Assembly: GCA_017407115.1 (NCBI GenBank)
Contig: JAFQXD010000040.1
Span: 1-64,000 of the forward strand
Length of the DNA: 64,000 nucleotides
From: Methanobrevibacter sp.
Lineage (GTDB): Archaea > Methanobacteriota > Methanobacteria > Methanobacteriales > Methanobacteriaceae
Direction: 5' to 3'
Shown: one piece after another, positions 1 through 64,000 of the stretch
Position numbering within the stretch: the first letter of the stretch is position 1
How the letters are laid out: every line of letters begins with the position of its first letter
The notes under the pieces: generated by a model
What the model saw: the letters and a program-made list of their open reading frames with translations, nothing else
Told to the model about the DNA's origin: nothing
The model's database searches: none
Position numbers and translations under genes: made by a program

Positions 1-85
1 ATATTATATTTAATAATAAATAAATAAAAAAATAAAAAATGTAAACAAAAAAGATTACTTTTTAAAAAAAATTTATAACAAAATT

Positions 86-125
86 ATCCATACTAATACG
101 GATATCCATACTAATACGTATAAAT
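86..125 (-). promoter_or_regulatory. Promoter with two direct operator repeats
   Basis: The 15-base word ATCCATACTAATACG occurs twice with an 18-base period (86-100 and 104-118). On the minus strand a TATA-like TTTATA lies just upstream at about 119-125. It would drive a gene left of the window. Tandem words next to a TATA box, close to an RHH gene, look like a repressor site; this is inference. Confidence 0.4.
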
Positions 126-169
126 TTGTGAAAAATTTTCGCAGAAATGTAAACCAAATTGTAAACACT

Positions 170-592
170 TCATTTTAAATTCTGATTAACTTCAGCAAAA
201 GGCATAATCTTCCACCCTTTTTTAACAATATGCTTCTTTAAACTCCTCTCATCAACATTATGAATCCTTGCAAATTTCTTTATCTGATTCTCACCAACAT
301 ACCCCAAAGCACCATACAACCTATTTAAGGTCATCATCGGAGCTTCGAAACTTTCATCATCTGTGAGAGATTTCCTACGAGATTCCCTTAACGCACACAA
401 CTTCACTTTTAAAATTTCCAACTGGGAAGTTAAATCTTCTATCTCCTCGACAATTTCTTCCTCCTCACTGGCATCACCATACAAATATGATCTTAAAGCT
501 GTTTCCACAAATTTACTTTTATTTTTAATACGGTGATTAGCATCATCCCATAACTCTTCTTCAATTGTTAAGCTGATTTTCTTTTTTCCCAT
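170..592 (-). CDS. Ribbon-helix-helix protein with coiled coil
   Basis: The first ~40 residues fit a ribbon-helix-helix DNA-binding domain: a basic beta strand (KKKISLTIEEEL) and two helices with KSKFVETALRSYL. Residues ~45-70 are a Glu/Leu-rich coiled coil, and the last ~50 residues are basic. RHH proteins bind operators as dimers, so this is probably a local repressor or partition-type protein. The start follows GGGGATAAAA. It overlaps the next upstream gene by 32 bases and ends the operon that begins with the MCM-like genes. Confidence 0.8.
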   Translation of the reverse strand: MGKKKISLTIEEELWDDANHRIKNKSKFVETALRSYLYGDASEEEEIVEEIEDLTSQLEILKVKLCALRESRRKSLTDDESFEAPMMTLNRLYGALGYVGENQIKKFARIHNVDERSLKKHIVKKGWKIMPFAEVNQNLK

Positions 593-845
593 TTTTATCC
601 CCAGCTATTTCATCAAGAACATTCTCATATTCTAAACGTTTAATCTGCAATTTTTGTTCTAACTCTTTGATTTCTTTTTCAAGGAAATATTTATCCACTT
701 CCAATTTCTTTTTATTACTACACCTAGCATCAACAAACCATTCAACCGCATCCCTAACTGAAAATCCTTCCTTTTTCATAAGATATTTTGCACGATTAGT
801 AACTCTACCTGAAACAACACATGGGAATGTATCTCCAACTTGCAT
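561..845 (-). CDS. Small coiled-coil, RHH-like protein
   Basis: The protein has about 94 residues. Its N-terminal half (VSGRVTNRAKYLMKKEGFSVRDAVEWFVD) resembles a degenerate ribbon-helix-helix fold. The C-terminal half is a charged coiled coil (KEIKELEQKLQIKRLEYENVL). I chose the ATG at 845 because GGAGGATT lies 7 bases upstream; a TTG at 854 is possible but badly spaced. It may pair with the neighbouring RHH protein. No enzyme motif is visible. Confidence 0.75.
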   Translation of the reverse strand: MQVGDTFPCVVSGRVTNRAKYLMKKEGFSVRDAVEWFVDARCSNKKKLEVDKYFLEKEIKELEQKLQIKRLEYENVLDEIAGDKNGKKENQLNN

Positions 846-865
846 ATTAAACAATCCTCCTCTTT

Positions 866-1903
866 TTATCTTACACTAAATCTCCTAATGAATTTCACTA
901 AATCTTTTGGATTAGCATTACCTAAACCATAATAGCTATGATACTTCTTATGGCAGAATACGCATAATGTAATCCCATTCTCATCATCAACTCTTAAATC
1001 CTTATTGTGTTTATATCCGAATACATGATGAGCTTGTAAATGTTTATCTCCTCCACAACATTGGCAAACTCTATCTCTAGAAATTACTTTATCCCTCCAC
1101 ACTCTATATTCTGGACTATTCCTATCCCCATATTCTCCAGTGGAGTCAATTTCATAATCATATTGTTTAAGTTCTTCAGAGTCTAATTTCTTAATATTAT
1201 TACCCTGCAAATAGACGGTATATTTACCATTTTTATTGCTTCTGGTTTTAAGCACACCAGTAACTCTAACTAGTTGCCCTAAAGTATAATCATTATAAGA
1301 AGTTAAATCATCTTCCACAATAACTTTTAATTTGCGAGGAGTTTTATTATCCCCAAATGACATGCCTAACATTAATGCTTGAGAATCAATATACTGGGAT
1401 TCATCCTCTAATAATCTAAAGGACCTAGTACCACATTCAGAACATAGTGTCGGTTCTTTAATTTTAAAAGAATCATCCTCTTCAACTTCATGTAATCTCA
1501 TACAACCTCTGCATTCAAAAACACCTGTAATGATTTTAGGTTCTGGATTATTAATTTTTTCAATAACTGCATCAACAGAAATAAATGTGTTAACATACCT
1601 ACTACTCACAGAGTCTAAAGGAATAATATTTGTAAAATTATCGAAACGAATATTGATATCCGCATCTTTAACAAGAGGGTCTATATTTTTAATAGCTATC
1701 CTAGCAGCATGGATAACTTCCGTAGGCTTGTCTATTAACAAATCTGCTAAGTCAGGGTCAAACATCTCTAAGTCATTATAATTTACGATAAGTGATCTTC
1801 TATCAGGATATTCTTCAAGAATATTAAATACTTCATCTTTATAATTATTACTACTGAAAAATTCTTCAAATTTAATGATTGCTGTACTATTATTTGGATT
1901 CAT
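866..1903 (-). CDS. MCM N-terminal domain fused to an HNH nuclease
   Basis: Residues ~1-250 look like the N-terminal part of an archaeal MCM helicase: a helical subdomain, then an OB fold carrying a CxxC...CxxC zinc site (ECRGC...CSEC) near residues 130-160. Instead of the AAA+ motor, the protein ends with an HNH nuclease module at ~280-322: CQCC, QAHHVFGYKH, an internal Asn, and CVFCH. The AAA+ half is encoded by the next upstream gene 18 bases away, so the helicase is split. HNH modules nick or cut DNA, so this could act at a replication origin or as a relic of a homing element. A strong GGAGGG site precedes the ATG. An MCM-N/HNH fusion is unusual; the domain calls are by eye. Confidence 0.8.
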   Translation of the reverse strand: MNPNNSTAIIKFEEFFSSNNYKDEVFNILEEYPDRRSLIVNYNDLEMFDPDLADLLIDKPTEVIHAARIAIKNIDPLVKDADINIRFDNFTNIIPLDSVSSRYVNTFISVDAVIEKINNPEPKIITGVFECRGCMRLHEVEEDDSFKIKEPTLCSECGTRSFRLLEDESQYIDSQALMLGMSFGDNKTPRKLKVIVEDDLTSYNDYTLGQLVRVTGVLKTRSNKNGKYTVYLQGNNIKKLDSEELKQYDYEIDSTGEYGDRNSPEYRVWRDKVISRDRVCQCCGGDKHLQAHHVFGYKHNKDLRVDDENGITLCVFCHKKYHSYYGLGNANPKDLVKFIRRFSVR

Positions 1904-1921
1904 TATTTTTCCCTCCTTTTT

Positions 1922-3046
1922 TTATGCTCTACTCACATACCCCTTGTTAGGGATGTAACATATTCCTTTTTGAACTAAATTTTGAGTCATTTGTTCAGAT
2001 TCTTTTTCTAAAATAGAATACTTATCTTCCAGATTACTATATACAATACTTAAGGGAACATATAGTCCGTAGTCATCTTCTAATAATTGTATTTCTTCTA
2101 ACAGCTTCTGAATTTTATTTCTGTTGGAAAGTATTATGTCTTTATCAATTTCTTCAGGAGTTATTTCACCTATTTCGGGATTTACGCCTAATTCTTTTAG
2201 GCAAGACATTGTTATTCTCACTGCTTTTTCCGCATCTTCCCTGTCAACACTATCTTTAAGTTTGATTTTAGCACTGGCTTCTGCTAATCTGATAATTGAT
2301 TCTAAGTGTCTGGCAGTTATTGGAGAATATCCTTCAGATTCAGCATTCCTAATGTTCACGTAAAATTCTTTTAGAACTTCATTAGCTTCATCAGTTAAAA
2401 TTGGGTTTGTATATTTTCGTGCATATGCAATATATTTCTTAAGTAACTCTGGTTCAAGTTCGTAATGGATTGAAGATGTTTTATGTAATTCTAAAATATG
2501 TTCAGCTACTTTGGAATCTCCTATTTTAGATGGTTTATCTTCAATTAGGAGTATTAAATCGAAATGTGATTTAACTGATGATGGTATCATTATTTGTTCA
2601 GATAATATTTTATATCTGTCAAAATATCCATTATGAGGCGTTGTTATTGCAAGAATTCTATTGTCTTGATTTAATAGGTATCCTAGTTCTTGTTCTGTTA
2701 AATAATCTGTATTGGGAATGCATATTAATTCATCATTGTCTCTAGTATTTAGTGAGTAACTTACTTGATCTACTAATTGGGTTGTGTATTCCATTATGGT
2801 GGATTTTCCTATCCCATTATCCCCTACGATTAATATTTTTAATTCACTTGATAGTTTTGTTCCATCTTTTAATATTTTATGTGACCCTCCGAATAATTGT
2901 AATGCAATAACTTCTTTAATGTTTCGGTATCCTCGTATTGTTGGAGCTATTGATTTTATTATTTTTTCATAAATGTTTGGGTCACAAGCTAATTCTATGA
3001 TTTTTTCCTCATCTTCTTCGGAAATCATAGTGCATTCTATACTCAT
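1922..3046 (-). CDS. Degenerate MCM AAA+ domain protein
   Basis: This is the AAA+ part of an MCM-like helicase. Walker A is good (GDNGIGKST, ~75-83). Further on are an MCM sensor region (LAITTPHNGYFDRYK), the SxFDLI stretch, LxxHI, and a C-terminal helix set (TARHLESIIRLAEASAKIKL). Key residues are changed: the Walker B acidic pair reads ICIPN where IDE is expected, the arginine finger SRFD is SHFD, and the segment between Walker A and sensor 1 is shortened. It may bind ATP but hydrolyse it poorly, perhaps as an origin-binding or loader factor. I preferred the ATG at 3046 behind GGAGTGG over one at 3061. A hairpin-leader promoter lies at 3170-3242. Confidence 0.8.
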   Translation of the reverse strand: MSIECTMISEEDEEKIIELACDPNIYEKIIKSIAPTIRGYRNIKEVIALQLFGGSHKILKDGTKLSSELKILIVGDNGIGKSTIMEYTTQLVDQVSYSLNTRDNDELICIPNTDYLTEQELGYLLNQDNRILAITTPHNGYFDRYKILSEQIMIPSSVKSHFDLILLIEDKPSKIGDSKVAEHILELHKTSSIHYELEPELLKKYIAYARKYTNPILTDEANEVLKEFYVNIRNAESEGYSPITARHLESIIRLAEASAKIKLKDSVDREDAEKAVRITMSCLKELGVNPEIGEITPEEIDKDIILSNRNKIQKLLEEIQLLEDDYGLYVPLSIVYSNLEDKYSILEKESEQMTQNLVQKGICYIPNKGYVSRA

Positions 3047-3169
3047 GAGAATCCACTCCATTAAATTTTTTTATAAAATTCATATGTTTATCTTTTTACT
3101 TTGAAAATTTGTCGAGCGGATTGTCTAGGTTTGTATAAGCATTTTGAAATCATCTCCTACGTTTTTTTT

Positions 3170-3242
3170 CTTTGGGTATTTTTTTCTTAGTATACTTTGA
3201 TGTATACTTGTATATTGTTATCTGTAAAATTTTCTATTTAAA
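3170..3242 (-). promoter_or_regulatory. Hairpin-leader promoter of the MCM operon
   Basis: Read on the minus strand: TTTAAATA (3235-3242), then 35 bases to a hairpin GTATAC-ATCAAA-GTATAC (3190-3207), then ACCCAAAG (3170-3177) followed by GGAGATGAT. This is the leader plan seen at most other operons. The first coding ATG lies ~120 bases further on, so this leader is longer than the others. Confidence 0.6.
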
Positions 3243-3327
3243 AGTTTTGGTGTTAGTTTTATGATTACACTAGATAAAAGAAGTGAGAATAAATAATATA
3301 AATCAATTAATATATAGTATACATTAT

Positions 3328-4365
3328 ATGTTTAACAATAGATTATTCCAAAAATTCTGCCGAGACCGAAACGTAAAAGAATCAACAAAACAAGGCTACG
3401 AATCAGCACTAAAAAACTACATGGAATACCACCAAGAAACACTAACCACCCTAATCGACGAAGCAATAGCAGAAGAAAACCAAGGCATACCATTAAAACA
3501 AAGAAAACTCAAAAAAAGACTACTAAACTACCGCAACTACCTACTCAAAAGTAAAAGCAGCCCAAACACAGTAAGAACCTACTTCAGCAAAGTCAAAACG
3601 TTCTACCGCCACTTCGAAATCGAAATACCCACACTACCAGATGTCAAATACAATAAACTATACGAAACCAACTACCTGGATTTACCTACTAAGAAACATA
3701 TCAGGCAGGCTTTGGAGATTGTTGGTGTGGATCTTCGAGCAGTCATATTATTCATGTCATCTTCAGGTACTGCTAAGGCTGAAACTTTAAGCTTAACTGT
3801 GGAGCAATTCATTACTGGTACTCAGGATTATCATGATGGTGGTGATATTGAAATGGTCTTGAATACTTTGGAGCATAAAAGGAATATTGTCCCTACATTC
3901 TATTTGAAAAGGATTAAGACGGATAAATATTATTATACTTTCTGTAGCCCTGAAGCTAGTCGTGAGATTGTTAAGTATTTGAAGACTCGTCAGGATTTAA
4001 AGATGAGTGACCCTTTATTTGACTTTTCGGCTTCTACTTTGTTGGCTAGGTTTCAGGAGATTAATGATGGTATGGGTTGGGGTTTTAAAGGCAAGTATCG
4101 TTTCTTCCGCAGCCATACATTAAGGAAGTTTCATGCAAGTAATATTGGTTTATCAGCGGAGTATATTGATGAGTTGCAGGGCCGGTCGAAGAATATGGTT
4201 CATGAGACTTATATTAAGACTAATCCTGAGAAGTTGAAGTCTATTTATAAATCTGCTATGAAGAATGTTATGATTAGTGAGGAGAATATTCCTGATATTC
4301 AGCATCAGGAGTTTAGTATAACAATTAACATTTTCTTGTCAGGTAAGGAATATAATATATTCTAA
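3328..4365 (+). CDS. Tyrosine recombinase (integrase)
   Basis: This is an archaeal-type site-specific recombinase of ~345 residues and the only clear plus-strand gene. The N-terminal SAM-like core-binding domain covers ~1-110. The catalytic domain shows SSGTAKAETLSL (box I, with Lys where Arg is usual), HTLRKFHASN (the H-x-L-R box) and VHETYIK with the nucleophilic Tyr at ~295. It probably integrates or excises the element. ATG 3328 begins the expected fold; a GTG at 3283 in frame would add 15 residues, and neither has a clear ribosome site. Codon use switches near 3670, from C/A-ending codons to T/G-ending codons, as in a mosaic gene. Confidence 0.88.
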   Translation: MFNNRLFQKFCRDRNVKESTKQGYESALKNYMEYHQETLTTLIDEAIAEENQGIPLKQRKLKKRLLNYRNYLLKSKSSPNTVRTYFSKVKTFYRHFEIEIPTLPDVKYNKLYETNYLDLPTKKHIRQALEIVGVDLRAVILFMSSSGTAKAETLSLTVEQFITGTQDYHDGGDIEMVLNTLEHKRNIVPTFYLKRIKTDKYYYTFCSPEASREIVKYLKTRQDLKMSDPLFDFSASTLLARFQEINDGMGWGFKGKYRFFRSHTLRKFHASNIGLSAEYIDELQGRSKNMVHETYIKTNPEKLKSIYKSAMKNVMISEENIPDIQHQEFSITINIFLSGKEYNIF

Positions 4366-4457
4366 AACAGAAACCATACCATTCGTATTATAGCTATTAA
4401 ACAATTGTACAGGTTTATATTGTTATAGTGTTGAAATCATTATTAAATAGGTAAATG

Positions 4458-5267
4458 TTAATTTTTAATGAATCTTAAGCCGTTGATGAATCTGAAGTTT
4501 CCGGTGTCCATGTGGCGTAACATTCGGCATAATTCTGCTGGAGGTACTTCTTCGATTTTACTTGTTAGTTCGTTCTCATCACTTATCAAGTTAATGGTTT
4601 GTTCATTGTAGTCTAGTTCTATTATGATGGATTCTGTTTCGTCACCTACTGTGAATATGTCGGTGTCGTCGAATCTTTCATCTGTGTATAGGTTGAAGTC
4701 AGTGAATTCTTGGAATACTTTGTCTAGGGTGTTGCATGGGAATTTTAGTTCTACCAGTTCGTTATAATTGATATTCTTTTTTGTTGATTGTATGTTACTA
4801 TTCCTGTATAAGTCGTGGATGACGTGTAGTTTGGCTCCGTCTAGGAATAAGTGTTGTCCTCGTAGTATTTTGAAGTCTTTGGTGGTTAGTTTTTCACAGT
4901 TGAATTCGATTGTTTTGTTTAATGTGTCTACTGTCCGGTCGAGGTAGTAGTTTAGTTTTTTGATTACGATTTCCATTGCTTCATCAGGTCTTCTGAAGAT
5001 GTAATCGTCTTGTTTTAGTTCTTGGTCGTATATGTAGCCGATTAGTTCGTCTTTGATTTGTGGTATTAGTGGGTAGGTTATGTCGCCTGTGTTTATGTGG
5101 AATGTTATTGTATCTTTTATTGTGTCTATGTCCGTGTTTTTTAGGTTGAATATTTCACTGGCGTTTCGGCCGTATGTGTAGATGATTTTTAGCATGAGAT
5201 AGTTTTTATAATTATCTTCGTGGATGTAGTATAATAGTTCGTTGAATTTGGTTTTTATTAATTTCAA
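4458..5267 (-). CDS. Divergent tyrosine-recombinase-like protein
   Basis: Residues ~1-190 follow a tyrosine recombinase catalytic domain: IIYTYGRNASEIFNLKNTDID resembles box I with its Arg, and FKILRGQHLFLDGAKLHVIHDLY resembles the second Arg box, followed by a Tyr in NINYNEL. The His of HxxR and the GH motif are missing, and a ~70-residue acidic tail follows. It is probably inactive or a regulator of the convergent integrase 90 bases away. It starts with TTG behind AAGGGATTAAA. Confidence 0.7.
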   Translation of the reverse strand: MKLIKTKFNELLYYIHEDNYKNYLMLKIIYTYGRNASEIFNLKNTDIDTIKDTITFHINTGDITYPLIPQIKDELIGYIYDQELKQDDYIFRRPDEAMEIVIKKLNYYLDRTVDTLNKTIEFNCEKLTTKDFKILRGQHLFLDGAKLHVIHDLYRNSNIQSTKKNINYNELVELKFPCNTLDKVFQEFTDFNLYTDERFDDTDIFTVGDETESIIIELDYNEQTINLISDENELTSKIEEVPPAELCRMLRHMDTGNFRFINGLRFIKN

Positions 5268-5328
5268 TTTAATCCCTTTATTTATTTTATTTATTATTTG
5301 GTTAATATTATCTTTAATAAGCCTCCAC

Positions 5329-5793
5329 TTATAAATGTTTTTCTAAAACACATGGACGACTACTTTTAACATACAATATAGTAATATCCTCAAAAATATC
5401 CCAATCATTCTCATTACAAATACTAAAAATATCCTTCAAAATACCACTATTGATTTTATTCCGTTCATCGAAACTATAATTTCCTTTATAGAATAAATTA
5501 TATGTAGGTTCACCATTAGGGAAACATAACTTAACCTCATCAATATCATACCGGTAAGTTAATTCATTAAGAATATAATCCTTTAACCGATAATAATCCT
5601 GATATTTAGTATAATATGGATTATACTCCCCATAAACATATAATATATTCGTAGTCATTTTACTATTCTTATCTTCCGCAGGTGTGGCCATGAATGGTTT
5701 ACTCCAACTGAAACTCATATCCGTTAATACTTCAGCTTCCGGATTAAACTGCTCCAAATACCTAATCAAATCACTTACACAATCAAACTTCAC
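5329..5793 (-). CDS. Orphan protein, phage-like
   Basis: This ~154-residue acidic, tyrosine-rich protein starts with SDLIRYLEQFNPEAEVLTD, a form common in small phage proteins of unknown role. No catalytic motif is visible. The GTG start overlaps the stop of a 27-codon membrane peptide gene (GTGA overlap), so it is translationally coupled to the long operon that starts near 11.6 kb. Confidence 0.72.
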   Translation of the reverse strand: MKFDCVSDLIRYLEQFNPEAEVLTDMSFSWSKPFMATPAEDKNSKMTTNILYVYGEYNPYYTKYQDYYRLKDYILNELTYRYDIDEVKLCFPNGEPTYNLFYKGNYSFDERNKINSGILKDIFSICNENDWDIFEDITILYVKSSRPCVLEKHL

Positions 5794-5873
5794 ATTAACA
5801 CCTTCATTATTAAACCAATAAAACCAATAACAAATAATATTATCAGCATTACTAAACCAATTACCTCTCTCAT
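5790..5873 (-). CDS. 27-residue single-span membrane peptide
   Basis: The ORF is almost entirely one hydrophobic helix (VIGLVMLIILFVIGFIGLIM) with a charged start (MREV). It overlaps the next gene through GTGA and begins 13 bases after the preceding stop, which argues for real translation. The ribosome site is weak. Its function is unknown; two similar mini membrane proteins occur at 31889 and 34627. Confidence 0.5.
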   Translation of the reverse strand: MREVIGLVMLIILFVIGFIGLIMKVLM

Positions 5874-5885
5874 GATTATAAAACT

Positions 5886-6134
5886 CTACTTCTTATTATA
5901 GGTTATCTCTAATTCAGGATACCTTTTACTTAGTTTATTCAAATGATTAACAGCTAACATTTCATCATATTTTTTATACTTACGCCAACTGGCATGCTCA
6001 CGGAGATTAACATACTGCTCCCCTAATAATTCATATAATACACAGAAACCAAAAATCCCAAGGAATAATGCACCAACCGCTCCCACGATAATGCCAATGC
6101 CTGTGAAGATATATATTAAATCAGTGAAAATCAT
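5886..6134 (-). CDS. Small membrane protein
   Basis: This 82-residue protein has an N-terminal hydrophobic stretch of ~35 residues (1-2 membrane spans, Gly-rich, LIYIFTGIGIIVGAVGALFL). A ~45-residue basic, soluble tail follows, probably cytoplasmic. It lies 3 bases after the upstream gene, in the 5-11 kb operon. No family is recognised. Confidence 0.72.
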   Translation of the reverse strand: MIFTDLIYIFTGIGIIVGAVGALFLGIFGFCVLYELLGEQYVNLREHASWRKYKKYDEMLAVNHLNKLSKRYPELEITYNKK

Positions 6135-6137
6135 AGA

Positions 6138-6632
6138 TTATTCCTCTGCTCTTTTTCTTTTACGACCAGCTTCACGGTATAACTGATTACATTTATATTC
6201 TAGGAAATCTAATATGAGGTTTAAATCATTCGCTTCATCATCAAACCATTCATGCTCTCCATCATCTGTTTTATAAAAAGCACCCATTACTGGTAAGCGT
6301 AAACCTCCTTGTATCTGGAAATACTCTCGTAAATTTTTTAATATGCTTTTAACTTCACCAGTATCTTCGATTTTAGTATGGATGATTAATCTTGGTATTG
6401 AATTACAGCCACTAGGATCTGTTAATAAATTATGCCTGTAGATTTCTATATTCATGTCAGCTTCTTTTAATTCATTTCTAGCTATCTTTAGGAATTGGTT
6501 TACTAATTCATCTACATACTCCATATTGCCTTTGATACTTTCGCCACATATTAAACTGCCTAGTTTCCCTAAAGGCAAGTCTTTTATCTCGTTTACTGGT
6601 ACTCTTTCTTCTGTTGCAATATCAACAATCAT
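6138..6632 (-). CDS. Orphan protein with basic C terminus
   Basis: The protein has ~164 residues of mixed alpha/beta prediction and ends in a basic tail (REAGRKRKRAEE) that could touch nucleic acid. It overlaps the upstream gene by 4 bases. No known family or catalytic motif is apparent. Confidence 0.72.
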   Translation of the reverse strand: MIVDIATEERVPVNEIKDLPLGKLGSLICGESIKGNMEYVDELVNQFLKIARNELKEADMNIEIYRHNLLTDPSGCNSIPRLIIHTKIEDTGEVKSILKNLREYFQIQGGLRLPVMGAFYKTDDGEHEWFDDEANDLNLILDFLEYKCNQLYREAGRKRKRAEE

Positions 6633-6922
6633 AATTTTACCTCCATTAGATTTGGATAATATTTATCTAGTAAATCTTCACGACCGATTATACGTAACCA
6701 TTCCCTGAATTCAGTATGCGTTATCTTACCCGGTAACACTTTATAAGCGAATACTTCATCTACAGTTCGAGGTGTTAAATAAGCATCATTAAGATACTTG
6801 ATATAATCATCTATTTTCTTATACGATTCTGAATCTTCAAGATTATTCAACCTTAATATGGTTTGGTAATGATGTAATTCCGCCAAGGCATCATAAACTT
6901 TCTCATAAGGGTCCTTTTTCAT
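6629..6922 (-). CDS. Orphan helical protein
   Basis: This ~97-residue, mostly helical protein is rich in Tyr and Leu (DALAELHHYQTILRLNNLED). It overlaps both neighbours by 4 bases (ATGA type), so it is translated as part of the polycistron. No family is recognised. Confidence 0.72.
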   Translation of the reverse strand: MKKDPYEKVYDALAELHHYQTILRLNNLEDSESYKKIDDYIKYLNDAYLTPRTVDEVFAYKVLPGKITHTEFREWLRIIGREDLLDKYYPNLMEVKL

Positions 6923-7449
6923 ACATGCCTCCCGTTCTGGTAACGGTTAATGAATCGTTCATCATAAGTATAATAGCTTAAAGGTATGATTACTTTGAAT
7001 ATCTTATGGTTGCCTTTTATGTAAGTCTCCGGATCTGTATATAGGATTGGGTCTTTGGTTATCATGGCTGCTTCTTTAACAGCAGGAACCACTTCCTCCG
7101 GAGATATAGTATACTCTTTTAAATAACGCCTATTGAATGGTCTGAAGCAATCATAAGCGAATTTTTCATTAACATATTTAAAGTCGAAGTAAACATAGGG
7201 CAAATCATTAAAATCATCTGGTACAAAATGATATTTCGGTGCAAAGGGATGATTCCTCCATTGACCACCCCATTCAATTTTTTCCATACCCTTTTCAATA
7301 CTATAACCTTTACCATATACATGATAATCAGGATAGTATCGTCTCATTTTCCTTGTGATTTTATGAACTAGCTTACCTAAAAGATATCCTCGTTCCTGTT
7401 CAAAGGAAGCTATTTTATCCCCAATATACTTAGCACTATAACAAGTCAT
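6919..7449 (-). CDS. Orphan aromatic-rich protein
   Basis: The protein has ~176 residues and is rich in Tyr, Phe and Trp. Its basic N-terminal helix reads KITRKMRRYYPDYHVYG. It resembles structural or inhibitory small phage proteins in composition only. ATGA overlaps exist on both sides. No function is assigned. Confidence 0.72.
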   Translation of the reverse strand: MTCYSAKYIGDKIASFEQERGYLLGKLVHKITRKMRRYYPDYHVYGKGYSIEKGMEKIEWGGQWRNHPFAPKYHFVPDDFNDLPYVYFDFKYVNEKFAYDCFRPFNRRYLKEYTISPEEVVPAVKEAAMITKDPILYTDPETYIKGNHKIFKVIIPLSYYTYDERFINRYQNGRHV

Positions 7450-7775
7450 TCCAGCACTCCATCTATTTCTTTTAAACCATTACCCTCAGGTTTATCATGT
7501 TTTAATTGTTTTAGTATCTCCTCCAAATGAGGATCTGTTGGATAATCTGTAACATCAATTAGTTTTAATTCTATACTGAATTGATTATTATCTGTATCCT
7601 CATGGAACCACCATTCAATATCATATTTTCCATTGAAATAATTAATTGCATCATCACCTTTATTAGCGAGCATTAATTTACTAAAGAACTTATCATCAAA
7701 CCATTTTCTAAATTCTCTTAAATCAATGTCTTGATAATCATTAAAATCAAAGACAATTTTATTTTCACAATCCAT
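7446..7775 (-). CDS. Orphan acidic protein
   Basis: This ~109-residue acidic protein carries FRKWFDDKFF and YDIEWWFHEDTDNN, consistent with a small alpha/beta fold. It sits in the 5-11 kb operon between overlapping genes. Nothing in it suggests a reaction. Confidence 0.7.
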   Translation of the reverse strand: MDCENKIVFDFNDYQDIDLREFRKWFDDKFFSKLMLANKGDDAINYFNGKYDIEWWFHEDTDNNQFSIELKLIDVTDYPTDPHLEEILKQLKHDKPEGNGLKEIDGVLE

Positions 7776-7778
7776 AAT

Positions 7779-8081
7779 TTATTCCATCTCTATATTACAG
7801 CCAGTTATACAAGTATTATCCAAGTTATCCTCGAATATTTCATTTAACAATTCCAATTTACCATGGTACTCGGAAGATTTTAAACGAGCAATGTAATCTT
7901 CTTTGGATAGGATTACATAATCATCAATATTGATGGGTTTACCATCTTTCCTTTCTAATATTAAATCAGATTGGGTTATAAAATCTTCAATACTTTCAGG
8001 AATATCTAATCTCATTTTCCTACCATAGCTTGGCTCTAAATATTTTGTTTTTAATTTATATACTGATTCTTCAATACTCAT
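7779..8081 (-). CDS. Orphan acidic protein
   Basis: The protein has ~100 acidic residues, with two Cys near the C terminus (TCITGC) that could hold a metal or disulfide. It overlaps the upstream gene by 4 bases. No family is recognised. Confidence 0.7.
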   Translation of the reverse strand: MSIEESVYKLKTKYLEPSYGRKMRLDIPESIEDFITQSDLILERKDGKPINIDDYVILSKEDYIARLKSSEYHGKLELLNEIFEDNLDNTCITGCNIEME

Positions 8082-8542
8082 ACTATCATCTTCTTTAAAT
8101 GTTTTATGAATTCTTCGGCGTATTCTTCATCATAGAATACTCCTAAAACCTTAAAACCTTCAGAGGTTATCTTGTAGATTATCCATGTTTCCATGCCTTC
8201 ACGGATAATATGTTCTTTATCAGTAGCTATTAATCGTGGTTGGTCTTTATTTTCAACAGTGTCTTTAGCCATTAATTCTAATGTTTTCTTAGGGTCGCCC
8301 CAGGAATCATAGAATACTTTTTCAAATCCAGTCATATATGCTTCGAAGAAATCATCACCATCATATTCTGGTTCCTTAGCATATTTTTTACTTTCGTCAA
8401 TTAATCCCCGATAATAAATATGCCTAGCTAATTCTTCAGTTGTAGGCACCTTACTTTTATGGTATCTTTCTTCATGTACTCTACGGTCATGTGCCTCGTA
8501 GGGATCATATCCCACATACCCGTCATCATCATAATAACTCAT
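8078..8542 (-). CDS. Orphan acidic protein with C-terminal alpha/beta unit
   Basis: The ~154 residues start with an Asp/Tyr-rich stretch (SYYDDDGYVGYDPYEAHD). The end (WIIYKITSEGFKVLGVFYDEEYAEEFIKHL) reads like a small beta-beta-alpha repeat similar in plan to the AP2-like units found elsewhere here, though it lacks their final Trp. The function is unknown. Confidence 0.7.
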   Translation of the reverse strand: MSYYDDDGYVGYDPYEAHDRRVHEERYHKSKVPTTEELARHIYYRGLIDESKKYAKEPEYDGDDFFEAYMTGFEKVFYDSWGDPKKTLELMAKDTVENKDQPRLIATDKEHIIREGMETWIIYKITSEGFKVLGVFYDEEYAEEFIKHLKKMIV

Positions 8543-8563
8543 AACATTATTCCTCTTTAAGTG

Positions 8564-8827
8564 TTAGTTTTCATATTCTTGGTGACTCCATTTCTTGTAG
8601 GCGTCGAAGTAGAATGTGTTTTTATTATTATCATAAGTGATTTCATAGTATAATCCGTCAGGTACGTTTGTTGAGAGTAAAGCTTTATTATTCCCTAATA
8701 TGCTGCACATCCATACAATATAAACATCAGTTTCTTTTAATTGGTAATTGTCAGTTACTTCAACTAAGCTATTGTAGTATTCTATTACCATGTCGGTTGC
8801 TTTTTCCATGAATTCTTTATCTTCCAT
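8564..8827 (-). CDS. Orphan protein
   Basis: The ~87 residues carry a helical N terminus and beta-rich C terminus (YYEITYDNNKNTFYFDAYKKW). It overlaps the upstream coiled-coil gene by 11 bases. No motif is recognised. Confidence 0.7.
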   Translation of the reverse strand: MEDKEFMEKATDMVIEYYNSLVEVTDNYQLKETDVYIVWMCSILGNNKALLSTNVPDGLYYEITYDNNKNTFYFDAYKKWSHQEYEN

Positions 8828-9263
8828 CCTGTATTTCCTCCATTATTTTATCATTGTCTATTTCTATGCTGATTACATTCACCATTTTTTTAAACACTAT
8901 TTCCAATTCAATATCATTAACTTGATTTATCTCCACTTCGAAACCAGGATACATTTCATCTAATTTTTTTTCCAAGTAATCTGTATTAACTGCAAAAGAA
9001 CATAACTCTCCATTGCGAGGTAGGTTTTCTGTTAATCGTTTGTATACTTCTTCACGTAGTGTTCGTGCTACATCCTCAGGCATGTCTTTGATTTGGTTTT
9101 TCATTTTCTGATTCTCCTCCCATAATTCATTTAACAAATCAATTACTTCATCTTGGCATAATCTCTCATCTCCTCTAGGTCTTTTTTTATCAAATACTAC
9201 AGTATATTCATCCTCTTCCCAGTAAGACTCAATGAATCGCCTATTACTTTCACCTAAACCCAT
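8817..9263 (-). CDS. RF-LLN-EN family coiled-coil protein
   Basis: The N terminus (SNRRFIESYWEEDEYTVVFD) and the following DEVIDLLNELWEENQKMKNQIKD match the paralogous plan seen ten or more times at 31-40 kb: a short beta unit starting RF, then LLNxLxxEN and a coiled coil. A ~75-residue C-terminal domain follows. I moved the start to 9263 because GGGGTGAT is ideally placed; the longer frame to 9308 would overlap the upstream gene. Confidence 0.72.
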   Translation of the reverse strand: MGLGESNRRFIESYWEEDEYTVVFDKKRPRGDERLCQDEVIDLLNELWEENQKMKNQIKDMPEDVARTLREEVYKRLTENLPRNGELCSFAVNTDYLEKKLDEMYPGFEVEINQVNDIELEIVFKKMVNVISIEIDNDKIMEEIQDGR

Positions 9264-9267
9264 TTTC

Positions 9268-9534
9268 TTAATCACCCCGTAATATTTTTTCAAGTTCACC
9301 GTTGTCATTTACGATTAATCTAAAGCTGCCTTGGTCTAAGCTAATGTCTTCACAATGCACTTTTATTTCACCATTATTGAGTTTTTGGCATAAGTCAGTC
9401 ATCATCTGGTCTGTTAATGTTATGGGTTCAATGTCTGGTCCTATGTATTGTTTTTTAGGTAATCGGAGATTCAGTAATTCCGGAAAGTATAGTGTGTATC
9501 CTTCTTTAGTTTTACTGTAGGTGTATCCTTTCAT
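9268..9534 (-). CDS. Orphan beta-rich protein
   Basis: This ~88-residue protein is predicted mainly beta (GYTYSKTKEGYTLYFPELLNL). A GGAGGATT site precedes the ATG. It is the first gene after a 134-base gap, which holds no ORF and no clear TATA box. The function is unknown. Confidence 0.68.
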   Translation of the reverse strand: MKGYTYSKTKEGYTLYFPELLNLRLPKKQYIGPDIEPITLTDQMMTDLCQKLNNGEIKVHCEDISLDQGSFRLIVNDNGELEKILRGD

Positions 9535-9668
9535 TTTATTGTAATCCTCCTTGTTTTATTTTACTTGTGCCTTTGTGAGGTAGTGTAATTATGGACTTGT
9601 TTGTATTGTTTAATTGAAGTTAATGTTTAATCAGTAATATTCCATAAACAATAGCTACATTCACTCAC

Positions 9669-9818
9669 TTATTTTACTGCTTCGAATCTTAAGTAATCTT
9701 TCCTGAACTCATTATTCAAGGTCTCCACAATAAACTCTGTTAAATCTTCCGTCATTCCCTCATCCACTTCATCATCACTGCAAATCATTTTTATTTTAAG
9801 TATTGTTTCAAGACTCAT
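9669..9818 (-). CDS. 49-residue acidic peptide
   Basis: The frame encodes MSLETILKIKM... to ...LRFEAVK, a helical acidic peptide with one Cys. Its ATG overlaps the upstream stop as ATGA, the arrangement used throughout this operon, which supports translation. No family is recognised. Confidence 0.6.
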   Translation of the reverse strand: MSLETILKIKMICSDDEVDEGMTEDLTEFIVETLNNEFRKDYLRFEAVK

Positions 9819-10138
9819 CTGTTATGCCATCCTAGTATTGGATCATCATCAAATTTTTTAACATAAGTATCTGTCCGGGTTTCTAATATACCGCTTCCAT
9901 GTATGAAGACATATCTGTGACCTGCGTATCGGTCATTGAAGTAGTAATAGCTATTCTCAGTATGGTGTTCATTAAAGAAGTTACTAGTTTTATATTTTAT
10001 ATTTAGGAACATGTCGGTTCTTTTTAATCTGATAGGAGCATTAAATACATTACCTATCCTTTTAAACCCATGATATTTACCATTCCAACTAACACGGTTG
10101 TAACGGTTATGTGAAAACATCGTATAATCAGGAGTCAT
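9815..10138 (-). CDS. Orphan basic aromatic protein
   Basis: This ~107-residue protein is rich in His, Tyr, Asn and Arg (SHNRYNRVSWNGKYHGFKRIG). The composition would suit nucleic-acid binding but no domain is recognised. It overlaps both neighbours by 4 bases. Confidence 0.7.
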   Translation of the reverse strand: MTPDYTMFSHNRYNRVSWNGKYHGFKRIGNVFNAPIRLKRTDMFLNIKYKTSNFFNEHHTENSYYYFNDRYAGHRYVFIHGSGILETRTDTYVKKFDDDPILGWHNR

Positions 10139-10980
10139 TTTTCCAGTCTCCTTATTAGTTCAGCTACATCCTCATCATAAGCTATTCTTTTACCAGTAGC
10201 TTTTAATTCAAAATCAATCAGTACATTATTGAAGCGACGGTCTGCACCATCACTGAAGTTATATCTTACATACCATATTTCATTTTCAGCTTCTATTATA
10301 TACCAAAATTCACCGTTACCTATTACTGGGTTTGGTGGATATAATGGATTAGCTACACATACTCCATATTCCTGTCCGGGTTTAGCTGTGAATAATTGGA
10401 ATTCTCCGTATGGTGTTTCCACTACACTGAAGACTTCATGTAATTTGTCAATTATATCGAATGTTTCTGTTTCACTTAAGCGGCGGTTTTGTCCTGTTAC
10501 TGGTTCTATTTTTTCCCTGTTGCAGACTCGTAATTCTTCCCGTACATTTAAACGTTCCTCTACAAGTTCAGGGTTGCTGGTTACCCAGCCGACATAATTA
10601 ATTTTGTATCCCAAATCAACATCACTTGGTGTTAGTTTGGCGAATAGGTCAGCTACAATATTCCATGTACTGTAAGGTAAGGTATCTGATAATTTGTATA
10701 GGTCTTGCATGGTGTTATAGTCGGTTCCTAGGTAATCTAGGTGTATATTGCTTATGGCTTCGGTGAATGTTTCCACTCGTAATGATTTTTTACCGCAGCT
10801 TGGGCAATAGACTTCACCATCTAAGTATAAGTATGGTGTAAGAGTATTGTTGCAGTTGCAGTATATTGGTGAACCGCAACGGTATAATTGTCCATCTTCA
10901 CCTATGGTGGCGGTTAAATCTACGGGTATGTCATTATTATTTAATATTGTGAATCTTATACTGTCCTCATTAACTGTCAT
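10135..10980 (-). CDS. Zinc-ribbon orphan protein
   Basis: Residues ~35-65 hold a four-Cys ribbon (CGSPIYCNC...YCPSCGKK). The remaining ~215 residues have no known motif, with an acidic middle and a beta-rich C-terminal half (FWYIIEAENEIWYVRYNFSD). It is coupled by ATGA to the proteasome-like gene just upstream, so the two may act together, perhaps as substrate adaptor and hydrolase; that is speculation. Confidence 0.72.
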   Translation of the reverse strand: MTVNEDSIRFTILNNNDIPVDLTATIGEDGQLYRCGSPIYCNCNNTLTPYLYLDGEVYCPSCGKKSLRVETFTEAISNIHLDYLGTDYNTMQDLYKLSDTLPYSTWNIVADLFAKLTPSDVDLGYKINYVGWVTSNPELVEERLNVREELRVCNREKIEPVTGQNRRLSETETFDIIDKLHEVFSVVETPYGEFQLFTAKPGQEYGVCVANPLYPPNPVIGNGEFWYIIEAENEIWYVRYNFSDGADRRFNNVLIDFELKATGKRIAYDEDVAELIRRLEK

Positions 10981-11579
10981 ATGTAATCAATGGTTTTTAT
11001 ATCCAGGTTCGTATCGCAATAAATAGTGTTTACTCCGCAGGTGGTTAACGCTTGGCGGACCACTTCGACACGGTCTAAATCTGGATGGTAGTGTAGGTTA
11101 GTGTATAGTGAACCGATAGCTATTTCAAAACCTGCACCTGCTACAGCATATTCGTCAGGTATTTTACTTACACTGAAGTTGCTGAAGATTTCATATATTT
11201 CATCATCAAATACAATCAGGATATTGGATCCACTCTTGAAAACTTCATTACTTGTACCTGATAATTTTTTATCAATTAAAATCTGTCTTAATTCTTCAAG
11301 GAATTCATCGTATAAGTATTCCATGAATGTTTGTTTTTCATTCATATCTGGTGCGGTGAAGTTATATTCTATTATTTCAGCTATGAATCCTGGACCTGCT
11401 AATCCTATGTGTATTTCTCGGGTGTCGAGTTCATTATAATAAGCATCAATGATATTCACTTTCTTGGTGATTATCTTGTTTTTGCAGACACCTTTGATTA
11501 TGCCTTGTGAGTATTGACGGTCCGAACCGAATATTATTCTTTTATTTTTCTTGTCTTTTAATGCGATTATTACTGTCAT
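10977..11579 (-). CDS. Proteasome-beta/HslV-like Ntn hydrolase
   Basis: The sequence starts Met-Thr-Val, so removal of Met would expose the catalytic Thr as in proteasome beta subunits and HslV. GSDRQYS matches the conserved Asp region, Lys-rich GIIKGVCKNKI fits the position of the catalytic Lys, HIGLAGPG fits the mid-domain strand, and YAVAGAGFEIAIGSL matches the GSGS-type motif near the C terminus. The length (200 residues) fits the family. It could be a peptidase or an amidohydrolase of the same fold. It heads the 5-11 kb operon, directly downstream of the large dyad region. Confidence 0.8.
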   Translation of the reverse strand: MTVIIALKDKKNKRIIFGSDRQYSQGIIKGVCKNKIITKKVNIIDAYYNELDTREIHIGLAGPGFIAEIIEYNFTAPDMNEKQTFMEYLYDEFLEELRQILIDKKLSGTSNEVFKSGSNILIVFDDEIYEIFSNFSVSKIPDEYAVAGAGFEIAIGSLYTNLHYHPDLDRVEVVRQALTTCGVNTIYCDTNLDIKTIDYI

Positions 11580-11602
11580 GAAAATTAGTTTTTTATTTTT
11601 AT

Positions 11603-12310
11603 TATTTTTTTTGGGAATAAAGTTATACCAAACCCTTAAATTTTATTTTTTTCCCAATAATTTATTTTTAACATTTTATTATTATGGGGGAATATGAATC
11701 ATCATATAAATTTGAAGTAATTGGATTTTAATAGCTAATGAATATTTAAAAATGGATTTAAAATAAATGGAGTGATAAATTCGTGTGATTGAATGTTAAA
11801 TTTTAATAGTCCATTTTTTAACATCATTTAATAAAATAGGTAAAAACACACAGGTTTAAAAGATTTTATTTTTTTTTGAAGAAAAATCTTATCCTTGGAA
11901 AAGGATGAAAAAACTTTTTTTTGGATGAAAAATTAATTCTCGAGTATTTCCCTTAAAAAAGTTGGTTTTTTCCCCAAAGAGAAAATTTCAAAAAAGATGA
12001 TATAAACAAAAACTAATATTTTTTTCATCCAAAATGTTTTTCCTCTTTTTGAATAAATGTGTTAACCTGTAAAATGTTTATTTTATTCAATAAAAAGTTT
12101 CCCCTTTTTTTCATCCTCCAATTATAATCATTTTTTTCTTCAAAAAAAATAATATTTGATGAACCATTATTCCCCCATAAAATGTTTCCTCCAAAACAAA
12201 ATAATGGAAAAATATTTTATTCCCAAAATATTCTTTTTTTTATAGTAGAATATACTAAACCCTCCAACCTCACCACCAGTGGTGGATCATTGGAGTAGGG
12301 AGGGATTTTT
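11603..12310. other. Gene-free dyad region, candidate replication origin
   Basis: About 800 bases without a gene. Blocks on the left recur inverted on the right: TTTTGGGAATAAA, ACATTTTAT...GGGGGAATA, TTTGAAG, and ACAGGTT, with a CTCGAG palindrome near the middle (~11939). The word GGATGAAAAA occurs twice directly (11903, 11923) and twice inverted (12021-12030, 12106-12115). At the right edge a GC-rich dyad (12260-12304) closes the structure. Such an AT-rich, iterated, symmetric tract is what an origin or a telomere-like junction would look like; no protein-binding consensus was recognised. Confidence 0.5.
12260..12310 (+). other. Strong GC-rich hairpin followed by T8
   Basis: CCCTCC pairs with GGAGGG, CTCCAA with TTGGAG, and the inner CCACC-AGT-GGTGG forms a perfect stem. 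On the plus strand a run of eight T follows, like an intrinsic terminator. No plus-strand gene reads into it, so a structured RNA or a protein-binding dyad next to the origin candidate is equally possible. Confidence 0.6.
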
Positions 12311-12407
12311 TTTGATTAAACTTGTATGCTTATACTTATCTAGTAAATAATATTTAAAAGTTTCGGTATTAAAATTAAAAAAAAGATAGATAAAAGAAAA
12401 AATATAA

Positions 12408-12602
12408 TTATGGGAGGATGATTTCCAGTTTATGGTCTTCAGTAAACCATGTGTTTAAATCGCATGGTATATCATTTTCCCTACAGAATTTTTCTAATTC
12501 TTTTAGTTGGTCGTCGGTTCCGTATGCGAATACTAAACCGTATTTTTCATCTACTCTTACTTTTCTTAAGTCCATGCTGTTGATTTTTTCTGCTATGTTC
12601 AT
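12408..12602 (-). CDS. Small acidic protein
   Basis: This 64-residue protein has an alpha/beta pattern (LVFAYGTDDQLKELEKFCRENDIPCDL). It is the only gene behind its own hairpin-leader promoter (12626-12685), with a GAGGCGAT ribosome site. The promoter is a duplicate of the one at 13484-13551, so it is probably expressed together with that operon. No family is recognised. Confidence 0.72.
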   Translation of the reverse strand: MNIAEKINSMDLRKVRVDEKYGLVFAYGTDDQLKELEKFCRENDIPCDLNTWFTEDHKLEIILP

Positions 12603-12625
12603 TCTTAATCGCCTCTGTTTTTAAT

Positions 12626-12685
12626 CTTTGGGTCTTGAATACTTTTGTATTCCTACTTGTCTATAAGCTCTAACTAGTATATAAA
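12626..12685 (-). promoter_or_regulatory. Hairpin-leader promoter, copy 1
   Basis: On the minus strand: TTTATATA (12678-12685), 33 bases to the hairpin GAATAC-AAAA-GTATTC (12637-12652), then ACCCAAAG (12626-12633). The 60 bases 12637-12696 are identical to 13503-13562. Confidence 0.75.
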
Positions 12686-12725
12686 CCTTGTCCCAGCAAC
12701 CCTCAAAAATAAAAAAGAGGAGAAT

Positions 12726-12893
12726 TTAAACATAATCCCCCTTCTCAACAATATCAACATCCTTACAATCCAAACCCCAAAACTCAGCAGACTCAACAGA
12801 CTCCTCAGGCGTGCCACCAATACCCCAACAAACACCATCCTCATCAACAGTCCACCAATTATCATCCATAATATTAAAATAACACATAACCAT
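12726..12893 (-). CDS. Small Trp-rich acidic protein
   Basis: This ~55-residue protein has core MDDNWWTVDEDGVCWGIGG, then an acidic helix. The ATG at 12893 sits 10 bases after GGGAGG; a GTG at 12911 would overlap the ribosome site. It follows the 12920-13222 gene in the same operon. The function is unknown. Confidence 0.62.
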   Translation of the reverse strand: MVMCYFNIMDDNWWTVDEDGVCWGIGGTPEESVESAEFWGLDCKDVDIVEKGDYV

Positions 12894-12919
12894 AAAAATA
12901 CATCCTCCCACTCTTTTTT

Positions 12920-13222
12920 TTATAACTTAAAAGTAATGACATGTTTCACATATCCATTAACCCATGCTTGTTTATAGGATTTTACAAATTCCCATCCTAG
13001 TTTTTCAGTGTAATCCTTGATGATTCTTTCGGTTGCACCGGGACGAGTGTTTGGTTTGGCCTCGTAGGATATTTCTTTTACAGGCACTATTTCTTCCCCC
13101 GCTTCTGTTTCAATTACTACTTGCCTGTCGAAGTCTGTGAAACTGAATGCGAATAATTTTAATTCATTAGCTATTTCGTTTCTTAAATCGTATATTTGTT
13201 GTTCTTCTTCCCATGTCATCAT
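12920..13222 (-). CDS. Small acidic protein
   Basis: The ~100 residues start with an acidic helix (MTWEEEQQIYDLRNEIANELK), then a beta strand pair rich in Glu and Val. The start follows GGAGGCGAT. Its N-terminal helix resembles that of the frameshifted gene at 13269-13471, so the pair may be distant duplicates. The function is unknown. Confidence 0.7.
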   Translation of the reverse strand: MMTWEEEQQIYDLRNEIANELKLFAFSFTDFDRQVVIETEAGEEIVPVKEISYEAKPNTRPGATERIIKDYTEKLGWEFVKSYKQAWVNGYVKHVITFKL

Positions 13223-13268
13223 TTTTTAATCGCCTCCTGATAAAAATATGGTTTTGAGGTAGATTCTT

Positions 13269-13471
13269 TTATTCTACCTCGTTTATTATTAATGTTAATT
13301 CATCTACTCTGTGGTATTCCAGGTTGTCGATGTAGTCGATGTCTGCGGTTACTTGTTCGAACTCGTGTGTATGTTCTGGTTCGAGTGCTTCGATTCTTAT
13401 TTGGCCTGGTTGTTCGGTTACTATTAACTCGGTTGAGTTTCTTACTTCTTCTGCGATTTTTCTAGTTTCAT
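13269..13471 (-). pseudogene. Small CDS broken by a one-base frameshift
   Basis: The ATG at 13471 has a perfect GGAG site behind a hairpin-leader promoter, but its frame stops after nine codons. Adding one A to the A5 run at about 13456-13460 gives a continuous ~67-residue acidic protein (KLEKIAEEVRNSTELIV... to ...LTLIINEVE) ending at 13269. Either this is a sequencing error in a homopolymer or a recent inactivation. Confidence 0.6.
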
Positions 13472-13483
13472 ATCTGGTTTCTC

Positions 13484-13551
13484 CTTTGGGTTAATTTATT
13501 ATGAATACTTTTGTATTCCTACTTGTCTATAAGCTCTAACTAGTATATAAA
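13484..13551 (-). promoter_or_regulatory. Hairpin-leader promoter, copy 2
   Basis: TTTATATA (13544-13551), 33 bases, hairpin GAATAC-AAAA-GTATTC (13503-13518), then ACCCAAAGGAG which merges the conserved word with the ribosome site. Sixty bases are identical to copy 1 at 12637-12696. Confidence 0.75.
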
Positions 13552-13593
13552 CCTTGTCCCAGCCAGTAAAATAAGAAAAAAAGAAATCTCCAA

Positions 13594-13950
13594 CTAAATC
13601 TTGGAGATTAAAAAAGAATAATTATAACTACCACAACTATCCTCATCAATATTAGGATAATCATCAAAACTATAACTTATACCCTGAGTTTCATCAAGGA
13701 TTCCTTTAACAGTATCAATAGCATCATCCTCATCTTCACCAGTACGACGATTAAATTCCAATATGCAATGAGCTTCATCAGAATCATCATCTACATCGAG
13801 GATATCGAAACAGGTTTTGCTATGTAATGCTTTGTGGAAGTGGTCAGCTATTTCAGTATTAATTTTTTCGAGTAGATCCACTATCCATTTGTCGGTTTCG
13901 TATAGGATGCAGCCGTAGTTGAATTTTGTTCCGGTTAATTCTTGGTTCAT
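13594..13950 (-). CDS. Orphan acidic protein
   Basis: The ~118 acidic residues carry the pattern CFDILDVDDDSDEAHCILEFNRRTGEDEDDA. A GGAGGGGG site precedes the ATG. It is the second gene of the operon from the promoter at 14342-14405. Strongly acidic small proteins such as this can mimic DNA or inhibit host enzymes; nothing shows that here. Confidence 0.7.
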   Translation of the reverse strand: MNQELTGTKFNYGCILYETDKWIVDLLEKINTEIADHFHKALHSKTCFDILDVDDDSDEAHCILEFNRRTGEDEDDAIDTVKGILDETQGISYSFDDYPNIDEDSCGSYNYSFLISKI

Positions 13951-13975
13951 ATGTAATTCCCCCTCCCATATTTTT

Positions 13976-14323
13976 TTATCCGCATATGCAGCGTGTGCAT
14001 TTTTTGTAGTATTTGTCTGATTGCATTAGTTCCATCCATTCGTTTAGGTCTTCTTCTCCGGTGGTGCTGTGTTGGAATATTTCGTAGTCTCCGCATTTCA
14101 TTTTCATCATGTATACACTGTTGAATGTGAATCCACTGAATCTTGGGTCGTGTTTTTCCCATTCTTTTAAACGTGCTTCGCATTCTCTCCATTTTTCTGC
14201 CATGGTTTCGTTTGGTGCTTCTTGGATTAATGTTTCGAAGTCTGGTACGTATTGTTCGTGTTGGTTTAGGTTTTCAGTAGTCATTATTTGGTATTGGGTT
14301 TTTAATGTTTCGTTGTATGCCAT
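13976..14323 (-). CDS. Orphan protein with C-terminal Cys pair
   Basis: This ~115-residue charged protein ends YYKKCTRCICG. I chose ATG 14323, with GAGATGAT 5 bases upstream, over the much longer frame to 14491, which would run through the promoter and tRNA flank. It is the first gene after a hairpin-leader promoter. The function is unknown. Confidence 0.72.
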   Translation of the reverse strand: MAYNETLKTQYQIMTTENLNQHEQYVPDFETLIQEAPNETMAEKWRECEARLKEWEKHDPRFSGFTFNSVYMMKMKCGDYEIFQHSTTGEEDLNEWMELMQSDKYYKKCTRCICG

Positions 14324-14341
14324 GTTAATCATCTCATTTTT

Positions 14342-14405
14342 CTTTGGGTTTTTTGTGAATACTTTTGTATTCTTGAATATAAGTTTGTAAAAACTAATAT
14401 ATAAA
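14342..14405 (-). promoter_or_regulatory. Hairpin-leader promoter, copy 3
   Basis: TTTATATA (14398-14405), exactly 33 bases, hairpin GAATAC-AAAA-GTATTC (14357-14372), ACCCAAAG (14342-14349), then GAGATGATTAACATG. The hairpin is identical to copies 1 and 2 but the surrounding sequence is not, which points to selection on the hairpin. Confidence 0.75.
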
Positions 14406-14496
14406 CTTATTGGTTGCAAACTTAAAAAAAATAAAAAAAAGACCACAACCCAAATTAATGGATTATGGTCCAAAGATGATACATATGACAATAAAA

Positions 14497-14581
14497 CGCA
14501 AGGGGAGGGATTTGAACCCCCGAATGTTTAACCATCACTCGATTAGCAGTCGAGCGCAATACCAAGCTATGCAACCCCTGC
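14497..14581 (-). tRNA. tRNA-Ser (anticodon GCT)
   Basis: The minus strand folds as a class II tRNA. The acceptor stem GCAGGGG pairs with CCCTTGC, the anticodon stem is CTCGA/TCGAG around CTGCTAA (anticodon GCT, reading AGC/AGT), the variable arm is ATG-GTTAAA-CAT, and the T loop is TTCAAAT in a 5-bp stem with one wobble. No CCA is encoded. It is the last unit of the 19.5-14.5 kb operon and is flanked by element genes, so it looks like cargo rather than an attachment site, though tRNA genes are common archaeal att sites. Confidence 0.9.
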
Positions 14582-14741
14582 ACAATAATTAACAAATTAA
14601 AGGATTACCTCCAAACCCACACCATTATTATTTTAACACCAAAAAACCATCAATTTAAAAAAAAAATTTAATTTATAACATGATTTAGAGATAACCCTTC
14701 AATACTAACTCTTACCACAAAAAAATATATATACCCCTTAA

Positions 14742-15113
14742 TCATATTAACTTAACTTGAACCGTCTTCTTCTCCTTCCGACCATAATATTTATCAATCC
14801 TTTTCTGACGTGACTTCACCGCTTCAGGATTCCTTAGACAATAAAAATACTCCCCATTATCCTGACAATTACCCGAACCATACTTCGCCCTTAACAAACA
14901 CGCATGACATATCACACGATGCCAACCCTCCAAATCATATTCAAAATAAAAACAATCCAACTCATCATCAGATTTGCCTTTATTATATAATCTGGCATAA
15001 CCAATCATAATATCATTCGGAGGATGAGGATTATTTCCTGGTGTAAAACCGGAAGGGTCTTCCAAATCACTTCTAACCATCCGGGGATTATATATTCTTT
15101 TATCTCTAGCCAT
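14742..15113 (-). CDS. Cys-rich orphan protein
   Basis: The ~123 residues hold a possible zinc site (VICHACLLRAKYGSGNC...YCLRN) and a strongly basic tail (KSRQKRIDKYYGRKEKK). Together these suggest nucleic-acid contact. The 160 bases between this gene and the tRNA hold no ORF. It begins 2 bases after the Api92-like gene. Confidence 0.7.
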   Translation of the reverse strand: MARDKRIYNPRMVRSDLEDPSGFTPGNNPHPPNDIMIGYARLYNKGKSDDELDCFYFEYDLEGWHRVICHACLLRAKYGSGNCQDNGEYFYCLRNPEAVKSRQKRIDKYYGRKEKKTVQVKLI

Positions 15114-15115
15114 AC

Positions 15116-15619
15116 TTAGAACTTAACCTCCCTGAAGTAGAAACCCGGAATGTCCCCGTCACCGTAATCATCACGTTTAACATAACCTACAATGTCTGAT
15201 TCGAAGCTATACCATTCCCATGTAATCCTTAATTTTTTCTTATATTTGCTGGTTAGTTTTTTAGCTACTGGTATGGGTGCTGTCCAAGCAGTATCAAAAA
15301 CAATCTTAATACTACGTATATCATCGTAAGCTATACGGTCAAGGTCAAAGCATAGTTTACCTGCATGTTGGGCGTTCCATTTTGTCCCCCAATACTTAAG
15401 TCTCCAGTTGTACCAGTCAAACCAATCATCTAAAAGAGATTTACGCATCTCATCCTCCGATAAAATATACTTACTACTAGTCTCCACTTTATACTTTGGT
15501 TCAGGGATAATAGTATTAAAATCAAAATAACCCTCATCATTAATATGACGGTTAATAAAACCAATAATATCATCACTATCCCCATTTACTGTTATTACAT
15601 TTGTAACCCAATTCGGCAT
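15116..15619 (-). CDS. Api92-like ferredoxin-fold protein
   Basis: The protein matches the widespread phage/plasmid family with MPNWxxNxxxVxG at the N terminus, FDFNTIIPEP, then WRLKYWGTKWNA and FDTAWTAPIPV. This is the Api92/YubB-like ferredoxin-fold family, common on mobile elements; its role is unknown. Length (167) is normal. A start behind GGAGGATT is clear. Its presence supports a virus or plasmid origin of the region. Confidence 0.82.
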   Translation of the reverse strand: MPNWVTNVITVNGDSDDIIGFINRHINDEGYFDFNTIIPEPKYKVETSSKYILSEDEMRKSLLDDWFDWYNWRLKYWGTKWNAQHAGKLCFDLDRIAYDDIRSIKIVFDTAWTAPIPVAKKLTSKYKKKLRITWEWYSFESDIVGYVKRDDYGDGDIPGFYFREVKF

Positions 15620-15641
15620 TATATAAATCCTCCCTCTGGTT

Positions 15642-16397
15642 TTAGTATGTTTTTACAGATTCAATTAAACATTCCATATCCTCAACTAACGAGTCTACAG
15701 ACTCAGCTTCTACAGGATTATTCGTAATGAGTAATTCATCAGTTAAATCCTCAACTTGAGTTAATATTCGTTTCATATTATTAACCCGGCCATCCAATTC
15801 ATTTCTTATTCGTGGAGTGTCCTCAGCAGCTAAAGATATAATATCCTCTATAGTATTGGATTGATTATAAAAATAAACGTTACATGAATCAACCATACCA
15901 ATGAATTTATCATAAGTCATTTGTGGCGGTTTGAAACGTTCACTAATCAAATCCCGTACAACTTTTTCTTTAACATCAAATAAGACTTTCAAATTATTAA
16001 CTTCCAATTCATAATCCTGGAAACAATCATTAACTTTCACAGTAATAGGATCATCTGATTTGCATTCTACATTTTCATCCACATCATCATCATTATGTAC
16101 GGGAACCTCAGACTTACCTAATAATTTAAATAACACTCCCATAACCAAACCACCAATCAGTAATAATAAAAACATATTCATCGTATACACTACCGGAATC
16201 AAAACAACACCCACCATTAATAAAAAAAGAAGCAAATATTGTTTATTCCTTTCCCTATGTTCTTCTTTATAATCCAAATATTCATTATATATTTTAGAGG
16301 GTACGACTGGTGAGAGGTCATGGTATTTATCCCAGTACCATCTCTGAAAATCCATGTTACCCTCAACTCGGACACTCAAAACCCTATTACCTCTCAC
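15642..16397 (-). CDS. Two-span membrane protein with acidic cytoplasmic domain
   Basis: Residues ~52-90 form two close membrane spans (YLLLFLLMVGVVLIPVVY and FLLLLIGGLVMGVLF). A ~160-residue soluble domain follows, with helices rich in Asp and Glu. The GTG at 16397 overlaps the preceding small gene by 11 bases; ATG 16355 behind GAGGGTAAC is an alternative start. The family is unknown. Confidence 0.7.
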   Translation of the reverse strand: MRGNRVLSVRVEGNMDFQRWYWDKYHDLSPVVPSKIYNEYLDYKEEHRERNKQYLLLFLLMVGVVLIPVVYTMNMFLLLLIGGLVMGVLFKLLGKSEVPVHNDDDVDENVECKSDDPITVKVNDCFQDYELEVNNLKVLFDVKEKVVRDLISERFKPPQMTYDKFIGMVDSCNVYFYNQSNTIEDIISLAAEDTPRIRNELDGRVNNMKRILTQVEDLTDELLITNNPVEAESVDSLVEDMECLIESVKTY

Positions 16398-16500
16398 AGT
16401 ACATGTTAATTAAAACTTTTTCCTGACCTCTTGACTCTTTACGGGCTTTTTCCAAATCATTATCAAATTTTTCTACAATAGCTTTAATTTTCTCATCCAT
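16387..16500 (-). CDS. 37-residue charged helical peptide
   Basis: The frame MDEKIKAIVEKFDNDLEK...INMYCER is a single amphipathic helix. GAGGTGA lies 7 bases before the ATG, one of the best ribosome sites in the window, and the stop overlaps the next gene. The function is unknown. Confidence 0.62.
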   Translation of the reverse strand: MDEKIKAIVEKFDNDLEKARKESRGQEKVLINMYCER

Positions 16501-16524
16501 ACTTTTTCACCTCATTGTATTTTT

Positions 16525-17334
16525 TTAAAATATATTTTTATCATAATCTATTCTGCCATTAGAATATTTTTCAAATATTACATTAGTATGTCGTTTACCA
16601 GTTAACCATTCTTCTCTGTTGTCTTTTAATTCGTTTAAGTTGTCACATATTGTATCCCAATCCCAGTTGGATTTGCGAAGTTTCATTACTTCATCCTCAG
16701 CTTCTTCATATGTTTTAAATGTCCCATATGAATCTGTTTCGCCATTAATTGTTTTAACAATATAATAGCTGCCACTACTTGATTGTCTAATATGAGTGCA
16801 GGATGAACCCAGTAATCTTTCATGTAAGATTATGCTTTCAAGCCATCCCTGTTTTTTGAAGTAATCTCTCCATCGTGTAGCTTCCTCTAAAGTATCATAG
16901 CATCCGAAATAATATAAGTGACCCTCTATTTTTTTACGGACTTGGAATTTACCATTATATAATAAGATATTTTTAACACTGGATCCATCTAGATTCAGGT
17001 TAATATCCCAATTGTTTTCAATGAAATAATCTCTCCATTTTTTAGCATCTTCTAGGGTATGGTATCTTCCAAAGTATTTTAGTTTTCCGTTTACTCGTTT
17101 ATGGATTTCATATGCCCCATTATGGATTGTAATATAATCTTCACCAGAGGAGGATAGTATTCTATGATAGGGTTTCCAGTTATTAGCTTGACACCAATCT
17201 CTTATCATTAATGCACCGATTAAAGTAGGGTAGCTGCCTAAAGTTTTCTGTTTACCATTAAGCCATTTAGTAACTCTGAAACTTTTATCAGAGCTACACC
17301 ATGAAACATTTGTGGTTCCTGGAATATTTTTCAT
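16525..17334 (-). CDS. Protein of four AP2-like DNA-binding repeats
   Basis: At least four copies of a ~45-residue beta-beta-beta-alpha unit lie in tandem: strands such as YEIHKRVNGKLKYFGRYHT, then a helix starting LEDAKKWRD and ending in NNW. Other copies read FQVRKKIEGHLYYFGCYDT and YYIVKTINGETDSYGTFKT. The plan matches AP2/Arm-type domains of mobile endonucleases and integrases, which bind specific DNA. With no nuclease attached it may be a multi-site DNA-binding protein. It follows the Xer pair in the same operon and lies near array A. Confidence 0.75.
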   Translation of the reverse strand: MKNIPGTTNVSWCSSDKSFRVTKWLNGKQKTLGSYPTLIGALMIRDWCQANNWKPYHRILSSSGEDYITIHNGAYEIHKRVNGKLKYFGRYHTLEDAKKWRDYFIENNWDINLNLDGSSVKNILLYNGKFQVRKKIEGHLYYFGCYDTLEEATRWRDYFKKQGWLESIILHERLLGSSCTHIRQSSSGSYYIVKTINGETDSYGTFKTYEEAEDEVMKLRKSNWDWDTICDNLNELKDNREEWLTGKRHTNVIFEKYSNGRIDYDKNIF

Positions 17335-17356
17335 ACTATCCCCACCTATATTTTTT

Positions 17357-18463
17357 TTAATCCATTAATCTGCGATGATTCAATTCCACTTCCTTAGTAT
17401 CGGTTAGAGCATAGATTGTGGTGGTCTCGATGTTTGCGTGACCTAATAGTACCTTGATTTGTTCTAAAGGCACTCCTTTATGCAGTAAATCGCTGGCGAA
17501 GTATTTTCTGAATTTATGTGGATGTGCTTTAACACCTACTTTCTGACCTAATTCACGGACTATTCTTTCAACCCCATTTACTAGTAAACGTTTATGTGTT
17601 CTACCTGTGAATAGGCTTGCTTCATTATCGGTTCTTGTTTCCAGATAGTTTTGTAAAGCTATTTTCGCTTTACTGTTGAAGTATGCTTCTCTTTGTTTGG
17701 AACCTTTACCATGCACTACTATACTGTTTTCATTGAAGTTAATGTCGCTGCGGTTTAAACCAACTAATTCATTAACACGTATACCACTTGATAATAATAA
17801 TTCGAAGATAGCTATGTTTCTTAGTTTAACCATTTTCTGGTAATCTGTAGTTGCTTGTTTTTGCAGTAATGCTCCTCGCATTTTTTCAATTTCATCTGGT
17901 GTGTAAGGTAATTTGATTTTCTTTTTATGACGGATCTTGTTGATTCCGATTAATGGATTGGACATTATGTATCCTTCATCACAGAACCATTGGAATGTAG
18001 TGTTCAGTACACGACGTTTATTATCAAGTGTCCTGTTACTACAGGTTCCCAGCTTCTGATTAAAGCTAAGGTAATCTCTTACATCTTCTGTGGTTATGTT
18101 TAATATGCTTTTTTGTATGAATTCGAAAAATTTAGTATCTTCTAATTCATAGTAATCTATTGTTCTTGGACTGCAACCTTCTAAAGATTTAGCTTCAAGG
18201 AATCTGTTTAATAATTCCCTGTTAATATGGTTGACATCCATGCTTTCTTCATTATCATCGGATACGACGATTTCATATTTCTTTAATACTTCAAGTATGG
18301 TGTCATTTAATCGTATTAATGCTTTACCATCAATGAATACTTTACATTTATTGATGATATTATCGTTTAATGTTTGTTGAATGTTTTTTTGTGGTTGATT
18401 ATATCCACCAACTACTCCAATTCCAGTATTTAATCCTACTGTATTAGCTAGTAAATTACTCAT
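17357..18463 (-). CDS. Xer-like tyrosine recombinase 1
   Basis: The catalytic set is complete: SSGIRVNEL (Arg), GKGSKQR (Lys), HPHKFRKYFA (His and Arg), LGHANIETT (His) and TIYAL (Tyr). The N-terminal ~190 residues hold a SAM-like core-binding domain, preceded by ~60 extra residues. The length is 368. It lies 16 bases downstream of a second complete recombinase, so the pair probably acts as a heterotetramer like XerC/XerD, on dimer resolution or inversion. Candidate targets include the nearby repeat array; this is untested. Confidence 0.9.
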   Translation of the reverse strand: MSNLLANTVGLNTGIGVVGGYNQPQKNIQQTLNDNIINKCKVFIDGKALIRLNDTILEVLKKYEIVVSDDNEESMDVNHINRELLNRFLEAKSLEGCSPRTIDYYELEDTKFFEFIQKSILNITTEDVRDYLSFNQKLGTCSNRTLDNKRRVLNTTFQWFCDEGYIMSNPLIGINKIRHKKKIKLPYTPDEIEKMRGALLQKQATTDYQKMVKLRNIAIFELLLSSGIRVNELVGLNRSDINFNENSIVVHGKGSKQREAYFNSKAKIALQNYLETRTDNEASLFTGRTHKRLLVNGVERIVRELGQKVGVKAHPHKFRKYFASDLLHKGVPLEQIKVLLGHANIETTTIYALTDTKEVELNHRRLMD

Positions 18464-18479
18464 AAAAACTCAAAACTCC

Positions 18480-19538
18480 TCAATTTGTGTATTTTTGATG
18501 ATTCAATTTAACAGCGTTCTGCTCCACCTCGACATATAGCATGGTCGTGGAGATGTTGTCATGGCCTAAGACTTTCTGAACCTGATCTATAGGCATGCCT
18601 CTTTTAATTAACTTTGATGCAACCGTTCTTCTGAAGCGGTGCGGATGTACATTTTCTACTCGGGATTTTTTACTTAATTCTCTCATACGGCGTTCAATAC
18701 CATTATGCATAATCCTTGGAGGTTCACGTACTCCTTGTTTATTCACTCGTGTATGTGTAGCTACGAATAATGCAGGATTATTATCCGTACGTGTTTTCAA
18801 ATATTTCTTCAAATGGACTTTAGCAGCATCATTCAAATAACATATTCTTTCCTTGTTTCCTTTCTCAGTTACTTTAAAAGTCATGCTATTGAAATCTAAA
18901 TCATTCCTGTTCAAATTAACTAATCCGCCTAATCGTATACCACTGCATAATAAGACTTCGAATATTGCTCTGGTTAATAGGTCTTCTTCAGGAATAGCTA
19001 ATCTCATCACTTCAATTTCCTCATCAGAGAATGGTTTTTTAACTTTTTTCTCATATTTAATAGGGCTGATACGAGTCATTGGATTTTTATAAATATATCC
19101 ATTATCACTCATTGTATTAAAGAAGCTATTCAGGGATTTACGATAATTATCAATTGTCCGGTTACTGGCGTCGTTAATGTTTTGAGCGTATTGTAGGTAT
19201 TGTCTGATGTCATCGGTGGTGATGTCATTGTAATGTTTGCCTAGGTATTCGAACATTTTCCATATTTCGTAATCGTATTTGTCAAGGGTTCTTTTTGATA
19301 ATCCTTCTATTCTTTTCATGTTTATGAATTCATTTAATACGAAGCGGTTCTCTGATTCTATATCGTAGTGTAGGTCTTCCCGTTTTTTGGTGAATGTTAC
19401 TTTGTTGAATTCATCGTTTAATATTTTGTTTAGTTCGTATAGTTGTGTGCCGTTTAGGTATTTTTCCATTCGGGATAATATTTCGTCGGTTGCTTGTTTT
19501 TGAGCATCCATGTTAATATAATCGATAGCTGTACTCAT
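18480..19538 (-). CDS. Xer-like tyrosine recombinase 2
   Basis: The catalytic residues are present: CSGIRLGGL, EKGNKERI, HPHRFRRTVA, LGHDNISTT and MLYVE. The start is ATG 19538 behind GATGAGATGAGGTTAT; the upstream frame to 19598 would run into the leader hairpin. It is first in the operon, 70 bases after a hairpin-leader promoter and 150 bases from array A. The order of domains matches its neighbour, so the two are an old duplication. Confidence 0.9.
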   Translation of the reverse strand: MSTAIDYINMDAQKQATDEILSRMEKYLNGTQLYELNKILNDEFNKVTFTKKREDLHYDIESENRFVLNEFINMKRIEGLSKRTLDKYDYEIWKMFEYLGKHYNDITTDDIRQYLQYAQNINDASNRTIDNYRKSLNSFFNTMSDNGYIYKNPMTRISPIKYEKKVKKPFSDEEIEVMRLAIPEEDLLTRAIFEVLLCSGIRLGGLVNLNRNDLDFNSMTFKVTEKGNKERICYLNDAAKVHLKKYLKTRTDNNPALFVATHTRVNKQGVREPPRIMHNGIERRMRELSKKSRVENVHPHRFRRTVASKLIKRGMPIDQVQKVLGHDNISTTMLYVEVEQNAVKLNHQKYTN

Positions 19539-19564
19539 AAAAAATAACCTCATCTCATCAAATT

Positions 19565-19642
19565 CTTTGGGTAAAATAATGATAAAACTAAAAAGCATAT
19601 CTTTAGTTTATATGCTAATATATGTAAAAACAAGTATATAAA
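19565..19642 (-). promoter_or_regulatory. Hairpin-leader promoter of the Xer operon
   Basis: TTTATATA (19635-19642), 26 bases, hairpin AGCATAT-loop-ATATGCT (19594-19616, 7-bp stem), ACCCAAAG (19565-19572), then the ribosome site. The hairpin sequence is unrelated to the others but the plan is the same. Confidence 0.65.
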
Positions 19643-19694
19643 ACTAATAGTTTTAAACTTAAAAAAATAATAAAAAAAAGAAATCAATACACTT

Positions 19695-20125
19695 CTATAC
19701 AACCCCATAGAAAAATCATACCCACAAAGATATTCAAAGATTTTCTATAATTTCTAATACACATCTATTGAATTGAATAGAAAAAAGATGACGACAAACT
19801 TTCTAAAGAATTTCTATTACAGCCAAAGCTAGCGAATAGAAAAAAGATGGCGAGAAACTTTGTAAAGATTTTCTATTACCCCATATACTGTTGAATAGAA
19901 AATAGATCATCAAAAAGATTTCAAAGATTTTCTATTAAAAAAATTCCAATGAATAGAAAAAAGATGACGATAAACTTTTCAAAGATTTTCTATTAAACAA
20001 AAAAAAGAATCATAGAAAATCTCAAGCAAGAAACATTGCAAAGATTTTCTATTAAATCGGATACAATTCTATTAAAAACAATACAAAAAGGAGAGCTATA
20101 AAAGTTTTCAAAGATTTTCTATTCA
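19695..20125 (-). repeat. Hairpin repeat array A (7 units)
   Basis: Seven 40-44 bp units, each flanked by AATAGAAAAT-type and ATTTTCTATT-type inverted arms, with the core CTTTGAAAAGTTT read on the minus strand. Spacers are mostly ~16 bases. The array starts at the stop of the wHTH gene and ends ~50 bases before the Xer promoter. It is the only one of the five arrays in this orientation. One unit shares its loop (ATCGTCATC) with a unit of array B. Confidence 0.85.
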
Positions 20126-20392
20126 ATCCTCTAGATATTGTTTTACTTCTATTCCTAAAGGAGTTAATCTGTATAATCGGCCTTTGCGTGCTTCCTCATT
20201 AATACATTCAATAAGATTATTATCCTTTAACTCCCTTAATGTCTTTGATATGTGGTTAGGTATTATATTAGTATCCTTAGCTATTTCCTTTGGAATTTTC
20301 ACTTCCCCTGGTTCTAAAGTATTCATTACTTTTACACGATAATTGGATATCTTCACATAGGATCCTTTTATTAATATATCATCATCCATCAT
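20123..20392 (-). CDS. Winged-helix DNA-binding protein
   Basis: This ~89-residue protein has a winged helix: IPKEIAKDTNIIPNHISKTLRELKDNNLIE (helix-turn-helix) then a wing RKGRLYRLTPLGIEV. It resembles ArsR/MarR-type archaeal regulators. GGGGTGA precedes ATG 20392. Lying directly against array A and at the end of its operon, it could bind the array or the Xer promoter; that is inference. Confidence 0.8.
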   Translation of the reverse strand: MMDDDILIKGSYVKISNYRVKVMNTLEPGEVKIPKEIAKDTNIIPNHISKTLRELKDNNLIECINEEARKGRLYRLTPLGIEVKQYLED

Positions 20393-20399
20393 TTTAGTT

Positions 20400-20552
20400 T
20401 CACCCCTCATCTAATTTGTCTTGTATGTATTTTAAAGTATACTCTAAGAATGAATCATAATCTAATATTTGATTTTCTTCACATTTAGATTCTACCCATC
20501 TTCTTATTATATAGTAATCACTTACTCTTGCAGAGATTACATTATCCCTCAA
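20400..20552 (-). CDS. 50-residue RHH-like peptide with TTG start
   Basis: The frame reads LRDNVISARVSDYYIIRRWVESK... to ...YIQDKLDEG. The start resembles a ribbon-helix-helix strand and helix. The TTG is spaced correctly from GGGGGTGAG, which overlaps the upstream stop. A likely partner of the adjacent winged-helix protein. Confidence 0.6.
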   Translation of the reverse strand: MRDNVISARVSDYYIIRRWVESKCEENQILDYDSFLEYTLKYIQDKLDEG

Positions 20553-20558
20553 AATAAC

Positions 20559-21398
20559 TCACCCCCATACTTTTTCAAGTATCTCACGAAACCTTTTATT
20601 ATAAATCTCGAAATCAGGGAGTTCTCGTTGTTTTCCTTGTGGTGTGCGAGTTACCTGTAGCCAAGTATATATCCAGTGACTTAAATTCCTGATAGCTCTT
20701 TCACTTAACCTGTTTAGTTTACAGTTGCTGCGGTAATAATCAATGCAGGTGTGCATATCTTCTAATAATTGTTCGCCGAGTAAATCTTTATCCTCGAAGA
20801 TGTTTAATAGTTTATCTATTTGTATGGGTGCATTAACATCATTGTATTCATCTATAAGAATCCAAGCTAATATCTGTCGGATACAGTAACAATATGTTTT
20901 AACTACACGTGGACTAAAGTCATCAGTCCGTTTATTATGGATATATTTCATATAGTTACCATAGGTCATGCTGCCGTAGGCATGTTTCAGGGTATTAACA
21001 TCAAACTCAGGTAAACCATTTAAGAAATCAGCGTTGCCTTTATAAACCATCGTATGTAATATATGTTCTCTTAATGTTGGGTTGGATTTGCGGTGTTGGA
21101 GTAAGGTTTTTGTAATATCCCATCCGCTAAAGTCTAAATCATATTCATATACTCTTCGGCCTAAATCATGCATATCTATTACATCCCTTTTACGCTCAAT
21201 AGTAAGATACTCTTCTACTGGTCGGATATAATAAAACCGTACATCATAGTCACTGTCTTCGTTGCTGAAGCCCCATCCTCTTGAACCTGATTCCACAGCA
21301 TATAATATTTTTATATTGAATTCTTTTTCCAGGTTAAATAATTCCTGGTTTACATAAGTGTATATTTCTTTAGATATTCCATTGATAGTGTCAGCCAT
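20559..21398 (-). CDS. RlaP-like nucleotidyltransferase
   Basis: The N-terminal nucleotidyltransferase motif is clear: ESGSRGWGFSNEDSDYDVRFYYIRP (GS...SDxD, residues ~37-60). It matches the large predicted nucleotidyltransferase family related to RlaP, the polymerase-beta-type enzyme linked to RNA ligases in RNA repair. The length (279) is typical. An RNA/DNA ligase is encoded at 56-57 kb, which fits an RNA-repair function. It could alternatively modify a host RNA or nucleotide. Confidence 0.85.
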   Translation of the reverse strand: MADTINGISKEIYTYVNQELFNLEKEFNIKILYAVESGSRGWGFSNEDSDYDVRFYYIRPVEEYLTIERKRDVIDMHDLGRRVYEYDLDFSGWDITKTLLQHRKSNPTLREHILHTMVYKGNADFLNGLPEFDVNTLKHAYGSMTYGNYMKYIHNKRTDDFSPRVVKTYCYCIRQILAWILIDEYNDVNAPIQIDKLLNIFEDKDLLGEQLLEDMHTCIDYYRSNCKLNRLSERAIRNLSHWIYTWLQVTRTPQGKQRELPDFEIYNKRFREILEKVWG

Positions 21399-21927
21399 CG
21401 TTTATTTCCTCCTTGTTATCTTCTTTTTTCTTATAGTCTCCTACAATTTTAATATCTTCTAATTGTCTGAGTAATGGTTCTCTTTTGTACCGTTTGCGAC
21501 CTCGTGTTTGCCGGACTATCCTTTTTTGTTCCTGTTCAATGTCAATAACTAATAGTTCTTGTAGGATGTTTTTTTCCCATCGACACATTTTTAGTTTATT
21601 GACTATTTCCCAAGCTTCCATTAGACTGTCATAATTGCCGAAGTGTGTTTGTCGGCCTTTAACTCTTTTGCTTACTTGGAATTTGCCTTTAGGAGTTAAT
21701 GTATAATATAGGGAATCTTCTCTGAAGCTATTTAATATTAGCTCCTTTACTTCTGGTGGTAATCTTCGGCGGTCCCAATCAACTTTCCTGAGTTCAGCTA
21801 CTACTAACTGTGCATCTTCCTCGGTTTTGACTCGTGCTAGTTTATGGTTACGGCCGTCAAAGTATTTCTGGACAATATATAAATCTTCGGTTTTATCGTA
21901 GGTGTAGTTTTTAGGTTCATCCATCAT
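21391..21927 (-). CDS. AP2-like repeat protein
   Basis: Two AP2-like units can be seen: DLYIVQKYFDGRNHKLARVKT-EEDAQLVVAELRKVDW (~8-55) and FQVSKRVKGRQTHFGNYDS-LMEAWEIVNKLKMCRW (~75-120), followed by a very basic tail (RGRKRYKREP). Such units bind DNA in homing nucleases and integrases. It sits between the methyltransferase-like and RlaP-like genes with overlaps on both sides. Confidence 0.75.
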   Translation of the reverse strand: MMDEPKNYTYDKTEDLYIVQKYFDGRNHKLARVKTEEDAQLVVAELRKVDWDRRRLPPEVKELILNSFREDSLYYTLTPKGKFQVSKRVKGRQTHFGNYDSLMEAWEIVNKLKMCRWEKNILQELLVIDIEQEQKRIVRQTRGRKRYKREPLLRQLEDIKIVGDYKKKEDNKEEINDG

Positions 21928-22646
21928 ATCAATGTTGTTTGTCCTGACGGTTTAACTGTTGACTTTGCAACAATCCTTTCATCATTATTATTACCATATA
22001 ATTCAATGAAATCTAAAGCTTCCTTTGATGAATGTATTTTTTCAATATGAGGCACGGGTATTCCATGGTATAAGTATTTGTTTACCCTCCAACCTTGATA
22101 AAATGTCTGTTCTAAACTATCCATTTGCATTACACTTCCACGAGCACCCATACTCCAAAAGTTGATTGTACACATCTTCACACTTGTTTCATCAATATCC
22201 TGCCCCACTAGGAATAAATCCCCTTTACTTTTCACATGTGTAGCTAGTAACATACGGCCACTACCACAGGCACAGTCATTAGCTATCTTATCAGAATTAT
22301 CCTCAAAGGTTTTATCCCTCATCACTAAATCTGTTGTAACTTCAGCAACACAAGTAGGACTATAGTATTGGCCTAATTGCTTTGATTTTCCCTGTGACAA
22401 TACTACTTGCTCATATAATTCACCTAACAAATCATAGTAAGGTTCAGTATTTAATATCTCACTTAATTTATTCAAGTAAGCCCCCAACAAATCTTGATAT
22501 GCTTCTTCGTTCCCATGATAATTAGGTGGTTCTTCATTACAGTATAGTAAGTTGATTCTAATCACATAATCTAACCAATCATTCCATATTACACTACGGT
22601 CATTATATCTTGCTAGTTCTTCGAATATTTCCTCAAATGTCCTCAT
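21924..22646 (-). CDS. N6 adenine methyltransferase-like protein lacking NPPY
   Basis: The SAM-binding part is clear: KQLGQYYSPTCVAEV (motif X) and ANDCACGSGRMLLATHV (motif I), then LVGQDIDETSVKMC (motif II) and MQMDSL (motif III). The catalytic NPPY/F motif IV expected next is missing; the sequence reads GWRVNKYLYHGIPVPHIEKI. It is therefore a SAM-binding relative, perhaps an RNA or nucleotide modifier or a decoy. The start is ATG 22646 with GGGGG upstream; the frame to 22739 overlaps a small gene. Confidence 0.75.
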   Translation of the reverse strand: MRTFEEIFEELARYNDRSVIWNDWLDYVIRINLLYCNEEPPNYHGNEEAYQDLLGAYLNKLSEILNTEPYYDLLGELYEQVVLSQGKSKQLGQYYSPTCVAEVTTDLVMRDKTFEDNSDKIANDCACGSGRMLLATHVKSKGDLFLVGQDIDETSVKMCTINFWSMGARGSVMQMDSLEQTFYQGWRVNKYLYHGIPVPHIEKIHSSKEALDFIELYGNNNDERIVAKSTVKPSGQTTLI

Positions 22647-22800
22647 AAATATCTTTACCCCCTTTTCTTTTTTTGTATAACTTCCCATCTTCGTAGAATA
22701 TTGTATATTCTTCCATTTCCTTGAATATACAATTATCACAATCCATATGATTTATACAATATGGAATGTATTTCATGTATTTTGCACATGGAACTATCAT
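22633..22800 (-). CDS. 55-residue zinc-binding peptide
   Basis: The sequence MIVPCAKYMKYIPYC..HMDCDNCIFKEM has five Cys and a His with the CxxC spacing of a small zinc knuckle. A basic patch YKKRKGGKD follows. GAGGAAGAGAA precedes the ATG, and the stop overlaps the methyltransferase-like gene by 14 bases. It belongs to the mini zinc family of this window. Confidence 0.65.
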   Translation of the reverse strand: MIVPCAKYMKYIPYCINHMDCDNCIFKEMEEYTIFYEDGKLYKKRKGGKDIYEDI

Positions 22801-22827
22801 TTCTCTTCCTCTTGCAATAATTTTTTT

Positions 22828-24207
22828 TTATCTTCCGATTATATTGGTTCCGTATTCTCGTCTTTTTTCCGGATTGTTTATTAGTGTTAATGTGTCTTTT
22901 TCGGTGTGGATTATTAATTCACGAAATTCAGGATCATCATAATATCTTGTAATAATGACCAAGTATCGTGTGTCGATGTGGTAGTAGGTTTTTAGTATGC
23001 TTTTCATGCAAGCGTATTTGTCATGTGCATGGGTATAATCGTGCAGTATTCTGCGTACTGTGGGTAAGTCTAGTCCTGTATCATTGCTGTCTATGTATAA
23101 TCGGTTGTCTATGATTGTGAATTTATGTTCCTTTGATGGGTCTTCGAATTTTTCCAGGTACTCATCGAATACTCCTTGTTGGATATTATATATGACTCTC
23201 ATTAGTTGCATTGCGGATAATCCTGTTTCTTTAGCACATGCTTGTCTTGGTAGTTGACTGTAGATCCATCTTGGCAGACTGTTTTTTATGTGCAAGACGT
23301 CTAATATGTTGAAGTTAAGTTTTGGATTGCCTTGTCCTTTACGGTAGATGTCTATTCCTTTAACTCCTGTGAGAGTATATAATTTTTTACAGGATTCATG
23401 TATAGTGAAGGCCAGGTCTTGTTCGGGTAATTCTTTTCTTTGATTGTAGTTGTGGAGTATCTTGTTGAATGTGCCTTCTTCTATATTCCAGATTACTCGT
23501 TTTATTGTTCCTGGTGATAAGCTGGGATATTCTTTACTTATACGTGTGTAATCGTAATCGTTTACATAATAGTAGGGTATTTTTTCTTTTATTTGTATGA
23601 TGTCTTCTATTGTGAATTTGGTTGGTTTTCCATGGTTGTCTTTGTTTTTGAATCTTCCATCTGGTAAGAGTGTTAAACTGTATTTTTTCCTTTGGGATAA
23701 CGGTATGTTCATTAAATGTTTACCTGGTTCTACTCTAGGTAAGTTTTCTGGAGTATCATCCACTAGCACTGTTGTTATAGGATAATTTTTAAATGGAGAT
23801 TTATATGGTTCATCTTCACTTTTTTTGAGGCCGTGTTCTTTGACTAGGTAATTGTATCCTATGCGTGTGGCTTTGCGGATTTCAGCATCAGTTAAAGTTA
23901 CTGTATCCATGGTTTTAACTAAATCAGATATCTTTGTGGATTCAATTTTCACTCTACGAGTAATAGCATCTGATTCTTTACTGATTTCATCAATTAAACC
24001 TGTTTTAACTTTGGTTATATCGGTGGCGATTATTTCAAATTCCTTGTTTAAATGATTTAATAAGTCTAGATGGTCTTGTTTCAACCTTTTTATTTCTTTC
24101 ATTAGTAGTTGGTTGAATTCTTTTTGTTCATCTAACTGTTTTAGTATCTGGGTTTCGGTCTCACTGGGACCTTCTTCTGTTTTTTGTTTTCGATTGAATA
24201 TACTCAT
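22828..24207 (-). CDS. Coiled-coil protein with duplicated HTH-like units
   Basis: Residues ~10-100 are a long coiled coil. Two related segments follow: IPYYYVNDYDYTRISKEYPS...RVIWNIEEGTFNKIL and LPRWIYSQLPRQACAKETGL...RVIYNIQQGVFDEYL. Both look like helix-turn-helix units, so the protein probably dimerises and binds DNA. It is first in its operon behind a hairpin-leader promoter and close to array B. No known family. Confidence 0.72.
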   Translation of the reverse strand: MSIFNRKQKTEEGPSETETQILKQLDEQKEFNQLLMKEIKRLKQDHLDLLNHLNKEFEIIATDITKVKTGLIDEISKESDAITRRVKIESTKISDLVKTMDTVTLTDAEIRKATRIGYNYLVKEHGLKKSEDEPYKSPFKNYPITTVLVDDTPENLPRVEPGKHLMNIPLSQRKKYSLTLLPDGRFKNKDNHGKPTKFTIEDIIQIKEKIPYYYVNDYDYTRISKEYPSLSPGTIKRVIWNIEEGTFNKILHNYNQRKELPEQDLAFTIHESCKKLYTLTGVKGIDIYRKGQGNPKLNFNILDVLHIKNSLPRWIYSQLPRQACAKETGLSAMQLMRVIYNIQQGVFDEYLEKFEDPSKEHKFTIIDNRLYIDSNDTGLDLPTVRRILHDYTHAHDKYACMKSILKTYYHIDTRYLVIITRYYDDPEFRELIIHTEKDTLTLINNPEKRREYGTNIIGR

Positions 24208-24233
24208 CGTTTATCATCTCAATATGTTTTTTT

Positions 24234-24307
24234 CTTTGGGTAAAAAAAATTTGTATAGCTTATTTTTTTAAACTATAATTTAATATATAATATTAATAAT
24301 ATTTAAA
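24234..24307 (-). promoter_or_regulatory. Hairpin-leader promoter
   Basis: TTTAAATA (24300-24307), 30 bases, hairpin TATAG...CTATA extendable to 9 bp with one wobble (24254-24277), ACCCAAAG (24234-24241), then TGAGATGAT and the ATG region. Confidence 0.65.
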
Positions 24308-24348
24308 TGTAATGTATATGATATTAAAAAATGTGTATAAAAAAGAAA

Positions 24349-24695
24349 TATTCTATTAAAAAGTATAGAAATGTATCCATTATTATAGAAAATCCGTGAA
24401 AAGTTTAATGATCTTCTTTTTCTATCCAACAGGATATGATGGAATAGAAAATCTTTAGAAAGTTTATCGTCATCTTTTTTCTATTCAACAGTATGGGATG
24501 TAATAGAAAATCCTTGAAAAGTTTCTAGCCATAAATTTTCTACACTCACCAATATAACCTAATAGAAAATCTTTGAAAAGTTTATGCCCCTAAATCATGT
24601 ATTCAAAAAAAATAAGTGAATAGAAAATCCATAAAAAGTTTATGAGCAAGAATTTTCTATTAAACACTATAGAAATGTATCAGATAATATAGAAA
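24349..24695 (+). repeat. Hairpin repeat array B (5 units)
   Basis: Five 42-43 bp units with AATAGAAAAT/ATTTTCTATT arms and the CTTTGAAAAGTTT core on the plus strand. Spacers such as CAACAGTATGGGATGT (16 bases) resemble one in array A. Both ends carry a TATAGAAATGTAT variant that looks like an array terminus. The array starts ~8 bases after the ferredoxin stop. Confidence 0.85.
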
Positions 24696-24702
24696 AAAAC
24701 TC

Positions 24703-24924
24703 TTACCATCTTTCAATCTTTATAGCATCGTAATGGCATACTTCCTGACAAGGAGCTGGTTTACTAAAGCGGTTAGTGCAATGATGACATGGGACATACT
24801 CATATTTCTCATGAGGACAATCATCACGGTGCCCTCCGAGGAAATCCTTTCCATTTTCTTTACAGGCTCGTACACAGCGACCACACTTTATACAATTACT
24901 GTTAGTACTGAAATAGGTATCCAT
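24703..24924 (-). CDS. Bacterial-type 2[4Fe-4S] ferredoxin
   Basis: Two cluster motifs are visible: CIKCGRCVRAC (~11-21) and CHHCTNRFSKPAPCQEVC (~48-65) with AI after it. The length (73) and the spacing fit an electron-transfer ferredoxin or a polyferredoxin-like subunit. ATG 24924 behind GGAGATG was chosen; the frame continuing to 25002 overlaps the upstream gene. A ferredoxin at the end of an element operon is unusual. Confidence 0.85.
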   Translation of the reverse strand: MDTYFSTNSNCIKCGRCVRACKENGKDFLGGHRDDCPHEKYEYVPCHHCTNRFSKPAPCQEVCHYDAIKIERW

Positions 24925-24925
24925 T

Positions 24926-25504
24926 TTATAACATCTCCAGTTGTTCGGGTGAGAACCCATAGCTTTCAAGTTTAGCTTCCAACTCATCAGTAGGGTTACC
25001 ATACTTTTTCAAGGTAGCTATTTCATTTTTTAATTCCACTACTTCATTAACATTAATTGGAGTGAAGCTATTGAAATCAAAACTGTAACTGTAGACATAA
25101 TCACCATGATATTCACAATGATCATAATGTAAGTCCAAACCGTATAATTCATTAGCTATCTCCACTAGTTTGCGAGGGTTATTTGATATCTTTTTAAACT
25201 CGGGGAATATTTTAACCATTTCTTTAGCTGGTCTTATGAATGGACCATCATCTTTGTGTAGCCATGTTTGGAAATCCTCATCCACTTCATCTATGTAATG
25301 GTTTAGTATCCTGTAGACTACATCGTGGAATCCGCTTCCATGATATGCTTCGGTTATCCTGAAGCGGTGAGCTATTATGAAGGCTAATCCTTGATATACT
25401 GTACCTCCGTCGGTGATTTTGTCATGGCATTTTTGTAGGAATGCTAATCTTTCCTCTTCACGTTTGCGTTCATATTCTTCCAGTTCTTTATCTAAATCAA
25501 ACAT
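24926..25504 (-). CDS. Orphan helical protein
   Basis: The ~192 residues start with a charged helix (DKELEEYERKREEERLAFLQKC) and end with a helical region (ELKNEIATLKKYGNPTDELEAKLESYGFSPEQLE). The middle has His/Tyr-rich stretches (DLHYDHCEYHGDYVY). No motif known. It directly precedes the ferredoxin with 1 base between. Confidence 0.72.
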   Translation of the reverse strand: MFDLDKELEEYERKREEERLAFLQKCHDKITDGGTVYQGLAFIIAHRFRITEAYHGSGFHDVVYRILNHYIDEVDEDFQTWLHKDDGPFIRPAKEMVKIFPEFKKISNNPRKLVEIANELYGLDLHYDHCEYHGDYVYSYSFDFNSFTPINVNEVVELKNEIATLKKYGNPTDELEAKLESYGFSPEQLEML

Positions 25505-25511
25505 TTGGGCT

Positions 25512-25820
25512 TCACCACCATCCTTTACTTTCTTCTGTATTTACAATATCACAATAACCATTAGATTTAACATGTAACTTCACAGTATCCCCAACATTTA
25601 TTTTATAGTAATCTTCAGGACTTACAAGATAATCAGCACTTATAATATTAAAATATCCGTTGCTGTCAGTTGTGCTGATTAAGAACATTGGATTACTATA
25701 TCCTTCAGCACCACTTATATGTTTACAGCCTACTTTAATTGTTATGGTATCCTCGGCAGCAGCACATCCTATTAATAGGAATAAGATAGCTATTAATGAT
25801 AGTATTATATACTTTTTCAA
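25512..25820 (-). CDS. Lipoprotein
   Basis: The N terminus is a signal peptide with lipobox (LSLIAILFLLIGCAAAED), cleaved before Cys ~19. The mature ~84 residues look like a small beta-barrel domain (YYKINVGDTVKLHVKSNGYCDIV). An exported surface lipoprotein could alter superinfection or adhesion; this is inference. Confidence 0.8.
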   Translation of the reverse strand: MKKYIILSLIAILFLLIGCAAAEDTITIKVGCKHISGAEGYSNPMFLISTTDSNGYFNIISADYLVSPEDYYKINVGDTVKLHVKSNGYCDIVNTEESKGWW

Positions 25821-26290
25821 TCTAAAGCCTCCATTTTTTTATTATACTCGATTATCATATCAATTACTTCACGACATTCATTTAAGATTTCACGTGTAGT
25901 CCATTTTTTAGAACCGAATTCTAATTGTATATCTTCGGGTAATAAATTAGTCCAGTCTCGGTGGTGACCATAATCCCAGCCGATAACCCATTTCTTTTCA
26001 TGTTCATTAACATAACTGTAACCTGGTACCGTTAACGTATTTTTGGAGTATGTGAATCCTCCGTGACAGTACAGGTCAGGTATGCTGTCGAGTTCATCCA
26101 TGTTTAAACCGTATAATTTATCATCTTCATCCAGGACAATATATGCGGTAGGATGTGATCCAAGTGACAGGATATATAATAGGTAATCCTTGTAAATATC
26201 AAAACATAATAATTTATAGGTTTGACCTAGTTTGCCTTTATATTCCATTTCTTCAAATACTAATAGTCTAGATTGTGGTGGTAGTATCAT
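25817..26290 (-). CDS. Conserved phage-type HGG-FTYS protein
   Basis: The pattern HPTAYIVL, CHGGFTYS and WVIGWDYGHHRDW matches a widespread small phage protein family whose members carry HGGLTYS and FD-x-H-GD motifs. Its role is unknown. The length (157) is typical. It is coupled by ATGA to both neighbours. Confidence 0.78.
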   Translation of the reverse strand: MILPPQSRLLVFEEMEYKGKLGQTYKLLCFDIYKDYLLYILSLGSHPTAYIVLDEDDKLYGLNMDELDSIPDLYCHGGFTYSKNTLTVPGYSYVNEHEKKWVIGWDYGHHRDWTNLLPEDIQLEFGSKKWTTREILNECREVIDMIIEYNKKMEALD

Positions 26291-26676
26291 AGTTTTCCTC
26301 CGTATCTTAATGTGTCCCTGATTTTTCTTGCTTCGGTTTTACTCCAGTTGTGTTTTTTCATTCGTTCCACGATGATTTTTGCTTCCTCTTCGGTATTGCA
26401 TAGGATTTTAACTAGGCTGGTGCTTTTATTTTTTTTCTGAACTATCCATCTACGGTAATATTTACTGTAGTAATAGTATCTTGGTTCGGCTCTTCTTTTT
26501 AGGTTGAGTAATCCTTCACGTTTAGCCCATTTATAATAGCTATGTTGTGTGGATTTAGAGATACCTAAAGTAGCCATTATCTCCTTGATAGTGTAACCTT
26601 TATTGTAACACTCTACATATTCATTGTATAATTCTGTGTCTTCGCCTTTTTCGATTATATTAAAAGTAACAGTCAC
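26287..26676 (-). CDS. HTH plus AP2-like DNA-binding protein
   Basis: Residues ~15-55 form a helix-turn-helix (YNKGYTIKEIMATLGISKSTQHSYYKWAK). Residues ~65-115 form an AP2-like unit (RRWIVQKKNKSTSLVKILCNT-EEEAKIIVERMKKHNW). It is a two-domain DNA binder, resembling the DNA-binding parts of homing nucleases without the nuclease. Confidence 0.75.
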   Translation of the reverse strand: MTVTFNIIEKGEDTELYNEYVECYNKGYTIKEIMATLGISKSTQHSYYKWAKREGLLNLKRRAEPRYYYYSKYYRRWIVQKKNKSTSLVKILCNTEEEAKIIVERMKKHNWSKTEARKIRDTLRYGGKL

Positions 26677-26679
26677 ACT

Positions 26680-27351
26680 TTATTCCTCCTTAAGTGTTTT
26701 TGGTAGAATATTACGGTAGGCTTTTAAACCATTAAAGTATGGTTGGCGGGCGTAGGTGATGAATGGGAATTTTTCACCTGTTACTCCATATTTGGGATTG
26801 TATCCGAATAGGTTAACATATTCTTTAAGATCATTGCGTTCGAGTTTCAATTCCATTAGGCATTCTTTTAATGCTCGTGAATCATCGATTGCACGGTGGA
26901 AATGTACATCTTCTAATTTGTAATGTTCCACCATATTTTCTAATCTGTGCGGGTAACCGGCTCGGTCTTTGAATATGGTTAATGTGTCTAACCATTTCAC
27001 TTCTCCTAGTTTCTGGATTAATTCAGTTTCAGGATAGTATTCTTTTAAGAGGTTGTATATGAATAGTAAATCGAATTGTGTGTTATGTGCTACCCATACA
27101 CTATCCCGTGTTAGGTGGTTCATTAGTTTTTCAGCAGCTTCTGTAGGTGCTACTCCTTCATTGTTTATCATTTCATCTGTAATACCTGTTAACTCTATAA
27201 TTTTACCTGGTAGTTTATCTGGTATTTGTATGAATCTGTCATATTCTTCGGTTAGTTGTCCGTCATCGTAGACTAGTAATGCTAGTTCGATGATATTGTC
27301 TTTTCCTGGTTTTACCCCTGTGGTTTCTGTGTCGAAATATACTATCCTCAT
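26680..27351 (-). CDS. DEDDh 3'-5' exonuclease (DnaQ-like)
   Basis: The exonuclease motifs are all present: YFDTETTG (motif I), NTQFDLLFI (motif II), and HRAIDDSRAL (motif III, DEDDh type). The domain fills ~1-180; a ~45-residue C-terminal extension follows. It resembles the epsilon proofreading subunit or PolC exonuclease domain. The start is ATG 27351 behind GAGGTAA. It could trim DNA during recombination or degrade host DNA or RNA. Confidence 0.9.
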   Translation of the reverse strand: MRIVYFDTETTGVKPGKDNIIELALLVYDDGQLTEEYDRFIQIPDKLPGKIIELTGITDEMINNEGVAPTEAAEKLMNHLTRDSVWVAHNTQFDLLFIYNLLKEYYPETELIQKLGEVKWLDTLTIFKDRAGYPHRLENMVEHYKLEDVHFHRAIDDSRALKECLMELKLERNDLKEYVNLFGYNPKYGVTGEKFPFITYARQPYFNGLKAYRNILPKTLKEE

Positions 27352-27368
27352 ATTAGGTTTACCTCTCA

Positions 27369-27770
27369 TTATTTTTTATGTGTTAGGTTGCTTTCAGGAA
27401 TACTGATTGTTAATACGATAGCTTCATGTCTTTGTTCAATGCAATCATCTAAAGATATCCTCCAAGTATCCTCTAAAGCTTCCTTATTAGCTTCAAGTTT
27501 GGTTAATACAATAGGTTCATCATCAAAGAATAATTGCACTAGGCCTTGCATACTGTAATTGTAATAGTGATGTACACTATCGAATAAGTCATATTTTTTT
27601 AGGGCTTCTGTGATGTATTTATATTTTAATTCTCTGAAGTGGTCTTGTATCCTTGTGGATGTGCCTTTGCTAGTGTCATAGTCGACTTCTAGTTTTAAGG
27701 CATCATGGAGGCAACTGATTTCCTCGGTTGCCTCCATTAGAGTTATAAAATGGTCAGTAGTACGAGACAT
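27369..27770 (-). CDS. Orphan acidic protein
   Basis: This ~133-residue acidic, helical protein (FITLMEATEEISCLHDALKLE) has no known motif. ATG 27770 follows GGAGAT; the longer frame from 27800 lacks a site and overlaps a small Cys-rich gene. Confidence 0.7.
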   Translation of the reverse strand: MSRTTDHFITLMEATEEISCLHDALKLEVDYDTSKGTSTRIQDHFRELKYKYITEALKKYDLFDSVHHYYNYSMQGLVQLFFDDEPIVLTKLEANKEALEDTWRISLDDCIEQRHEAIVLTISIPESNLTHKK

Positions 27771-27774
27771 GAAT

Positions 27775-27915
27775 TTATCTCCTTTTTGGTTTGTAATCAT
27801 TACATGGTTCAGCTAAAGGTGATAATGTCCCTTTAGTTTTAATGCATCCTCCTTTCCTGGAGGGATCCTTATCATATTTATAAGTTTGGCAATTGCCACA
27901 AATCTCAAGTAACAT
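27775..27915 (-). CDS. 46-residue Cys-rich peptide
   Basis: The sequence MLLEICGNCQTYKYD...KGGCIKTKGTL...PCNDYKP shows the mini zinc pattern CxxC-C-C of this window. GGGGAGGTGA before the ATG is an almost perfect ribosome site. It probably folds around one zinc. Confidence 0.68.
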   Translation of the reverse strand: MLLEICGNCQTYKYDKDPSRKGGCIKTKGTLSPLAEPCNDYKPKRR

Positions 27916-27921
27916 TAAATT

Positions 27922-28557
27922 TCACCTCCCCACTATTTTTGCATGACGAATAAGTTTAATTACACGTTCGTTTGGTGCTCGACCACGACTCCATAATCCC
28001 ATATCTTCCATAACTTCCCCATCCTCAAAGTGCAGGTCGAATCTGCGATTATAATAACCTCCTTCACCTTTGGTGAAACTGTCTACTCCGACTTGTCCGT
28101 CGCTCCATTGTTGGCCGACCACATGTCTTTCACGATTAGCTAGTACATCGTTTTCCCAGAACTTTTTAGTGTGGCATTCATCACAGTTGAAATCTGCACG
28201 CCTACAGTTATCGTTTAATGCACAGTCTTTTATGATGTGCTCTTTAGTACAGTATGGTTCGCCAGTATAAGCGTACTCATAATCATCACATTTTTGACTA
28301 TGGGTTGTTACTGTCCTGTTATGTTTGGTGCAGGTTCCGAGTAATCCTACACTTTGTTCTCGTCTTAACTCAATATGTTGGAGATAACCATAGTTTGACC
28401 GGTCATATGTGAAGTTTTTACAGTAATGACAAGAGTCATCTTCATCGGCTCCGAATAATCTTTCGTAACAGGATTTACAGTAGTAAACTAATTCACCTTT
28501 CATTTCAACAGCATTGGTACTGTTGATTCTCTTATTACACTCAGCACAATTAATCAT
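27922..28557 (-). CDS. Multi-zinc Cys-rich protein
   Basis: Several CxxC pairs occur: CAECNK...CKSCYERLF (a LIM-like start, ~4-34), CHYCKNF...CTKHNR...CDDY, and CRRADFNCDECHTKKF. This looks like a LIM-like knuckle followed by two mini zinc motifs. The last ~70 residues are basic. A DNA or protein adaptor role is likely but not shown. Confidence 0.78.
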   Translation of the reverse strand: MINCAECNKRINSTNAVEMKGELVYYCKSCYERLFGADEDDSCHYCKNFTYDRSNYGYLQHIELRREQSVGLLGTCTKHNRTVTTHSQKCDDYEYAYTGEPYCTKEHIIKDCALNDNCRRADFNCDECHTKKFWENDVLANRERHVVGQQWSDGQVGVDSFTKGEGGYYNRRFDLHFEDGEVMEDMGLWSRGRAPNERVIKLIRHAKIVGR

Positions 28558-28563
28558 AAATGG

Positions 28564-28776
28564 TTACTCTCCTTTTTTGTGAAATCTGTCAACATCAGGG
28601 TTAATAGCTATTCCAAGTTCAGCACAATGAAGTTGGCCAATGTCGTCAACGTGTTGTACTGTTAGTTCTGTTCCAGGGCTAGGTGCGTGTATGTCATCAA
28701 CGTGGTCGATGATTATTACAGTTCCTTCAGGGTATTGTTTTCTAATAGCTTTGAGTTCTTCTTTTGATTTAAACAT
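28564..28776 (-). CDS. DUF4314-like protein
   Basis: The sequence KSKEELKAIRKQYPEGTVIIIDHVDD.. AP-PGTELTVQHVDDIGQL matches the DUF4314 family of phage and plasmid proteins (SH3-like barrel). It has ~70 residues. GGAGGCA precedes ATG 28776; the frame to 28863 lacks a site. The family's role is unknown. Confidence 0.82.
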   Translation of the reverse strand: MFKSKEELKAIRKQYPEGTVIIIDHVDDIHAPSPGTELTVQHVDDIGQLHCAELGIAINPDVDRFHKKGE

Positions 28777-28813
28777 AAGATATGCCTCCAAAATATTGTT
28801 TCTTTTTTTTTGA

Positions 28814-29062
28814 TTACCACATGTCGTTTCCACTAAAGGTGTTGACATGTACATAATCATCATGTTCAGTTACGTCGCATAATCCGTTTTCTTTGAATAT
28901 TTTAATTGCTTTTTCACGGTTTACTGGTACTTTGTGGATTGTTGGACTTCTGAATCCTAATCCATGTGTGTACTTGATTGGTTTCGGTGTTTCTTCTAAA
29001 AATTTAATAGTGCCTTCGCTATCGCATTCATGGTCTCCCATGATACAGTATATTCTCCTCAT
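28814..29062 (-). CDS. Orphan small protein
   Basis: The ~82 residues start with MRRIYCIMGDHECDSE and end in VTEHDDYVHVNTFSGNDMW. It may be an alpha/beta sandwich. GGAGGCGA precedes ATG 29062, and its ATG overlaps the SWIM gene stop. Confidence 0.7.
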   Translation of the reverse strand: MRRIYCIMGDHECDSEGTIKFLEETPKPIKYTHGLGFRSPTIHKVPVNREKAIKIFKENGLCDVTEHDDYVHVNTFSGNDMW

Positions 29063-29340
29063 ATTTTCGCCTCCTTTCTTTCGTTGTTGATTTCTTGGAA
29101 TGTTTTGCCCATCTGCATTAATTGGTTTAACTGGTTCATGTATTCTTTTACTGCTCGCATGTGTTTGCATTCCACTTTGCGGAAGTGGTAGTTCTCACAG
29201 CTACAATAGTAGCCATGATCTATATCGAAGTAGACGTCGTGTATTTCATCGGGTCTACTTTCGCTGCGAACTTCGAAATGAATCATTTCATCGGTACTTT
29301 CTACTATGCGTACTGGGCAAACCATTCTTTTAAACTCCAT
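29059..29340 (-). CDS. SWIM zinc finger protein
   Basis: The CxC-x(n)-CxH signature (YYCSCENYHFRKVECKHMRAV, ~44-65) marks a SWIM domain, which binds DNA or proteins in recombination factors. The ~93-residue protein is little more than the domain. It is the second gene of its operon. Confidence 0.82.
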   Translation of the reverse strand: MEFKRMVCPVRIVESTDEMIHFEVRSESRPDEIHDVYFDIDHGYYCSCENYHFRKVECKHMRAVKEYMNQLNQLMQMGKTFQEINNERKEAKI

Positions 29341-29391
29341 TTAATCTTTTTTTGGCAAATAAAATAAAAATGAATAAAAATAATATTTTTT

Positions 29392-29745
29392 TTAGTTTCT
29401 TCTTGGGATTTTTGTTAATTTGAATGCTTTGGAGTTGTCGAGTTCGATTACTCTGTTGCGGTTGTTGTCGTTTATGTAAAATCCTTCGAAGATTAGTTCG
29501 GTTATGTCTTCGAATTTGAATACGGTGTTTTCCATGTATAGTGGGTGGTATTCTAGTTCGTATTCTTTTGGGTTTATGCCGGTTATGGTTTGTGTTACCA
29601 TGTTGATTACTGCGTCGGTTAGATCTGCTTGGCCATCTTGTGTTTTGATGGTGCATGTTCCACCTATGCCGATGTAGTTTTTTTCGATGTTTTCTATGTG
29701 TTTTGGGTCTTGTTCTATTGGGAGTATTTGGTCGTAGTATACCAT
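29392..29745 (-). CDS. Orphan protein
   Basis: This ~117-residue protein has the beta-rich pattern YIGIGGTCTIKTQDGQ and YELEYHPLYMENTVF. ATG 29745 follows GAGATGATTAAC as in other hairpin-leader genes. It is first in the 29.7-24.7 kb operon. The function is unknown. Confidence 0.72.
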   Translation of the reverse strand: MVYYDQILPIEQDPKHIENIEKNYIGIGGTCTIKTQDGQADLTDAVINMVTQTITGINPKEYELEYHPLYMENTVFKFEDITELIFEGFYINDNNRNRVIELDNSKAFKLTKIPRRN

Positions 29746-29766
29746 GTTAATCATCTCATGTTTTTT

Positions 29767-29856
29767 CTTTGGGTTTTTTTCTTTGGGTAAATATTTTTTT
29801 TGGGGAGTTTAACTGTTAACTCCTACAAGTAACTATTAGTTTTCATAGTATATAAA
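29767..29856 (-). promoter_or_regulatory. Hairpin-leader promoter with two ACCCAAAG copies
   Basis: TTTATATA (29849-29856), exactly 33 bases, hairpin GGAGTT-AACAGTTA-AACTCC (29804-29823), then ACCCAAAG twice (29781-29788 and 29767-29774). Upstream sequence is shared with the 55404-55479 promoter but the stem base pairs differ in a compensating way. Confidence 0.78.
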
Positions 29857-29869
29857 TGTTTTGGTACTA

Positions 29870-30343
29870 ACTCTAAACTAACCCCAAAAAAAAGAAATGT
29901 ATAGAAAAAACAACAAAACAATACTAAACTGTTCACACCCAAAAACAAAAACACCGATGTTTAAAAAAAAGTGTTCAAAAAAACAAACCCTAACCTAAAA
30001 ACCATTCAAACAAAAAAACAAACCAATTAACCAAACAATATACAATGTCTAAAACCCTAAACACAACAAAAAAACCTAAAAACAAACCAACACATCTACA
30101 CCAAACACAAAAACACAAACTAAGAAAAAAAGACCACCTAAAATAAACAAAAACACAAACAAAATAAAAGCAAGAAAAAAACAAAACACCAAAAATATAA
30201 TAGCAAAACTGTAGAATAATCAAAGAAAAAAACATCCCCGAAAACCCTACAGTATTATACCATTAAATTTCTACATATTAAAAAAAATTATATCTTACCA
30301 CATAAAAATATAACCTTCAAAGTATTTAAAACCAACCACCCCC
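29870..30343. other. G/T-poor gene-free tract
   Basis: About 470 bases that are almost only A and C on the plus strand. A minus-strand frame exists (29990-30235) but is low-complexity Phe/Val and has no ribosome site. A CTGTAG...CTACAG inverted pair occurs near 30211-30253. I see no gene. It could be an untranslated RNA or an origin-like unwinding tract. Confidence 0.4.
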
Positions 30344-30852
30344 ATAGAAAAATCCCCAAAAAACTCCACCACTACAAATATTCTACACAATCCAATAGAA
30401 CTCTATTAAAAACAATAGAAAATCTTCAACAACTTTCATAGCAATAAATTTCTATAATAGCTAATACAACCATATAGAAAATCCATGAAAAGTTTATACC
30501 CATAAATTTTCTATTCAACATAAACAGCAGCAATAGAAAATCTTTAAAAAGTTTATGAGCAGGAATTTTCTATTCACCAAAAATTTTTTAATACAAGATC
30601 TTTGAAAACTTTAGCAGCATAAATTTTCTATACCCTCCACTATAGGTTAATAGAAAATCTTCACAACTTTTATACTCATCTTTTTTCTATTCAATAGCTT
30701 CAGAGATAATAGAAAATCTTTGAAAAGTTTCTTGTCATCATTTTTCTACACAAACCAATAGAATTCTATTAAAAACAATAGAAAATCTTTGAAAAAGAAC
30801 CTACTAAAGAATTTTCTATTCAATCCAATAGAACTCTATTAAAAAGAATAGA
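30344..30852 (+). repeat. Hairpin repeat array C (7 units)
   Basis: Seven 43-bp units in plus orientation, arms AATAGAAAAT and ATTTTCTATT, with mostly 16-base spacers (for example CAACATAAACAGCAGC). The last unit is bounded on both sides by a palindromic AATAGAAYTCTATTAAAAA element. The array begins at the stop of the 44-residue gene next to it. Confidence 0.85.
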
Positions 30853-30987
30853 TTAATCAGACCAACCTTCATTATCAGTGTAAATGTATTCCAGTAGTAC
30901 TTCTGGTAGGTCCTCAAATGGTATACGATACTCCCTGCAAATTTTCCTTAATCGCAGAATAGCTGATAACTTACCAAATAATCCCAT
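30853..30987 (-). CDS. 44-residue peptide
   Basis: The frame runs MGLFGKLSAILRLRKICREYRIPFEDL to EYIYTDNEGWSD. It has a basic amphipathic N-terminal helix and acidic tail. GGTGAC lies 3-8 bases before the ATG and the upstream gene ends 5 bases away. It terminates the long 43-31 kb operon at array C. The function is unknown. Confidence 0.62.
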   Translation of the reverse strand: MGLFGKLSAILRLRKICREYRIPFEDLPEVLLEYIYTDNEGWSD

Positions 30988-30991
30988 AAAG

Positions 30992-31381
30992 TCACCATCC
31001 CATTAAATCTTTAAACACTAACAAGCCCTGACTTTCCGGATACTCCCAAATCACAGATAATAAGCACTCAGCAAAATATTTTTTCTCTAAATTATACAAG
31101 CCTTCCTGATAATGGAGCATATTTTTTAACTTAATATTCTCCTTCATTAACTCATGTTTATCAACCGGTAAATACTTATTCAGAGTAGCTATTTCTTTAT
31201 TAGCTTGTTTTAATTCATAATCTAAGCTATTAAGTAATTCGCAGATTTCTTCAGCTAAAAGTTTATCTTCAGCATCAAAGAATCCTGTATAAGTCATATC
31301 CTCCTCGTCATAGATTTGTAATAGGTCCGGTTCTTCGGAGTTATATGACTCTGTGAATTTAATAGTGTATCTTTTAGTCAT
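30992..31381 (-). CDS. RF-LLN family coiled-coil protein
   Basis: The sequence starts MTKRYTIKFTESY, then a beta stretch (YTGFFDAEDKL) and EEICELLNSLDYELKQANKEI, followed by a coiled coil. This is the paralogous family that recurs through 31-40 kb. A coiled-coil dimer with a small beta head is expected. The function is unknown. Confidence 0.75.
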   Translation of the reverse strand: MTKRYTIKFTESYNSEEPDLLQIYDEEDMTYTGFFDAEDKLLAEEICELLNSLDYELKQANKEIATLNKYLPVDKHELMKENIKLKNMLHYQEGLYNLEKKYFAECLLSVIWEYPESQGLLVFKDLMGW

Positions 31382-31530
31382 CAGTATCCTCCTTTAGCTG
31401 CTTTAACTATTTCATCAGCTAATTCAACATAGTCCTTGCAATTTTCAGCATATTTTGGATCTACAATGTAACGTGATTTTTCACAATACACTTGACCATT
31501 CCAATATAGGCATAGTTTACAATACTTCAT
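31381..31530 (-). CDS. Mini zinc-binding protein
   Basis: The sequence MKYCKLCLYWNGQVYCEKSRYIVDPKYAENCKDYV follows CxxC-x8-C-x(n)-C-x-x-Y/F, the recurring mini zinc motif here. It has ~49 residues. ATG 31530 was chosen because the frame to 31569 starts inside the upstream gene. Confidence 0.72.
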   Translation of the reverse strand: MKYCKLCLYWNGQVYCEKSRYIVDPKYAENCKDYVELADEIVKAAKGGY

Positions 31531-31532
31531 CC

Positions 31533-31895
31533 TTATTCTTCTCCGAATCCTGCGTATTTGCGTAACCATTCTAAAGCAGGTCTTAATTCTTCTAATACTT
31601 CAGGGTCAGTTACTGGTTCCTGCTCGTTTATCCAAGCTAATTCCTCTGGTGTAGCTTTTCGCATGATATGTTCACGGACAAAAGCACCTTTCAAACGATT
31701 CAATGCTTCCTCTTCATCATTATAATCCTTACAATTCAAACCTTGGCCTTGTTTTAGTTTATCTAGAGGATTACTATACTGGTCATCATAATAATAACCA
31801 TAACCAGAGCCTTTTACATGATTTAAATATTCATCGATATTCTTAAATTGTTTCTTATTATTCCCTACATTCGGTTTTTTACCAGGAGTTACCAT
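31533..31895 (-). CDS. Orphan protein
   Basis: The ~120 residues contain a Lys-rich N terminus, a Gly/Tyr stretch (KGSGYGYYYDDQY) and a C-terminal helix. It overlaps the mini membrane gene 31889-31981 by 7 bases. No family is recognised. Confidence 0.68.
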   Translation of the reverse strand: MVTPGKKPNVGNNKKQFKNIDEYLNHVKGSGYGYYYDDQYSNPLDKLKQGQGLNCKDYNDEEEALNRLKGAFVREHIMRKATPEELAWINEQEPVTDPEVLEELRPALEWLRKYAGFGEE

Positions 31896-31981
31896 AAATT
31901 AATCACCCACATAACAAATTCAAAAAATAACACTCCAATGAAAATAGCAATTAGGAATGCAATAATTTTAAATAGAATCAT
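31889..31981 (-). CDS. 30-residue single-span membrane peptide
   Basis: The frame encodes ILFKIIAFLIAIFIGVLFFE.. then a Trp-rich end. It is linked by ATGA to the preceding gene and overlaps the next start, so translation is plausible. It is of the same kind as 5790-5873 and 34627-34716. Confidence 0.55.
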   Translation of the reverse strand: MILFKIIAFLIAIFIGVLFFEFVMWVINLW

Positions 31982-32310
31982 ATTATCCATTCCCCTGTTA
32001 AATCACTATGAAGTCTAGCTATACTTTTACGAGCTTCCTCCTCCCCGCTAAGGAAATGTTTACAATTATAAGCACACCTGCAATCCATGATATATTCCTG
32101 TCTGTGAACACACCAATCAGATGGATAACCACTACGATAATGATAATTCACACAATCACGACAAGACAAAGGAACACGAGCCAATAATATATAATCTTCT
32201 CGTATAATATCCATTAAAATATCCACTACATCACCGGTTTTATAATCTCGTAGAGCTTTACGGAACTGGCATCGTAACTGTTTTTCCACTTCATTATACT
32301 CAGTCTTCAT
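31978..32310 (-). CDS. Mini zinc domain protein
   Basis: An N-terminal helical half is followed by CRDCVNYHYRSGYPSDWCVH...CRCAYNCKHF, a CxxC-x(n)-C-x(n)-C mini zinc module (~55-92). The module also ends several neighbours. The length is 110 residues. The function is unknown. Confidence 0.74.
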   Translation of the reverse strand: MKTEYNEVEKQLRCQFRKALRDYKTGDVVDILMDIIREDYILLARVPLSCRDCVNYHYRSGYPSDWCVHRQEYIMDCRCAYNCKHFLSGEEEARKSIARLHSDLTGEWII

Positions 32311-32578
32311 TAATATCCACTCCGGAAACTATCTTTAAAAATTCAAGATTAGCCCTATCCACATTATTATCCGGTTCAGGTAGAATAGTAGTATAAAACT
32401 CTTTTTCCAATCTTAAATACTCCTGCTCATCACTAACACTCAACACATCAGACTCCTGATATCGTTTATAAAACTTCTCCAAACGATTTAAAAACTTCCT
32501 ATTACGGGTTTTAATTCTCTGCTCAGTAATATAAGTAGTCATTAACTTGTAACCTTCTTCAATATACTTATCATCCAT
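32300..32578 (-). CDS. Orphan helical protein
   Basis: This ~92-residue, charged helical protein (YITEQRIKTRNRKFLNRLEKF) overlaps the next gene by 11 bases. It is basic at the N terminus and acidic at the C terminus. No motif is visible. Confidence 0.68.
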   Translation of the reverse strand: MDDKYIEEGYKLMTTYITEQRIKTRNRKFLNRLEKFYKRYQESDVLSVSDEQEYLRLEKEFYTTILPEPDNNVDRANLEFLKIVSGVDINED

Positions 32579-32580
32579 AA

Positions 32581-32967
32581 TTATACTCTCCCTAAATATT
32601 CATCAATAGCCATATCTGTTGTATCCACTTGCATCCAAACACCGGAAACACAAGTATACATAGTATAATCACACAAATTATCACATAAGAAATCCAATTG
32701 AATATACACTGCCCTACGATCCACCACATCCTCCACAGGAGGTAAATCAGTAACAATCAAATAACGAACATCATCCCTGTTAAACTCATTAATAAGCTTA
32801 ATGAAACCTTTAAACTTAGACTTCGAACAAGAATAAGTCCAACCAAACATTTCCTTATAATCCTCATAAGAAACATGTCCCTTATTCCGCTCCAAGTATA
32901 ATAAATAAGATAACACGCCAATAATGAAACCTAAAATAAAATCCAAAACCAAATTAAACATAAACAA
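32581..32967 (-). CDS. Membrane-anchored orphan protein
   Basis: The first ~25 residues are one membrane span (FNLVLDFILGFIIGVLSYLLYL). A ~100-residue soluble domain with four Cys follows, which may hold a metal or disulfides. TTG 32967 is well spaced from GGAGGG; ATG 32961 is an alternative. Confidence 0.7.
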   Translation of the reverse strand: MFMFNLVLDFILGFIIGVLSYLLYLERNKGHVSYEDYKEMFGWTYSCSKSKFKGFIKLINEFNRDDVRYLIVTDLPPVEDVVDRRAVYIQLDFLCDNLCDYTMYTCVSGVWMQVDTTDMAIDEYLGRV

Positions 32968-32983
32968 TCATATCCCTCCTATT

Positions 32984-33352
32984 TTATTCAGCCATAAAAC
33001 TATAATTACCAACATCCAAAGTAACACCACAATAATCTGTTAAATTCACCGTATCCCCCTTATTCAACAAATTATACGTATGCAAATTAACATCAAAACA
33101 ATAATCATCAGTATAAATAAAATAATGATTCTTATCCACATACAAACCATTATCATAAACAATCTGTTTATCCACAACATGAGCAGTTATATTAACCGGC
33201 TCAGCAACATGCTCCGGATAAGTCAACAAACCATAACCAGCAATCAAAAGCATAACCACAAAAACTACCCCTAAACAGATAGTTTCATCACCACTATCTA
33301 TTTCACGCTTCATTAAATCCCGTTCTAATTCTTCAAGCTTATCATCATCCAT
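32984..33352 (-). CDS. Membrane protein with exported domain
   Basis: A charged ~23-residue head precedes one span (TICLGVVFVVMLLIAGYGLL); then a ~75-residue beta-rich domain with two Cys, probably outside. I chose ATG 33352, as TTG 33361 overlaps the ribosome site. No known family. Confidence 0.7.
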   Translation of the reverse strand: MDDDKLEELERDLMKREIDSGDETICLGVVFVVMLLIAGYGLLTYPEHVAEPVNITAHVVDKQIVYDNGLYVDKNHYFIYTDDYCFDVNLHTYNLLNKGDTVNLTDYCGVTLDVGNYSFMAE

Positions 33353-33381
33353 TATAACCAAACACTCCTCATATTATCCAT

Positions 33382-33549
33382 TTATGTGTCGTCGAATTCA
33401 TGGCGGCGGAGAATTTCTGCACGCAGACTTATACTCACCCGTTCCAATTCGATTGCTAAATCCCATATTTGATTTTCACTATTTAGTTTAGTTTTGTTGA
33501 TTAAATTGATTAATTTGTTCCTATCTTTTTTACTCATAATATTACTCAT
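33382..33549 (-). CDS. 55-residue basic helical peptide
   Basis: The frame MSNIMSKKDRNKLINLINKT... to ...ILRRHEFDDT is a basic helical peptide. GGTGATAACAA precedes the ATG. A hairpin (33595-33610) lies ~50 bases upstream. The function is unknown. Confidence 0.6.
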   Translation of the reverse strand: MSNIMSKKDRNKLINLINKTKLNSENQIWDLAIELERVSISLRAEILRRHEFDDT

Positions 33550-33594
33550 TTGTTATCACCAGTCAAGTCATCTCCTCCTCTTTTATCATTTTTT

Positions 33595-33610
33595 AAGACT
33601 GTGGAGTCTT
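33595..33610. other. Short hairpin AAGACT-GTGG-AGTCTT
   Basis: A perfect 6-bp stem flanked by poly-T on the plus strand. On the minus strand it sits ahead of GAGGAGGAGATGA, as in the hairpin leaders, but without ACCCAAAG or a clear TATA box. The 250-base gap around it (33550-33798) holds no gene. Confidence 0.4.
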
Positions 33611-33798
33611 TTTTGTTTTGATTTTTTCTATTTTACTGTTTATTAGTGTAATGATTTTAGTGTTTTTGTGAGGGTTTTTAGTGTCTTTTTTCGTCCTGGT
33701 TTTACCTCTTTTTTTTCCTTACTTTTTGTTATTTTAAGTTATATTGCTCCTTTTAGATTTTACTTACTTTAGGATAGTTTATTGAAAAACAGTTGATA

Positions 33799-34038
33799 TT
33801 ATCCTATTAATTTTTTAAAGGTTTTCTTATAGTAATCTACATCCTCTTCTAATTCTTTAATACGTTTCTCATATACTCCTTGTAGGTTTAATAGTGTAGT
33901 TATTGTATCTGATTTGTCTCGTATTATCCTTTCTTGGTGGTTTAGTAGGTGGATTGTGTTAGTGTTACTTATTTTTTTGTGGAGTATATTGTCTTGTATA
34001 TAGTATTCTCCGCTTCGTGTGTATCTTTCTTTTGTCAT
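33799..34038 (-). CDS. RF-LLN family coiled-coil protein
   Basis: The sequence MTKERYTRSGEYYIQDN, then LLNHQERIIRDKSDTITTLLNLQGVYEKRIKELEEDV, is a coiled coil of ~79 residues. It is a short member of the paralogous family; it overlaps the next gene by 4 bases. Confidence 0.72.
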   Translation of the reverse strand: MTKERYTRSGEYYIQDNILHKKISNTNTIHLLNHQERIIRDKSDTITTLLNLQGVYEKRIKELEEDVDYYKKTFKKLIG

Positions 34039-34340
34039 TTCTCTTTTTCTAATTCTTTGATTTTTTCTTGTAGTTTCTGGTTTTCAGTGTGTAATCGGTT
34101 CATTTCTTCGCAGTCACCGATTATTCCTATGATTTGTTCTCCGGTTTCTCGGTTGTATATGTTGTCGTCGTGGATGTAGTATGTGTCTTTCTCATAGATT
34201 TCTTCGGCTACGGCACTTATATTCCTGTATAATTCTAGGAAGTCTTCTCGGTTGAATACGAATGTGGTATTTGGGGTTCGTAGATGATATGTGTCATTGT
34301 ATACTTGTATTTTCCAGTAGTTATCGTTCCATTCTTTCAT
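34035..34340 (-). CDS. RF-LLN-like coiled-coil protein
   Basis: The beta-rich head (WKIQVYNDTYHLRTPNTTFVF) repeats once more before the coil MNRLHTENQKLQEKIKELEKEK. It has ~101 residues. It is a family member without the LLN core. The function is unknown. Confidence 0.7.
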   Translation of the reverse strand: MKEWNDNYWKIQVYNDTYHLRTPNTTFVFNREDFLELYRNISAVAEEIYEKDTYYIHDDNIYNRETGEQIIGIIGDCEEMNRLHTENQKLQEKIKELEKEK

Positions 34341-34621
34341 TATTTTTCTTCTCCTTGTATGTCTTGTAATGCGGTGAGGTATCCTGCTTTATATGCGTTT
34401 TCTTTATCTGTTTTTAATTGTTTGTTTTCTTGGTATAGTTTTTCGAGTGTTTCCCAGCAGTGTATTGCTAGGCCTCCGTCTACTTCTGTGAATTTTGCTA
34501 GTAGCATTGGATGGCAGTCATTACAGCTTAAGTTGTATACTCGTTCTGGTTTGTGGAATCTTAAACTGAATTTCTCCCCATACTTTGACCTTTTACGGTC
34601 TATACTACTCTTTGTCGCCAT
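34340..34621 (-). CDS. Small basic coiled-coil protein
   Basis: A basic head with VYNLSCNDCHP (one Cys pair) is followed by WETLEKLYQENKQLKTDKENAYKAG, a coiled coil. The ~93 residues end in a Gln-rich tail. The function is unknown. Confidence 0.68.
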   Translation of the reverse strand: MATKSSIDRKRSKYGEKFSLRFHKPERVYNLSCNDCHPMLLAKFTEVDGGLAIHCWETLEKLYQENKQLKTDKENAYKAGYLTALQDIQGEEK

Positions 34622-34626
34622 AAATT

Positions 34627-34716
34627 TTATCTCCTTACTATCATTAATGCTATTGGTAGGCTTACTATAATGCTTACTATGAATGCAGTTATTGTATTTA
34701 TCATTACTTCACTCAT
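34627..34716 (-). CDS. 29-residue single-span membrane peptide
   Basis: The frame MSEVMINTITAFIVSIIVSLP..MIVRR is one membrane helix with a positive tail. The ATGA overlap with the upstream stop and a GAGGCGG ribosome site support it. Confidence 0.55.
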   Translation of the reverse strand: MSEVMINTITAFIVSIIVSLPIALMIVRR

Positions 34717-35276
34717 ATATCCGCCTCTTCTTTTTCTTTTATTATCCGGATTCTTCTATGGGATTCTATGGTTTTGTCTTCATCGAAGTAGAATGCTCCA
34801 CCAATTAAGTATCCTATGTAATGGTAATGGAATCTTGAAGCTGGATTTATTAGTGCATCTACTAGGTGTTCATCTTCGGACCATCCACCTGTTGTGATTT
34901 CATATAATCCATCATCTTGTTTACGGATTTTACCATAGGTTAGTCTTGATTCAACTTCATTGAGTACTGCCTGGAAACCATATTTCGTATATATTGTATT
35001 GATTATGTCTACTAGGATGAATTCTTCATCAATCATCTTATTTTCCTCCTTTTTCTTTAAAAATGATGTTCGTGTTGGATATTCCTGGAAATCATATGCG
35101 TCTGTTCTTGGCGGATATATCTTAATTAATATTCGGGGTTTGCTATCTTTTTTTAATCGTTCTTTTATGATATTATCAAACCATTTCCACCTTTTATATA
35201 ATTCAGGGTCTGCATGGATTATTTCCATTATCCTTGTGGGTTCATCATATTCTAAAGGATTCTTTTTAATCTTCAA
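34713..35276 (-). CDS. Orphan acidic protein
   Basis: This ~187-residue charged protein has a basic N terminus (DNIIKERLKKDSKPRILIKIY) and an acidic middle. The start is TTG 35276, 11 bases after GGAG. No known motif. Confidence 0.66.
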   Translation of the reverse strand: MKIKKNPLEYDEPTRIMEIIHADPELYKRWKWFDNIIKERLKKDSKPRILIKIYPPRTDAYDFQEYPTRTSFLKKKEENKMIDEEFILVDIINTIYTKYGFQAVLNEVESRLTYGKIRKQDDGLYEITTGGWSEDEHLVDALINPASRFHYHYIGYLIGGAFYFDEDKTIESHRRIRIIKEKEEADI

Positions 35277-35279
35277 TTA

Positions 35280-35480
35280 TTAATGTCTCCATTTGCCTTT
35301 GTGCATTCTTTGTCTATAGTATTTGTGTCCTCTGCGGCTTCTTTCCCATTTCATCTCGAAATCATATTTACCATATGGGTTGCATCTTATATTTACGAAA
35401 CCATTATTTGGTGTGCAGTTCATATGGTAATATTCACTCATTTTTTCTAGGTTATCTGGACTCCAGCATATACATTCCAT
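35280..35480 (-). CDS. Small basic protein
   Basis: The 66 residues have one CIC and one NCTP Cys, and a strongly basic C terminus (KWERSRRGHKYYRQRMHKGKW). Nucleic-acid binding is likely from composition. ATG 35480 follows GGGGGAATTAAA. Confidence 0.68.
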   Translation of the reverse strand: MECICWSPDNLEKMSEYYHMNCTPNNGFVNIRCNPYGKYDFEMKWERSRRGHKYYRQRMHKGKWRH

Positions 35481-35494
35481 TTTAATTCCCCCAT

Positions 35495-35758
35495 TTAATT
35501 CGACCATTTCCTGCTTAAATCTTTATCGTTGAATACTGTTTTTTCTTGGCATTCCTTTAATTCACTTATATTGTCCCTGAAGAATTTTAAACATAGGTCT
35601 TTTTTCGGATTGTAGTTATCACAATTCAAATGAATATTCTCCATACAGTTATCGCAGTTAGTATCAGAATATTCAATTATCCCATTTTTATTTTTACAAT
35701 GTAATTCATTATCCTCAGTGTATCTGAATTCACAATCTTTAAATTCTTGATTAGTCAT
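35495..35758 (-). CDS. Multi-Cys mini zinc protein
   Basis: About 87 residues with CEFRYTEDNELHCKN...CDNCMENIHLNCDNY...CLKFF, a chain of Cys pairs of the mini zinc type ending in C-x-x-F. ATG 35758 follows GGAGGATT; the frame to 35917 runs antisense-free into the upstream gene and is not needed. Confidence 0.72.
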   Translation of the reverse strand: MTNQEFKDCEFRYTEDNELHCKNKNGIIEYSDTNCDNCMENIHLNCDNYNPKKDLCLKFFRDNISELKECQEKTVFNDKDLSRKWSN

Positions 35759-35774
35759 TCTAAAAAAATCCTCC

Positions 35775-35993
35775 TTAGTTTTTATTTTGGAAATGTTTAC
35801 AATCATTTTCTTTTTCAGGTTCCCAGTAATATTCTGGGTCTCCTCTTCTATTATCATCATCCATTGCCCAGTCAAAGTCTGGGCAGAAACAATCATATCT
35901 TGTGGATAATGGTTCATCTGGTAGTATATCTAAATGTATACAATTGCAGCAGTTATGTTTATATAATTTTTTTAATCTTTCAAGGATACTCAT
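35775..35993 (-). CDS. Mini zinc protein
   Basis: A basic helix (MSILERLKKLYKH) is followed by CCNCIHLDILPDEPL...CFCPDFDW...CKHF, the same mini zinc plan. About 72 residues. GGAGTTGATGAGAGA lies before ATG 35993. The function is unknown. Confidence 0.72.
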   Translation of the reverse strand: MSILERLKKLYKHNCCNCIHLDILPDEPLSTRYDCFCPDFDWAMDDDNRRGDPEYYWEPEKENDCKHFQNKN

Positions 35994-36322
35994 TCTCTCA
36001 TCAACTCCTTTTCCCATTCTTCTTGTATATTCTCAGATGTTTCATCTAGAATATATTTGTTGGCGATGTGGACTAGTCTTCTTAATTCTGTTACTTGATC
36101 TTCACATAACCCGTTTAATCTTTTTAGTTCTTTATTTTCTTTTTTTAATTTTTTGATTTCATCATCCTGCTCATTCAATAATTCACATAATGCTGGTGCA
36201 GACGTAAAGAACATACATCCTAAATCATTATAAATTGTTAAGACTTCTTGTTCAGTGTCAATTATATTATACTGTGGATTTTCTTCAAAGGGGTTCACTT
36301 CTAATTTAAATCGTTCACTCAT
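35990..36322 (-). CDS. RF-LLN family coiled-coil protein
   Basis: MSERFKLEVNPFEENPQY, a beta pair, then APALCELLNEQDDEIKKLKKENKELKRLN: a model member of the family. The coil runs to ~110 residues. Paralogs lie on both sides, indicating tandem duplication. Confidence 0.78.
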   Translation of the reverse strand: MSERFKLEVNPFEENPQYNIIDTEQEVLTIYNDLGCMFFTSAPALCELLNEQDDEIKKLKKENKELKRLNGLCEDQVTELRRLVHIANKYILDETSENIQEEWEKELMRE

Positions 36323-36326
36323 TATC

Positions 36327-36755
36327 CTATTCCACTCCTCTCATCTTTTTTATGCTTTGTTTTAACTGATTAGTTTCATTGAAGTAATTATTTAATAATC
36401 CACATAAATCATCTGCAATTTCTGGACCAATTAAGGTATAATATTTATTTGCAAATGTATCATGAATTGTATATGAGTCAATAGCTTTATATCGGAGGAT
36501 ATCATAGAATTCATTTCGATAATAGTATAATTCTTTTTTTAACACATCATTTTCATTAGTTAATTCATTGATTTTACCGTAAGCTTCTTTTAACTGATTA
36601 CTTAACCTTTTATGGTCTTTTTCCACTGCATCATTAGTGCCGGATAATTTATTTAATTCTTGGACAACTTCTTCAAAAGTTAATAACTTCCCATTTTTTC
36701 TAATTCCACTGCATTTAGTTAAAACATTACCTATTGAAAATCTACTCCTACTCAT
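36327..36755 (-). CDS. RF-LLN family coiled-coil protein
   Basis: MSRSRFSIGNVL, a coiled coil (KDHKRLSNQLKEAYGKINELTNENDVLKKEL), a beta unit, then ADDLCGLLNNYFNETNQLKQS. Two family units appear joined in 142 residues. The function is unknown. Confidence 0.75.
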   Translation of the reverse strand: MSRSRFSIGNVLTKCSGIRKNGKLLTFEEVVQELNKLSGTNDAVEKDHKRLSNQLKEAYGKINELTNENDVLKKELYYYRNEFYDILRYKAIDSYTIHDTFANKYYTLIGPEIADDLCGLLNNYFNETNQLKQSIKKMRGVE

Positions 36756-37056
36756 ACTTTCGCATCACCTCACTTAGATAATCATATTTCTCCCTAGGTA
36801 CCGCAACGGTTATTTCACAGTAATCTTCGTTTCTTTCGATTTTGAATAGGATTTCTTTTAGAATGGCTTTTAAATCATTAGCTTCATTGAAAAATTTATC
36901 CACTAATCTTACATTATCCATTTTATCATTCTCGATTTGGTTTAATAATTTTAGGCATAAATCTCGGTCATTATCTTCTTCAAAATCAATATTTAATAAT
37001 GCATTAACATATTCATCTCTTATCCATCTTCCTGCTTTAGTAAATCTTTCAGTCAT
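36748..37056 (-). CDS. RF-LLN family coiled-coil protein
   Basis: MTERFTKAGRWIRDEYVN, then DLCLKLLNQIENDKMDNVRLVDKF and a beta tail (EITVAVPREKYDYLSEV). 102 residues. It overlaps its upstream and downstream neighbours closely. Confidence 0.75.
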   Translation of the reverse strand: MTERFTKAGRWIRDEYVNALLNIDFEEDNDRDLCLKLLNQIENDKMDNVRLVDKFFNEANDLKAILKEILFKIERNEDYCEITVAVPREKYDYLSEVMRKYE

Positions 37057-37062
37057 TCTTTA

Positions 37063-37254
37063 TCACCATAATTTATTTAATATTGCTATAACTTTTTTAA
37101 ATCCATCCCATTCACTTTTAGTATAATCATCACATACTTCTAAAGGTTCATCTGAAGTGTTAATATTATGTAGTTTGCAATGTCCCCATGTGTAGTAATA
37201 ATCTTGTTTTATTTCGTAATAATGGCAAATGCAACACTTTTTCTCTTCAGCCAT
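37063..37254 (-). CDS. Mini zinc protein
   Basis: KKCCICHYYEIKQDYYYTWGHCKLHNI...LEVCDDYTKS fits CxxC-x(n)-C-x(n)-C-x-x-Y. 63 residues, of which the motif is most. The Trp/Gly centre is conserved in sister copies. Confidence 0.74.
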   Translation of the reverse strand: MAEEKKCCICHYYEIKQDYYYTWGHCKLHNINTSDEPLEVCDDYTKSEWDGFKKVIAILNKLW

Positions 37255-37256
37255 AT

Positions 37257-37469
37257 TTAAATCCCCCAGATACCTATTATAATTACTCGGATAATCAATA
37301 CTAGAAAACCTCCTATGAATAAGTAGGGTAGTATTGCTTTACTCCAATCCTTTTCATAATGCTCGCATTTAGTATAAGCACTTGCTAATCCACTTTTCCA
37401 TGCGCAACTTTGCATATTTTTAGCCGTTCCCGCATATTTACAATCAAAACAAGATTCCCATTCCGTCAT
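37257..37469 (-). CDS. Mini zinc protein with membrane tail
   Basis: The zinc motif (SCFDCKYAGTAKNMQSCAWKS...KCEHYEK) is joined to a C-terminal span (AILPYLFIGGFLVLIIRVIIIGIW). A tail-anchored zinc protein is an unusual form. It has 70 residues. Confidence 0.74.
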   Translation of the reverse strand: MTEWESCFDCKYAGTAKNMQSCAWKSGLASAYTKCEHYEKDWSKAILPYLFIGGFLVLIIRVIIIGIWGI

Positions 37470-37687
37470 CCTAGAATCTCCTCTAAATCATCAATATGAC
37501 ATTCCCCATCATCATAATCTGTGAATCTTATAGCTTTACTTAAAACTAATATCCTTGAACCTTTAGGAATACTAGTATAAGCAGTTTCACTATCATAATA
37601 TAATTGGAATTCCCTGTTACCATATCCATCATCGATTAATGCTCCGAGTATATTGTATAATTCTTTTATTTTATATTGTTCCACCAT
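37466..37687 (-). CDS. Small orphan protein
   Basis: The 73 residues carry two beta strands (GSRILVLSKAIRFTDYDDGECHI) and an acidic helix. It overlaps both neighbours. No family is recognised. Confidence 0.68.
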   Translation of the reverse strand: MVEQYKIKELYNILGALIDDGYGNREFQLYYDSETAYTSIPKGSRILVLSKAIRFTDYDDGECHIDDLEEILG

Positions 37688-38222
37688 TTAAATCCACCTT
37701 ATATAAGTTTTTAATAGGATATCTTTCTTTTAATCGTTTGTTTTCTTCTTTTAATTTTAGGATTTCAGTTTCCAAATCAGTTACAGTATCCTGATTTAAA
37801 CCTGCTTCAAAAGCATCACATAATTTATCGAAAGGAATATTATAATCCCTTGCAAGATTCCGGAATTGTTCCAAGTCCTTATTCTCTTCAGATATCTGAT
37901 TCAATAACTCAAGAAACTCATCCACATCATCATTATCAAAAACATTAATAATACATTCACCATTATATAAGATTTCAAAATGTGTGCCTTCTATGATGGA
38001 TTCTCTTCCAATTTTAAATGGTTTATCTGTCATGTCTTTTATCCTCCAAGATTCACCATATTTATTGCTTTTTTCAACATTATATTTCTCCAGTATTTTA
38101 TCAAAGCGATTGATTGTTGCCTTGTTAAATCTGTAATTTCTATATAAAAAATCCAATACCATTGTTTGCATACGGTCTCCCATTAGTTCACAGATACAAT
38201 CATTAAATTCAGTATTATCCAT
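37671..38222 (-). CDS. RF-LLN-like protein with C-terminal coil
   Basis: A ~90-residue head precedes a beta pair (FEILYNGECIINVFDNDDVDEF) and LELLNQISEENKDLEQFRN, then a coiled coil (ETEILKLKEENKRLKER). A long member of the family with 183 residues. Confidence 0.74.
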   Translation of the reverse strand: MDNTEFNDCICELMGDRMQTMVLDFLYRNYRFNKATINRFDKILEKYNVEKSNKYGESWRIKDMTDKPFKIGRESIIEGTHFEILYNGECIINVFDNDDVDEFLELLNQISEENKDLEQFRNLARDYNIPFDKLCDAFEAGLNQDTVTDLETEILKLKEENKRLKERYPIKNLYKVDLNGGTI

Positions 38223-38757
38223 GCTGATTATCCTCCAATTTTTTTAATTCTTTTTGCCAGTAGCTTTCTTCAAAGTCATCACAGATTTTATGATTAACAA
38301 ATACTTCTTCACCAGTTAATTTGCAAAGGAATACACCAGGGTCTTCCTGATAATAGATTTCTTTGCAACAACTACATTGGGGTTTAGGGATTTCTTCTTT
38401 TAGTAAGTCTTTCACTTTAATATATACCCCGTAGGTTCCAGGGTTTAACTCGTAAATCTCATATTTTTCATATTTTGATTTTTTAAACCATTCAATCACA
38501 GTCCAACGGTCACGATATCGGAATTCAATACATAATATGAGATTATTATCCACATATGCTAGACCATGTGTAAACGGATCATCTTCACTTAAACATACTC
38601 CTATATCACAGATAGGTACTTCTTTGAATATGGGATATAATGTTTCAGCATATAATTTTAAATCATCCTCATTATTCATTTCTTGGAGTAAATCATTATA
38701 CCTAGTATCCCAATCATTGAAGTTCTTTTCTATCTCTTCTAATAAGTTTTTAATCAT
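38215..38757 (-). CDS. Zinc-tail protein
   Basis: The N-terminal ~120 residues are acidic and helical, then beta-rich. The C-terminal PQCSCCKEIYYQEDPGVFLCKL...HKICDDFEES is the mini zinc module. It overlaps its neighbours by 4-8 bases. The function is unknown. Confidence 0.74.
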   Translation of the reverse strand: MIKNLLEEIEKNFNDWDTRYNDLLQEMNNEDDLKLYAETLYPIFKEVPICDIGVCLSEDDPFTHGLAYVDNNLILCIEFRYRDRWTVIEWFKKSKYEKYEIYELNPGTYGVYIKVKDLLKEEIPKPQCSCCKEIYYQEDPGVFLCKLTGEEVFVNHKICDDFEESYWQKELKKLEDNQHG

Positions 38758-39116
38758 TTAGTTAACTCCTTAGCAAAATCTTTTATTAATTCCAATTCTA
38801 CTTTATCAGTAATTGTAATAGGAGAATAATCAATCTCTTTATAATAATCCATTAGTTTTTTAATTAACTCCTCTTTTTCTTCAACATCTTCAGTAGTATG
38901 AATTTTCCTTAAATATCCAATGAATTCCCTAGTAGTTTTAAATAAGGGTTCATGTTCAGAATCATCCACTATTCTTAAATAGATTTCATTATCATTACTC
39001 ATATCCCATTCTAGGTTATGAGTGGTTACTCCTTTTTCCTGGTCATAGCAGGATAATCTGATTATTAGTTTATTATCCATTTCTCGTGTTATTGTGCGGA
39101 ATTCTCCTAACCTCAT
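38754..39116 (-). CDS. Orphan protein
   Basis: Beta strands (NKLIIRLSCYDQEKGVTTHNLEW) are followed by helices with Lys/Glu. 120 residues. It may be a shortened relative of the RF-LLN family but lacks LLN. The function is unknown. Confidence 0.68.
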   Translation of the reverse strand: MRLGEFRTITREMDNKLIIRLSCYDQEKGVTTHNLEWDMSNDNEIYLRIVDDSEHEPLFKTTREFIGYLRKIHTTEDVEEKEELIKKLMDYYKEIDYSPITITDKVELELIKDFAKELTK

Positions 39117-39121
39117 AACTA

Positions 39122-39547
39122 TTATTCCTCCTCATTTTTTAGTGTTATCTCGAATCCATTGGTTATATCTATATCAACATCAATGCCTTCATTTTCAAAT
39201 AAAGGTTTAAACAATTTCTCGGATAATGCTTCTCTTATTTTTAATACTTCCTCATCAGAACGTAATAATCCTAATTCTTGCAGGATAGTTCTATAGTCCT
39301 TGTTTTCAGTTTCTTCTCGTTTTAATTTCCCTTGGCAGCGTAAGATTTTATCATTTAATTCCCTGTTCTGTTTTTTTAACTCTTGATTTTCTTCATGTAA
39401 TTCATTTAATAATTTGCATAAATCCTTGAAATCTCGGCAATCATTCATGAAATAGTAATCGTCTAGGCCTTCCCAGTCATAGATCATGGGTGTGTCACCT
39501 TTTTCTGTGTGACCTGTTTCTATTTGGAATCTTTTATTAGTAGTCAT
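39122..39547 (-). CDS. RF-LLN family coiled-coil protein
   Basis: MTTNKRFQIETGHTEKGDTPMIYDW, then FKDLCKLLNELHEENQELKKQNRELNDKIL and a C-terminal beta unit (VDVDIDITNGFEITLKN). This is the clearest full-length member (141 residues). Confidence 0.78.
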   Translation of the reverse strand: MTTNKRFQIETGHTEKGDTPMIYDWEGLDDYYFMNDCRDFKDLCKLLNELHEENQELKKQNRELNDKILRCQGKLKREETENKDYRTILQELGLLRSDEEVLKIREALSEKLFKPLFENEGIDVDIDITNGFEITLKNEEE

Positions 39548-39866
39548 CCATGGCCTCCATTAAACTTATTGTACAGTGTAATTCTTTAGCGATATCTTTG
39601 ATTAAATTGAATTCTTTACTATTACGATTATATTCTAGGGCATGTTTGAATAATACTCCTTGTACTTCGAGGTGGTTATCCCATACTTCCTTGTCCAGTT
39701 TTTTAATTAACCTTGCATACTCCTTGTTCTCATCATTTAACTTATTGAGGAGATATACTAATTCAGTAATCCACAACATATTATCCTCACGAGTCTTATC
39801 TATAATGGGTAATGTATCGTTGCCTCTGTAATTGTCGGTTAATCTGAATCTTCGAGTATCTTTCAT
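39537..39866 (-). CDS. RF-LLN family coiled-coil protein
   Basis: MKDTRRFRLTDNYRGNDTLPI, then ITELVYLLNKLNDENKEYARLIKKL. 109 residues. It overlaps the preceding and following paralogs. Confidence 0.77.
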   Translation of the reverse strand: MKDTRRFRLTDNYRGNDTLPIIDKTREDNMLWITELVYLLNKLNDENKEYARLIKKLDKEVWDNHLEVQGVLFKHALEYNRNSKEFNLIKDIAKELHCTISLMEAMDDY

Positions 39867-40156
39867 TTTATTCTCCTCATTTCTTCTATTACTGTATCAG
39901 CAAATTCTTTAGGCAGGTTATTTTGGATAATATTTTTCAAGTAATCAATACGTTCCTCGTACATGTTAGCCCTGGCTAAGTATTCTTGACTATATCCGTC
40001 AAATCTTAAGACCTGCTCCCATAATTGGTTTAACAAGTCACTTGTTTCAATCACTGATGTTATTGTATTTTTTGTTAGATTATCTTGCACACCATTATCA
40101 CATATGCCTTGGTTATTATAATGTCTGATTGGTATGAATCTTTTATTTTCAGTCAT
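39863..40156 (-). CDS. RF-LLN family coiled-coil protein
   Basis: MTENKRFIPIRHYNNQGICD, then IETSDLLNQLWEQVLRFDGYS and a helical C terminus. ATG 40156 overlaps the upstream stop; the frame to 40231 lies inside that gene and is not needed. Confidence 0.75.
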   Translation of the reverse strand: MTENKRFIPIRHYNNQGICDNGVQDNLTKNTITSVIETSDLLNQLWEQVLRFDGYSQEYLARANMYEERIDYLKNIIQNNLPKEFADTVIEEMRRIK

Positions 40157-40472
40157 AATTATCCCATGTTTCTTCATTGTATTGTTCTTCGAAAAATTTT
40201 GATAGTTTACAGTAATCATTCCATGCGTCACAGCTATACTCGGCAGCTGTATCTATACTTTTTATTGTGTCTCGGAGTATTTCTTTAACACTACTTCGTT
40301 TAGTATAGGAGTCGGCTTCACAAATCATAGTTATTAACTCTTTTAGCATGGTATTTTCCTCAGTTAACTCATTAAGGAGATGTGTTACTTGATAGGTGTT
40401 TAATGGTTCACCGTTACAATGCACCCACCATTTATTAGCTTCCAATCTTTCAAAGGTACTATATTTATCCAT
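40149..40472 (-). CDS. RF-LLN family coiled-coil protein
   Basis: MDKYSTFERLEANKWWVHCNGEP, then YQVTHLLNELTEENTMLKELITMI. A Trp/Cys pair is unusual for the family. 107 residues. Confidence 0.75.
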   Translation of the reverse strand: MDKYSTFERLEANKWWVHCNGEPLNTYQVTHLLNELTEENTMLKELITMICEADSYTKRSSVKEILRDTIKSIDTAAEYSCDAWNDYCKLSKFFEEQYNEETWDNYD

Positions 40473-40479
40473 AAATATC

Positions 40480-40992
40480 TTATTCCCTTGTGAAGTTTAA
40501 TTCTAAACCATCCTCATCATAATATGATTTAATGGACCATGATAAGAAATTATTATCCCGCATTGTCTCATATTGTGCTAATGTTTTTAAGATTGTACCT
40601 GTTTGACTTCTTTTGAATCTTAAACGAACACTATTTATTATCCCCGTATTTTCAATGAGATTGTTGATAATATATTTTAAATCCATTGTTGTTGCATCTG
40701 CAATTTCCACAGGTTTAGGCGCATCATCATCTATTTCCCTATGATGGGCTTCTCGGTAATCTTCAATTACTGTTTTGTAGGCTTTACGGTAATTTTCTTT
40801 TAACTCCCCATTTTCATCATAGGCTTCATCAGGAATTTTTAATTCTTGAATATATGGATTGTCTGTTGGTTCGAATTCTACACTTGTGATTTTAATATCA
40901 GTTAATTCTTCATTGGCTTTTTCGAGTGCTTCTCTTATTTTTTCTTTTAACTCTTCAGTATCCCCAGTATATTGTACATGCATATCTATCAT
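40480..40992 (-). CDS. Orphan acidic protein
   Basis: 170 residues with alternating helices and strands (TEELKEKIREALEKANEELTDI and SVRLRFKRSQTGTILKTLA). The middle is highly acidic (HHREIDDDAPKP). No known motif. Confidence 0.7.
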   Translation of the reverse strand: MIDMHVQYTGDTEELKEKIREALEKANEELTDIKITSVEFEPTDNPYIQELKIPDEAYDENGELKENYRKAYKTVIEDYREAHHREIDDDAPKPVEIADATTMDLKYIINNLIENTGIINSVRLRFKRSQTGTILKTLAQYETMRDNNFLSWSIKSYYDEDGLELNFTRE

Positions 40993-41007
40993 ACTATTAA
41001 CACCTCC

Positions 41008-41379
41008 TTAAAATGGGATTATTGGTTCATCACCATTCAAGTTACGATAATAATTATTTTCAGGGTCATAATTGACTAGTTCTATTCCCAGTTTACGAAC
41101 CATCTCTTTAGCTCCAAAATATTTATCCATATCAGAACCTTTACAGTTCATTGTGGCTTCATCATATTTATCAGTAATATAATCATAATTCTTTTTAATA
41201 CATTCCAGTATCATATTCTCTGGTGGTTCGACTATCTGATTTAATTTATCATAGTTATAGTATTCTTCGGATTCTTTTATCCTTTTTATACATGCTGCTT
41301 TTTCCGGATAATCTCTTTTAAAATAATCCCATGTCCTTTCACTTACTCGGAATTGTTTGCCTTTGTATTCACATAACAT
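41008..41379 (-). CDS. Orphan protein
   Basis: 123 residues, Lys/Tyr/Glu-rich, mainly helical with one Cys-rich bend (TMNCKGSDMDKYF). No family is recognised. It lies in the long 43-31 kb operon. Confidence 0.68.
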   Translation of the reverse strand: MLCEYKGKQFRVSERTWDYFKRDYPEKAACIKRIKESEEYYNYDKLNQIVEPPENMILECIKKNYDYITDKYDEATMNCKGSDMDKYFGAKEMVRKLGIELVNYDPENNYYRNLNGDEPIIPF

Positions 41380-41395
41380 TTTTCATAGCCTCTTT

Positions 41396-42001
41396 TTATG
41401 GTTTGATGACTTCGTATTTGATTTCTAAGTCTTCAATAGTCCGTTTTAACTCGGTTAATTTCTTGTTTAATTCCGTTTTATTGGTTATGAAACTGGAGTC
41501 TTTTATTTGTCTTTCAAAGGATTCTAATTCACTGATTAACCAGTGTTTTTCCAAACCAATATTCTCATGGAATTGTTCGAAATCATGTAATCTTGAGTAA
41601 TAATTAAAGTATTTATGGAAATCCGGATCATGCACCATATCCATACGTTCAGCTACAATATCATCATATTTATGATACTCAGTTACTGCTTCACTGAATT
41701 TGAATTCAGTATTTTTGAGGTATCCTTCTATTCTATGGTGTACGTTGCTTAGGTTTTCTAGGCCATAGTATTTGAATTCGGGTTCAGTGTAATATTTTTT
41801 CATGGCTTCGGTTTCTGCTAGTCTCCAATCGGCTCTTTGCAACCAACCGTAAGCATCTTTATATTCTTCACTATACACTGTTTTACATAATCCCTCGTGT
41901 CTGGTGGGGAATACTTCTTCTATTTCATTATAGATTGCACTTGTTATTTTTGCATAGTATTTTACCATTTCTTTGAATGGTATTAATTGCACTTGCTCCA
42001 T
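41396..42001 (-). CDS. Large helical orphan protein
   Basis: 201 residues, helical, with several long helices and a coiled-coil tail (TKLTELKRTIEDLEIKYEVIKP type). It has no membrane span or catalytic motif. It might be a scaffold for the small partners around it. Confidence 0.7.
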   Translation of the reverse strand: MEQVQLIPFKEMVKYYAKITSAIYNEIEEVFPTRHEGLCKTVYSEEYKDAYGWLQRADWRLAETEAMKKYYTEPEFKYYGLENLSNVHHRIEGYLKNTEFKFSEAVTEYHKYDDIVAERMDMVHDPDFHKYFNYYSRLHDFEQFHENIGLEKHWLISELESFERQIKDSSFITNKTELNKKLTELKRTIEDLEIKYEVIKP

Positions 42002-42005
42002 ATGT

Positions 42006-42200
42006 TTAATCCTCCTCGTTTATTTTAATACTTGAGTCTTTGATATGTATTTTTAAACTACCGTCAAAGTCATAATCTAGACTTTCCACTCCGAAACCAA
42101 TCGGCACCTCATTAATATATACATAAACGTCACAATCATCATCAGTATCTATGCAGTGTTGCATTAGTTCTCTTACATTAATAATATCATCATCACTCAT
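42006..42200 (-). CDS. Small acidic protein
   Basis: About 64 residues, strongly acidic, with beta segments (DCDVYVYINEVPIGFGVESLDYDFDG). ATG 42200 is in an ATGA overlap with the upstream gene; ATG 42212 lacks a site. Confidence 0.68.
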   Translation of the reverse strand: MSDDDIINVRELMQHCIDTDDDCDVYVYINEVPIGFGVESLDYDFDGSLKIHIKDSSIKINEED

Positions 42201-42364
42201 TTTACTCCCCATTTATCTTTTATTATTAACCGCCAATCGTTTAAGAGTTTGATTAATTGTTTAACATGCCATTTATTGTTTAAATCTAATTGCCTGCCAG
42301 TTTCAACATCAATAATACTAATATAACCATCATTGACTTTCATCTGGAATTTATCATCATCCAT
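42197..42364 (-). CDS. 55-residue protein
   Basis: The frame MDDDKFQMKVNDGYISIIDVETGRQLDL continues to WRLIIKDKWGVK. It reads like a small beta-hairpin plus helix (VKQLIKLLNDW). Its start overlaps the upstream stop (TAATG) and its stop overlaps the next start (ATGA), so it is almost certainly translated. Confidence 0.65.
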   Translation of the reverse strand: MDDDKFQMKVNDGYISIIDVETGRQLDLNNKWHVKQLIKLLNDWRLIIKDKWGVK

Positions 42365-42600
42365 TATAGGCTCCTCCTTCGTGGTTTGAAGTGGTATTTA
42401 CTATTACATGTATGATGTTTTATTAATGTGCAGCCTTCTTCTAAATCTGATTCAAACCATAAGTCTAAATCATCCACCCTGTACCATTCTCGGTGCAATC
42501 CTTTAGGATGTATACTGTGTATTAGATTCATTCGGCAATCCATTAAATCCAAACCAGTGCATTTTTGATTTAGGTAAGTTAAACATCGACATTTAAACAT
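42364..42600 (-). CDS. Cys-rich small protein
   Basis: 78 residues with CRCLTYLNQKC...DCRMNL, then HHTCNSKYH and a basic end RRRSL. A multi-Cys zinc-like layout; nucleic-acid binding is possible. The function is unknown. Confidence 0.7.
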   Translation of the reverse strand: MFKCRCLTYLNQKCTGLDLMDCRMNLIHSIHPKGLHREWYRVDDLDLWFESDLEEGCTLIKHHTCNSKYHFKPRRRSL

Positions 42601-42601
42601 T

Positions 42602-42934
42602 TTATTCTCTCTCGGATTTTGATTGTATATTCAACCTTTCCAGTATACTGGGTAATTGATTAATATCCCAGCTACATTTTTTTAACTCATCAACCACTAA
42701 TTCAGCTTCTTTTTTATCATGATAAGTACCATAATAGTAGTTTTCACCATTTATGGTTTTTTTAATGGAGTAAGCTTTACTTTTAGTCCTTGTAATATAC
42801 TTATATTCACCGGGATGATATTTCCTGTTACGTTGTATTCGGAATAAATCTGATAAGGAAATGTCATATTTTTCTAGGACACTATCTAAAGGTTGATTTT
42901 TCAAATCTTCTAGTAATTTTTCTTCGGAAATCAT
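42602..42934 (-). CDS. HTH plus AP2-like DNA-binding protein
   Basis: An N-terminal HTH-like part (LEKYDISLSDLFRIQRNR) is followed by an AP2-like unit: KAYSIKKTINGENYYYGTYHD-KKEAELVVDELKKCSW. It is a sister of the following gene. Possibly paired DNA binders. Confidence 0.76.
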   Translation of the reverse strand: MISEEKLLEDLKNQPLDSVLEKYDISLSDLFRIQRNRKYHPGEYKYITRTKSKAYSIKKTINGENYYYGTYHDKKEAELVVDELKKCSWDINQLPSILERLNIQSKSERE

Positions 42935-43140
42935 AGTTTTCTTACTGATTTTATACCTAACTTATCTCGGATATTGGATAGTTGGTTGCGATCCCAATCA
43001 ACTTTCTTCAATTCCTCGACAACAAGTTGGGCTTCCTCTTCTGTGGCATATGTACCGAAGCTTTTCTTTTTACCTTTAACGGTTTTAGCTACACGGTACC
43101 TTTTCCATATCCTGTCATAATAGTAATTCTTAGCAGCCAT
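42931..43140 (-). CDS. Single AP2-like domain protein
   Basis: About 69 residues, nearly all one AP2-like unit: KRYRVAKTVKGKKKSFGTYAT-EEEAQLVVEELKKVDW. A minimal DNA-binding domain, well suited to test the family's binding site. Confidence 0.78.
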   Translation of the reverse strand: MAAKNYYYDRIWKRYRVAKTVKGKKKSFGTYATEEEAQLVVEELKKVDWDRNQLSNIRDKLGIKSVRKL

Positions 43141-43376
43141 TATAACTGTTCTCCGTTTATTAAGAATTGCGTGTCCTTGGTAATTTGTAATCGTAGTTTG
43201 CGGTGATTCATTGTTTCCAATATTAATGTTTCACCATTACCTTTCCAGGCACGATTGATATTTATACCATTCAATTCCACATCATAATCTTTATCGATTA
43301 TCCGTATCTCCGAATGATATAAATCATATGGGGTTTTACTCTCATATTCCTTTAAAAATTGTTCTATTTGACTCAT
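43140..43376 (-). CDS. Small protein
   Basis: 78 residues, beta-rich C terminus (GETLILETMNHRKLRLQITKD). First gene of the long operon; the 35 bases upstream carry ACCCAAAG and the last unit of array D serves as its hairpin. The function is unknown. Confidence 0.68.
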   Translation of the reverse strand: MSQIEQFLKEYESKTPYDLYHSEIRIIDKDYDVELNGININRAWKGNGETLILETMNHRKLRLQITKDTQFLINGEQL

Positions 43377-43399
43377 ACATAGTTCATCTCGGGTTTTTT

Positions 43400-43443
43400 C
43401 TTTGGGTTTTTTCTATTCAAATAATTACAGCCGTGTAGAAAAT
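43400..43443 (-). promoter_or_regulatory. ACCCAAAG leader joined to array D
   Basis: ACCCAAAG (43400-43407) lies after a hairpin made from repeat-array sequence (TTTTCTA...TAGAAAA, 43409-43443). No TATA box at the usual 33-base distance is clear. Here an array unit appears to replace the leader hairpin. Confidence 0.45.
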
Positions 43444-43749
43444 CTTTGAAAAGTTTCTCATCAAGGATTTTCTATTAAACTTAATAGAAATGTATTCAAT
43501 TGTATAGAAAATCTTTTACAAAGTTTCTCATCATCATTTTTCTACATCACCATATTTTTTTAATAGAAAATCTTTAAAAAGTTTATGAGTATACATTTTC
43601 TATTCAACATATCCTGCTGCAATAGAAAATCTTTACCAACTTTCCCTCCATGGATTTTCTATTAAATTGTATAGAAATCTATTCAAAAACATAGAAAATC
43701 TTTTGAAAAGTTTCTACACCAGAATTTTCTATTACAATAATAGAAATCT
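43411..43749 (+). repeat. Hairpin repeat array D (5 units)
   Basis: Five 43-44 bp units in plus orientation. Spacers alternate between 16-base (CAACATATCCTGCTGC) and longer 26-base forms containing TATAGAAATCTATT. The array lies between the stop of 43751-44143 and the promoter of 43140-43376. Confidence 0.85.
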
Positions 43750-43750
43750 T

Positions 43751-44143
43751 TTATTTTATATTTAATTCGTAACATATACAGTAATTGTTAGTTTCAGATG
43801 TATAATGCTCTAAACTGAAATCATCGAAATGTTCGTTGACTTCATGAGTTACTGATTCCACTCTGAGGCCGTATTCCTCGGCGAATCGGAATATTAACTC
43901 ATCGGATATTCTTTCACCACCTGGTTTAAAGTAATCCTCAACTAGTAAATACTTACCACCATCTTTAAATTCAATGATGAAACAATGATTATCTTCTTTT
44001 TTACAGTTATCGTAGAGATATTTCTCCATTTCCTTGGTTAAGGTTTGATTTAAATAGGTTACGAAACCATTATATAAATGATATAATCTTAATTTTTCTT
44101 TAGATGTTCTATCTTTAAATTTTTCCTCAAATGGATGAGTCAT
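43751..44143 (-). CDS. Orphan protein
   Basis: 130 residues, acidic helices and a beta stretch (NHCFIIEFKDGGKYLLVEDYF). It is last in the operon headed by the gene at 47948 and ends against array D. The function is unknown. Confidence 0.7.
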   Translation of the reverse strand: MTHPFEEKFKDRTSKEKLRLYHLYNGFVTYLNQTLTKEMEKYLYDNCKKEDNHCFIIEFKDGGKYLLVEDYFKPGGERISDELIFRFAEEYGLRVESVTHEVNEHFDDFSLEHYTSETNNYCICYELNIK

Positions 44144-44147
44144 AAGC

Positions 44148-44354
44148 TTATTCCCCTATCCCTTCTACGAGTTCACGGACTAATTGTCTTCGCATTCCGG
44201 ATTTGAAATCTTCCCTTTCCATATATGCATTAAGATACTGGGCTAATAATTTCTCTTTTTCCCTAGGATGAGTTTCAGTATCTAATTTTTCGGATAATTC
44301 TTTAACATGATCATCAATAACAATATACTTCTCACATAACATTCGTAAATGCAT
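44148..44354 (-). CDS. Small helical protein
   Basis: 68 residues, two helices (MHLRMLCEKYIVIDDHVKELSEKL and LAQYLNAYMEREDFKSGMRRQL). It looks like a helical hairpin. The function is unknown. Confidence 0.68.
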   Translation of the reverse strand: MHLRMLCEKYIVIDDHVKELSEKLDTETHPREKEKLLAQYLNAYMEREDFKSGMRRQLVRELVEGIGE

Positions 44355-44358
44355 AAGT

Positions 44359-44826
44359 TTAATCCTCCAGTATTACATTATATGATATTTTCTGTACAGT
44401 ATTCCAGTAAGCTTTTTCTAATGCTCCTTCTTTGAGTATGAGGAATGATGGGTTTACTTCACCGCTACGGGATTTACCAGCACATATGCAATCAACAATC
44501 ATTTCCAGACAATCAATTAAATCAACATCATCAGGTACATTAGCATTAATATGATGCCTTTCTAACGTGGTATGTGTCTTGTACCATTCACGGCTTTTAA
44601 AATCCGGTGTATCTAATCTTTCTAATGTATCGTTAGCGAAATCAGGGAAGTATTTCTTTTTAGTCCAGTCATGGATTTCACCCCTTTTCATAAGAATTTT
44701 AGCTAATTCATACATTACACGGCAAACATCCTGTTGGTGTTGTGTTGTTTCAGCATATAATTCTTCTTGATTAGTGTATCCATAATCAGGATTACTGGTT
44801 CTCTTGATTTTTATCTTCCTCATCAT
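44359..44826 (-). CDS. HD-like, DUF5662-related protein
   Basis: The pattern HQQDVCRVMYELAKILMKRGEIHDWTK, then ERHHINANVPDDVDLIDCLEMIVDCICAG, shows an H...HD...ERHH...D layout like metal-dependent HD/DUF5662 proteins. It is a paralog of 58920-59426 and keeps the same anchors. Possibly a nucleotide hydrolase or phosphohydrolase-like. ATG 44826 follows GAGGTTATTA. Confidence 0.75.
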   Translation of the reverse strand: MMRKIKIKRTSNPDYGYTNQEELYAETTQHQQDVCRVMYELAKILMKRGEIHDWTKKKYFPDFANDTLERLDTPDFKSREWYKTHTTLERHHINANVPDDVDLIDCLEMIVDCICAGKSRSGEVNPSFLILKEGALEKAYWNTVQKISYNVILED

Positions 44827-45079
44827 TAATAACCTCATTTATTTTAAAGGAACTCATTAAATATCTTTCAGCCACAGTTTTCTGCAACTCCAAGTTATTC
44901 AAGTATTTACGGGCTTCATCAAGTTTATTTAATATTACTATATACTCCTGCGCCCAATCAACTAGATGATTCTGTGTATTAACTAACTCTAAATCAACAC
45001 ACATATGCTCCAGTAATCGTTTCTCCTCAGAACGTGCCTGTTTCCATTCAAACATTTCACGTTCAAAATCATTACTCAT
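44792..45079 (-). CDS. Coiled-coil protein
   Basis: 95 residues; helical throughout (EREMFEWKQARSEEKRLLEHM and NKLDEARKYLNNLELQKTVAE) with an acidic tail. It overlaps the HD-like gene by 35 bases, so the two are tightly coupled. Confidence 0.68.
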   Translation of the reverse strand: MSNDFEREMFEWKQARSEEKRLLEHMCVDLELVNTQNHLVDWAQEYIVILNKLDEARKYLNNLELQKTVAERYLMSSFKINEVINDEEDKNQENQ

Positions 45080-45083
45080 ACTT

Positions 45084-45464
45084 TTATACTCCTATAGTAG
45101 CATATTTATATAATCCATTTTCAACATATTCTTCATTGATATGCTTACTGGAGACACGATATGCTTTGCGAGTCTGATTATCCATTGTGATTAATATGAA
45201 CTCTGATTTAATAACATCATCATTAACTGTAACTGTAATAACGAAATCAGCTTTATCTAAATATTCCCCATCGATTTCAAAGTAATGTTTAGCATCTAAT
45301 ATTTCAAAAGCCATAATCTTTTTATCAGTACTAACATCAATTATCAAATTAGGATTAACCTCTAATGAAACCTCATAAGTATAATCCTCTTTAACTCTTA
45401 AAGCCAATGCATCAACCTCAGAGTCATAATTATAACTTAACTGATGAATATCATTATTTGACAT
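45084..45464 (-). CDS. DUF2283-like protein
   Basis: YNYDSEVDALALRVKEDYTYEVSLEVNPNLI, then DKKIMAFEILDAKH, matches DUF2283 (YDxEADALYIRL... GIEILDAS), a small protein common in prokaryotes of unknown function. Residues ~65-126 extend it. Upstream of the clamp-loader target PCNA in transcription order only. Confidence 0.8.
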   Translation of the reverse strand: MSNNDIHQLSYNYDSEVDALALRVKEDYTYEVSLEVNPNLIIDVSTDKKIMAFEILDAKHYFEIDGEYLDKADFVITVTVNDDVIKSEFILITMDNQTRKAYRVSSKHINEEYVENGLYKYATIGV

Positions 45465-45473
45465 TTAAAACCC

Positions 45474-46208
45474 CTATTCATCTTGTTCTAAGCGAGGCGC
45501 TAACAAGAAACTCATTTCCCCATCATCAGAGACTAGTTTGAATTTTAATGTTAAAGGCATATCATTACCTAAAGCAATTTCTACAATATCACTGAATTTA
45601 CTGGCCTTGAACATCTCCTGTAATTTAGGTACACTGTAACATGATTTAACAACTTCTAATATATTTTCACCGTGGAGGTATGCTGCTTCTGCGTCACCGA
45701 ATTCCCCATCAGTTATTGCTTTGAAGTAATTCTCATCAACCATAAAGTATACTTTTTCACTGAATAATGCCATGTCTTTTAAACATTCATTAACCAAGTC
45801 ACTTGGAACCTCAACACTTACCGGTGGGTTTAATGCAGGGGGTTGTGGACTTTCATATTCAATATCAATTAATCTGATTTTAAATTCACGGTCAACATCA
45901 CCAGTGAATTTAATAATAACATTACCCTCATCACTGGACAAAGTTAATGTATCATTACCTTTTGCTCTTTTCAAGATTTTCATGAATTCATCAGTATCGA
46001 TAGTGATTTTATCAGGTACTGTGCATTCAAATTCATCAAATACAGTTGGTTTCAAATCAAGGCCGCAAAATACTATGTGTGACCTATCCATCGCTGTAAC
46101 TCGGAATCCTTCACTATCAATTACACATACAACTTCATCGACTATACTGCTTATTGCTTCAAAAGAGTTTTTAAAGAGTTTCACATCACTTAAAACTAAT
46201 TTAAACAT
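45474..46208 (-). CDS. pcn: PCNA sliding clamp
   Basis: The protein of 244 residues has the two-domain PCNA fold. Typical segments are the N-terminal KLVLSDVKLFKNSFEAIS, GFRVTAMDRSHIVFCGLDL (centre loop), FECTVPDKITIDTDEFMKILKRAKGNDTL, the domain link, and the C-terminal FLLAPRLEQ. It encircles DNA as a trimer and tethers polymerase, nuclease and ligase partners. No polymerase, loader or primase is in the window. The ATG follows GGAGGAAATAATAAT. Element-coded PCNA suggests its own replication mode. Confidence 0.93.
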   Translation of the reverse strand: MFKLVLSDVKLFKNSFEAISSIVDEVVCVIDSEGFRVTAMDRSHIVFCGLDLKPTVFDEFECTVPDKITIDTDEFMKILKRAKGNDTLTLSSDEGNVIIKFTGDVDREFKIRLIDIEYESPQPPALNPPVSVEVPSDLVNECLKDMALFSEKVYFMVDENYFKAITDGEFGDAEAAYLHGENILEVVKSCYSVPKLQEMFKASKFSDIVEIALGNDMPLTLKFKLVSDDGEMSFLLAPRLEQDE

Positions 46209-46212
46209 ATTA

Positions 46213-46353
46213 TTATTTCCTCCAAATTTTCTTATTTTTATAGCTGCTGCAACAGGAATTTTTCCTAGTATCAACAACCTTATTAAAATATTTACATATT
46301 ACAAAAACGGACCTTTTACTAGATCCATATTGACATGAATTACATGACTTCAT
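46213..46353 (-). CDS. 46-residue mini zinc peptide
   Basis: MKSCNSCQYGSSKRSVFVICKYFN...SCCSSYKNKKIWRK has CxxC-x12-C-x13-C, the mini zinc layout of this window, with a basic tail. GAGGATGG lies before the ATG and the stop is next to the PCNA ribosome site. It was found by reading the gap. Confidence 0.68.
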   Translation of the reverse strand: MKSCNSCQYGSSKRSVFVICKYFNKVVDTRKNSCCSSYKNKKIWRK

Positions 46354-46386
46354 ATTATATCCATCCTCAAAAAAATTTAATTGGAT

Positions 46387-46803
46387 TTATTTTGAATATT
46401 TTCTCCTTAACTCCAATGCGGTTTCATCATCCCAGTCACATTCCACTAGTTTATCCCTTACATACTGGGCGGTTTCAAAGTCAGGATATGTTCCGAAACT
46501 TTTTTTATACTTATCAACAGTTTTATAGATGGTGCATTTACCATGTTTATGTTTTATAATGTAACGATTTGCTGTGATTGTATAATTCCTGCCACCTTTT
46601 AATGTTGGTTTTTCTTTTAAACCAGTTTCCTCAAGAACACGGTTTCTTAGATGATTGTATCGGGCGACACTTAAATCATATTTCCTTTTCAATTCAGGAA
46701 CATGCATCTTTGGATTTAAGAAATCATTCTTGAATGCATCATAGATTAATTCCAAGTTGGCATCGGAATTTTCAACAATATGAAAATTAATGTCTCTACT
46801 CAT
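46387..46803 (-). CDS. HTH plus AP2-like DNA-binding protein
   Basis: An HTH-like part (HVPELKRKYDLSVARYNHLRNRV) is followed by an AP2-like unit KCTIYKTVDKYKKSFGTYPD-FETAQYVRDKLVECDW. ATG 46803 overlaps the upstream stop (ATGA) with GGTGTACT upstream. It lies next to the PCNA gene. Confidence 0.76.
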   Translation of the reverse strand: MSRDINFHIVENSDANLELIYDAFKNDFLNPKMHVPELKRKYDLSVARYNHLRNRVLEETGLKEKPTLKGGRNYTITANRYIIKHKHGKCTIYKTVDKYKKSFGTYPDFETAQYVRDKLVECDWDDETALELRRKYSK

Positions 46804-47348
46804 AGTACACCAAATATTGTTAGGAGTGTTAAACCGAAACAAGTTAAGCAGATAACTAGTAATATGCTGCTGATAATAGTATTCCTACGGTAACTTTTAT
46901 CAAGATGCTCTTTGAAATAGGAATCCTGTAACATTACTGATTCAATTATCTTATCTGCTACACGTTTACCATCATGTGATTTGATAATTTCAATAATCTC
47001 TTCACTAACATCCTCATCCAAGTTAGTATTCAAATTCAAATGCAACTCCATTAACTCATTATTATGTAATTTACTAGAGTTCTCTAAGTGTTGGAGTAAC
47101 ATATTCATTGTTAGGTTACCTTGACTGAATTTCCAATCATAACCATTATCTAATGGAGTGTCTAATTGTGGTGCTATAACTAGGGTCTCCCATTCAAGAT
47201 CATTGGAATCTGATATTCCTATAATCTTTTTTTGTAAAGCATAGTAACCTGTATCATATCTGATTACACGGAATTCTCCTACAGGGTCTCCGTAATCTTT
47301 CTCTTTACTCACCACAAAATGCTCATCATCAAATTCAATAGTGTTCAT
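46800..47348 (-). CDS. Protein with C-terminal membrane anchor
   Basis: 182 residues; a soluble head, a helical middle (ENSSKLHNNELMELHLNLNTNLDED) and a C-terminal span (TIISSILLVICLTCFGLTLLTIFGVL). It is probably tail-anchored. No known family. Confidence 0.72.
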   Translation of the reverse strand: MNTIEFDDEHFVVSKEKDYGDPVGEFRVIRYDTGYYALQKKIIGISDSNDLEWETLVIAPQLDTPLDNGYDWKFSQGNLTMNMLLQHLENSSKLHNNELMELHLNLNTNLDEDVSEEIIEIIKSHDGKRVADKIIESVMLQDSYFKEHLDKSYRRNTIISSILLVICLTCFGLTLLTIFGVL

Positions 47349-47587
47349 GAGATTGCTCCTATGATTTTAGTTAATTTTATTCTTCCAAGGATTAATTTAC
47401 TCCCATTATTGTCTTCGAAGATTTCCAAGTAATCATTATTTAATAATCTTACCTGTTGATGAGATTTTACTTCAATTATGGAACCATTATCAAGGATGAT
47501 TTTAGCATCATCTCCTCTTATAATGATTGAGGATATTAAATCAATGATTGGTGGAATACTTGATTCAAACTGTACCTTATGAACCAT
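47345..47587 (-). CDS. Small beta-rich protein
   Basis: 80 residues with alternating short strands (AKIILDNGSIIEVKSHQQVRLL and SKLILGRIKLTKI). It overlaps the next gene by 4 bases. The function is unknown. Confidence 0.68.
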   Translation of the reverse strand: MVHKVQFESSIPPIIDLISSIIIRGDDAKIILDNGSIIEVKSHQQVRLLNNDYLEIFEDNNGSKLILGRIKLTKIIGAIS

Positions 47588-47603
47588 AAGAATCCTCCTA
47601 GTT

Positions 47604-47948
47604 TTATCCTAAGTCGAAGTAGGTTTCTTTTCCCACTCCATCATTATCATTAACTTGGTAGTTACCATAACCACTATCCGCACCCATAGCTTCATCATAA
47701 TTTAATGCTCTGAATACGAATTCGTCCTCGTTATGTTTATAAAATTTTAATCTTACAGCACCATCACCATCACAATAAATGGTTAATTGTCTACTGGAAC
47801 CTACAGCTCCTAAATATTGCATATAAGCAAAAACTTTCTCTAACATATTCAATTGACCCTCGTTAACAGCGGTTATTTTATAGTATCTTGTTACTCCACC
47901 TTCAACGGGTTCAACAATACTTGGATCACTATAATTTTTATCAGTCAA
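47604..47948 (-). CDS. Orphan protein
   Basis: 114 residues, beta-rich (RQLTIYCDGDGAVRLKFYKHNEDEFV) with a Gly/Asp tail. The start is TTG 47948 behind GGAGGCAGATTAATA. First in its operon, behind an AT-only hairpin leader. The function is unknown. Confidence 0.68.
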   Translation of the reverse strand: MTDKNYSDPSIVEPVEGGVTRYYKITAVNEGQLNMLEKVFAYMQYLGAVGSSRQLTIYCDGDGAVRLKFYKHNEDEFVFRALNYDEAMGADSGYGNYQVNDNDGVGKETYFDLG

Positions 47949-47974
47949 TATTAATCTGCCTCCAATATTTTTTT

Positions 47975-48032
47975 CTTTGGGTAAAAAAAATTTCTTTTAT
48001 AATAATATTTTATGTTTAAATAAATATATAAA
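47975..48032 (-). promoter_or_regulatory. Hairpin-leader promoter, AT-only stem
   Basis: TTTATATA (48025-48032), exactly 33 bases to a weak A/T stem TAAAA...TTTTA (47982-47999), and ACCCAAAG (47975-47982). The stem is marginal, but the spacing matches the other loci exactly. Confidence 0.55.
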
Positions 48033-48086
48033 AATATTGTATCTAACTCTAAAATATCATACTAAAAAAGAAAAAAAACATTTTGA

Positions 48087-48611
48087 TTAATTCTTACTCT
48101 TGTTAAGACAGTAATCCATCATGTTAATAATTGATTTATCCTTGTTCAATTTCTCCAGTATCTCAGCACAAATCTCATAATTAACCCATTCACTATCAGT
48201 GGAAGCAGTGAAAATCACACCTCTACCTAAAGGATAATCCCATGCAACAGGACATTCAATGAATTTCAAATTATCAATAATATAATACCACTTTGCATCA
48301 TGTTGGTCTTTATGGCCTTTTGTAATAGTGAAACGGTCAATTTTAACAGGAGTATAATCGTATAATTCTTTAATTAGGTTATCTTGTAAGTTATCTTCTA
48401 AAGTGGATTTGGTGATTTTAAGGTTTAAATAATCATCCTCATCTAACTCGTAAAAGAAGCTGCAACCAACAATCTTTTCAACCCATTCACTTATCTTATC
48501 CTCAACATCTTTATGTATGCGGATAGTATACAATTTCTCATTGGCCACCCATTCTTCATCGATTGGGCAATTCTCATTTAAAAATTTTAAGTAGTCTTTA
48601 GTTTTCAACAC
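48087..48611 (-). CDS. Orphan protein
   Basis: 174 residues, with helices, strands and acidic loops (DDYLNLKITKSTLEDNLQD). No motif is recognised. It ends its operon with no array; ~75 bases of AT-rich sequence separate it from the next TATA box. Confidence 0.7.
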   Translation of the reverse strand: MLKTKDYLKFLNENCPIDEEWVANEKLYTIRIHKDVEDKISEWVEKIVGCSFFYELDEDDYLNLKITKSTLEDNLQDNLIKELYDYTPVKIDRFTITKGHKDQHDAKWYYIIDNLKFIECPVAWDYPLGRGVIFTASTDSEWVNYEICAEILEKLNKDKSIINMMDYCLNKSKN

Positions 48612-48886
48612 TTACGTATTCCTCCAAGATATGTTAATTTAAAATCAACTAGTGCAGTGTATCTGATTAGTCTAGAATGTCCACTATTATAATGGAAAAT
48701 CATGTATTTCCAGTAGAATTTTATTTCACGGATATCAGAACAATGTAATGTCCATTTGGTAATGTCATGATTATTAATTAATTCCGCTTCAATCAAGTAT
48801 TCCTTATAATTTTCACGGACACCTTTATTTAATAGGTCATAAAAGGCTTGGTTTTCTTGTAAATCTTCTATTTTATTTAATATCAT
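48605..48886 (-). CDS. Orphan protein
   Basis: 93 residues with a helical head and a beta tail (EIKFYWKYMIFHYNSGHSRLIRYTAL). It overlaps the next gene by 7 bases. The function is unknown. Confidence 0.68.
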   Translation of the reverse strand: MILNKIEDLQENQAFYDLLNKGVRENYKEYLIEAELINNHDITKWTLHCSDIREIKFYWKYMIFHYNSGHSRLIRYTALVDFKLTYLGGIRKC

Positions 48887-48892
48887 AATTAT

Positions 48893-49291
48893 CTAGTATT
48901 CTTCAGTGTCTTTTCTTTTCCACATGGTTTTATGAAGTCTAGTGAGGATGTTTCCTTGTAACTCTGAGGCATCTTTTTTTTCACCATTTACGGGGAATTT
49001 CCTAGTCTTATCCTCAGCAGGCACAACTGTTTCTGGAGGATATTCTAATCTTCCACCTTTCAGGATGTCACTAGTCTCATCATCTTCTTTCAAAGCCTTA
49101 TGGAGATAGGTTAAATAATCCATTGCTTTAACAATGTCAAGTAAAGGGTCGTCTTTGCTTCCTGCTCTGCAAGTATATTTAATAACATTACCTTTGCAGA
49201 ATCCAATAAATTGCTCTTTACTTATCAATCCTTGTTCAAATGCTTTAAGTGGACTTAAACCATATTGACTATAATATTCTGGTTCAACCAT
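48893..49291 (-). CDS. DUF3310-like phage protein
   Basis: SPLKAFEQGLISKEQFIGFCKGNVIKYTCRAGSKDDPLLDIVKAMDYL matches DUF3310 (FxxGNxIKYxxRxxxKxxxxxDLxKAxxYL), a phage protein family linked by some to nucleotide kinases. The core is ~15-65; the rest is an acidic/basic tail. Good evidence for a viral source. Confidence 0.83.
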   Translation of the reverse strand: MVEPEYYSQYGLSPLKAFEQGLISKEQFIGFCKGNVIKYTCRAGSKDDPLLDIVKAMDYLTYLHKALKEDDETSDILKGGRLEYPPETVVPAEDKTRKFPVNGEKKDASELQGNILTRLHKTMWKRKDTEEY

Positions 49292-49293
49292 TA

Positions 49294-49584
49294 TTAATCA
49301 TCTTCCTTAAGTTTTAAATTATGATTCCATGCGAGCATGTAATATTTCTCATTAACCAAATATAGTGTGGTGCCAGTGCATTCTTCAACTTTTTTCAATT
49401 CATCCAATGAGATTATATCAAATTTACCAGTACGTTTAATTGAAACACCTGATTGGTCAACATCAATATATCTGTCAGTTAATTTAACTTTATTTAATTC
49501 AGTTTCCATATCATCAATGGCTCTGTTTAACTTAGTTCTTTTAATATATGCTTCGCTTAATTTCTTAAAACTTTCATTAACCAT
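49294..49584 (-). CDS. Small coiled-coil protein
   Basis: 96 residues; helix (SEAYIKRTKLNRAIDDMETELNKV) then a beta unit (SVSIKRTGKFDIISLDEL type). No family is recognised. Confidence 0.7.
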   Translation of the reverse strand: MVNESFKKLSEAYIKRTKLNRAIDDMETELNKVKLTDRYIDVDQSGVSIKRTGKFDIISLDELKKVEECTGTTLYLVNEKYYMLAWNHNLKLKEDD

Positions 49585-49601
49585 ACTAATTCAATCCTTC
49601 T

Positions 49602-49733
49602 TTATTTGTCTTTTTCAAACATGAAACAACCACAATTATCCTCAATTAACTCATCAAAAAGTGTACATTCACTTCTCCATTTATGCCTGCAATTTAAGCA
49701 TACTTCAGCTTCACTATCAATTACATTAATCAT
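49602..49733 (-). CDS. 43-residue Cys-rich peptide
   Basis: The frame MINVIDSEAEVCLNCRHKWRSECTLFDELIED continues NCGCFMFEKDK. CLNC, C and CGC could hold zinc. GGAGGAATAATTTTT lies ahead of the ATG. Mini zinc family member. Confidence 0.65.
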   Translation of the reverse strand: MINVIDSEAEVCLNCRHKWRSECTLFDELIEDNCGCFMFEKDK

Positions 49734-49753
49734 AAAAATTATTCCTCCTTTTT

Positions 49754-50113
49754 TTATTCATCGAATAGGAATCGTGGTATACTTGCCACTACATCATCAT
49801 CTAATCTTAAATCAATATCCTTGGATGTTAGATTAGCTTTATTGAGTTCCCATTCCCAGCCAGGAAATACTTCTTTTATCCTTTCAAATACCTCATCATC
49901 ATATTGGTTCTCAACATGCACAGTTAATATTATGAAATTGTCCCCGTCAGTTACGGAGTCAATATGAATACTGTCGATTTTAGCTGATGTTTCAATTCCT
50001 AATTCCCCTCGAATATACTGGTTTATGTCATTTTCAATACTGTTCAGTAAATGATTTGCACAGTATAAATCTGCAAATTTCCGTTGTAATCTCTCATGAG
50101 AATCTAGGACCAT
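49754..50113 (-). CDS. Orphan protein
   Basis: 119 residues, helical head then beta (FIILTVHVENQYDDEVFERIKEVFPGWEW). The W-x-W end is notable. The function is unknown. Confidence 0.7.
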   Translation of the reverse strand: MVLDSHERLQRKFADLYCANHLLNSIENDINQYIRGELGIETSAKIDSIHIDSVTDGDNFIILTVHVENQYDDEVFERIKEVFPGWEWELNKANLTSKDIDLRLDDDVVASIPRFLFDE

Positions 50114-50115
50114 TT

Positions 50116-50553
50116 CTATGACTCCTCCTTATAATTCATTAATTTATCCCATTCTTCACGGATGATTTTTTCAGCTTCCTCACCAGTGAAGTCAAGGTAT
50201 GGATCTATTCTTAACTTGTACCTGTCGACACCTCTTTTGTGGACATAATCTTCTAAACCGAATATGCCTAAGCCGGAGATTTCACCTGCTCTTTCCCATG
50301 AGGCTTTACCTTCAGTGTAGGCTTCTAAAGCAGTTAAGGTTAAATCTTCCCTATGGCCAAGGTATTTATAATCAATTTCAAGACTATCTTTTATCTGTTT
50401 TAATTTACCTCGTGTGGATGTTAATGTGAATAAGAAATCATCTTCCATGAACTCTGACACACTCCACATATTACGGAGCACATCAGTTATCCCATCAATT
50501 TCCTTATAACATTCCTTAACTAACTCTTCAGTTTTACTATTATCATACTTCAT
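50116..50553 (-). CDS. UPF0175-like helical protein
   Basis: Residues ~80-130 read ALEAYTEGKASWERAGEISGLGIFGLEDYVHKRGV, which resembles the UPF0175 helix-turn-helix often found in antitoxin-like proteins. The N-terminal half is helical. No toxin partner was recognised next to it. Confidence 0.68.
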   Translation of the reverse strand: MKYDNSKTEELVKECYKEIDGITDVLRNMWSVSEFMEDDFLFTLTSTRGKLKQIKDSLEIDYKYLGHREDLTLTALEAYTEGKASWERAGEISGLGIFGLEDYVHKRGVDRYKLRIDPYLDFTGEEAEKIIREEWDKLMNYKEES

Positions 50554-50852
50554 GAGTCTAGTACTCCTTTTATTAATTCAACAGCTTCATTGTCATTGTA
50601 GAATCTGATTTTTTCCAGAGATTTCATTATATCTAAATCTATGTGTTCTTTGTTTTCTACAATGTCTGCTAAATCCATTAATGTGTATAATCCGAATCCG
50701 ATATGTGATTTTTTTATTTTATCATCTGATTCATAATATTTTTCTGATAATAATTCTGCGAAATCATGTATTAGACACCCTATTGCTTCTGAATCTCCCA
50801 TAGTATCCTCCAGGTTTGTATTGAAATATTCTTTTAAGAATTTTTTAATCAT
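50550..50852 (-). CDS. Orphan helical protein
   Basis: About 100 residues with helices such as EAIGCLIHDFAELLSEKYYES. I chose ATG 50852, which overlaps the upstream gene's stop, over the frame to 50867. The function is unknown. Confidence 0.68.
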   Translation of the reverse strand: MIKKFLKEYFNTNLEDTMGDSEAIGCLIHDFAELLSEKYYESDDKIKKSHIGFGLYTLMDLADIVENKEHIDLDIMKSLEKIRFYNDNEAVELIKGVLDS

Positions 50853-51090
50853 CTTCGATTTCCCCATCGAGTTTGCGGTCAGGGCATAATCTGTTGACTA
50901 AACGGTATGCTTCTTGATAGTTTTTATCTAACTGATACATAGCTCCATCGCACCATAGTTCTTTATCCAGGTTTCCCTCACGTTCAATACGTTGTGACAT
51001 AGCCACATGTGTACCTACATTATACAACTCTCCAGCATAATGTAGGAGCAGGTTTAACTCGTCATCAGTTACCTCATATTTTTTACTCAT
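50845..51090 (-). CDS. Orphan helical protein
   Basis: 81 residues, one His/Tyr-rich helix (LLLHYAGELYNVGTHVAMS) and a Cys-containing stretch. It overlaps neighbours on both sides. The function is unknown. Confidence 0.68.
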   Translation of the reverse strand: MSKKYEVTDDELNLLLHYAGELYNVGTHVAMSQRIEREGNLDKELWCDGAMYQLDKNYQEAYRLVNRLCPDRKLDGEIEDD

Positions 51091-51520
51091 TTGCAGCCTC
51101 CAATTTGAAATTGTCTAGTATTGCTTGTATCTGCAAAGGTTCACTATTGTAGTCTTTGCGGATTAAAGTGTCTTTACCGAAATTCACATGATTAAAATAC
51201 ATACTCTCTAATATGGCTCGGCGTAATTGTTGTAGGATTAATTTTTTATCCTCTTTCAAGTTAGTTTGGAATGTTAATGTCACACTCCATTCTGTATCCT
51301 TCTGGAATAACATGTTATCTGGATTTATTAGGCTTAGGTCTTCATGGAAGTCTGCGTAATTATAGACCATGTCTTTCATTTTTTCGAATCTTTGTCTGCG
51401 GATTTCATCAATCACGAAGCCACAGCAATATTCGAGTAATCCTAGTTCTTTCCTGTATTTGCAGGTTTTACATTCCGGGGTGAAATCGAATCTTCTTAAA
51501 TCGGCTAAGTTATTAATCAT
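51083..51520 (-). CDS. Mini zinc protein with C-terminal alpha/beta domain
   Basis: CKTCKYRKELGLLEYCCGFV gives a CxxC-x(n)-CC zinc-like head (~16-35). A ~110-residue tail with strands (EWSVTLTFQTNLKEDKKLIL) follows. ATG 51520 follows GAGGTGAAGTGG. Confidence 0.72.
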   Translation of the reverse strand: MINNLADLRRFDFTPECKTCKYRKELGLLEYCCGFVIDEIRRQRFEKMKDMVYNYADFHEDLSLINPDNMLFQKDTEWSVTLTFQTNLKEDKKLILQQLRRAILESMYFNHVNFGKDTLIRKDYNSEPLQIQAILDNFKLEAANE

Positions 51521-51695
51521 CCACTTCACCTCTGAGGTATCCGTTTTCTTCACCTAAATGGTATAGGTATTCAACTGCACTACCTAGTAGTGATTTGATA
51601 GTTTCGTAGTGTTCTAATTTTTTACAGTTGTCTCGGAATTCATTAAAGGCATTTACATGCTCTTGATATTCCTTAGACCATTCTGTCTGATTCAC
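51513..51695 (-). CDS. Small helical protein
   Basis: 60 residues, helix with Lys/Glu (EYQEHVNAFNEFRDNCKKLEHY), then ENGYLRGEV. GTG start at 51695 behind GGAGATGATTT. First gene after an ACCCAAAG element (51732-51739). The function is unknown. Confidence 0.66.
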   Translation of the reverse strand: MNQTEWSKEYQEHVNAFNEFRDNCKKLEHYETIKSLLGSAVEYLYHLGEENGYLRGEVDD

Positions 51696-51760
51696 TATAA
51701 ATCATCTCCTCTCATTTTTTTTGGGTTTTTTCTTTGGGTTTTATTAATTTTAAATGAGCG

Positions 51761-52192
51761 TTATGTTATGTAATCTTCAAGGTAGAATATTAATATGAAA
51801 TGGGTATCGGCGAATTTAATCTTATAACAGGGTAGTTTATCGGTTTGTATACAATGAGCGAAATCTGAACGTATCTCATTAACTAAGGATTTATTCATTT
51901 TATTATAATTTTTGAAATGATATTCTAATCGGATATGTTCTAATTCACCAGCGACTTTTACTTCTTCAAGATTTTCTTTCAAATAATCCGGTAGTTTACG
52001 TTTTACTTTATTTTTTAAAAGATTTATTGTATGATTTAATTCCCTCATTTGTTTTGCAGCATCATATCCTAGGCTTCTTGCACTTACTCCACTCATATCT
52101 TTAACCTCCACTAAATCATCCCATTTATACCGGGGCATTGGTGGTCTCATATGTAACAGATCATATTTTATAAAATCAACTAATCTCTTCAT
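51761..52192 (-). CDS. Orphan protein
   Basis: 143 residues; a Trp/Pro start (MRPPMPRYKWDDLVEV), a helical middle and a beta end (FADTHFILIFYLEDY). It follows the AP2-like gene in the 55-51 kb operon. The function is unknown. Confidence 0.7.
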   Translation of the reverse strand: MKRLVDFIKYDLLHMRPPMPRYKWDDLVEVKDMSGVSARSLGYDAAKQMRELNHTINLLKNKVKRKLPDYLKENLEEVKVAGELEHIRLEYHFKNYNKMNKSLVNEIRSDFAHCIQTDKLPCYKIKFADTHFILIFYLEDYIT

Positions 52193-52752
52193 AATAATCC
52201 TGCTTCTTCGGTTAATAATTTCTCATATACTTCAGTGTTAATAACTGTCCAGGTTAATCCTTCTTTTTCAACTCTTTCTTTTAACTTTAATAATGAGTTG
52301 CTAGTGTAACTTTTCTGACCATCTTTATGATTATTAACATAAATCCAATAGAAACCTCTACGTGAACCTTTATCCGGTGTCCTGTAAACATATCTAACTC
52401 CACTTGTTGAATTTTTATGATTTTTCGCCATATCCTCACGTTTCTCCAACAATTCATGATTCAACTTATAAGAGTCAATAGCTAACTTGTTATCTGTAAT
52501 AATCCATTCAAGGCCACGGTTCATGACTTTTTGTCTTAATCTTGTTAAATCATATGAGGATAATACACGAATTTTAGCTCCGTCGAAATAACTGTATTTC
52601 CATTGGTAACCTGTGACGACTTTGTTACATTTTGTTAAGCAGACATCTAATATTCCCCATTTATTTGTTTTGAGTAATGATTTATCTTCTAATTCTGGGA
52701 ATACTGATTCTATCATATCATCATCCTCCTCGTTTATGTGAATTCTATCCAT
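52189..52752 (-). CDS. Protein with two AP2-like repeats
   Basis: Two units end in GLxW: YQWKYSYFDGAKIRVLSS...RLRQKVMNRGLEW (~50-85) and FYWIYVNNHKDGQKSYTS...KLKERVEKEGLTW (~130-165). They closely match the C-terminal unit of the HNH gene that follows it. A nuclease-free DNA binder derived from, or feeding, homing nucleases. It overlaps the HNH gene by 19 bases. Confidence 0.76.
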   Translation of the reverse strand: MDRIHINEEDDDMIESVFPELEDKSLLKTNKWGILDVCLTKCNKVVTGYQWKYSYFDGAKIRVLSSYDLTRLRQKVMNRGLEWIITDNKLAIDSYKLNHELLEKREDMAKNHKNSTSGVRYVYRTPDKGSRRGFYWIYVNNHKDGQKSYTSNSLLKLKERVEKEGLTWTVINTEVYEKLLTEEAGLL

Positions 52753-53207
52753 TCCAAACCCTTATCCAATACTTTTTCTCGTAATCTGTTTATATCAACA
52801 GATCTTATACGCTTACGTTTACCCTCCTCCCAATACTGGTAACGGTAAATGAAGCCTTGTTTACATGTTAAATCTTTCTCTTTAATTACACGATAATAAT
52901 TGGAAGTGTTTTTAGCTTTACTCATATTGATTTTACACTTCCTTGACAATGGTACTCCTTTACGATGCAAGCTCATATGCTCGTGTGCAGTTAGAGCTTC
53001 AAGGTTCAGGACACAATTGTTCAGTTTATCCCTGTTGATATGGTGAATGTGCATATCCCTGGGGAGTCGTGTATTATGGTAATCTTCATAGATTAACCTA
53101 TGCAATAGTTTGTCTTTATTGCCTTCTTTTACACTTACGATTTCATAATAACCGTCTTGGTTAATTGTTGCTGTACCAAATTTTGTTTTAAGTTTACTGG
53201 CTAACAT
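52734..53207 (-). CDS. HNH homing endonuclease
   Basis: The HNH core is visible: KLLHRLIYEDYHNTRLPRDM (NUMOD4-like start), HIHHINRDKLNNCVLNLEALT (HHxNxxxxNN), EHMSLH, then a NUMOD3-like GVPLSRKCKINMSKA. A C-terminal AP2-like unit (FIYRYQYWEEGKRKRIRS ... KVLDKGLEW) matches repeats of the next gene. The catalytic His and Asn are kept. It is likely a free-standing homing nuclease; nothing is visibly inserted beside it. Confidence 0.86.
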   Translation of the reverse strand: MLASKLKTKFGTATINQDGYYEIVSVKEGNKDKLLHRLIYEDYHNTRLPRDMHIHHINRDKLNNCVLNLEALTAHEHMSLHRKGVPLSRKCKINMSKAKNTSNYYRVIKEKDLTCKQGFIYRYQYWEEGKRKRIRSVDINRLREKVLDKGLEWIEFT

Positions 53208-53248
53208 ATTATTAATAAATTAAATAACATCTCCAGTTACACCCCCTT

Positions 53249-53863
53249 TTAATACTCATATTTACTTGATATAACTCCTTCACTGTTCTGATAGTGACTG
53301 TTTAATCCATCATCACCATATCCTCTTTCAACCGGACTGGTTAATGTGAAAAATACAATCTGTGCAATAGGCATACCCCATCTTAAAGTAAAAGGTTTAT
53401 CCGATACATTCTTAATCTCCAAAGTCACATTACCTTTAAAAGCAGGATCAACGAATCCGGCTGTTATGTGGATAGCAATACCTAACCTACCAAGACTTGA
53501 TTTACCATCAACTTGTGCAACCAAATCCCTAGGAACAGTTACATACTCCTCAGTACTACCCAGTATAAACTCACCAGGCTGTAACTCATAACTACATAAA
53601 GCAAGATTTTTTAACTTACCATCCAATGTTTTCAAAGTTTTATCCAAATGCAAATCAACACTAGCCGGTTGAATACACTCATCCTGAATATAACCATCAA
53701 ATAATTCAAATATTCTTAAACGAATATCACGGTCAGATAAAATACCAAACTCTGTATCAGTGAAATTATCCATATCCTCTTTAATCTCGAATAATGATTC
53801 GTAAATATTATTAAAAACTGTTTTGATTTTATTAATAATCTTATCTGGCATGTGTAGTTTCAC
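53249..53863 (-). CDS. dcd: dCTP deaminase family enzyme
   Basis: QPASVDLHLD (~65-74), DGKSSLGRLGI (~118-128) and HITAGFVDPAFKGNVTLEI (~131-149) are the signature blocks of Dcd/dUTPase enzymes; the catalytic Glu in the last block is present. It converts dCTP to dUTP (or further to dUMP). The first ~40 residues are an N-terminal extension; an ATG at 53851 would shorten it slightly. It overlaps the TS-like gene by 4 bases, so the two work together in dTMP supply or base modification. Confidence 0.9.
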   Translation of the reverse strand: MKLHMPDKIINKIKTVFNNIYESLFEIKEDMDNFTDTEFGILSDRDIRLRIFELFDGYIQDECIQPASVDLHLDKTLKTLDGKLKNLALCSYELQPGEFILGSTEEYVTVPRDLVAQVDGKSSLGRLGIAIHITAGFVDPAFKGNVTLEIKNVSDKPFTLRWGMPIAQIVFFTLTSPVERGYGDDGLNSHYQNSEGVISSKYEY

Positions 53864-54558
53864 CTATTTGCTTTGATTAATTTGCGGGCAGCTTTTAAAT
53901 CAGTATTATATATGTGACCCGAGGTTGAATGGTAGTGTATTCCGCCGAAGTTTAATTGTTCACCTCGTATTTCCTTGTTGATTTCTTCTTTCATTTTCAA
54001 ACCAAGGTATGCGATGAAATACATATTAGAATAAAATGCTCCGAATATATCATTACTACGGAATAAACAATGGATTGTTAACTCATTATCCCTCACCAAC
54101 CCTTGCAGGAACTGAAGGCACGGAATGTCCTCTCTTTTTGAGTCTAATTGAGGGTCGATTGTTACTGCTACTGCACGATTACTACCAGTAGCTGTTAAAA
54201 TCCTTTCTTTCATAGTGTTAAATTGGTCAATATCAAAATGTGCAAAAATACGATTCGGATAAGTGTATACAAATCCTTGATCATCAGGGTTTTCAGCTGA
54301 TTTCACATATTCATATAATGCATCACTTTTAATTGGGCAATTTTCAAGGTCATATTTACCGGATTTAATATCCTGTAACATCATACTTGTTGTGTAATGT
54401 TGATATTTAGCCTTGTATTTCAAATTTAAAGGGTCATCTATAATATAGAAGTTACCGAGATTCTCCAATAAATGATGATTGGAATCTTTATAGGTTTCTT
54501 TCCCTGTTTTTAGGATAGTATCTACAAAATTTAAATAACATTGGTTAATAGTTAACAT
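53860..54558 (-). CDS. Thymidylate synthase-like enzyme
   Basis: DIPCLQFLQGLVRDNELTI has the catalytic Cys in the PC motif, RSNDIFGAFYSNMYFIA is the substrate-binding RSxD...N region, and SGHIYNTDL is the HIY motif near the C terminus. This fits ThyA-type dTMP synthase or a deoxycytidylate hydroxymethylase of the same family; residue Asn versus Asp for base choice cannot be decided by eye. Length 232 is slightly short. Paired with dCTP deaminase. Confidence 0.86.
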   Translation of the reverse strand: MLTINQCYLNFVDTILKTGKETYKDSNHHLLENLGNFYIIDDPLNLKYKAKYQHYTTSMMLQDIKSGKYDLENCPIKSDALYEYVKSAENPDDQGFVYTYPNRIFAHFDIDQFNTMKERILTATGSNRAVAVTIDPQLDSKREDIPCLQFLQGLVRDNELTIHCLFRSNDIFGAFYSNMYFIAYLGLKMKEEINKEIRGEQLNFGGIHYHSTSGHIYNTDLKAARKLIKANR

Positions 54559-54793
54559 GATTTTGAATCCTTTTGCTTATTATCTGATAATTTAGTGTCT
54601 TTTTTAGTGTCTTTTTTGACTTCAGTATAATCATACTCGCACTTTACTAGACGATACTCCATATGCCACACACCACTGTAATGATAGGTAATTCTTCTAG
54701 TGTTTCTGATTTCTCCATTTTTGGAACTGGTCTTGGTAAGAGTTCCGGTTGATAATCAGATACATATATTACATATTTACTGTCAATTCCCAT
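54552..54793 (-). pseudogene. CDS with likely one-base frameshift
   Basis: From ATG 54793 (GGAGATTTTTAAA) the frame runs KYVIYVSDYQPELLPRPVPK. One extra A in the A5 run at 54718-54722 would continue as NGEIRNTRRITYHYSG... then a Lys/Asp-rich tail, ending at 54552 within the TS start. As written, the frame instead stops after ~48 codons. Either a homopolymer error or a broken gene. Restored length is ~80 residues. Confidence 0.55.
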
Positions 54794-54794
54794 T

Positions 54795-55157
54795 TTAAAA
54801 ATCTCCATATTTTGCTTTTGGTATTTTAGGGATGATTCTTAGCAAACGTCTTGCAGGTTCATCATTGATGAAGATGATTCCTGCTTCGTTATGTTTTAAG
54901 GGATATACTTGTACTGTTATTCTTTCGAAAAATAGTATTTCTAGGAAGTCATGTATCTCGCTACGGGGCACTGTCCATGTGTTGTGGATTAATCCGTCGT
55001 GGCCGATTAGGGTTGTGCAGTTGCATTGTCTGTTTTTCTTGTAGAATTTATCAGTCATTTCTGTTTGTTCTGCACGTGTCCATCCGGGAGCTGATTTTAC
55101 TGGTTTGACTCCTGGTTTTGGTTCTGGCATTGGATACCTGACATGTTTGGATCCCAT
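54795..55157 (-). CDS. Orphan protein
   Basis: 120 residues; a Pro/Gly-rich start (PEPKPGVKPVKSAPGWTRAEQ), then CNCTT and a beta/helix region (IHDFLEILFFERITVQVY), and Arg/Lys-rich end. Follows the acidic 58-residue gene. The function is unknown. Confidence 0.7.
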   Translation of the reverse strand: MGSKHVRYPMPEPKPGVKPVKSAPGWTRAEQTEMTDKFYKKNRQCNCTTLIGHDGLIHNTWTVPRSEIHDFLEILFFERITVQVYPLKHNEAGIIFINDEPARRLLRIIPKIPKAKYGDF

Positions 55158-55197
55158 CGAAAAATCCCCCTCAAAAAGTAGGAAAAAAATAAGATTT

Positions 55198-55374
55198 TTA
55201 TTGTTGTGGTTCTGAAGCGATTATTTGTTTTAATTCTGCTTCTTCGTTTTCGATGAATTCGATGTTGCTCTCGATTTCGTATTGGATTTCATCGTCTGGT
55301 GTGTAGCCGTTGTAATCTTGGCCATTGATTATTAATTCATCGTGGTACTCTGGGATTGTGTGTAGTTTTATCAT
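55198..55374 (-). CDS. 58-residue acidic protein
   Basis: The frame runs MIKLHTIPEYHDELIINGQDYNGY to ELKQIIASEPQQ. It is strongly acidic (EIQYEIESNIEFIENEE). It is the first gene after a hairpin-leader promoter, with GAGATGAT ahead. Such acidic peptides can block host DNA-binding proteins; not shown here. Confidence 0.65.
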   Translation of the reverse strand: MIKLHTIPEYHDELIINGQDYNGYTPDDEIQYEIESNIEFIENEEAELKQIIASEPQQ

Positions 55375-55403
55375 TTTTAATCATCTCGTTGTAAGTTTTT
55401 TTT

Positions 55404-55479
55404 CTTTGGGTAAAAATTTTATTGTGGGAGTAAAATGGTTTACTCCTACAATTAACTATTAGTTTTCATAGTATATAAA
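55404..55479 (-). promoter_or_regulatory. Hairpin-leader promoter
   Basis: TTTATATA (55472-55479), exactly 33 bases, hairpin GGAGTAAA-CCAT-TTTACTCC (55427-55446, 8 bp), ACCCAAAG (55404-55411), then GAGATGATTAAAAATG. The sequence upstream matches that at 29824-29856, but one stem pair is A-T where the other has T-A, a compensating change. Confidence 0.8.
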
Positions 55480-55499
55480 CTTAATGGTTTTAAGTTTAA

Positions 55500-55742
55500 T
55501 TATTCATCACTAATAAGAAAATCCTCATCCACACTCAAAGAAATAGTATTGACTTTACCGAGCTTAACAACTTCAACGTCATAAATATCCGGAAAATGCT
55601 CCAAACCCTTAATCTCACTACACACAGCTTTAGCAATGGTAAAACCATCTTCCAATTCATAATTCAAAACTGAATCATTATACCTGTCTTTGACGTGCAT
55701 TTTTAAGCGAATGTCAACAAAAACATCACTCACTTTTTTCAC
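55500..55742 (-). CDS. Small acidic protein
   Basis: 80 residues, beta-helix pattern (FVDIRLKMHVKDRYNDSVLNYEL, DVEVVKLGKVNTISLSV). It ends its operon; a promoter follows 20 bases away. It overlaps the Lys-rich gene by 17 bases. Confidence 0.68.
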   Translation of the reverse strand: MKKVSDVFVDIRLKMHVKDRYNDSVLNYELEDGFTIAKAVCSEIKGLEHFPDIYDVEVVKLGKVNTISLSVDEDFLISDE

Positions 55743-55971
55743 CTTCTAATTTATCTTGTTTAGCAGATTTAGCAGGTTTAGTAGTTTTCTTTTTAGTGGA
55801 TTTTTTCGCTGGTTCAACTGGAAAGGTATTCAAATATCTGCAAACCTCATCAGCTTCAGTACGGTCACTTAATTTTAAAACAACTTTACGACCTTTTAAA
55901 ATCTCATATTCCTTATTACTGGTCCAAGTTCTTGGAACACGTCTAACTGTAAATACATTTTTCTTACTCAT
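55726..55971 (-). CDS. Small protein with Lys-rich tail
   Basis: The ~50-residue head (FTVRRVPRTWTSNKEYEILKGRKVVLK) is followed by a histone-H1-like tail (PAKKSTKKKTTKPAKSAK). The tail suggests DNA binding or compaction. 81 residues. It directly follows the ligase gene. Confidence 0.72.
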   Translation of the reverse strand: MSKKNVFTVRRVPRTWTSNKEYEILKGRKVVLKLSDRTEADEVCRYLNTFPVEPAKKSTKKKTTKPAKSAKQDKLEGEKSE

Positions 55972-55977
55972 AAAAAT

Positions 55978-57222
55978 TTACGCTCCTTGTTTTTTCAATT
56001 TTCTTTGAATTATACCATAAACAGTACGTGACTGTTTCTTTTTCATAGGATATCTTTTTGCGAATTCACGCATAATAGTTGAAATATCCTCATCACCAAA
56101 CTCATCAATTAAATCCTGACTAATATTATACAATGATTCCGGTACTTGACGAGCATCCCATATCTGCATGAAAATACGTTCAATCTTTTTAGCACTCCTC
56201 TTAATCAATTCAGGAGGATAATCCTCAGACAACATACGATGAATAAATTCAGTATGATGATTTTCATCTTCTAAATATATTTCTTTAACATCATCCCCGT
56301 ACTCATCAAAGTATTTTAATACTTCTTTGGTAATGCTTCGTCTTGGTATACCATATTGGCTGCGATGTTCCATTTCAATATCATAAGGTTTACATTTCAG
56401 CATCCTCGGATTACCCTGAGCATCACTAGTGTAGATAACCACTCCTTCAATCGCATTAATACCATTATACTTGACATATTCCTTATTCAAACTTCCAAGT
56501 ATATCTTTAATACCATCGATTGCATCAATTTGAGTAGGGTAAGTGTAGATTTCACGGCCGAGATAATGTTTAAATTTCTCAGTTGTAACTTTCAATACCC
56601 ATTCATTATCCACATGCATTAACTTGAATACTGTATCAGGTATCTCGAAACCATAATGAATATAATTCTGTGGCATGTAGAACATATTATACTCAAAAAC
56701 AGTTAATAATTTAATCCCAATACCTGTATCATAGTGTAGGATTTGATGAGGATTTAATACACCATGTAATTCGAAGATTAATATTCCATCTTTACTTTTT
56801 TGATAATAATCCTGGATGGGTTTATGATCTACTCGGTTATATAATTCCCTGAAATGTGATGGCATTACAGGATGGTTTCTAATTTTTGGGACAATCTCAA
56901 TAACTTCCCCATCCTTATTTTTTAATGGGTATAATATGAGGCAAGTACCATCTAATTTTTCAAAACAATAACTAACAGTATCATTTCCTATATCTCTCAT
57001 GTCTTTAAAGTAGTGAAGTTTAGGCATTGATTGTATAAATTGATTAGTCTCTTCACCATTCACATGAGTAATTAGACAAGACCCCATATATCGATTGTCT
57101 TTTACACTAATATAACCTTTAATCTTATTACCTTCCGGAGTAGTTTCATCAAACGGCCTTAAATGCCTAGGTTTAACACCATCCATGAAATATTTCTCAC
57201 AAATAACTTTCAAATCAGACAT
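55978..57222 (-). CDS. RNA/DNA ligase family enzyme
   Basis: Nucleotidyltransferase motifs: EKLDGTCLILYPL (motif I, catalytic Lys, ~88), FELHG (IIIa, ~151), EGVVIY (IV) and LKCKP (V). This is the RNA ligase/DNA ligase superfamily, closest in style to phage RNA ligases. It probably seals RNA nicks with ATP. The ~130-residue C-terminal domain is helical and basic. With the RlaP-like gene at 20.6 kb it suggests RNA repair against anticodon nucleases. Confidence 0.86.
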   Translation of the reverse strand: MSDLKVICEKYFMDGVKPRHLRPFDETTPEGNKIKGYISVKDNRYMGSCLITHVNGEETNQFIQSMPKLHYFKDMRDIGNDTVSYCFEKLDGTCLILYPLKNKDGEVIEIVPKIRNHPVMPSHFRELYNRVDHKPIQDYYQKSKDGILIFELHGVLNPHQILHYDTGIGIKLLTVFEYNMFYMPQNYIHYGFEIPDTVFKLMHVDNEWVLKVTTEKFKHYLGREIYTYPTQIDAIDGIKDILGSLNKEYVKYNGINAIEGVVIYTSDAQGNPRMLKCKPYDIEMEHRSQYGIPRRSITKEVLKYFDEYGDDVKEIYLEDENHHTEFIHRMLSEDYPPELIKRSAKKIERIFMQIWDARQVPESLYNISQDLIDEFGDEDISTIMREFAKRYPMKKKQSRTVYGIIQRKLKKQGA

Positions 57223-57264
57223 AAATATACCTCCATACTAAAAAAAATAAAAAAGAAGAATAAT

Positions 57265-57705
57265 TTACTTATTCTCCCTCAAAGTATTAACCTCACGAAG
57301 ATTACACAAATTAAAAATAGTATCCTCAATAGGCATAAGAGTTGGATTTTCCTCTGAATACTCCTTATTATATATAACCAGATACCCATCTACAAAATCA
57401 ACAAGCATATCCGGTGAAATAATCATCTCAGAACCATCCAAGAAAACAAACTCAGTACCATAACCCTTATCCCTATTCCTAGCTAACATATTTGAAATAA
57501 TATGAAACCTTTCATAAGCGGATGGATAATATAAATCCTTATTAACTTTTTGTAAAGCAATCATACTCCATCTATTTTTTTGGAGTTTATCCTCATCATA
57601 TTCTTCTCCAGCTTCTTTCTTATGTAATTCCTCGAAAAAAGTTTTACTATATTCCTCAATGGAATCATCTAAGTATTTGCCGACTCTAACTAATTCAGCA
57701 CCCAT
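57265..57705 (-). CDS. Orphan protein
   Basis: 146 residues, helical start (SKTFFEELHKKEAGEEYDEDK) and a beta part (EMIISPDMLVDFVDGYLVIY). No motif known. It lies between the membrane protein and the ligase. Confidence 0.7.
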   Translation of the reverse strand: MGAELVRVGKYLDDSIEEYSKTFFEELHKKEAGEEYDEDKLQKNRWSMIALQKVNKDLYYPSAYERFHIISNMLARNRDKGYGTEFVFLDGSEMIISPDMLVDFVDGYLVIYNKEYSEENPTLMPIEDTIFNLCNLREVNTLRENK

Positions 57706-57709
57706 GGTA

Positions 57710-58261
57710 TTATACCACCTTGGTTCCGAAATAATCTCCTACAGATTTATTCTGTGCGTGAGATTCATCCACTATTTCCTCAACACTTAAAATATTAGGG
57801 AAACCACTGTTAAAGCCTTCACGCCAACCATAAAATTTTATCTTGTATGTTCCGTTAGGTTTAAGAGTGTTTAAAATATCTCTAGTGTCGAATTTCTGGA
57901 ATAAGAAATGCTCCGTATTCAAGTAACCTTCACCATCACTAGTGACCATCATTAAATCATCAGCTGAATCAATAACCATCATACCTCTTTCATCAGCCTT
58001 TAAACCAGGTTTAGCCTGCCAATCCTGAACAGTTACAATCTTCTCCTGCACAGATTGGACTTCAAAATTCTCCCACCATAAAACATGAGCACCAGCAAAA
58101 CCAACAACCAAACAAACTATAAAAATAATAGTACCAACAGTCGGTTTATCTTTCAATGCAAAGAATACCCAAGCAATAACTCCAATAATCAAAGGCACAG
58201 CAAAGTAACCTGCATAAATCAACATCCCCATAAACCATGATGGCGGAACAAAAGCAGACAT
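57710..58261 (-). CDS. Three-span membrane protein with C-terminal domain
   Basis: Spans at ~1-30 (FMGMLIYAGYFAVPLIIGVIAW), ~40-60 (TIIFIVCLVVGFAGAHVLW). A ~110-residue soluble domain follows, possibly extracytoplasmic. 183 residues. The function is unknown. Confidence 0.72.
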   Translation of the reverse strand: MSAFVPPSWFMGMLIYAGYFAVPLIIGVIAWVFFALKDKPTVGTIIFIVCLVVGFAGAHVLWWENFEVQSVQEKIVTVQDWQAKPGLKADERGMMVIDSADDLMMVTSDGEGYLNTEHFLFQKFDTRDILNTLKPNGTYKIKFYGWREGFNSGFPNILSVEEIVDESHAQNKSVGDYFGTKVV

Positions 58262-58263
58262 AT

Positions 58264-58491
58264 TTATACAGCCCCCACATAAACTTTTAATTTAGGATCA
58301 TCAGTTAAAATTTTACTATATAATGCTGCATATTCACTTCTTAACTGATTAGTCTTATCCCTTAATTCTTTAAAATCTTCAAGATACTTATCACCAGTAT
58401 ACCTCTGAAGTACACTTAAATCCTCATGGAATAAACTTAACTGGTCAATCTCAGTATCCATACTATCTATTGGATTAACTTCCTCGCTCAT
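58264..58491 (-). CDS. Small helical protein
   Basis: 75 residues, acidic start then helix ([24 protein letters not shown]). It overlaps the next gene by 4 bases. The function is unknown. Confidence 0.7.
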
Positions 58492-58880
58492 TTAAATAAC
58501 TCCTCTTCGTCTTGTGTGTCCTTAATTTTTAAGGTTTTAATTACATCACTGCTTAAGGCATCACAATCTGCTTTAATAGCATCTAAGTGTAGGAGGATTC
58601 TTCTTTTTTCCTCGTTAATCCTAGTGATATTCTCATATGGATATAAACATTCTTTTAGCATTTCATATTCCACACTTGTGTATGGGTAACTGTTTAACTG
58701 GTCGCATACTTGTTTTAGTACACGGCCTAAGAATAAGTTCATTTCTACCTTGACTCTTTCACGAATCATTTTATCATCATCAAGGTTTTCTTTCATTAAT
58801 CTTACAACTTCTGCTTTCGCAAATGGTAAGTCTATTTCTTCATTTTCAATATTGTTTATCTCAGCTTTTTCTTCGGGCAT
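58488..58880 (-). CDS. Helical protein
   Basis: 130 residues, several helices ([27 protein letters not shown]) and an acidic C terminus. No family is recognised. It is coupled to its neighbour by ATGA. Confidence 0.7.
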
Positions 58881-58919
58881 AAATTTAAACCTCCAATTAT
58901 ATTTTTTTTATTATCCGAA

Positions 58920-59426
58920 TTAGTCTAGATAATCACGATAATCTTCATCCTCAACTTCTACATTAGCATTAAGTAATGCAATCGTATTCCAATATGCTAA
59001 ATATAATAATTTTGGATCTATATCCATATATGCACTGGTTAAATGTCCTGCTCTACCATTGCCGGCTTCAACAACGTCACAAATGTGTTCTATCAAATCA
59101 ATAAAGTTCACATCGGTTTTAAAATCTTCATTAACGTGATGACGCTCCTCGAAAATGTGTTTTTTATACCATGAACTGGCTTTAAATTCTTCATCAACAA
59201 CTTTACTCATGCATAATGGACCATAATCTTCGTAGAAATTCTCACGTTTTGTGAAGTCGTGAAGGACTCCTGCTTCGTGGATTTTTTCTGCGAAGAAATC
59301 CATACATTTACCCACATTTTTTATATGTGTTTCTGTGGCTTCTTTTAATTGTTCAATAGTGAAATCTTCCTCAGCTGTGCGACTATCAGCATTTCTAGTA
59401 TTTTGGATTTTAATTTTTTCACTCAT
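58920..59426 (-). CDS. HD-like, DUF5662-related protein
   Basis: THIKNVGKCMDFFAEKIHEAGVLHDFTK, FKASSWYKKHIFEERHHVNEDFKTDVNFIDLIEHICDVVEAG: the same H...HD...ERHH...D anchors as 44359-44826. The two are paralogs ~14 kb apart. Probable metal-dependent hydrolase-like fold. Confidence 0.77.
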   Translation of the reverse strand: MSEKIKIQNTRNADSRTAEEDFTIEQLKEATETHIKNVGKCMDFFAEKIHEAGVLHDFTKRENFYEDYGPLCMSKVVDEEFKASSWYKKHIFEERHHVNEDFKTDVNFIDLIEHICDVVEAGNGRAGHLTSAYMDIDPKLLYLAYWNTIALLNANVEVEDEDYRDYLD

Positions 59427-59651
59427 CTACATTACCTCATCATAATCTTTTTCTTGTTTTAGTAAGTGGTCTCTTTGTTCTTTTAATCCTTCGAGTTTCT
59501 TTTCAATCTTATCTATATCCTTTTCTGTTAACAATGGTCTTCCATCGTTTTCAATGGATTTGGATTTGATGAGACTATCATCTCTTAGGATTTTCTCGTA
59601 ATGAACAATGAGCCTTCTATAATTCTGTAATTCTTGATTGATAGGATTCAT
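59427..59651 (-). CDS. Coiled-coil protein
   Basis: 74 residues with helix NQELQNYRRLIVHYEKILRD and DKIEKKLEGLKEQRDHLLKQ. A helical hairpin dimer is likely. The function is unknown. Confidence 0.7.
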   Translation of the reverse strand: MNPINQELQNYRRLIVHYEKILRDDSLIKSKSIENDGRPLLTEKDIDKIEKKLEGLKEQRDHLLKQEKDYDEVM

Positions 59652-59654
59652 ATT

Positions 59655-59837
59655 CTATTCCTGTACAGTTTCTATACCTTCAATGGCTTTTATCATCATG
59701 TTTTTATTTTCTTCTGTCATTGGTGCAGCTTGCAATGTTATTGGTGGTTTTAAGGCTTTTTTAATATCCTCAAGTAATTGTGTTTGTTTGCGTTGTTCTT
59801 CGTAAATCATTTGTAATAATTCATTTTGTGGAATCAT
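59655..59837 (-). CDS. Small helical protein
   Basis: 60 residues, Gln/Glu-rich (ELLQMIYEEQRKQTQLLEDIKKAL), Pro-rich middle and a C-terminal helix. The function is unknown. Confidence 0.68.
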   Translation of the reverse strand: MIPQNELLQMIYEEQRKQTQLLEDIKKALKPPITLQAAPMTEENKNMMIKAIEGIETVQE

Positions 59838-59839
59838 AT

Positions 59840-60076
59840 TTAATCCTCCATTGGTTTTTTAATGTTTTCTTTATATTTTTCTAGTTCTCTTTTAGGGTAG
59901 GCTTTGCTGATTAGTTTTGCATTGGATTGACTGAGTAAATGATTACCCATGCTTACTAGACTATTTGCGAAGCCTGTGACTTCAAAGGGATTAGTTGTGT
60001 CTAATCCTTTTATTATCGTTCCTAGTTGAGTGTAGAATTCTTCTAATTCTTTTGATGTAATATACTCGATTTTCAT
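59840..60076 (-). CDS. Small helical protein
   Basis: 78 residues, helical (SKELEEFYTQLGTIIKGLDTT) with a short basic end. It sits 2 bases before the preceding small gene. The function is unknown. Confidence 0.68.
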   Translation of the reverse strand: MKIEYITSKELEEFYTQLGTIIKGLDTTNPFEVTGFANSLVSMGNHLLSQSNAKLISKAYPKRELEKYKENIKKPMED

Positions 60077-60080
60077 AATA

Positions 60081-60470
60081 TTATTTCCTTTTGAGTCTTA
60101 GTCGTGTGAATTCTTTTTCTATCATTGATTGTTCTTTTTCGAAGTCTTTATGCATGTGGCCTCCTAGTGTACCTGAACCGAGACCCCATCTTTGCTTCTC
60201 ACTTAATTCATGTTTGTGATTATGGTACCAGCGGTGTGCTTTCATTCTTGATTGATGACCTCTTGCATCTTTTCGGCAGTCATCCCCACAGTATTTTTCA
60301 CTATGGTGTTGTTTTAGGAATGGTTTTCCACACCATGCACATACTCCTATGCGGGAGTCTTGTGATACTATTCTACGCCGGTGTTCCTCATAATACGCTT
60401 TTGAATTTATTGTCCTTCTAAATTCATCATCATCCCAGTTATTAATACCTTTAATTATACTAATAGCCAT
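60081..60470 (-). CDS. Zinc-finger basic protein
   Basis: CAWCGKPFLKQHHSEKYCGDDCRKDARGH is a CxxC...CxxxC finger of the type found in phage DNA-binding proteins (~46-73), followed by many His and Arg residues (HRWYHNHKHELSEKQR). It overlaps the AP2-like gene. Nucleic-acid binding is likely. Confidence 0.76.
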   Translation of the reverse strand: MAISIIKGINNWDDDEFRRTINSKAYYEEHRRRIVSQDSRIGVCAWCGKPFLKQHHSEKYCGDDCRKDARGHQSRMKAHRWYHNHKHELSEKQRWGLGSGTLGGHMHKDFEKEQSMIEKEFTRLRLKRK

Positions 60471-61152
60471 GTTCTGCTTCTTCTACCACCTTCTCTCTTT
60501 CGTTCATCCACTTAGTTACATTCCATGAAATATCTTCAAGATAATCCCTTACATGTACAGCTGCATCGATAGTTTTATAATATCCGAATGCTCTTGGTTT
60601 GCCCTCGATGTTTTTACGGATTAAATATTTACCTGTTGGTTTGTATTTGTAAATGTATCGAGTATTTTTTGTTGTGCGAGTGTCTTCCAGGCCATGTTCT
60701 TTTTTTATCTGATTTAATAAGTCATAGAATCTATGGTATGGTATTTGATATTTTTTTAGGATATCACTCCATAACATTTTTTTAGTGTAATAGTCTGTTT
60801 CGATTAATTTTTTCATATGTTCGTCTGTCGCTTGCTCTATCTCAAATATTGAGACTCCATCATCAAATAATCCTAGTTTGATTTCCGCATCCTCACGTGT
60901 AGGAGCATATGTTATGATTTCAAAATCATCATTAGAGATATGTTTTTTAATGAAGTATGAATCTTTAACATATTTCCCATACCTATGAGGTGTACGACGA
61001 TAATTTGATGGTAATCCTAAGTCATGTTTAACTTCTAATAGTAACTTAGAGTATTCATCATGTGTTAAGTCTAGTTTTTTCTGTAGTTCTATTGAAGTTA
61101 AATTACTATAGAATAATCTTCTTAATTCATCTCGTTTTTCTTTGGGCATCAT
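60460..61152 (-). CDS. Two HTH/AP2-like units protein
   Basis: Two repeats: HTH (TSIELQKKLDLTHDEYSKL) plus AP2-like (YFIKKHISNDDFEIITYAP), then HTH (ILKKYQIPYHRFYDLLNQI) plus AP2-like (YLIRKNIEGKPRAFGYYKT...VRDYLEDISW). About 230 residues. A modular DNA binder of the local family. Confidence 0.77.
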   Translation of the reverse strand: MMPKEKRDELRRLFYSNLTSIELQKKLDLTHDEYSKLLLEVKHDLGLPSNYRRTPHRYGKYVKDSYFIKKHISNDDFEIITYAPTREDAEIKLGLFDDGVSIFEIEQATDEHMKKLIETDYYTKKMLWSDILKKYQIPYHRFYDLLNQIKKEHGLEDTRTTKNTRYIYKYKPTGKYLIRKNIEGKPRAFGYYKTIDAAVHVRDYLEDISWNVTKWMNEREKVVEEAEHGY

Positions 61153-61189
61153 AATCATCATCTAAAAAAAAAATATAAAAAAAATTTTT

Positions 61190-61894
61190 TTATGATTTTG
61201 GGAATAGGTAATTATAGAAATCTTCACGTTCTTGTGATGTTAATTCATTTGATTTCATCATTTTGAAACTTACACTATTCAAGAGTTTCCTATCACATTC
61301 TCTGTCAGGATATAACTCATGACATTTAGCTACAACACTATCATAACATGCTGGTTTAGGAACCTGTTTAACTGGTTTGGAATTAGTTTTTTTACGAGTA
61401 GTGTTGGGATTATTATTTGTGTTATTGTTTTTTGGTGGTTCCTCGGTAGGTAATGCGTCGATTGAATCCGGTTCGGTTATATCGAACATTGCCATGTATG
61501 AATATTTCCTCATATATGTTTGGTATGATCCTTCACTTTGTATTATATTCATTCTTTGTAACTCTCTGAGTGGAGGTCTAGGAGAATGAACACTGATAGT
61601 GTCTTCAGGATTATCAACATTTATAAGTGTTAGTATTACTTGTTCTGTGTCTGGGAAATCGGCATGTGTTAGGCAACGATATTTTTTACATAATCTGTTT
61701 ACTGGTGGGAGTATGTCTTTTAGTTCATGGTAGTCGAATTTGCCGTATTGGTTGTGGCCTGATTTTTTTATTTCACAGTCTAATAGTTCGAATTTTATGT
61801 TCATGAGTTTTTCATGGATACTCATTTTTTTGATTTCTTCTAATTCATCAATCTCTGTTGTCTCGTTTTTGTTTTTCTTTGGGTTTTTTGCCAT
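61190..61894 (-). CDS. ERF-family single-strand annealing protein
   Basis: SIHEKLMNIKFELLDCEI, GHNQYGKFDYHELKDILPPVNRLCKKY and the GSYQTYMRKYSYMAMF segment match ERF/Sak-type recombinases. It would pair with the DEDDh exonuclease in phage-type recombination. A low-complexity Asn/Lys/Thr linker and a ~50-residue C-terminal domain follow. The ACCCAAAG word near 61877 is inside this gene's coding Lys/Asn stretch and is a coincidence. Confidence 0.82.
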   Translation of the reverse strand: MAKNPKKNKNETTEIDELEEIKKMSIHEKLMNIKFELLDCEIKKSGHNQYGKFDYHELKDILPPVNRLCKKYRCLTHADFPDTEQVILTLINVDNPEDTISVHSPRPPLRELQRMNIIQSEGSYQTYMRKYSYMAMFDITEPDSIDALPTEEPPKNNNTNNNPNTTRKKTNSKPVKQVPKPACYDSVVAKCHELYPDRECDRKLLNSVSFKMMKSNELTSQEREDFYNYLFPKS

Positions 61895-61919
61895 AGTATA
61901 TATCTCCTAAAAAAAGTTT

Positions 61920-62189
61920 TTATTTTAGTTGGTAGTATCTTGTTGATTCTAATGCTCCAGTTTTATATGTAATATATACGGAGAATAGTAGAATTATTGA
62001 TACTCCTAAAATTAGTAGTAGATCTGTTGTTTTCAAGTGGAATTTTGGTTTAGTTTCTACTTGTTTTTTTAATCTACTTGGTTCATTATTTTTTTCTGCG
62101 AGTAAGGTGACTAACAATGTGGCTAGGTATGTTAATTGTAGTTTTCTTCCTGCATAAGTTAATAGTTTCTTTATCCAGGACTTTCGCAT
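61920..62189 (-). CDS. Small membrane protein
   Basis: 89 residues, basic N-terminal helix, a possible span (LTYLATLLVTLLAE) and a strong C-terminal span (LLLILGVSIILLFSVYITY). It overlaps the first gene of the operon by 19 bases. The function is unknown. Confidence 0.7.
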   Translation of the reverse strand: MRKSWIKKLLTYAGRKLQLTYLATLLVTLLAEKNNEPSRLKKQVETKPKFHLKTTDLLLILGVSIILLFSVYITYKTGALESTRYYQLK

Positions 62190-62338
62190 TTAATCATCTC
62201 CTGGATAAAAGTGTCGAGTTGGTTATATTTTAAAATTTGAGCACATATGAATCCGTATTTGGCGAATGCTAGAATTGTTGGCATTGGCATTGTGGGTCCA
62301 TAGTCTTCAAATTTCTTTAATTGAAATTCTTCTGACAT
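62171..62338 (-). CDS. 55-residue protein
   Basis: MSEEFQLKKFEDYGPTMPMPTILAFAKYGFICAQILKYN, helical, weakly hydrophobic. ATG 62338 follows GTGAGATAAAA; the frame to 62380 runs through the leader. First gene behind the 62360-62428 promoter. Confidence 0.66.
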   Translation of the reverse strand: MSEEFQLKKFEDYGPTMPMPTILAFAKYGFICAQILKYNQLDTFIQEMIKCESPG

Positions 62339-62359
62339 TTTTATCTCACTTATTTTTTT

Positions 62360-62428
62360 CTTTGGGTAAAATTTTAACAATATTTTTAGTATTGTTAGTT
62401 AATATTATTTTGTTTATCATATATATAA
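62360..62428 (-). promoter_or_regulatory. Hairpin-leader promoter
   Basis: TTATATAT (62421-62428), 32 bases, hairpin AACAATA-loop-TATTGTT (62376-62396, 7 bp), ACCCAAAG (62360-62367), ribosome site GTGAGATAAAA. It heads the 62.3-55.5 kb operon. Confidence 0.74.
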
Positions 62429-62660
62429 TTTGCTTATTGTATTTTTTTAGTGATTATTATGCATTATTTATTCATCATTTTTTGAAGAATACTGAATTTT
62501 ATATTGGTTTGTACAATATTAATGAGTAAAATGAGTAGTTTTTTTAATTGTTTCTGTTTGAAGTGGTTATATGATTGTTTTTTAGAAAAGTTTAAATACT
62601 TAATTTACACTATATATTAATTGGTTAAAGAGAATTTTTAAATAATCGTCTCGGTTTTTT

Positions 62661-62776
62661 CTTTGGGTAAATAAAAACAGAACTTTTTTTTAGAAACTCT
62701 ATAACCAAACACTTTATGTATGGGATTGACTAATACTCATCCCATCATATTATCCTAAAAAAAACACCATAATAAA
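62661..62776 (-). promoter_or_regulatory. Orphan hairpin leader without a gene
   Basis: TTTATTAT (62769-62776), 31 bases, hairpin ATGGGAT-loop-ATCCCAT (62720-62745, 7 bp), ACCCAAAG (62661-62668) and GAGACGATT follow the usual plan. No ATG, GTG or TTG frame of length follows in ~230 bases. It may be a decayed gene, a non-coding RNA, or a leader peptide too short to see. The rest of 62430-63010 holds no gene I can support. Confidence 0.5.
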
Positions 62777-63010
62777 AAAAAACAAAAATTCCCACGTTCT
62801 CATTTTAAATAAAAACACTTTAGTATGGTAATTAGAACCTAATAGATCCAAATATTTATTATACTATTTTAGTAGAAAACAAAATTTTTTTCCACCATAT
62901 AAATTTCTGTAAAAAAACATTAATAAAACTACACCGAGAGAGCATTTGGTAAGTAATCGCCCCCCATCAAAACACCCTAAAAAAAGCCTAAAAAAAGAAT
63001 AACAACCAAA

Positions 63011-63365
63011 TATTCTATTAAACAGTATAGAAATCTATTCAAAAACATAGAAAATCCTTGAAAAGTTTCTACACTAAAGATTTTCTATTAAACAGTATAG
63101 AAATCTATTCAAAAACATAGAAAATCCCTGAAAACTTTAGCAACATAAAATTTGTATTCAAAAAATTTTCCAGAATAGAAAATCTTTGAAAACTTTAGCA
63201 ACATAAAATTTGTATTCAAAAAAAATAATGCAATAGAAAATCTTTGAAAAGTTTATACCTATAAAATTTGTATTCAAAAAAAATAATGCAATAGAAAATC
63301 TTTGAAAAGTTTCCCCGTAAAGATCTTCTATTAAATAGTATAGAAATGTATTAAAAAATATAGAA
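63011..63365 (+). repeat. Hairpin repeat array E (5 units)
   Basis: Five 43-44 bp units in plus orientation. Units 2-4 are almost identical, with ATTTTGTATT-like right arms changed to AATTTGTATT. Spacers of ~16 bases (CAAAAAAAATAATGC) recur. Both ends carry TATAGAAATCTATT variants. The array starts at the stop of the RHH gene. Confidence 0.85.
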
Positions 63366-63366
63366 T

Positions 63367-63654
63367 TTAATCAACGTTCCTTTTAACACTAGCTCTTTCC
63401 AATTCATCAATACGATTTTTCAAATCCTCAATCTCAAGCTCTAATAACCTTAAATCATTCCTTTTAAGAACAAGTCTTTTATAAAGTTTATCCAAATCAG
63501 TTTCAGCAGCATTAATCCTCCTAATAGAATCACGAAGAAACTGGCTTTTAGAAGTATTAATATTATACTCCAACCTGTCCCATTCCTCACCTTCAATAAG
63601 AAAATGTGCCTTAACTGTCCTCTCTCCATCACTAAAATCCTCACGGGACCACAT
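63367..63654 (-). CDS. RHH protein with coiled coil
   Basis: VKAHFLIEGEEWDRLEYNINTSKSQFLRDSIRRI fits a ribbon-helix-helix domain (~12-45), followed by a coiled coil (LVLKRNDLRLLELEIEDLKNRIDEL). It resembles 170-592 in plan. It may regulate, or bind, the adjacent array E. Confidence 0.8.
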   Translation of the reverse strand: MWSREDFSDGERTVKAHFLIEGEEWDRLEYNINTSKSQFLRDSIRRINAAETDLDKLYKRLVLKRNDLRLLELEIEDLKNRIDELERASVKRNVD

Positions 63655-63669
63655 AAATATACCTCCATT

Positions 63670-63972
63670 TTATATATATTTGTCAATTAACTCCAGTTCA
63701 TCAGCGGACATGCTATTACTAATAGCTTTCTCAATATTTGAGATTCTGCCTTTTAAAGAATCATATTCCTGGTTCCTTTTTTCCAGTTCCTGCTCAAGTA
63801 AATGATACTCTTTACTTTTCAAGTTAAGACTATTAACCGTACCTTTAATAGTGATTACATCCAAGTGTTTAACATATTCTTCTTTTAAATGTTCGGGACT
63901 GTCAAAGAAATAGGGTTCGTTGATTGGATGTTTTCCTTTGCCTTGAATAGCATTGATATCTTCCATGCTCAT
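63670..63972 (-). CDS. Coiled-coil protein
   Basis: 100 residues; a Gly/Pro head (GKGKHPINEPYFFDSPEHLKEE) and a coiled coil (KEYHLLEQELEKRNQEYDSLKG). The start overlaps the upstream stop as ATGA. The function is unknown. Confidence 0.72.
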   Translation of the reverse strand: MSMEDINAIQGKGKHPINEPYFFDSPEHLKEEYVKHLDVITIKGTVNSLNLKSKEYHLLEQELEKRNQEYDSLKGRISNIEKAISNSMSADELELIDKYI

Positions 63973-64000
63973 ACCATCTTTTTTAAGATTACTTGCATGG
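63969..64000 (-). CDS. C-terminal end of an upstream gene (partial)
   Basis: An open frame enters from the right edge and ends at a TGA that overlaps the next ATG (ATGA). Only ~9 codons are in the window, so nothing can be said of its product. Confidence 0.45.
   Translation of the reverse strand, partial: MQVILKKMV

Follow-up and report, generated by a model that had tools for sequence, protein, structure and literature searches.

The DNA analysed here (the window) comprises bases 1–64000 of contig C81 (69,835 bases), which belongs to a genome from the Methanobrevibacter group that measures 2.96 Mb. At 866–3061, on the minus strand, two adjacent genes together span a whole MCM, cut at the linker between the N-terminal half and the AAA+ motor. 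The gene transcribed first (1922–3061, minus strand, 379 aa) encodes the C-terminal half (C-half), with AAA+ domain, lid and winged helix, and is predicted to lack a working motor. It was assigned by Pfam, by alignment with 15 chromosomal MCMs, by AlphaFold and Foldseek, and by its homologue in genome G050. Its start codon is probably the ATG at 3046, located behind a GGAG. The second gene (866–1903, minus strand, 345 aa) encodes the N-terminal half of MCM (N-half) fused to a C-terminal HNH nuclease domain, and was assigned by Pfam (MCM_N, MCM_OB, HNH) and Foldseek. The order of transcription is the reverse of the order in MCM. The genes are separated by 18 bases (1904–1921), with a GGAGG ribosome-binding site just upstream of the second start, and the sequence suggests that they form an operon.

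The C-half matched the Pfam families MCM P-loop (4.4e-34), MCM_lid (2.7e-28) and MCM_WH_arc (1.9e-13). The N-half–HNH protein matched MCM_N (9.9e-10), MCM_OB (2.3e-14) and HNH/HNH_2 (about 1e-3), the last with a score just below the gathering score in the window copy and above it in several homologues. No intein family was among the Pfam matches. The protein consists of an A domain (aa 11–75), a zinc ribbon (aa 123–165), an OB fold and, after a short linker, the HNH domain (aa 260–345; 869–1126, minus strand). With its A domain, C4 zinc ribbon and OB fold, it belongs to the MCM N-terminal domain family (PF14551 and PF17207). Residues H292, H293, N309, C314, C317 and H318 of the HNH domain were invariant across the fusions in two alignments (A1 and A2); with its catalytic HH/N/H residues and cysteine ligands present, the domain is a putative active nuclease. 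AlphaFold models of each half were compared using Foldseek and the best match was MCM in both cases. The top match of the N-half was 1ltl, the N-terminal MCM dodecamer of M. thermautotrophicus, which is the closest solved structure. The host has its own intact chromosomal MCM (666 aa, contig C78), with which the N-half shares 57% identity and the C-half 55–64%. These results agree with the sequence-only reading of the locus as a split MCM with an HNH nuclease.

The minus strand carries nearly all the genes of C81 up to about 64.8 kb. An integrase gene lies at C81:63670–64830 and chromosomal-looking genes are found beyond it. This run of genes, the boundary integrase and the chromosomal-looking genes that follow indicate that C81 holds most of an integrated element, whose left end runs off the contig. 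Upstream of the C-half, and divergent from it, is a gene for an integrase-like protein with a SAM-like N domain (3283–4365, plus strand; Pfam), related to the integrase at the chromosomal boundary. Downstream of the N-half–HNH gene are two small genes assigned by blastp. The first (561–854, minus strand; phrog_12096) encodes a coiled-coil protein with homologues after MCM-N–HNH in L078, L093 and G062, and the second (170–592, minus strand; phrog_12892) a CcdA-like/coiled-coil protein with homologues adjoining MCM-N(–HNH) in the phi-mru-like locus, G021 and G031. The element also encodes a PCNA (45474–46277, minus strand; PCNA_N 3.2e-15), an ERF-family single-strand annealing protein (61190–61894, minus strand; ERF 1.3e-13), a DnaQ-like exonuclease, a dCTP deaminase, an N6 methylase and tyrosine recombinases. 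The C81 ORFs examined yielded no recognisable capsid or terminase gene. A closely similar gene pair is present on a partly related element, contig C72 of G050. Neither C81 nor C72 gave a sign of being circular, and no attachment repeats were found. The search for a replication origin gave only weak repeats, at 85–120 and upstream of 3061. The former, at the left contig end, is a tandem 18-base repeat, TATCCATACTAATACGgA, which was not found at the element's right boundary.

The C-half is known from two elements only, those of the window and of G050, and both copies were aligned with the 15 chromosomal MCMs. Walker A is retained in the window copy (GDNGIGKST) and lost in G050. The acidic residues of Walker B are gone in the window (NVCVDELDKM to LICIPNTDYL), and the helix-2 insert and the pre-sensor-1 hairpin are deleted or rewritten. 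The stretch running from the helix-2 insert through Walker B to this hairpin is nearly invariant in the chromosomal MCMs; the window copy keeps 9 of its 82 positions and the G050 copy 5 of 82. Sensor 1 and the arginine finger are altered in both copies, with AAANP changed to AITTP (loss of the Asn) and SRFD to SHFD in the window. Moreover, the N-tier and the AAA+ tier are here in separate ORFs, and the allosteric communication loop of the window pair keeps 1 of 15 host-invariant residues. According to the established mechanism of MCM, the C-half is predicted to be unable to hydrolyse ATP and pump DNA normally. The good Walker A, the lost Walker B acids and the lost arginine finger had all been noted from the letters of the window, and the alignment bears them out. 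The claim that such a motor should not unwind DNA is strengthened, with the helix-2 insert, the pre-sensor-1 hairpin and sensor 1 hit as well and the same loss in G050. A chimeric assembly error, also considered at that stage, is refuted, since the same damage occurs in the independent element of G050 and the fusion is found in other independent genomes.

In phylogenetic trees, both halves were nested, on long branches, within the chromosomal MCMs of Methanobrevibacter relatives. The MCMs of other elements in these genomes are intact and distant, unlike the two halves. By sequence, both halves descend from a Methanobrevibacter chromosomal MCM. The C-halves of the window and G050 grouped together (95/93), a grouping to be read with a warning about long branches; the loss of the same stretch in both speaks for one origin.

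Retention was counted over the positions that are invariant in host MCMs. In the window N-half, the A domain keeps 46 of 51 such positions, compared with 39 of 105 in the rest of the N-half minus the zinc ribbon (p 1.5e-10). The zinc ribbon keeps 26 of 32 and the DNA-binding N-terminal hairpin 4 of 14. This contrast between the A domain and the rest was seen in each of the eight N-halves tested (p from 1e-12 to 1e-3). Of the host-invariant positions in the C-half, 76 of 88 remain in the N-terminal helices and lid, and 37 of 131 in the motor stretches. The zinc cysteines are invariant in five aligned fusions, and in the closest pair no other part is as constrained as the HNH domain (dN/dS 0.045). 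When A domains were compared with host MCMs, dN was low and dS mostly high or saturated. With synonymous sites mostly strongly diverged or saturated, recent gene conversion is unsupported, and the conservation of the A domain is due to selection and not to recent copying from the host. The conserved outer A domain, together with the eroded DNA-binding hairpin of the N-tier, points to protein docking more than to DNA recognition.

A search for further fusions gave seven loci in addition to the window (G045, G062, G019, G021, L078/L088, L093 and G104/L129), all in Methanobacteriaceae. On viral contigs, single-sequence scans gave no match and the fusions were found by profile scans. The G019 locus is also IMG/VR L079, and we infer that it is provirus phi-mru of M. 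ruminantium M1, on a basis that includes a truncated cdc6 beside the integrase. Among the eight fusion loci, a C-half was found beside MCM-N–HNH in the window only; G062 and G104 are represented by short contigs. In G031, at a locus very like that of G019, the N-half has no HNH, and in G050 the pseudo-motor C-half is paired with an OB–HNH protein that has neither A domain nor zinc ribbon; neither part is thus indispensable. L129 has lost the zinc ribbon and gave no OB match; its A domain and HNH remain. Genes for ERF or a Sak4-like ATPase are located near MCM-N–HNH in several elements (an ERF gene in L093 among them), and relatives of the small genes at 561–854 or 170–592 come after it. No other MCM match was obtained in the three viral records with MCM-N–HNH, a small number of records that are fragments or of unknown completeness. 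An intact MCM of its own is present in L090, an OB–HNH element, and in G053 C273.

OB-like–HNH proteins with non-MCM N-terminal parts were found in the related elements L070, L071 and L090, two of them beside a DinG/XPD-like helicase. Similarity between the OB-like part of L070 and L090 and the MCM OB did not reach significance, and the label 'OB-like' was kept. Bacillus phage Goe8 had been considered as a further carrier of OB–HNH and was dropped, as its protein has a different N-terminal part joined to HNH. At L070:9685–14918 and L090:1–5255, in large Methanobrevibacter elements, an operon contains an intact divergent MCM, a small CcdA-like protein, a DinG/XPD-like helicase and the OB-like–HNH nuclease.

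The host-like A domain was kept while the handling of DNA and ATP was lost, which is best read as docking on host replication proteins. Our preferred reading, to which we give a probability of roughly 40%, is that the pair is a mimic of the host MCM which delivers an HNH nuclease to the replication machinery of the host and probably aids replication or recombination of the element. The C-half would be a pseudo-ATPase that pumps no DNA, and the N-half, with its host-derived outer A domain and zinc ribbon retained, would carry the nuclease. The retained surfaces may bind Orc1/Cdc6, GINS with RecJ/GAN, or host MCM rings. In the eukaryotic CMG, the A domains of MCM have an extension of Cdc45 reaching between them (PMC4359367); in archaea, GINS is a binding partner of MCM (PMC4356968). 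Docking would place the HNH domain at an origin or a fork, where nicking would start or feed recombination-dependent replication of an element without intact MCM, and the effect on replication would presumably be help and not harm. The origin recognition/nicking machine built from MCM that the sequence-only reading had put forward is possible. In favour of the mimic are the lack of any other MCM in the three viral fusion records, compared with the own MCM of the related OB–HNH element, the ERF or Sak4-like ATPase neighbours in several elements and the PCNA of the window element. Against it, the conserved A domain could equally fit inhibition, the C-half is restricted to two elements, one of them without Walker A as well, and could be drifting, the proteins of G031 and G050 each do without one part, and the viral records may be incomplete.

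Inhibition is the core of the main alternative, itself rather unlikely, in which the MCM pieces poison replication of the host or of a competitor, whether as dominant-negative subunits or as docking decoys, with the HNH cutting DNA at MCM-driven forks, for superinfection exclusion or host shut-off. Pieces with a dead motor and conserved interfaces are what a poison subunit is expected to look like, and a haloarchaeal plasmid encodes, independently, MCM-N fused to a PD-(D/E)XK nuclease domain (HsdR-N). However, a number of the carriers coexist with the host as proviruses or integrated elements, and in several elements the gene sits among replication and recombination genes. The PADLOC search for defence systems gave no match for the N-half–HNH protein and only insignificant ones for the C-half. 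Decay of a captured MCM, with function being lost and the HNH as the sole part under selection, is an improbable reading of the pair. The fast branches in the tree and the differing Walker A states of the two known C-halves would fit such decay, but the frames are open, a ribosome-binding site is present, and the strong selective retention of the A domain and lid and the invariant zinc cysteines also speak against it. The OB-like–HNH proteins with other N-terminal parts, two of them next to a helicase gene, raise the distinctly improbable case of a general recombination nuclease whose OB was swapped for the OB/zinc part of host MCM, the likeness to MCM then serving DNA binding and not targeting. 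Yet the eroded parts are precisely the OB and the DNA-binding hairpin, the conserved part is the outer A domain, and L129 keeps A domain and HNH with no zinc ribbon and no OB match found. Homing endonucleases are commonly of the HNH type and the break lies within MCM, but entry of such an enzyme that split the gene, as suggested earlier, is very improbable: the endonuclease does not lie between collinear parts of an interrupted gene, the C-half preceding the N-half–HNH in reversed order, the HNH is in frame at a domain boundary and the seven other fusion loci show no C-half.

Both halves are of the same family, by sequence and predicted fold, as the archaeal MCM helicase, which is replicative and homohexameric. 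The pair differs from it in being split and reversed, in the loss of the helix-2 insert, Walker B, pre-sensor-1 hairpin, arginine finger and allosteric communication loop, and in the added HNH. MCM-N-only proteins are already known: haloarchaeal outliers of 312–315 aa and of unknown function have been described (PMC3972481). They likewise have the N-terminal domain without a motor, one example being on a plasmid, but their sequences are distant and carry no HNH. The haloarchaeal MCM outliers that do have a motor reportedly keep Walker A/B and the arginine finger (PMC3972481). Other mobile elements of archaea also encode MCMs (for example Haloferax tailed virus 1 and Methanocaldococcus plasmids), and these, unlike the window pair, are annotated as MCM/helicase. 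Phage HNH endonucleases (PHROG 8446, 119 and 1271; the Goe8 HNH) have a module homologous to that of the window, but not fused to MCM. The locus matching phi-mru encodes a 334-aa MCM-N–HNH and a truncated Cdc6, without an MCM C-half; for phi-mru, the M1 genome paper describes a cdc6-3 that is truncated, and MCM and HNH do not come up in its main text (PMC2812497). No report of an MCM–HNH fusion or of a split motor-dead MCM was found among open-licence papers.

On a plasmid of Haloglomus halophilum (L116:2492–3985, NZ_CP101168.1), WP_254824912.1 (497 aa) has MCM_N and MCM_OB fused to HSDR_N (PD-(D/E)XK). Like the window protein, it joins MCM-N to a nuclease domain and is encoded by a mobile element; it differs in the nuclease, PD-(D/E)XK instead of HNH, and in its independent lineage. 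Tentatively, these proteins may represent a class of replisome-targeted nucleases, in which archaeal mobile elements fuse the A domain of host MCM, as a docking tag, to different nucleases (HNH; PD-(D/E)XK in the haloarchaeon), with a motor-dead MCM half as partner, and so would cut or nick only where the host replication machinery is assembled. An archaeal virus that encodes no helicase has to take over the replisome of its host, a step of which little is known. A nuclease with the docking domain of host MCM, if confirmed, would name the docking surface and give a concrete handle on this step. The eroded motor, set against the preserved outer surfaces, is a natural experiment on the partner-binding surfaces of MCM in archaea. 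Methanobrevibacter accounts for major methane production in ruminants and the human gut, which makes knowledge of its viruses of practical interest.

Some further observations were made at these loci. On a plasmid of Halosegnis marinus (L114:2459–4355, NZ_CP119803.1), MCM is divided between neighbouring genes of 373 and 254 aa, which follow the normal order, and what lies between Walker A and Walker B is missing; this could be a frameshift or a natural split. Phi-mru-like proviruses carry Orc1/Cdc6 homologues of 274–275 aa (L065:5288–6115 and L068:12395–13219), compared with 375–416 aa for the host frames, and so offer a further case of a host replication protein in shortened form. The phi-mru-like provirus and G031 each have a Cdc6 of this length, and the copy of the phi-mru-like provirus, which was scanned, gave no winged-helix match. 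Proteins with repeated 'YFGxYxTLEEA'-type motifs (window 16525–17334, 21391–21927, 42602–42934, 46387–46842 and 60460–61161) form a family scattered across C81 and C72, and the one member scanned had no Pfam match. A tRNA-Ser (GCT) gene is located within the window element at 14496–14582. An adjacent pair of XerC/D-like recombinases is encoded at 17357–18463 and 18480–19598, with four related copies in C72.
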